Of a stretch of DNA of 22,639 bases, positions 1-22,639 are shown one piece after another. The DNA lies in IMG/VR virus record IMGVR_UViG_3300030107_001335, positions 1 through 22,639 of that record; one strand, 5' to 3'. The position numbers and the translations under genes were made by a program. The DNA is from a virus. Numbering within the stretch: position 1 is the stretch's first letter; each line of letters begins with the position of its first letter. The notes beneath the pieces are model-generated. The model saw only the letters and a program-made list of their open reading frames with translations, was not told the origin of the DNA and did no database searches.

Positions 1-2
1 AG

Positions 3-563
3 GCTGCCGATAGTGAAGAAGCTCCCAAGACCCTGCTGTCGGGTGACGAGGGTACGGAGGAAGACGGAGTTCCAGACGAATATAAGTTTGAAGCTCCAGA
101 GGGTGCGGAAGTGAACGAGGAAGCGTTGGCTCAGTTTGCCGATACGGCAAAGGAGCTGAAGCTCTCTCAGGCGCAGTACCAATCTCTCATTGAGTATGAC
201 ATGCAACGACAGGCGGAAGCCGTTCAAGCTATGTCAGATCAGTACAGCAACCGTGTAGCTAGTTGGGCTGAAGAGGCCAAGGCGGACAAGGTAATCGGCG
301 GCGAAGCGCTGGACGAGAACCTTGGCTTAGCCAAACGGGCAATCGAAACTTTTGGGGACGACGATCTTGCACAGATCATGTCTGCCCCTTCTGCCGATAA
401 CCCTGATGGACTTGGGCTTGGAAACCATCCCGCTATGATACGGCTGTTTTATCGCGTTGGGAAATCCATAAGCGAAAGTAATCTGGTGACTGGAGACAGC
501 AAAGTCGAAGGGCCATCAGCGCTTGAGCGTATGTATCCCAGCATGTTTCAACAAGCAGGGTAA
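3..563 (+). CDS. Phage scaffolding protein, C-terminal part (5' end outside window)
   Basis: The reading frame is open from base 3 with no stop, so the true start lies before the window; the GTG at 111 is an internal codon. About 186 residues are visible. The first third is acidic and low in complexity. It is followed by the pattern VPDEYKFEAPEGAEVNEE, then a helical stretch (AKELKLSQAQYQSLIEYDMQRQ) and a C-terminus ending LERMYPSMFQQAG. This order, an acidic tail followed by a P-x-x-Y-x-F-x-x-P-E-G segment and a predicted coiled coil, is typical of podovirus head scaffolding proteins, which guide assembly of the capsid shell and leave before DNA packaging. The position directly before the major capsid gene fits. 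The call rests on family pattern recall and gene order. The missing N-terminus could hold something else, such as a protease domain. Confidence 0.75.
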   Translation, partial: AADSEEAPKTLLSGDEGTEEDGVPDEYKFEAPEGAEVNEEALAQFADTAKELKLSQAQYQSLIEYDMQRQAEAVQAMSDQYSNRVASWAEEAKADKVIGGEALDENLGLAKRAIETFGDDDLAQIMSAPSADNPDGLGLGNHPAMIRLFYRVGKSISESNLVTGDSKVEGPSALERMYPSMFQQAG

Positions 564-574
564 GGAGCTAGGAT

Positions 575-1576
575 ATGGCAACCCTCAGTGTGAAGAACCC
601 GACCCTAGCCGATTTGGCGAAGGTTACTGACCCGGATGGGTCAATCGCGGATGTTGTGGAAATCCTCAACTCCACGAACGAAATTCTTCAGGACATGACG
701 TTCCTTGAAGGAAACCTTACTACTGGGCATAGAACCTCAATCCGTTCAGGTTTGCCCACACCAACTTGGCGTAAACTTTATGGCGGTGTCCAGCCGACAA
801 AAAGTCGCGCCGTACAAGTCACAGATAACTGTGGCATGATGGAAGACTATGCGGAAGTTGATAAAGCTCTCGTAGACATGGCAGGTGATCCTGCTGCCTT
901 CCGTCTCCAAGAAGATCGCCCACACATTGAAGGCATGAACCAAGAGTTCGCGTCTACTTTGTTCTACGGCGATGAAAGCACAGCACCTGAAGAGTTCACG
1001 GGACTGTCTGCTCGCTACAACAGCTTGTCATCTGAAAACGCTGACAACATTGTTGACGCTGGCGGCACTGGCTCGGACAACGCTTCAGTTTGGCTGATCT
1101 GCTGGGGGCCGAATACCGCTCATGGTATTATCCCCAAAGGGTCCAAGGCTGGTGTCCAGCAACGTGACCTTGGTGAAGTGACCATCGAAAACGTTGATGG
1201 TTCTAATGGGCGTATGCAGGCGTACCGCACGCACTATCGCTGGGACGTGGGCCTCACGGTTCGCGACTGGCGTTACCTTGTGCGTATCTGCAACATTGAC
1301 CGTTCTGAATTGACCGCAGACAAGTCAGGCAGCTCTGCTGACCTGAACGACGTTATGCATCAGGCATGGACGGAACTGCCAAGCACTACGGCAGGACGTT
1401 GCGCTTGGTACATGGATAAGCAAGTCTTGTCCTTCTTGCGTCGTCAGTCTTCGGATGGTGTCAAGAACTCGACGCTCTCTGTGGATATGGTTGGTGGTAC
1501 AATGCAGACGTCATGGGGTGGATTACCAATCCGCCGTTGTGATGCCTTGCGTACTAACGAAGCCCGTATCACCTAA
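575..1576 (+). CDS. Major capsid protein, HK97 fold, GP7/Bbp17-like
   Basis: This 333-aa protein should form the icosahedral shell. The start is fixed by an AAGGAG Shine-Dalgarno sequence at 562-567, seven bases before the ATG and overlapping the stop codon of the scaffold gene. The length matches the roughly 330-aa capsid proteins of the Bordetella phage BPP-1 (Bbp17) and GP7-like group. Recognisable features are an N-terminal segment (TLADLAKVTDPDGSIADVVE), the region with LPTPTWRKLYGGVQPTKS around residues 60-80, a long helix-like stretch near residues 85-125, and the conserved aromatic segment YRWDVGLTVRDWRYLVRICN near residues 217-240. A scaffold gene before it and a Bbp16-like cement gene after it support the call. 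No domain search was possible, so the exact capsid subfamily is from recall. Confidence 0.87.
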   Translation: MATLSVKNPTLADLAKVTDPDGSIADVVEILNSTNEILQDMTFLEGNLTTGHRTSIRSGLPTPTWRKLYGGVQPTKSRAVQVTDNCGMMEDYAEVDKALVDMAGDPAAFRLQEDRPHIEGMNQEFASTLFYGDESTAPEEFTGLSARYNSLSSENADNIVDAGGTGSDNASVWLICWGPNTAHGIIPKGSKAGVQQRDLGEVTIENVDGSNGRMQAYRTHYRWDVGLTVRDWRYLVRICNIDRSELTADKSGSSADLNDVMHQAWTELPSTTAGRCAWYMDKQVLSFLRRQSSDGVKNSTLSVDMVGGTMQTSWGGLPIRRCDALRTNEARIT

Positions 1577-1614
1577 TCGGCGTCCCTTTAACTGTCCAGA
1601 TATAGGAGATAGCT

Positions 1615-2070
1615 ATGATTTTGGACGAATTTCTTGAGTTTGCAGATGCTACTGCACTCGACACGTCAGGGACTGACACCGACCTAATTGGTGACGTGGT
1701 AGACCTTGGCGCTACTGTACCAGACCTTGGCAATGGACAGCCTTTGTACTTCGTGATCCAAGTGGACACGGCGGTAACCTCTGGCGGTTCTGCTACGGTT
1801 CAATTCCACCTCGCATCTGATGCGGCGGCGGCTATTGCTACTGATGGCTCAGCGACCTACCACTGGTCGTCTGCTGCTATCGGCAAGGCTACCCTCGTGG
1901 CTGGTTACGAGTTGATTACTCCTGTACCTCTCAACGGCTCTAATGCCTATGAGCGGTATCTGGGGATGTTGACGACGACTGGCACAGCGGCTCTTACTGC
2001 AGGTAAGGTTAACGCCTTCCTGACGTATGACCCACGAGGCTGGAAGTCATACCCAGACGCCACTAACTAA
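1615..2070 (+). CDS. Bbp16-like capsid cement (decoration) protein
   Basis: This 151-aa protein starts MILDEFLEF and then shows alternating short beta strands rich in Ala, Thr, Gly and Val (QPLYFVIQVDTAV, SATVQFHLASD, GKVNAFLTYD). This is the pattern of the Bbp16 family, which binds the outside of the BPP-1 capsid and stabilises it after expansion. It follows the major capsid gene directly, as bbp16 follows bbp17 in BPP-1. An AGGAG Shine-Dalgarno sequence at 1604-1608 selects the ATG. There is no signal peptide or membrane segment. A small tail or head-completion protein is a less likely alternative. Confidence 0.75.
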   Translation: MILDEFLEFADATALDTSGTDTDLIGDVVDLGATVPDLGNGQPLYFVIQVDTAVTSGGSATVQFHLASDAAAAIATDGSATYHWSSAAIGKATLVAGYELITPVPLNGSNAYERYLGMLTTTGTAALTAGKVNAFLTYDPRGWKSYPDATN

Positions 2071-2083
2071 GTGGCTCAAAACT

Positions 2084-2107
2084 GGGGGAGGCACTTGTGT
2101 CTCCCCC
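2084..2107 (+). terminator. GC-rich hairpin between head and tail modules
   Basis: The left arm GGGGGAG (2084-2090) pairs exactly with the right arm CTCCCCC (2101-2107). Inside it GCAC and GTGT can pair further with one G-U wobble, leaving a very tight loop of about four bases. It lies 13 bases after the cement protein stop. The following bases (TACTTTG) hold only a short T run, so it may be a leaky factor-independent terminator or an mRNA processing or stability hairpin. T7 likewise has a partial terminator after its capsid gene. The fold was read by eye and its energy was not computed. Confidence 0.5.
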
Positions 2108-2127
2108 TACTTTGCTAGGAGAGACAA

Positions 2128-2406
2128 ATGCCCCAAGTGGTTTTTAAGGAAGACTTCTTTGACGGAAATCGTCGTTATAAGGCGCATGAGACTTATGACG
2201 TTCCCGACAGCGTTGTGCTTCCGACGCAGGATATTATCAGCATCGACGGAAAACCTTTTACGCCTGCCCCCAAGGTAGCAGTCCGAGCCAGAAACGAGGA
2301 CGGCACGCTTAAAGCAGACGACCCCGAAACGCCTGACGTTAATGAGGCGTGGGAAGGGGGTAAGAAGCCGAAGGCCAAGCGTAAGACTAAAAAGAAAGCC
2401 AGCTAA
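2128..2406 (+). CDS. Small head-tail region protein of unknown function with basic tail
   Basis: This 92-aa protein is preceded by a good Shine-Dalgarno sequence (AGGAGAG, 2117-2123). The N-terminal half (MPQVVFKEDFFDGNRRYKAH) looks like a small beta domain seen in short phage proteins encoded between capsid and tail genes; such proteins are often annotated only as hypothetical. The middle is acidic (RNEDGTLKADDPETPDVNEA) and the last 15 residues are almost all Lys, Arg, Ala and Ser (KKPKAKRKTKKKAS), which could contact DNA or RNA. It is the first gene after the 2084-2107 hairpin and directly abuts the tail adaptor gene. I do not recognise a specific function; a minor head or connector role is a guess from position. 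Confidence 0.65.
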   Translation: MPQVVFKEDFFDGNRRYKAHETYDVPDSVVLPTQDIISIDGKPFTPAPKVAVRARNEDGTLKADDPETPDVNEAWEGGKKPKAKRKTKKKAS

Positions 2407-3054
2407 ATGGCGAGCCAAGTCCAAATCGCCAAGCTGGCCCTTCAGCATCTTGGGGATCGCTACGACATAAGTGATCTTAGCGAGGCTACCGTTGAGGCTG
2501 AACAGGTCAACCTTATTTATGAAGATACACGCGACTGGCTTTTGAGGCAGCACCCTTGGAACTTTGCCAAGAAGTACGCCTCCCCTGCCGAGTTGACGGG
2601 AAGCGGAACAACTGCCGTACCCGGTAACTGGGAGAGGATGTACCTTTACCCTCCTGACGCTCTCAGGATGGGAGGAATAGTAAACCCTCTTGGTGACGAT
2701 CAGCCTGTCCTGAAATTTGAGGTTGCCCGAAATGCCAGTGATGAGCGCATCCTTCTGTGTAACGTCGAGGACGCTGAAATCTTTTACACTGCCCGGATCA
2801 CTGACCCTACGGATTTTGATCCTGAGTTTACAATGGCGTTTAGCTATGCCTTGGCATCAAAGATGGCAATGCCTTTGACAGGGGAGAGGGCTATCGCTGG
2901 TGACCTCATGGCGGAGGCTCGTAACCATATCAGCAGTGCTTGGGAAACGGATAGCAACGAAGGTGTAGAGGAGGCAGCCCCGGATGCCTCTTGGATCAGG
3001 GCTAGGGTTGGCCTAGTCACAAACGTCAATACATTTACGGCAAATAATACATGA
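2407..3054 (+). CDS. Tail tubular protein A-like adaptor (T7 gp11-like)
   Basis: This 215-aa protein is expected to form the ring that joins the portal to the tail nozzle. Diagnostic features are the N-terminal helix with ALQHLGDRYDISDL, the segment VNLIYEDTRDWLLRQHPWNFAKK near residues 35-57, and the later FDPEFTMAFSYALASKMAMPLTG helix. All match the T7 gp11 or phage adaptor family, whose members are about 190-220 aa. The ATG follows the TAA of the previous gene with no gap and has no strong Shine-Dalgarno sequence, so translation is probably coupled. Its stop overlaps the next start as ATGA at 3051-3054. Confidence 0.85.
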   Translation: MASQVQIAKLALQHLGDRYDISDLSEATVEAEQVNLIYEDTRDWLLRQHPWNFAKKYASPAELTGSGTTAVPGNWERMYLYPPDALRMGGIVNPLGDDQPVLKFEVARNASDERILLCNVEDAEIFYTARITDPTDFDPEFTMAFSYALASKMAMPLTGERAIAGDLMAEARNHISSAWETDSNEGVEEAAPDASWIRARVGLVTNVNTFTANNT

Positions 3055-5837
3055 CCAAGGTTATTCAGGCCAATTTTGCGGGGGGTGAGGTATCAGATGC
3101 CGTTGCCGCTCGTGTGGATATTGACAAGTATAAGACGTCCGTCGCTAAGGCGGAAAATGTGTTTGTGCAAGTCCACGGCGGCCTGAGCAGTCGGACTGGT
3201 CTACAGTTTATTGCCGAGGCTAAGACGCCAGCAAATACAGTCAGGCTAATCCCTTTTGAGTTTAATACAACGCAAACGTACATACTGGAGTTTGGTCACC
3301 AGTACATGCGGGTCTATAAAGACGGGGGGCAGGTGTTATCAACTTCTGTTACAGATAGTGTCAATGGCATCACCGTCGCCAGCCCAGCGGTCCTGACTTG
3401 TACGGGGCATCCATTTTCTGACGGGGATGACGTCTACATAAGCGGCATTGTTGGGATGACTCAGCTTAACCAGAGGACGTTTCGCGTATCCAACAAAACA
3501 ACAAACACCTTTCAGCTTACTGACTTTGATGGCACGGCAATCAGTAGCGCTGGTTACACTGCGTACTCCTCTGGCGGTACTGTATCTAAGGTCTATGAAA
3601 TTGCTACTCCTTACGCCGCCGCTGATCTGTTTAATATAAAATATGTGCAGACAGCAGATGTGATGACGCTCACACATCCAACATACGAACAACGTAACCT
3701 TACTCGCACCGACCATGACGCTTGGACGCTGTCAGTTATTGAGTTTCAACCTGAACAGGCGTTTCCAACAGGGATAGGCGTAACCGTCAATAGCACGGGT
3801 AGCGAGACTGATCGCTATGTGGTCACGGCTGTCAACAGGGATACGGCGGAGGAAAGTCTTCGCGGGTTAAACAGCACCGCAAAGAATATTACGGCAATTA
3901 CCAAAGCTAATCCGGGTGTGGTAACGAGTAGCTCACATGGCTTTTCAAATGGGGATGAGGTCTACATTCAATCTGTTGGGGGTATGGTTGAGGTTAATAA
4001 CGAGGTCTACAAGGCTGCAGGTGTGACGACAAACACATTTAATTTGACCGACACGACTGGAGCTAACGTTAACACGACCAACTTTACAACGTACACTTCT
4101 GGCGGCACAGCTAATCAGATGTTTGTCAAGGTTACGAACTCTGCCTCTACACGAGATAATACTATCGCTTGGACAGCAGCAGCGGACGCAGAGAGCTATA
4201 ATGTATACCGTGAAAAGAACGGATTGTTTGGCTTCATAGGGCGTACTGAAAACGTCACGTTTGATGATAGTAATGTTGACCCTGATGTTGCCGATACTCC
4301 TCCGAGAACCCGCAACCCCTTCACAGGTACAGATAGCTACCCTAGCACTGTGGGCTACTATCAACAGCGTAAGTTGTTTGGCAATTCCAATACCTATACC
4401 CAGCGTATGTGGATGACGCAGACAGGTCACTTTTCAAACCTGTCCGTCTCCAGCCCCGCCCGTGACGACGACGCTATAACGGTGACCCTGTCTTCTAGGC
4501 AGGTGAATGAGATCAGGCATTTTGTCAGTTTATCTGATCTTATTATCCTGACGTCTGGGGGCGAGTGGGTTGTTACGGGGGTAGATGATGTTATCACGCC
4601 TTCAGGTATTCAGGTGAAGCCACAGTCTTACTTTGGCGCTACTGAGGTTCAGCCGATTGTCGCTGGAGACATTGTCCTCTTCGTACAACCGGGTCAAACT
4701 GTTCGCGACCTTGGCTACGAATTTTCTACGGATAGCTATAAAGGTAACGACGTCTCTGTCCTGTCTCGTCACCTTCTAGATTATAACACGATTATTGACT
4801 GGAGCTTTGCTCAGGCTCCCCACAACTTGATCTGGGCAACACGGGATGATGGCGTCATGCTCTGCCTAACCTACTCAAGAGAGCAGCAGGTATTCGGCTG
4901 GAGCCGCCATGTCACTCAAGGGGATTTTAAAAGCGTGGCGTCTGTCCGAGAGGGAGATGACGACTTCAGCTACTTTGTGGTTGAAAGAAAAATTGGCACT
5001 CGCACAACCCAGTACGTTGAGCGGATGGCCTCCCGTGATTTTACGGACGTGCAGGATGCGTTCTTTGTAGACAGCGGACTGACGTATGACAGCCCCGTTG
5101 CAATTACAGGATTTACAAACGCCAACCCGATTGTTGTAACCGCTGGAAGTCATGGTTTTGAAAATGGAGACAGTGTAGATATAACAGGCATCAAGGTTGC
5201 GGATAGCGACGAGACACGAGGCTGGTCTTACGATACGGAAATTGAAGGCACGGGTTACACCGTTGTCAACAAGACGACTAATACCTTTGAGCTTCAGAAC
5301 AACAGCGCCAACGTCAACGGATCGTCTTTCAAAGTTTACCACTCTGGGGGGCAGGTTCGTAAGCAGGTGTCAGAGATTAGCGGGTTGTGGCATCTGGAGG
5401 GAGAGAGCGTTGTTGCCCTCGCCAACGGATACGTCGTCAAAGGCTTGACTGTAGCCAGCGGCAAGGTCACTCTTACTGATGCGTCTAGTCGCATCCACAT
5501 AGGGCTTCCCTACACGGCAGAAGTAGAAAGCCTGCGCCTAGACAACGGGAACGTCCTTGACACCATTCAGGGGCGAAATAAGAAGATCAGCAGGCTGACG
5601 CTCAGGTTTGAGAGGACACTAGGCGGATGGGTAGGGCCAGATCGCGATCACATGCGCGAAATGAAGTATGGGCTTGTTGCCTTATACGGGCAGCCGCCTG
5701 CTTTTATTACAGACGACAAGCACATTACTTTAAGCCCAAGCTGGAACAAGGATGGTCAGATTGTTGTCCAGCAACGCGATCCTCTGCCACTGACTTTGCT
5801 GGCGCTTGTCCCTGACGTTGTAGCGGGAGGGAACTGA
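3051..5837 (+). CDS. Tail nozzle protein (tail tubular protein B / T7 gp12-like) with three FCCH-like domains
   Basis: At 928 aa this is longer than T7 gp12 (about 790 aa). The N-terminus (IQANFAGGEVSDAVAARVDI, then ENVFVQVHGGLSSRTGLQFI) is the standard start of this family, which forms the tube-shaped tail tip. Extra domains explain the length. FCCH-like beta modules lie at about residues 107-181, 279-359 and 683-773; each has the plan H-G/P-F-x-x-G-D-x-V-x-I, then T-N-T-F-x-L, then S-G-G. An Fn3-like stretch (residues 363-410, WTAAADAESYNVYREKNG) follows the second copy. The C-terminal third returns to nozzle-type sequence. Translation starts at ATG 3051, coupled to the adaptor gene by ATGA. 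Such surface modules may bind the host surface or reinforce the tail; that role is inferred. Confidence 0.85.
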   Translation: MTKVIQANFAGGEVSDAVAARVDIDKYKTSVAKAENVFVQVHGGLSSRTGLQFIAEAKTPANTVRLIPFEFNTTQTYILEFGHQYMRVYKDGGQVLSTSVTDSVNGITVASPAVLTCTGHPFSDGDDVYISGIVGMTQLNQRTFRVSNKTTNTFQLTDFDGTAISSAGYTAYSSGGTVSKVYEIATPYAAADLFNIKYVQTADVMTLTHPTYEQRNLTRTDHDAWTLSVIEFQPEQAFPTGIGVTVNSTGSETDRYVVTAVNRDTAEESLRGLNSTAKNITAITKANPGVVTSSSHGFSNGDEVYIQSVGGMVEVNNEVYKAAGVTTNTFNLTDTTGANVNTTNFTTYTSGGTANQMFVKVTNSASTRDNTIAWTAAADAESYNVYREKNGLFGFIGRTENVTFDDSNVDPDVADTPPRTRNPFTGTDSYPSTVGYYQQRKLFGNSNTYTQRMWMTQTGHFSNLSVSSPARDDDAITVTLSSRQVNEIRHFVSLSDLIILTSGGEWVVTGVDDVITPSGIQVKPQSYFGATEVQPIVAGDIVLFVQPGQTVRDLGYEFSTDSYKGNDVSVLSRHLLDYNTIIDWSFAQAPHNLIWATRDDGVMLCLTYSREQQVFGWSRHVTQGDFKSVASVREGDDDFSYFVVERKIGTRTTQYVERMASRDFTDVQDAFFVDSGLTYDSPVAITGFTNANPIVVTAGSHGFENGDSVDITGIKVADSDETRGWSYDTEIEGTGYTVVNKTTNTFELQNNSANVNGSSFKVYHSGGQVRKQVSEISGLWHLEGESVVALANGYVVKGLTVASGKVTLTDASSRIHIGLPYTAEVESLRLDNGNVLDTIQGRNKKISRLTLRFERTLGGWVGPDRDHMREMKYGLVALYGQPPAFITDDKHITLSPSWNKDGQIVVQQRDPLPLTLLALVPDVVAGGN

Positions 5838-6301
5838 TGATTAGAGATTTAACCGTAGAGGATGTCCCCGCCATCATAGCGCTGGGGATGACTATGGCAG
5901 AAGAGACAGGCCACCTTTTGCATGTTGAGAGATCGAACTTTATTCTTCGGGAGATTATTCCGTCCGCTAACGTCTTTGCTCAGGGCAGAGTAGAAGATGG
6001 ACGCTGCTCCGCTATGTTTATTGGAGAGGTAGCTGAGCATCCTTTAATCAACTTAGTGTTCGCTCAAGAGATATGCATTTACACGCATCCTGACTGTAGA
6101 GGCGGTACAACTGCTGCTCGCCTAATCAAGAACTTTACCTCTTGGGCGCGAGAAAAAAACGTAGACTATATCAAGGTAGAAGTTACGGCTGGCGTAGATG
6201 ATGAACGAGCTACCCGGCTGTTTGAAAAATTTGGGTATGACCGTGTTGGGTTTCTCGCGGTACAAGGTGTGAGGAGAGAAGCATGGCAGCAGCAACTATA
6301 A
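5837..6301 (+). CDS. GNAT-family N-acetyltransferase
   Basis: This 154-aa protein has the plan of the Gcn5-related acetyltransferases. The acetyl-CoA phosphate-binding loop is visible as CRGGTTAARL (residues 87-96, with R88, G89, G90 and A93) after the beta strand ICIYTHP, and motif B appears as RLFEKFGYDRVG (127-138). The reaction would be transfer of an acetyl group from acetyl-CoA to an unknown amine on a small molecule or protein. The ATG overlaps the nozzle stop by one base (TGATG), with a GGGAGG element just upstream. Small GNAT genes are often found here, between nozzle and internal virion genes of podoviruses, and their substrate is generally unknown. It may act on a host or virion protein; that is inference. 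Confidence 0.82.
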   Translation: MIRDLTVEDVPAIIALGMTMAEETGHLLHVERSNFILREIIPSANVFAQGRVEDGRCSAMFIGEVAEHPLINLVFAQEICIYTHPDCRGGTTAARLIKNFTSWAREKNVDYIKVEVTAGVDDERATRLFEKFGYDRVGFLAVQGVRREAWQQQL

Positions 6302-6804
6302 GCGCTGTAGCTGCTGTAGGCAGCCTTGGGATGAGCGCTATGGGCGCATATCAGCAGTCTAGAGCTGCTCAGGCTCAGGCTCGGTATCAGGCGCAGGTAG
6401 CTCAGAACAATAGAATTATAGCGCAGCAGAACGCAGACCGTATCCGCCAGAATATGGATCAGGCGGAGGACGAGCAGCGTGAACGGATCGCGCAGACAAA
6501 AGGCGCTGCACGGGCCGCTATGGGGTCTTCTGGTTTTCTCGTGGATGATACTGAGGACAGCACCTTTGCTCTGATCCAGCAGGACATCATGGAGCTGGGC
6601 GAGTATGACATTTTGAAGCTGCGTGACAACTATGAACAGGAGGCACGCTCCGCCGAGATACAGGGGATCAATTATCAGGCGCAGGCAGGTCTCTATAATT
6701 TACAGGCGAGCAGTCAAAGTCCGTTTATGGCTGCTGCTGGCTCGCTACTTGGTGGCGCAGGTAAAGTTGCGTCAGCGGGTAAAGATGCAGGGTGGTGGAA
6801 ATAA
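6283..6804 (+). CDS. Internal virion protein, T7 gp14-like position
   Basis: This 173-aa protein starts inside the GNAT gene (19-base overlap) at an ATG with a GAGGAGAG Shine-Dalgarno sequence just upstream. The N-terminus is a hydrophobic Ala/Gly helix (ATISAVAAVGSLGMSAMGAY), which could enter a membrane. It is followed by a long Gln/Arg/Ala coiled-coil stretch (residues 25-80) and a C-terminal small-residue hydrophobic segment (MAAAGSLLGGAGKVASAG). This is the usual form of the smallest ejection protein of T7-like virions, about 170-200 aa, which forms an outer-membrane channel during DNA entry in T7. Identification is by architecture and gene order, not by a sequence search. Confidence 0.75.
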   Translation: MAAATISAVAAVGSLGMSAMGAYQQSRAAQAQARYQAQVAQNNRIIAQQNADRIRQNMDQAEDEQRERIAQTKGAARAAMGSSGFLVDDTEDSTFALIQQDIMELGEYDILKLRDNYEQEARSAEIQGINYQAQAGLYNLQASSQSPFMAAAGSLLGGAGKVASAGKDAGWWK

Positions 6805-8687
6805 TGGCACGCATACCGACAGTAGCAGCACCGGGGCAAGCCGTAGGCACAGTCAAGACAGGCTTCACCCCTCAACCTTTCCAACGGTTGTCTACCAACG
6901 CCGATATGTTTGGCGCTGCAGAAGGGAAGAGGATGCAAGAAGTCTCTGCCGCGCTAGATGCGTTCGCTTCTGACTTAAAGGATATGCAGCTCCAAGACGA
7001 CGAAAATTTGCTTACGGAAATTAAGGGGCAACTTAAAAGAAAGTCTGCAGATATTTTACAAAATCCTACTACGGGGATTCTCAATAAATTGCAAAAGAAC
7101 GCTATAGGTGTTTCTTCCGATGCGCTGGCTGCCTTCGATGAGGAAGTAAGCTCTCTAAAGAAACTCCCCCAAACTGCAGCAGGAAAAGACAGTTATAAGA
7201 AACTTTTGCTTTCTCTTAGAGGAGGCTTAACCGAAAAAGCCTACGCCCATGAGCGCACGCAGAATTTGGCGTATAAGAAAACGTTATTCACTACGGAAAT
7301 AGGAACCTCTCAGCAAGACATGGGGCTGTACTTTAATTCTGATAAGGATTTAAAAGACAATGAGAGTTCAATTCGTACCGCAAGCATAAAGCACGCTAAC
7401 CTTGAGGGGATTGACCCCAAAGAGCTTGTAAAGAAGAACATCAGCTCAGGGTATTTACAGGCTATCCAATCGGCTGTCGTTGCTCAGGACTATACTCGCG
7501 CAGCTTCTATTTTGAAGACGCATGAAAGTAAGCTGGGGTCCGAAGATTTGAAAACTGCTAGGGTAGCGGTGCAGGACGCTACTGTACTTGGGGAGGCCCA
7601 GTCAGCGGCAAAAACTATTTTACAAGATACATCTCTTGCAACAGATCAAGCCCGTATGGATGCCACCAGAAAGATTAAAGACCCTAAGATACAGGAGAAG
7701 GCACGGGCTATAGTTAAGGAAGAGATCAGTGTAAGAAACACATTGAAGGATAGAGAGATTTCGGAGCGGTTTGATAGGGTAGCGAACCTCGCTTTAACTA
7801 ACCAACCCATAACTCCTGCAGACCGCGCAGGTTTTAGCGCCCGTCAAAACGCCTATATAGACGCTCGGATGACAGAAGGTAAATTAAGAGCGGTGGACCC
7901 CGACTACCAAAGACCGGGAGACGGCGGGGTCACTTACGGTAAATATCTAGACGACACCCGCAACCCCTCTTACCTCACTACCTTGTCACTGCAGCAGTTA
8001 AAAGAGAAGTATGAGAACGGGGTTACGAAGGCTGAGTTCGATGTCATTCTAGGCGAATGGAGAACCGCTTCACAAAATGCAAATAAGCTCACGGCTACGG
8101 ACGCTAGAAAGCTCAGAGATGAAAAAAGGAAGTTAGTTCTTTCGTCTGAACAACCGCATTTGAAAGCGGTTGCCCTTGCTGCGGGAATCGACGCTAATGA
8201 TAAAGATGACAGGGAGCGGTATGCCGCATGGCTTATTGAGTTCAATAGAAGAGTTGAGGCGGAGGGAGCCTCCACTCCTCTAGAGCGCAAAGCAATTATA
8301 GACAGCATGGGCCGCGATAAGGTTGTTTACGACACAGATTTCCGAGATGAGAGCGCACCCTCGTTTGAGATGACGGATGACAACAAGGAAGAGCTAGCTG
8401 GTGAACTGGATATAAACAAGGCTGCTAGACCTGTGTTTGTTTCTTCCTTCTCGGCTCTTGCCTCCAGTATCCGCGCTCAACGGGGCGCACCCTCACGGGA
8501 CACCATCAATAAAGAGTGGAAGCGGTTCTTGGATGTTAGCACTAATCTGAGTTTGCCTGCCGCTGACGTCCCCCTCCTTATTACTAACTGGAGTACGATG
8601 ACCGCTGTTCTTCTTAAAAACAACGCTCAGTTAACTTCGCAGAACTACGTTACTCTCTGGAATAACAATGTGCAGAGGAACCCTTGA
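6804..8687 (+). CDS. Internal virion protein, helical, T7 gp15-like position
   Basis: The preferred start is ATG 6804, which overlaps the previous stop by one base (TAATG); this gives 627 aa. A GTG at 6792 in the same frame is possible but less likely. After an N-terminal Pro/Ala leader (MARIPTVAAPGQAVG) the protein is almost wholly alpha-helical and charged. Units resembling helical repeats occur (DYTRAASILKTHESKLGSED; ARMDATRKIKDPKIQEKARA), a style common in the second ejection protein of podoviruses. No transglycosylase, protease or nucleotide-binding motif was seen. In T7 the gp15 counterpart forms part of the trans-envelope ejection tunnel; the same role is inferred here from position between a gp14-like and a giant gp16-position gene. 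Confidence 0.72.
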   Translation: MARIPTVAAPGQAVGTVKTGFTPQPFQRLSTNADMFGAAEGKRMQEVSAALDAFASDLKDMQLQDDENLLTEIKGQLKRKSADILQNPTTGILNKLQKNAIGVSSDALAAFDEEVSSLKKLPQTAAGKDSYKKLLLSLRGGLTEKAYAHERTQNLAYKKTLFTTEIGTSQQDMGLYFNSDKDLKDNESSIRTASIKHANLEGIDPKELVKKNISSGYLQAIQSAVVAQDYTRAASILKTHESKLGSEDLKTARVAVQDATVLGEAQSAAKTILQDTSLATDQARMDATRKIKDPKIQEKARAIVKEEISVRNTLKDREISERFDRVANLALTNQPITPADRAGFSARQNAYIDARMTEGKLRAVDPDYQRPGDGGVTYGKYLDDTRNPSYLTTLSLQQLKEKYENGVTKAEFDVILGEWRTASQNANKLTATDARKLRDEKRKLVLSSEQPHLKAVALAAGIDANDKDDRERYAAWLIEFNRRVEAEGASTPLERKAIIDSMGRDKVVYDTDFRDESAPSFEMTDDNKEELAGELDINKAARPVFVSSFSALASSIRAQRGAPSRDTINKEWKRFLDVSTNLSLPAADVPLLITNWSTMTAVLLKNNAQLTSQNYVTLWNNNVQRNP

Positions 8688-11600
8688 TGGCAGATTTTAC
8701 TAATGTCACGGGTTTAACGTCTGCCCTTCAGGAAGATCAAGAGCCGAATGATGCGCTTCTTCCTGCAGACCCTGTCCCTGCAGTTGGCGCTCCCCCTACT
8801 TTTAATAATGTTGTTGACCTTGTCCCTGATACCCTGCGCCAGAAGGCACAGCTTCAAGACGCTGTTCGCGTTCCTGCCACTCAGTTTAAGCAGCAGCAAG
8901 ACTTAGCTGCAGCAACTGGGGTTCCCGTATCTGTTGCCGCCTCTGACGATGGCACGCTGGCTAGAAAAGCGAAAAGCGACAAGATTGCAAAGACGGTTGA
9001 GAACAGCCCTGTCACTAAGGCGTGGTTTACGGACCCCCGCAAGGCTCGACTGGCACAAGACGATGCGGAGGTGATGACAAGATTAGAAGCAAATTCTAGG
9101 AAGGCATACGGCGCTACTCTTGATATTGGCATAGCCTTTAACAGGTGGATTGACAGGGTTACAATAGCGCCAATTGCAGCGCTTGATTATTTAGACGCAG
9201 GCGCTCGTAAGATACTCGGATTAGACCCAAAAGAGTACGAGAGGGTAGGGCTTGCTACCGCGATTACGGACTTGGCTGACGCTGTAGGGAAAGTGATCGG
9301 GTATAGAGACGAAACTACAAAAAGAACAGCGGATTTAAGACCCGGCGAAGGGATGGGACTTGCAGGCGCTGGGGTAGGATCGGAAGCTGCCGAGATTATT
9401 ATAACGCCTGACGAGCTGTTTAACTCTCCTTTTAAAAATGTATTACCCTTTATAGCGCAAGAGTTCATGTCTAGCGTTCCTCACATGGCCTTGGCTATAG
9501 CCTCCCTTCCCGCTTACGCTTTGACCCAAGCGGAGAGTATTGGGCAGCAACGGGCTACGGCTAACAATAAAAAAGAAGCTACCCTCATGGACGTCTTGAA
9601 GGCTATGCCGTTTGCGGTGGCTTCCGCCTTTCTGGAGAGGTTGGGCGCTCGTGGCATGTTGGGCATTGATGATGCGCTTAAAGAGCTATCGAAAAAGGGG
9701 GTGGCATCTGCTACAGGAAAGGCAGGCGCTAAAGAGATGTTTACTGAGTTTGGTCAGGGGTTTCTGGAAAACACAGGCGCAACTCTAGGTACGGATAAAG
9801 GGTTTGAATTAAAAGAGGCTTTTAAGGAGGCTACGGCAGGAGCAATAGCAGGGGCAGGAATAGGCTCCAGCATTAGAGGGGTAACCGCTACTGCAGAGCT
9901 AACCTTAAAATCAAGACAGGCTAAAAGGCGAACCGAAGCGGTTAGGGAGTTAAACTCGACAGACAGTAACCTCAGAGAGGTTTCCCCACAGGCGTGGGCA
10001 GAGTTTCAGGGTTCTCTTATGGAGGAGGCTGGGGTTGAAGAGGTACAGGTTTCCTCGGAAGGTGTCGATATTTTGTTGCAAGCCGTCGAGGATATGCCTG
10101 ACGAGCAACGGTCTAGGCTAAACTTAAAGTCTACTATCACAGAGAGCATTGTTACTGGAGCAACCTCCTCCATTACTCCAGAGCAATTTTGGAGCCTCCC
10201 TCAAGAAACTATAGACCGTCTGGCCCCGCACATTTCGTTAACAGCTAACGAGTATAGCTCTGCCGAGGCAGAAGAGCTGGCAACGCTCACGCAAGAAGCA
10301 ACCCGGTCAGGGTTTGTGGATGAGGTGCAGAGACGGACTGCAGAATTTGACGCAACTAACGAGCTTACAGTTGAGATTTCTGAACGCCTGATTGAGGAAG
10401 GAGGCGTTCTCTCTGGTGACCCTGCCGCTGTTCAGGCTGCCAGCCAACAAATGGCTTCTGCCTTTACTGTTCTGGCAGAACGAAGCGGACTTCCTCTTGA
10501 GACAATTAAAGAGCGTTTCCTTCCTCGCATAGAACAGACCTTTGACCCCATGCCGCAAGAAACGGCTAGGGTTTTAGAGCAGCTTACTCCTGAAGCAGAA
10601 GCCAATCTGCGTGAGCGGCTGGGAATGAAGTTTAAAGATGTAATTCGTCGCGTCGATAAACTGGTAGATGGCATTAAAGATTTCCAAGCTGGCAAAATTA
10701 CTCGCGAGGAGTGGAACCGAATTGTTGACACTTACAAGCCTGTTGCTCCTTTTGATGAAGTGGTGGCCCCTGAAACTAATGCCAAAATGTCAGAGGCGCT
10801 TGATGTTAATCAAAGAGAAAAGTTAAACGCTAAAGTTGCCACAGGAACGTATGTCGGATTGCGATTGGATATCCCTGCTTACACCCGCCTTGGCGTCTGG
10901 ATAGCCTCTATTCACGAGGCGAAGCGTACAGGAAGCTCCTTTCAAGCGGGGACACCACTGTCCTACCGTTCCACTGCAGCGCTGCGTGCGCCCAAAGGAG
11001 GGAAGATTACTTTTGGGGTAGTCGAACCGGGGGCCGAAAAATTTGCAACTCAGCAGGTAAGCAGTAAAGGCACAAAGTTTCCTAAGAACACATTTGCAAC
11101 TATTAGAGGGGAGCTTGTTAACCGTTCCGAGGCGGAGAACACACGTCTTGCTGAAGAGGCGCTGAACGACCCTGCAGTGCTACAGGACGACGGTACTTAC
11201 AAAGGCTGGGTGCAGGTTGGTATGGACCCAGAGCGGCACTCTTACTTTTACGACAGGGCAGACGCTAACCGTCCTATTCTAGAAGCGGAAGAAGTTATTC
11301 AGATAGGTCCGCAGGTTCTGGCTAAGAACCCTGTCTACGGAAACCAAGCAGACTTCCTTTTTCAAACTAGTTTAGACCCTACTATTGCAGGGGGGCTTCC
11401 TCCCGACATTGCCAGCAACTCTTCTGGCGCTAATAAAATTACAACTGCTGACCTAGAAGGCGCTGCGTTAATCCCTATCTTTGCAGACCTCACCGACGCT
11501 GGCAGAACCTTTGACGCACTAGATGGGGTTCCTGTCCAACCTACGCAGTTATTTGGGGGACCAAATTTTCCGCTGCTTAAAGAGTATGCCGATAATGAGA

Positions 11601-14600
11601 TCGTATGGTCGTTCAATGCCAAGGGCGTGATAACCGGGTTAAAGAATAAAATAGAGGAGCTTAAAAAGCAGGGTAATGAGCGGGTGGTTGTTACCGTTCT
11701 AGCTATGAAGGACGATGCACACACATCTAACAGCATGGTGACTAATGCCTTGCTACGAACCTTCACCGCTATGGTGGAGGCTGGCAGGCTTCCTAAAGAG
11801 AACCTTACGGAGGCAACTAAATTTTTTAAGAGCAAGGCTGATAAGAAAGAAGAGGGGTACGCAGAGTTAGCCAACTTCCCCGGATTTAATAACGTCACTA
11901 AGCTAATTGATTGGGTAGACAACACAACTTTTACTACCCGTAAGGCGTTATCCAAAGAGATGCAGTCAGCTAAATTTAAGGAGCTGATTGGAGACGCCAC
12001 AATGCACCGTGTTATTAGAGAGCTTGTGGACCCCAACTACAGGGCAACCCAACAGGGGGATGCGTTACTTGCTTTTGAGATTGACCCCACAAGAGAAGAC
12101 CTCATCGTAGATTACGATAGCGCTGAGGCTAAAGAGAAAGGGATACCCAGACACCCCGCTTACCGTTTTGGTATGAGAGGGAAAATGGTTGGTCAGTTTA
12201 AAACGCATATTCCTATGCGAGTTCTGTACAAGGACTTGATGGAGAATGTCACTGAGCGATCCCGCCAAGAGGTAGAACGGAAGAGACGCGAGGGGCAGCC
12301 AAACGCAAAATATGCCAACCCTAAGTTTCTTATGGAGCGCCTACGCAAAACAGATACTCAGGTTGTCACTCCTGAGATTGTTGCTGAAGCGCAGTTAATT
12401 GAAAACTTACACGATTACAGAGTTGCCCAAGCGTACACTTCTGCGTTGGCTGGAGAATGGAAAGACAGCCATACAAACGCGAATAAGGGCGGGGTGAACC
12501 CTGCCGAATATGTTCTTGCCCTTCAAGAGAACCAAGCATCTTCTACTTTGACCCCTTATACTTTAGAGGACATTGCAAAGGGAAGAGAGGACGGCAGCTT
12601 TAAGGTTTTTCAACTTGGCACAACTAACGTCGCCAGCGGGGGACTAAGCACATGGATGGCAACAAAGGAGGGGTATAATTACGCAGAAGAATACCCCGGA
12701 GAGGTAACCCAAAGTTTATTAGACGCAGGCGTTATAACAGCAAACGAGAAGGCTCTTGTAGGCGTTGCGAATAATGAGCTTGGCGTTAACGGGATGGGGA
12801 CTTTTCAGGTACTGAAGGCTATTGAAGAAGGGGTGACTGTACTAGACGCCTTTAAGGTCATTAGTTCTGAAAAACCTCTTGGACTTTTACCGACTATATA
12901 TGCTACAATGGGCTTTGAAGAGGTCGGGGTTATTCCCTTTGATCCTAAGTACGCTGACGGTAAGGATGGAAATCCATATTTAGCGGACTTGGAAGCGGTG
13001 TGGGAGGGCCAAGGCTGGAAGAAGGGCGATCCGTATCCCGGTATCGCTATTATGAAGTATAGGGGGTCAGATGACAGAACAAACGCCAGTACAAACTTTA
13101 TTAAGCAGGGCCAACAAGGTCTTGGGTTCAGAGGCGATCCAGTCGCTACAGAGGTCGACACCGAGACGAGCAATATGGTCGTCGGGCCTGAGCCAACTGA
13201 TCAAGCAGGCGGGGTCACCAGAGAAGGTGACGGACGAGCAACTCCTGCAAGCGCACAAGATCGCGCACGAAGCGTTTCCAGAGCAGGCCGAGATTTTATC
13301 CAAGGCGTCCTAGCTGCAGATGATCTTGCCCTTTCTGCTTTAAAGATACCAAAAGAGCGGGTTGATAAAATCCGCTCTTCTTTCCCTGTTGAGGAAGCCT
13401 CCTTTGAGCAGAGAACTAAAGACACTGCTCGCGGCTCTATTGATTTTAGAAACATGGAAGACATTGTTATCCGACTTTATAAGTCGGAGAACCTGTCTAC
13501 GTTCTTGCATGAGAGCGGACACCTTTACTTAGAAATGATGGGGGCGCTGTCCGAAGCGCCAGACAGCAGCGCCCAGCTCAAGGCTGATTACCAAACCGTT
13601 CTAGATTGGCTGGGTGTTCCAAATCGTCAGGCTATAACAAGAGAGCATCACGAAAAGTGGGCGGAGACTTACGAGGAGTATTTAAGAGAAGGCAAAGCCC
13701 CCTCCTCTGAACTGCGTAGCGCCTTTGCTAAATTTACTGCGTGGCTGACTACGCTGTACCGTGCCATCCGCTCTCGCGGTAGGCTGCCTAGAGCTGCTCT
13801 TAATAAAGATATAAGCGGGGTCATGGATCGTCTACTGGCTACTGACGAGCAGATAGCGCTGGTCAGAGCGGAGCAAAGAATTGCCCCTATGTTTCAGGAC
13901 GCCGAAGCTGGAGGAATGACAGAGGAGCAGTACGAGGCTTACATTGAAGAGTATGAGGGTGCGAGAGCTTCCGCTCATGCCGAGCTTGTTCAAGCCACAC
14001 TAGCCGAGACTAAAAGAGAAAAGACTAAGTGGTGGAGAGACGCCCTTGCGAAAGAGACGGCTTCTGCTTTGCGAGTTCTTGACCAAGACCCTGCTTGGAG
14101 GGCTAGAGCTGTGCTGCAAGGAGATGTTCTTCCTTCAGGTGCTGCTCTTCCAGAGGTGTACCCGCAAGGGCTAAAGTTGGATCGCAGCCTGACTAAGCCG
14201 TATGGCTATACATTGCCGGGAGGCAACAAGCTGTTTGCAAGAGGAGGCGTGTCTCCAGATCGCGCTGCTCAGGACTTAGGGTTCCGTTCAGGAGACGAGC
14301 TGCTCCATATGCTGTCTCTTCTTCCTAAAGACGAAAACGGAAAGTTCCTCACCGCAAAGCAATTTGCTGCTCGCCAAGCAAAGGCTACTCTCAAGGAAGA
14401 GTACGGGGACATGACTGACGCTGCCACCTTGCATGAGGAGGCTCTAGCTAAAGTCCATTCTATGCGGCAAGCTAATTTAATTTTAAAAGAGCTAAAGGCG
14501 CTTCATAAGTTAGGAAACACTCCTAGCAAGGCTACCCAGAAGATTATGCGGATGGCAGCCGAAAACGCTGTACTTGATAAAGCCGTTCATCAAATAGAAG

Positions 14601-17134
14601 CCCCCTCCAAGTTCTTAAACGCAGAGCGCAGGCTTTCTTTAAAAGCCAGCGAAGCTGTAGCCGCTGGTAAGCTAGACGAGGCGATACGGTATAAGACACA
14701 ACAGCTTCTTAACTTTCATATGTACAGGGTTGCTACGGAGGCCAGAGAAAAGGCAACTAAGCTCATTGGGAATTTAAAACAATACCAGAAGAAAAAATTT
14801 GATCCTAAGACGACGCACCCTGAATTTATTAAGCAAGCCGTAGACCTTTTGTCGGATGTAGACTTACGCAACCGAATGGGGCCAAAAAGAGAAGCACGCT
14901 TAACCAACGAGGCAGTGGAAGCGTGGGCAGCTTCTCAGACAGAAAAGTACGGCGCGAGCTTTCACATTCATCCCGCCCTAGAAGCCGCCTTGACTAAGAC
15001 TAACGCTAGGGACATGACGCTAGGTGAGCTGGAAGGTTTGCATGACACTGTAAAGAGTATTCTGACGCAAGGGCGGCGATACTCAAAAGCGCAAGGTGTT
15101 CAATTTGAAAATCGGGCAAGCAACCTTGCGGACAGCATACAGCGCAATGCTAAGAAAAAGTTACGCACCCCGCTTGAAAGAAGCTGGTGGGACGGGGCGA
15201 AGTCGTTTGCAAAGATGGCGTTTGCGGAACACAGGCACGTCCTTAGTTTGTCAGAAGAGCTTGATGGGTATGAAACAGGAGGACTGTTTTATACTGAGAT
15301 TTATCAGCGCATAAAAAGAGCTGACGATGCGTACATAGACAGAAGTATGCAGGCCGCTGAAGCCTTAAATGAAATTTTTAATAAGTACGATTTAGGGGAA
15401 AAGGCCCGGTTTTATAACAGAACGTATATTCCTGAAATAGACGCAAGCCTGTCTCTGAATGGACGGCTGGCGTTTGCTCTTAACATGGGCAACGCTGGTA
15501 ACGTCGCTGTTATGAAAGAACGCTATACAGATGAACAGATAGACGCCGTTCTGGATACCCTAACAGATAAGGACTGGGATGTTGTTGAAGCGGTCTGGGC
15601 GCAGATTGATACTTACTGGGCAGACACCGTAGACGCCCAAGGCAATGTTGTTGCTGAGGGTTTATCTACAGTGGAGCAACGAACTACAGGAATAAAGCCA
15701 GCGAAGGTAGAAGCTACTCCGTTTGTCTTACCGTCTGGGCGTGTAATTACTGGAGGCTATTATCCTCTAGTTGCGGACCCCGCTCAAAACCAAAAGAGTA
15801 GGGAAGACTACCTAGCCAGTAATAGCTTAAAATCTTTTTCTTCTGGGGGGCGTGCAAAGACGAATACTAAACACGGCAGCACTATAGAAAGGCGAGGCTT
15901 TGGGGACAGAGCGGTGTGGCTGGATTTGCGGGTTGCTTTTGAGCATGTAGATGGTGTCGTCAGAGACATCCACATGCGGGAAGCTGTCGCTGACACTTTA
16001 CGCTTTCTAAACAATTCAGATGTAGAGACAGAAATAAACGCCGCAAAAGGCGAAGTACATTCTATGTTAATCAAGTGGATTGAGAACACCGTAGAAGCAA
16101 GCCGCCCTCCCATCACTACAGTAGAAAAGCTGGCAACCTACGCTCGGACGGGGGCGTCTATAGCGGAAATGGGTTTGAGCCTTAGAACAATGCTGATGCA
16201 GCCCTTTGGGTTTTCTCAGTCTATAGCGATATTAGGAGAGAAATACTCTACGGCAGGATTAGCCGAGTTTGCTTTAGGTCAGGGGGATGCAGCTAGGAAG
16301 GTTATGGAAGCGAGTAGCTTTATGCGTAACCGTTCCCGCACATTTAACCGAGAAGTTAAAGAAGTGGGACGCTGGATGGGGGCTAAGGGGCTTCAGAACA
16401 AAGTGGTTACAGCCAGCTTCTGGGGTATTCAAAAATTAGACATGGCAGTGTCCATTCCTACATGGTTAGGAGCGTACAAGAAGGCAGTAGAGAAAGAGGG
16501 AATGGGGCATCTGGACGCCGTTGATTTTGCAGACCAAACGGTAATGCGAACTCAGGGTACGGGGCTTCCTAGAGATATGTCAGACATTCAGCAGGGTGCT
16601 GTATGGAAAAAAATGTTTACAATGTTCTACAGCTTCTTTGCTGCTTATCATAATATGCAAGTTGACCAGTGGAAGCAGACGGATTTTAAGAACCCCGCCC
16701 AAGCGTTACGTTATGCAAAGAACCAGTTATGGTTAACCATCATTCCTTCTCTTGTTGTAGAGGCTTTATTTAATGGGCTGCCAGACGACGAAGACGAGTG
16801 GCCTTTGTGGGGAATGGGGGTTCTGGCTAGATATTTGACAGGCGGGGTAGTCATACTAAGAGACGCCGTCAACGCCGCTGTTACAGGTTTTGACTACACT
16901 GCTACTCCCGCTGGTAACCCTTTAAAGGAGGCCGCCAACTTAGCTAAACAATTAGAGCAGGGGGAAAACGATGTGGCGTTGTGGAGGTCTTTGGTTATGT
17001 TTACAGGCTACATGGGGCATGTACCGGGAGCTAGGACACTTAACAGAGGCATCTCCGTCGCTACAGACGATTTTGAGGTAGACGAATTTGAAAGCTGGTG
17101 GCGTCTCCTAGTGATGGGCAAGAAGAGGGACTAG
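8687..17134 (+). CDS. Giant internal virion / large polyvalent protein with zincin HESGH site
   Basis: The start is ATG 8687, sharing one base with the previous stop (TGATG); a TTG at 8684 is less likely. The product has 2815 aa and occupies the place of T7 gp16. Regions in order: acidic Pro-rich leader (1-60); hydrophobic stretch VLPFIAQEFMSSVPHMALAI (252-271) and small-residue segment GAIAGAGIG (385-393); a conserved phage segment with HSYFYDR (from H851); a GNAT-like segment ending YATMGFEEVGVIPFDP (near 1400-1420); low-complexity linker (about 1462-1543); zincin metallopeptidase site HESGH (1608-1612) with E1663 as likely third zinc ligand; long coiled coils; and a C-terminal region with hydrophobic LWLTIIPSLVVEALF (from 2681). 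This matches the large polyvalent proteins of phages, thought to be injected with DNA. No lytic transglycosylase motif was found. Functions are inferred. Confidence 0.8.
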   Translation: MADFTNVTGLTSALQEDQEPNDALLPADPVPAVGAPPTFNNVVDLVPDTLRQKAQLQDAVRVPATQFKQQQDLAAATGVPVSVAASDDGTLARKAKSDKIAKTVENSPVTKAWFTDPRKARLAQDDAEVMTRLEANSRKAYGATLDIGIAFNRWIDRVTIAPIAALDYLDAGARKILGLDPKEYERVGLATAITDLADAVGKVIGYRDETTKRTADLRPGEGMGLAGAGVGSEAAEIIITPDELFNSPFKNVLPFIAQEFMSSVPHMALAIASLPAYALTQAESIGQQRATANNKKEATLMDVLKAMPFAVASAFLERLGARGMLGIDDALKELSKKGVASATGKAGAKEMFTEFGQGFLENTGATLGTDKGFELKEAFKEATAGAIAGAGIGSSIRGVTATAELTLKSRQAKRRTEAVRELNSTDSNLREVSPQAWAEFQGSLMEEAGVEEVQVSSEGVDILLQAVEDMPDEQRSRLNLKSTITESIVTGATSSITPEQFWSLPQETIDRLAPHISLTANEYSSAEAEELATLTQEATRSGFVDEVQRRTAEFDATNELTVEISERLIEEGGVLSGDPAAVQAASQQMASAFTVLAERSGLPLETIKERFLPRIEQTFDPMPQETARVLEQLTPEAEANLRERLGMKFKDVIRRVDKLVDGIKDFQAGKITREEWNRIVDTYKPVAPFDEVVAPETNAKMSEALDVNQREKLNAKVATGTYVGLRLDIPAYTRLGVWIASIHEAKRTGSSFQAGTPLSYRSTAALRAPKGGKITFGVVEPGAEKFATQQVSSKGTKFPKNTFATIRGELVNRSEAENTRLAEEALNDPAVLQDDGTYKGWVQVGMDPERHSYFYDRADANRPILEAEEVIQIGPQVLAKNPVYGNQADFLFQTSLDPTIAGGLPPDIASNSSGANKITTADLEGAALIPIFADLTDAGRTFDALDGVPVQPTQLFGGPNFPLLKEYADNEIVWSFNAKGVITGLKNKIEELKKQGNERVVVTVLAMKDDAHTSNSMVTNALLRTFTAMVEAGRLPKENLTEATKFFKSKADKKEEGYAELANFPGFNNVTKLIDWVDNTTFTTRKALSKEMQSAKFKELIGDATMHRVIRELVDPNYRATQQGDALLAFEIDPTREDLIVDYDSAEAKEKGIPRHPAYRFGMRGKMVGQFKTHIPMRVLYKDLMENVTERSRQEVERKRREGQPNAKYANPKFLMERLRKTDTQVVTPEIVAEAQLIENLHDYRVAQAYTSALAGEWKDSHTNANKGGVNPAEYVLALQENQASSTLTPYTLEDIAKGREDGSFKVFQLGTTNVASGGLSTWMATKEGYNYAEEYPGEVTQSLLDAGVITANEKALVGVANNELGVNGMGTFQVLKAIEEGVTVLDAFKVISSEKPLGLLPTIYATMGFEEVGVIPFDPKYADGKDGNPYLADLEAVWEGQGWKKGDPYPGIAIMKYRGSDDRTNASTNFIKQGQQGLGFRGDPVATEVDTETSNMVVGPEPTDQAGGVTREGDGRATPASAQDRARSVSRAGRDFIQGVLAADDLALSALKIPKERVDKIRSSFPVEEASFEQRTKDTARGSIDFRNMEDIVIRLYKSENLSTFLHESGHLYLEMMGALSEAPDSSAQLKADYQTVLDWLGVPNRQAITREHHEKWAETYEEYLREGKAPSSELRSAFAKFTAWLTTLYRAIRSRGRLPRAALNKDISGVMDRLLATDEQIALVRAEQRIAPMFQDAEAGGMTEEQYEAYIEEYEGARASAHAELVQATLAETKREKTKWWRDALAKETASALRVLDQDPAWRARAVLQGDVLPSGAALPEVYPQGLKLDRSLTKPYGYTLPGGNKLFARGGVSPDRAAQDLGFRSGDELLHMLSLLPKDENGKFLTAKQFAARQAKATLKEEYGDMTDAATLHEEALAKVHSMRQANLILKELKALHKLGNTPSKATQKIMRMAAENAVLDKAVHQIEAPSKFLNAERRLSLKASEAVAAGKLDEAIRYKTQQLLNFHMYRVATEAREKATKLIGNLKQYQKKKFDPKTTHPEFIKQAVDLLSDVDLRNRMGPKREARLTNEAVEAWAASQTEKYGASFHIHPALEAALTKTNARDMTLGELEGLHDTVKSILTQGRRYSKAQGVQFENRASNLADSIQRNAKKKLRTPLERSWWDGAKSFAKMAFAEHRHVLSLSEELDGYETGGLFYTEIYQRIKRADDAYIDRSMQAAEALNEIFNKYDLGEKARFYNRTYIPEIDASLSLNGRLAFALNMGNAGNVAVMKERYTDEQIDAVLDTLTDKDWDVVEAVWAQIDTYWADTVDAQGNVVAEGLSTVEQRTTGIKPAKVEATPFVLPSGRVITGGYYPLVADPAQNQKSREDYLASNSLKSFSSGGRAKTNTKHGSTIERRGFGDRAVWLDLRVAFEHVDGVVRDIHMREAVADTLRFLNNSDVETEINAAKGEVHSMLIKWIENTVEASRPPITTVEKLATYARTGASIAEMGLSLRTMLMQPFGFSQSIAILGEKYSTAGLAEFALGQGDAARKVMEASSFMRNRSRTFNREVKEVGRWMGAKGLQNKVVTASFWGIQKLDMAVSIPTWLGAYKKAVEKEGMGHLDAVDFADQTVMRTQGTGLPRDMSDIQQGAVWKKMFTMFYSFFAAYHNMQVDQWKQTDFKNPAQALRYAKNQLWLTIIPSLVVEALFNGLPDDEDEWPLWGMGVLARYLTGGVVILRDAVNAAVTGFDYTATPAGNPLKEAANLAKQLEQGENDVALWRSLVMFTGYMGHVPGARTLNRGISVATDDFEVDEFESWWRLLVMGKKRD
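13071..13313 (+). CDS. Possible overprinted 80-aa gene inside the giant gene
   Basis: In a different + frame from the giant gene, an ORF begins at ATG 13071 with AGGGGG (13061-13066) four bases upstream, and ends at TAG 13313. Its product reads like a real soluble helical protein: it starts MTEQTPVQTLLSRANKVLG and ends with VTDEQLLQAHKIAHEAFP and QAEILSKAS. Over the same bases the giant frame gives a Gly/Arg/Asp/Thr/Ser-rich stretch (such as QAGGVTREGDGRATPASAQD) with no clear fold. I do not recognise a family. It may be an expressed overlapping gene, the remnant of a small gene once located between two separate genes, or chance. Other out-of-frame ORFs in the window do not look this protein-like, which is the main argument for listing it. 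Confidence 0.4.
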   Translation: MTEQTPVQTLLSRANKVLGSEAIQSLQRSTPRRAIWSSGLSQLIKQAGSPEKVTDEQLLQAHKIAHEAFPEQAEILSKAS

Positions 17135-17186
17135 ATTTTATGAAGATTATAATGTATACGACTAGACGGAAGGAAGGAGCGGCCCC
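17135..17186 (+). promoter_or_regulatory. Intergenic leader of the tail-fibre gene, possible promoter
   Basis: This is the only gap between the ejection genes and the fibre gene. It holds a perfect sigma70-type TATAAT at 17148-17153 but no good -35 box. It also holds ATACGACT at 17156-17163, the same eight bases as in the recognition part of the T7 RNA polymerase promoter; the initiation half does not match. A strong Shine-Dalgarno sequence, AGGAAGGAG (17171-17179), serves the fibre start at 17187. A 16-codon ORF (MKIIMYTTRRKEGAAP) starts at 17140 and its TGA overlaps the fibre ATG as ATGA. Promoter activity is uncertain; the ribosome site is secure. Confidence 0.35.
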
Positions 17187-19007
17187 ATGACTGTGGCTTC
17201 GACAGACGCACGCACTGGACCCTACGACGGAAACGGAAGCACTACGACCTTTGCTTATGACTTCCTCGTGTTGGATCAGGCACACCTTGTTGTCACCGTA
17301 AAGACGACCTCTACTGGCGTGGAAGTTGTTAAAACTTTGACAAGTCACTATTCGGTGACCGGGGTAGGCACGGCAAGCGGCGGTAACATTGTCTTTACCT
17401 CCGCCAGTACGCACGCTCCCAGTGGGACGACGGTTACGATTACCAGAGCTGTCCCCTTAACACAGACTACGGATTTGCAGAACCGAGGCGGCGTTCAGCC
17501 TGAAACTTTAGAGACAGGTTACGACAAGCTCACCCAGATCGACCAAGACCAGCAAGGCGAGATTGATCGCAGTCTAAAGTTTGCTGTTAGTGCTGACCTC
17601 TCCAGCTTTAACACTTCTGTCCCCGCTCCCGTAGCCAGTAAGGCTATCATTATTAACTCTTCCAACAACGGATTTGAGTTAGTAGACGAGCCTTCCGCTT
17701 CTGCAACCTCTGCCACTGCCAGCGCGGCAACAGCAACAACGCAGGCTACTCTCGCCACTAATTACGCAACAAAAGTAGACGGCGCTGTCACTGGCACGGA
17801 TTTTAGTTCCAAGGCGTGGGCCATTGGGGGAACTGGGATAACGGATACCAGTAGCCGGGGGGCGGCCAAGGAATGGGCCATTGAAGTCGAAGACAACACC
17901 GTTGACGGGTCAGGATATTCTGCTCTTCACTGGTCTGCAAAGTCGGAAGGTTTTGCAGGCACTGCCAGCACCCATGCAACTACTGCGACTAACTACGCCA
18001 CGAAAGTAGACGGTGCGGTAACTGGCTCAGACTTCAGTTCTAAGGCTTGGGCTATTGGAGGAACAAACGTAACGACAACGGCCTCTCGCGGTGCAGCCAA
18101 GGAGTGGGCAACTTCTACGGGGGCGGCTGTTGATACGAGTGAGTATTCCGCAAAAGAATATGCCGTTGGTAGTACGGTAGCCGCTGGATCAGCAAAAGAG
18201 TGGGCGTTAGGTGGTGGCGGTTCTTTCACTGAAGGGACGGCTGTTGCAGGGGGGCTTTACAGTGCAAGAAAGTACGCTAGTGATGCCAGTGCATCTGCAT
18301 CTCAGGCCGCAAGCGGTCAAATCTACTCAACAGTAGTCAATCAGACAGCGGCTACATTATCCCCTGCTTTGTCGGCAGACGGCACTTACTATCTTTGTGA
18401 CACATCATCTAACAATATTACAGTCACGCTCCCTGCAATCGGTACGACTGAGGGTTGCAAGTTTGCGTTTCAAAAAACGTCTGCTTCTAACAGTTTAATA
18501 TTCCAAAGGTCTGGTTCCGATACATTAAACAACTCGTCAAGCAATATAACGATTACGGATGTTAATGCCCAAATCCAGTTTGTGAGTGACAACGCTTCAC
18601 CGGATAACTGGGTTGGTGTGCATATGTCGCAGATTACTGAAGGTAGTGGTTTAAGCAAAACAGGTTCTGTTATTTCACTTGATTTAACTACAGACCAAAG
18701 CTGGACGGGTTCCCAACGCTCAACGCCTGTTACTGACAATGACGGTTCATTTGATATGAACGGAGGGAACAATTTTAACTGGACCCCAAGTGGTGCAGAC
18801 GTAATTGAGTTCACCAACGAAACGTCAGGACAAGGTGGGCTTATCTATCTGGCTAACTCCAGCGGTCATGCGATTACCAAGGGGAGTGAGGTTGTCTGTG
18901 ACGCGAACTTCCTATCTACAGTCAGCGGTGCAGGGAATTATCTCATTAGTTACTACTGCTATAACGGATCAAATGTAGCGGTGGCTTGCACTTTGGCGTT
19001 AAGCTAA
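17187..19007 (+). CDS. Tail fibre with T7-type N-terminal anchor domain
   Basis: This 606-aa protein begins with the phage T7 tail-fibre N-terminal domain (about residues 1-130: TGPYDGNGSTTTFAYDFLV, then LQNRGGVQPETLETGYDKLT and IDQDQQGEIDRSLKF), which attaches fibres to the nozzle and adaptor. An Ala/Ser/Thr-rich shaft follows, with a repeated unit T-N-Y-A-T-K-V-D-G-A-V-T-G at residues 191 and 268 and further degenerate AKEW/AKEY units to about residue 380. The C-terminal 220 residues form beta-rich modules (YYLCDTSSNNITVTLPAIG; a final SGHAITKGSEVVC domain) common in aquatic-phage fibres. The gene is preceded by AGGAAGGAG. Its last base overlaps the adhesin ATG. The shorter C-terminus suggests it carries or pairs with the next protein for receptor binding; that is inference. 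Confidence 0.87.
   Translation: MTVASTDARTGPYDGNGSTTTFAYDFLVLDQAHLVVTVKTTSTGVEVVKTLTSHYSVTGVGTASGGNIVFTSASTHAPSGTTVTITRAVPLTQTTDLQNRGGVQPETLETGYDKLTQIDQDQQGEIDRSLKFAVSADLSSFNTSVPAPVASKAIIINSSNNGFELVDEPSASATSATASAATATTQATLATNYATKVDGAVTGTDFSSKAWAIGGTGITDTSSRGAAKEWAIEVEDNTVDGSGYSALHWSAKSEGFAGTASTHATTATNYATKVDGAVTGSDFSSKAWAIGGTNVTTTASRGAAKEWATSTGAAVDTSEYSAKEYAVGSTVAAGSAKEWALGGGGSFTEGTAVAGGLYSARKYASDASASASQAASGQIYSTVVNQTAATLSPALSADGTYYLCDTSSNNITVTLPAIGTTEGCKFAFQKTSASNSLIFQRSGSDTLNNSSSNITITDVNAQIQFVSDNASPDNWVGVHMSQITEGSGLSKTGSVISLDLTTDQSWTGSQRSTPVTDNDGSFDMNGGNNFNWTPSGADVIEFTNETSGQGGLIYLANSSGHAITKGSEVVCDANFLSTVSGAGNYLISYYCYNGSNVAVACTLALS
17757..17834 (+). repeat. Fibre shaft repeat, copy 1
   Basis: This 26-codon unit encodes residues 191-216 of the fibre, starting TNYATKVDGAVTG and ending KAWAIGGT. 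It differs from copy 2 (231 bases downstream) at 14 codons, 13 of them synonymous, so the protein unit is conserved at 25 of 26 residues while the DNA has diverged. Confidence 0.85.
17988..18065 (+). repeat. Fibre shaft repeat, copy 2
   Basis: This is the second 26-codon unit, residues 268-293 of the fibre. The only amino acid change from copy 1 is Thr to Ser after TG in the middle. The period between copies is 77 residues. Shorter AKEWA and AKEYA echoes follow both units and continue to about base 18210. Confidence 0.85.
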
Positions 19008-22000
19008 TGGTTGCATCGATTATCTTCCCAGCCCTCATTCCGATGGGGGTGTCAGGTTATCAGCCAGCAGGGGCTTTGTGGCTTGATGGATCGGCAGATA
19101 CTTTAAGCCGTACAGTTTCAGTAGCAGGGAACTTACTAACTTGGACTTTTTCGTGTTGGGTGAAAAGAGGATCAGTTGGTGTAGAACAAAACATTTTTGG
19201 AGGATTAACTAGCAACAAAGGGTATGTTAAATTCGATAGTAGCGACCGTCTTGATGTTATGAATGAAACAAGTGACGGTGCAAGAAACAATCAAAGAATT
19301 ACTAATCAAGTGTTTCGAGACCCAACAGCGTGGTTACATTTGGTTGTTCAAAATGATACTACACAAAGTACTGCTGGCGACCGTATGAAAATTTATGTTA
19401 ATGGTAGCCAGATTACTAGTTTTTATGGAACAGCCAATTTAAATCAGAATGAAGCAGGTCTAGTTAATACAACAAATACTCATTATTTTGGTCGTAATTC
19501 TTCAGCACAATATTTAAACGCATATATAGCAGATGCAATCTTTATAGATGGAACTGCTCACACAGCTTCAGAGTTTGGTGAAACTAATTCATCAGGTATA
19601 TGGGTTCCGAAAGACCCAAGTGATATAAGTTCATTTGGAACTAACGGTTTCTGGCTGGATTTCAGTGACGGCTCAAATATAGGAAAAGACGCAAGCGGTG
19701 GTGCGGTAAAACAAGATATCTCAGGTGCAACCGCAACAAAATCAGGTAGCGGTGATTCTCTAGGCGGCTTCAACGGATCATATGTTGTCAATGATGATCC
19801 TGATAGTCAGGCATTTTATATGGGGCATTCGTCTAACGCAGACTGCGCTGGTCAACAACTTAATATTGATCTAGGGAGTGGAAATGACTTTGCCGTCACG
19901 GCTGTCGGTTGGGTAGCTGGTCCTAATAACGGATCAAGTGATACAGGAGGCGTTTGGTCAGTTTACTATTCAGACAACGGCAGTGACTATACCGACACTG
20001 GGCAAAATGCCAACTTCGTAGGTAATCAAGGTGAAACTGGTAATACAGAACAACGCACTGCAATCACTGGTCAAACGGCTCACAGATATTGGAGATTTCA
20101 AGTTGATAGTCATACCTCTAACGGTAACGGCTGGTACAGGTCTTTAAGACTTTATGGTGAAGCTGCTGGAACATCTTTTAGAAATGACTTCACTCCAACA
20201 AGCATGGGTGCAAACAATATTGTCGTGGATGGTCCAGCGAATAGTACCACTAAAGAAATTACACTCTATCCAAGCTATGATGCAGACAATTCTTCAATAG
20301 GTTCTAGTGTTTCTTTTGCAAGCAATAATCTTGCGTTTACAAATGGTACAGGTGGAAGCTGGAGAATTGCACCAACAAATCTATTTCTTTCTAGTGGAAA
20401 ATATTATTTTGAAGTTGTAATCAGTTCAATTAGTTCTGCTAATATTGGCGTAGCAACATCTCAAATTGGAAGTTTAACGGCTGACCTTGGAACCAACGCC
20501 TATGGTTGGGGATATGAGAATGGCGGCAATAAAAAGAATGGCGGTTCGTCTTCCTCATATGGAAATTCTTATAGCAATGGAAATGTCGTTCAAGTTGCGA
20601 TTGATTTAGATAACAAAGCTATTTATTTCGGCGAGGACAACACTTGGCAGAATAGTGGTGATCCGACTTCTGGATCATCAAAAACTAACGCCGCATTTAC
20701 TAACTCTGATAACAGTTTTGGCGATGCTCCTGTTATGCCTGTCGTGGCATTGCATACCGCTGGCACTGCAACAATTCGATTTGATAGTTCTTCTTGGTCA
20801 CATTCTGCTCCAAGTGGGTATTCAGCTATTACATCCACCGTCACAGGTATTGGAAACGTCGCAACGCTTAATCCCATTGCCTCGTCAAACCGAAAAGGCG
20901 GCTTGAGCAATGGCAACCTTAAAGCGTCAGGAAATGGCAAAGATAATTTCTCTACGATGAATATACCTCTTACTGGCAAATGGTATTTTGAAGCTACATT
21001 AACAACAGCAGGGGCCACATATGATGCTGTTGGAGTTGCAGAAGCAAAAGCAGATCAGCTAAGTGAGTATGGCAGTAAAGTTGTAGTGTTGTATGGCTCA
21101 AATGGGGAGAAATTTTTAGGTTCATCTTGGGCAAGTTATAATGCAAGTTATACTTCTGGTGATGTTATCGGTGTTTATGTAAACGCTGGTCAGGTTACAT
21201 TTTACAAAAATGGTAGTAGTCAAGGTACTTGTGGTTCAGCATTTACAACGCAGTGCTTTGCCACAACACAAAATACAAATGCAGCTACTGTTTGGGATGT
21301 AAATTTTGGACAGAAACCGTTTAAACACTCGCTCCCTGATGCAGATGCAAAAGCACTAACCACACAAAATCTTGCAGAGCCGACAGTCACAGACCCAAGT
21401 GCATATGTTAAGATGGATGCTTATACTGGTAATGGTACAAATATAGCTGGTGGAGGAAATCCTAGAGTTATTGGATTTACTCCTGATTTTGTTCTTATGA
21501 AACAAAGAAGCCATGCCCAAGATTGGCGGTTGTTTGATACAGTCAGAGAAGCTGGATATTTTTTAGAGCCAAGCACAGACATTGCTCATGCTGCTCCGGG
21601 GGAAATGTTAGAAAGTTTTGTTACAACATCTGGATCAGAAGGATATCTAATAGGTAATAATGTCAGTCTAAATACTAATACTTACACTTACATTTCATTG
21701 TGTATAAAAGCTGGCGGTGCGCCTACTGCTGACAACACTTCTGGTGCAGGTGGTGCGCCGGGACAAACCCCTACGTCTGGTTCAAGAATGTTTGGTGGTT
21801 CAGCAATAACGACAGCCTACGCAGCCGCTGATATATACCCACGCAAGATGACAACAGCGGATCATGGTGGATTTAGCATAGTTGAGTACGTCGGTAATGG
21901 AACTGATAACCAAGACGTACCACACGGTTTATCTACAAGTTTACCTGACGGTGGAAGACCCGGTTTTATTATTGTTAAACGAACTGATTCTTCAGCAAAC

Positions 22001-22576
22001 TGGGTTATAGGTCACGATGGATTGGATGTAGATGGTGACGGACTTCCTTGGACTGACTTTTTAAATTGGGATGTACATGCTCAAGCATATGACGGTGATA
22101 CAATATGGTCAGATGAACCACCATCACCAACAGTATTTACACTAGGAAGTGGTGGTGGAGCTAATGCAGATACTGGAGTTCATATAGCCTATTTATTTCA
22201 ACGAACACCGGGATTAATAGGTTTCGGCACTTTTACTGGCAATAATTCTACAGACGGGCCGAATATAATTATAGATGACGGTGGTTCTGGATTTAAACCA
22301 GCGTGGTTCATGTTCAAAAGAACTAATGGTAACGGTGATTGGTACGTTGTTGATAATGGAAGGGCTACTTATAATACAACAAATGCAGTTATGCGTATTC
22401 AAGAAGATGATGAAGAAAATTGGATGGGTACTCCTGCTAACTTTAAACTAGATTTTGTAGCTAATGGAGTAAAAATACGCTCAACAAACGGTTCTGATTG
22501 GAATGGTTCTGGAGTACCATTTTTGTACGTTGCATTTGCGGAATCGCCATTCGGATTGAATAATAGAGCTAAATAA
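19007..22576 (+). CDS. Multidomain host-recognition adhesin (LamG, F5/8C-like, SPRY, DUF7483-like)
   Basis: ATG 19007 shares its A with the fibre stop (TAATG), giving 1189 aa; an upstream in-frame TTG at 18986 is less likely. Domains read by eye: a LamG/concanavalin-like domain (about 22-225, ALWLDGSADTLSRT, IADAIFIDGTAHT); a discoidin F5/8C-like domain (about 235-387, ending YWRFQVDSHTS and LRLYGEA); two SPRY-like domains (about 417-608, GKYYFEVVI, GYGW-type core and IYFGEDNTW; and 622-782, GKWYFEATL, VTFYKNG); and two DUF7483-like modules (about 802-907, GFTPDFVLMKQRS; and 958-1189, FKPAWFMFKRTNG) split by a Gly/Pro/Ala linker. All are beta-sandwich types used for binding sugars or proteins, so this is probably the receptor-binding protein. 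Base composition is much lower in G+C than the head genes. Confidence 0.8.
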   Translation: MVASIIFPALIPMGVSGYQPAGALWLDGSADTLSRTVSVAGNLLTWTFSCWVKRGSVGVEQNIFGGLTSNKGYVKFDSSDRLDVMNETSDGARNNQRITNQVFRDPTAWLHLVVQNDTTQSTAGDRMKIYVNGSQITSFYGTANLNQNEAGLVNTTNTHYFGRNSSAQYLNAYIADAIFIDGTAHTASEFGETNSSGIWVPKDPSDISSFGTNGFWLDFSDGSNIGKDASGGAVKQDISGATATKSGSGDSLGGFNGSYVVNDDPDSQAFYMGHSSNADCAGQQLNIDLGSGNDFAVTAVGWVAGPNNGSSDTGGVWSVYYSDNGSDYTDTGQNANFVGNQGETGNTEQRTAITGQTAHRYWRFQVDSHTSNGNGWYRSLRLYGEAAGTSFRNDFTPTSMGANNIVVDGPANSTTKEITLYPSYDADNSSIGSSVSFASNNLAFTNGTGGSWRIAPTNLFLSSGKYYFEVVISSISSANIGVATSQIGSLTADLGTNAYGWGYENGGNKKNGGSSSSYGNSYSNGNVVQVAIDLDNKAIYFGEDNTWQNSGDPTSGSSKTNAAFTNSDNSFGDAPVMPVVALHTAGTATIRFDSSSWSHSAPSGYSAITSTVTGIGNVATLNPIASSNRKGGLSNGNLKASGNGKDNFSTMNIPLTGKWYFEATLTTAGATYDAVGVAEAKADQLSEYGSKVVVLYGSNGEKFLGSSWASYNASYTSGDVIGVYVNAGQVTFYKNGSSQGTCGSAFTTQCFATTQNTNAATVWDVNFGQKPFKHSLPDADAKALTTQNLAEPTVTDPSAYVKMDAYTGNGTNIAGGGNPRVIGFTPDFVLMKQRSHAQDWRLFDTVREAGYFLEPSTDIAHAAPGEMLESFVTTSGSEGYLIGNNVSLNTNTYTYISLCIKAGGAPTADNTSGAGGAPGQTPTSGSRMFGGSAITTAYAAADIYPRKMTTADHGGFSIVEYVGNGTDNQDVPHGLSTSLPDGGRPGFIIVKRTDSSANWVIGHDGLDVDGDGLPWTDFLNWDVHAQAYDGDTIWSDEPPSPTVFTLGSGGGANADTGVHIAYLFQRTPGLIGFGTFTGNNSTDGPNIIIDDGGSGFKPAWFMFKRTNGNGDWYVVDNGRATYNTTNAVMRIQEDDEENWMGTPANFKLDFVANGVKIRSTNGSDWNGSGVPFLYVAFAESPFGLNNRAK

Positions 22577-22639
22577 TTCGTGTTGGTAAAGTACATTACC
22601 CTAATACAGAAAAAGGGCGTAAAGACTCACTTCAAGCTT
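22573..22639 (+). CDS. Possible start of the next gene (cut by window end)
   Basis: After the adhesin stop no ATG occurs before the window ends. One frame (open from 22573) reads RVGKVHYPNTEKGRKDSLQA from 22579 and looks protein-like, but it would need an ATA (22573) or ATT (22576) start. Another frame offers GTG at 22580 (MLVKYITLIQKKGVKTHFKL) without a Shine-Dalgarno sequence. Either could be the start of a small gene; the sequence seen is too short to decide. Confidence 0.25.
   Translation, partial: MIRVGKVHYPNTEKGRKDSLQA

Follow-up and report, generated by a model that had tools for sequence, protein, structure and literature searches.

The window, the whole 22.6-kb stretch of DNA analysed here, is a virus record whose structural genes are those of a short-tailed-type phage and encode a head protein, proteins of the tail, and one internal virion protein. 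It also encodes a giant polyvalent protein, and entirely within that gene (8684-17134) lies an ORF in a different frame, at 13071-13313 (+), which is in the +1 frame of the giant ORF and encodes 80 aa (MTEQTPVQTLLSRANKVLGSEAIQSLQRSTPRRAIWSSGLSQLIKQAGSPEKVTDEQLLQAHKIAHEAFPEQAEILSKAS). An earlier note on this DNA had claimed an 80-aa out-of-frame ORF, a ribosome-binding AGGGGG four bases before its ATG, and a low-complexity giant frame across it, and each of these is present as described. The features of the locus are as follows:

8684-17134, + strand: giant host gene, 2,816 aa, polyvalent and ejection-type, with LPD22, a variable middle cargo, a zincin, and a phrog_9880-like C-terminus
12407-13066, + strand: GNAT-fold domain of the giant (alignment, AF2 model, Foldseek), directly upstream of the nested gene
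13053-13055, + strand: +1-frame TGA, located 15 nt ahead of the nested ATG, inside conserved Met-Lys codons (ATGAAR)
13061-13066, + strand: AGGGGG, Shine-Dalgarno (SD)-like site of the nested gene, within Arg-Gly codons ending the GNAT-like domain
13070-13400, + strand: low-complexity interdomain linker of the giant (frame 0), overlapping the nested gene, with codon usage in the overlap that is atypical for the giant
13071-13313, + strand: probable nested gene, 80 codons plus TAG, read in the +1 frame of the giant ORF, with a product predicted to form five helices
13508-13522, + strand: HESGH motif of the giant's zincin, lying downstream of the nested gene and conserved in relatives

The giant belongs with the phage polyvalent proteins that carry GNAT, ART, and metallopeptidase domains (PMC5512222), as indicated by its LPD22 domain (near the N-terminus, E 1e-11), its zincin, and its GNAT-fold cargo; relatives carry LPD38 and, like the proteins of that study, ART-PolyVal and Acb1 domains. 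The name of ejection gene used in the earlier note fits, and polyvalent protein is more precise given the LPD22 domain. A term search of PMC5512222 turned up no description of an out-of-frame gene (the word "overlapping" occurs 0 times). The C-terminal 1,240 aa of the giant correspond to phrog_9880, and counterparts of this part occur in Bordetella phage BPP-1, in Cobetia phage Carin1, and in ~60 other phage records. Relatives L001-L008 have only the conserved giant ends in common with the window, their middle cargo being unrelated, and the giant is one uninterrupted ORF in L001, L003, L004, L006, L007, and L010. The low-complexity linker is not odd in itself, because several relatives have a similar one ahead of the zincin (L001, L006). 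The segment upstream of the nested ORF matched no Pfam family and is predicted to have a GNAT fold: its AF2 model (pLDDT 75) had phosphinothricin acetyltransferase as best PDB match in Foldseek (E 5.6e-4, prob 0.99), the other top matches were mostly GNATs at TM-scores of only ~0.4, and toxins of the TacT, AtaT, and GmvT type were among the weaker matches.

By itself, the length of the nested ORF is unremarkable, as a maximal +1 ATG ORF of at least 80 aa arises in a gene this long with P = 0.25 under synonymous shuffling and with P = 0.34 under codon permutation, neither of which is significant. Codon usage in the window counts against the nested ORF, with the giant frame scoring above the +1 frame, and the 80-aa protein itself, used as a query against IMG/VR, INPHARED, Pfam, and PHROGs, returned no match. 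The predicted pairing of AGGGGG with the 16S anti-SD is -10.0 kcal/mol, a value matched by only ~1% of 378 other + strand ATGs and comparable to those of the genes of the window that have an SD (-7 to -11 kcal/mol).

Our comparison set, made up entirely of uncultivated contigs, consisted of the window and four lineages with the GNAT module (L010/L011, L014, L018, and L023), of which L010 and L011 are near-identical over their shared 16.5 kb and form one lineage; these relatives were found through adjoining giant modules or a two-member ORF alignment. All four of the other lineages (4/4) have a homologue of the nested ORF, in the same +1 frame and the same place and of 79-90 aa:

L010, 9634-9873: nested homologue, 80 aa, 50% identity over 64 aa, E 2.5e-16
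L014, 1991-2251: nested homologue, 86 aa
L018, 8560-8832: nested homologue, 90 aa
L023, 9565-9804: nested homologue, 79 aa, 27% identity, E 6e-5

The earlier note had named homologues of the product, stops in its frame among relatives, and synonymous-site conservation as checks on its proposal; besides the homologues in all four lineages, the 80-aa frame has no stop in any of them (0/4). Identity among the nested proteins of the five lineages is 27-55%, with the deepest homologue, that of L023, only 27% identical, and protein-level similarity spans the entire ORF. Frames 0 and +1 are the only ones open in 5/5 lineages, the +2 frame having 4-7 stops. Among the + strand alternative frames, the nested frame alone has tblastn matches below 1e-5 (three relatives, 1e-14 to 1e-16). 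None of six records without the GNAT module, which may be incomplete, has the nested gene, and a match in L015 (WOR-3 MAG) was rejected, since it consists of a "SPEKVTDE" peptide that occurs by chance in an ORF of unrelated origin. In L023, the GNAT-bearing polyvalent ORF (6882-10004; 1,040 aa) stops ~200 nt past the nested gene and lacks the zincin fusion, and the next gene has an ART-like start.

The anatomy of the start is conserved as well. An ATG of its own and an SD-like site are found in 5/5 lineages, the latter placed in the same codons at the end of the GNAT-like domain (L010 -9.8, L014 -6.3, L018 -5.8, and L023 -6.0 kcal/mol), and in each lineage a +1-frame TGA shuts the upstream +1 reading with the nested ATG following exactly 15 nt later. 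Such an arrangement might instead serve a programmed +1 frameshift after the GNAT domain, which would produce a truncated giant ending in the helical domain and no separate protein; the +1 frame opens only 15 nt before the ATG, just past the GNAT domain, and Arg codons AGG/AGA, which are rare in three of the giants, occur there in four lineages. We consider frameshifting improbable, however, as no slippery sequence is conserved, the codon found there in L023 is one for Ser, and the in-frame ATG with SD-like spacing that is kept in 5/5 lineages would be superfluous.

Codon-position conservation was compared in six pairs drawn from the window, L010, L014, and L018, pairs which are not independent of one another. 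In all six, 0.55-0.68 of giant third positions were identical in the overlap, compared to 0.31-0.42 upstream and 0.08-0.33 downstream, and conserved giant residues used the same synonymous codon in 68-79% of cases in the overlap versus 33-44% upstream (per-pair Fisher p between 6e-6 and 1e-3). Conservation in the overlap is three-periodic, and giant position 1, which serves the +1 frame as its wobble position, is generally conserved least. When the window was scanned against L010 (1,809 aligned codons, windows of 60 codons), third-position identity had a mean of 0.29 (sd 0.09) and a peak of 0.67 at 13097-13274, remaining at or below 0.42 elsewhere, and position 3 exceeded position 1 only in the overlap among these 1,809 codons. 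An antisense frame in register with the giant would be expected to give the same positional pattern; it was rejected on account of stops in L010, L018, and L023.

Simulations in which one frame was held fixed gave a similar picture, those of similarity being run on gapped alignments (a one-codon indel is present). With the giant residues fixed and synonymous codons redrawn, the observed +1 similarity was reached in 0/2,000 trials, the exception being 0.1% in the harshest setting for L014. With the +1 residues fixed, the giant frame stayed open in 1-11% of trials, and it is open in 5/5 lineages; giant-frame similarity, too, was higher than simulated, if less markedly (in the harshest setting, P was as high as 0.03). 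Each frame exceeds the simulations that fix the other, and both frames are therefore used, with purifying selection evident in both. Of the checks named above, the synonymous-site comparison reveals abnormally conserved giant third positions in the overlap.

It could be argued that the nested ORF is a chance open frame whose similarity in relatives is a shadow of the conserved giant frame, given that ORFs this long are expected by chance in so long a gene and that alternative frames, mainly antisense ones, do yield shadow tblastn matches. A shadow, however, cannot lift giant position 3 above position 1, a pattern confined to the overlap; simulations that fix the giant fail to reproduce the +1 similarity; no other + strand alternative frame has matches below 1e-5; and in L023 the small protein is detectable and the linker is without detectable similarity. 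This makes a shadow highly improbable. The chances are slighter still for a proposal of the earlier note, namely a fossil gene that once stood between two genes and is now dead, while the giant frame merely happens to run open across it: the giant linker does resemble an out-of-frame reading, with atypical codon usage, but a dead gene would not keep a frame of 79-90 aa, a start, an SD-like site, and similarity in five lineages. Moreover, the giant frame is open in all five lineages though few simulations (the same 1-11%) keep it so, the giant is one ORF in other relatives, and the same 1,200 aa at the C-terminus are found in known phages. The alternative reading in that note, a true overprinted gene, is supported by the homologues and codon-position conservation in the four other lineages, both of which go well past anything chance would give. 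Equally remote is an RNA or DNA element (a regulatory structure, or a packaging or recombination site) conserved as bases and not as protein, which alone can cause synonymous conservation but fits poorly with the lack of an Rfam match at a meaningful score, ordinary folding (z -1.1 to +1.2 in five sequences, for a 101-nt stretch around the start only), three-periodic conservation with the +1 wobble position most variable, and protein similarity along the whole ORF.

We thus conclude with high confidence, at a probability of about 0.88, that a genuine protein-coding gene, conserved across the lineages, occupies 13071-13313, where it is nested in the +1 frame within the giant's interdomain linker; this judgement comes from sequence comparison and is an evolutionary statement that excludes function. 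Ribosomes would start at the nested ATG by way of the SD-like site in the last codons of the GNAT domain, an anatomy whose conservation is observed, and this internal initiation would yield a predicted 80-aa all-helical protein. In its AF2 prediction the product has five helices (pLDDT 81.5, pTM 0.64), and fold searches with it gave no match. No match to it was obtained in Pfam, PHROGs, NCBIfam, PDB, or INPHARED; the family is absent from the annotated collections searched, and because it has no homologue there, the product has no functional anchor.

To assess which frame is older, we scored codon usage with training on each lineage's own giant, a criterion for the age of overlapping frames that has been reviewed previously (PMC8227390). 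In 4/5 lineages, giant-frame codon usage in the overlap ranks no higher than the 5th percentile for its own gene, as befits the remark in the earlier note that this frame reads like an out-of-frame translation; in L018 it is at the 12th percentile. Ranked among +1 windows, the +1 frame reaches percentiles 89-100, and its score is above that of the giant frame in L010, L014, and L023; in the window and L018 the giant frame still scores higher. In addition, a profile of the other four lineages finds the L023 small protein at E 1.9e-5, whereas the L023 giant linker is not found (E 4.7). Because of this codon usage and the L023 profile result, the nested gene is probably the older frame and the giant linker the overprint, at least in L010, L014, and L023. 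Loss of an upstream stop codon is an established way in which overlapping genes arise (PMC2268670), and is also discussed as one possible route to embedded spanin pairs (PMC6139136). As our preferred origin, the nested gene probably began as an ordinary gene behind a GNAT gene that lost its stop. The giant frame over these 240 bases would then mainly have to stay open, and the linker would presumably serve as a hydrophilic, flexible spacer that separates the GNAT-fold domain from the zincin.

In overprinting, the nested frame is usually the novelty, and the known examples of nested genes in tailed phages come mainly from lysis (Rz1). The gene described here is an embedded phage gene in an unusual place. 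Like the embedded Rz/Rz1 spanin genes of lambda and T7 (PMC6139136), it is a small gene inside another, in the +1 frame and with its own start, and is inherited together with its host as a unit; unlike Rz1, whose host is a lysis gene, it sits in an ejection-type giant. An o-spanin identity was rejected, since the product has by inspection no signal peptide, lipobox, transmembrane segment, or secretion signal, and it has no cysteine and no hydrophobic N-terminus. In the overprinted genes of phiX174, too, one stretch encodes two proteins, as demonstrated by codon usage and conservation (PMC8227390), whereas here the genome is that of a dsDNA tailed phage and not of a small virus, it is the nested frame that seems older and folded, with the outer one resembling a low-complexity overprint, a claim that is testable. 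Embedded spanin genes have been missed by gene callers (PMC6139136); if the nested gene is translated, an entire protein family has likewise been missed, and the disordered linkers of modular phage giants would be a place to seek hidden genes. The gene recurs across five diverged lineages and occupies a variable cargo region in which relatives carry ADP-ribosyltransferase and anti-CBASS Acb1 domains.

The unit common to all five lineages is the GNAT-fold domain together with the nested gene. L014 shares only giant residues 1242-1567 (window numbering), which correspond to the GNAT module and nested gene, and its flanks are unrelated; L018 has an ART domain upstream of the module. Because the nested gene is constantly paired with the GNAT domain, our best guess for the small protein, a tentative one, is that it might act on this domain, as a partner for folding, packaging, or holding, and would thereby keep the effector inactive in the virion-building cell; this guess draws on co-occurrence only, and nesting beside the domain would give the same pairing. 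More doubtful is a further step, in which the GNAT effector of a virion-delivered giant would carry its own partner or immunity gene nested in the 3' linker; were that so, effector and partner would be physically inseparable, and one cassette would move between giants that differ on both sides. The GNAT toxin-antitoxin pairs TacT/TacA, AtaT/AtaR, and GmvT/GmvA similarly have a small protein encoded beside a GNAT domain, whereas in the present case the GNAT belongs to a giant protein of structural type, and the small gene is downstream and nested, with a product predicted to be all-helical. Its product matched no known antitoxin family in Pfam and no antitoxin fold.

Several other observations were made on these contigs. 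In L014, an anti-CBASS Acb1 domain (2353-2766, giant residues 785-922; E 3e-22) follows directly after the GNAT module. Third-position identity between the window and L001 is also raised in the giant frame at 15254-15431 (0.55; mean 0.33, sd 0.07), where position 3 does not exceed position 1. Two long antisense ORFs of the window, 11362-12036 (-) and 12805-13173 (-), have tblastn matches in relatives down to E 1e-33. They probably just shadow the conserved codons of the giant, and they show that tblastn by itself should be used with care when hidden genes are sought. Lastly, a stand-alone acetyltransferase gene (5837-6301, +; phrog_1249, E 2e-20) lies between a tail gene and the internal virion protein gene, and the phage therefore has a second GNAT outside the giant.
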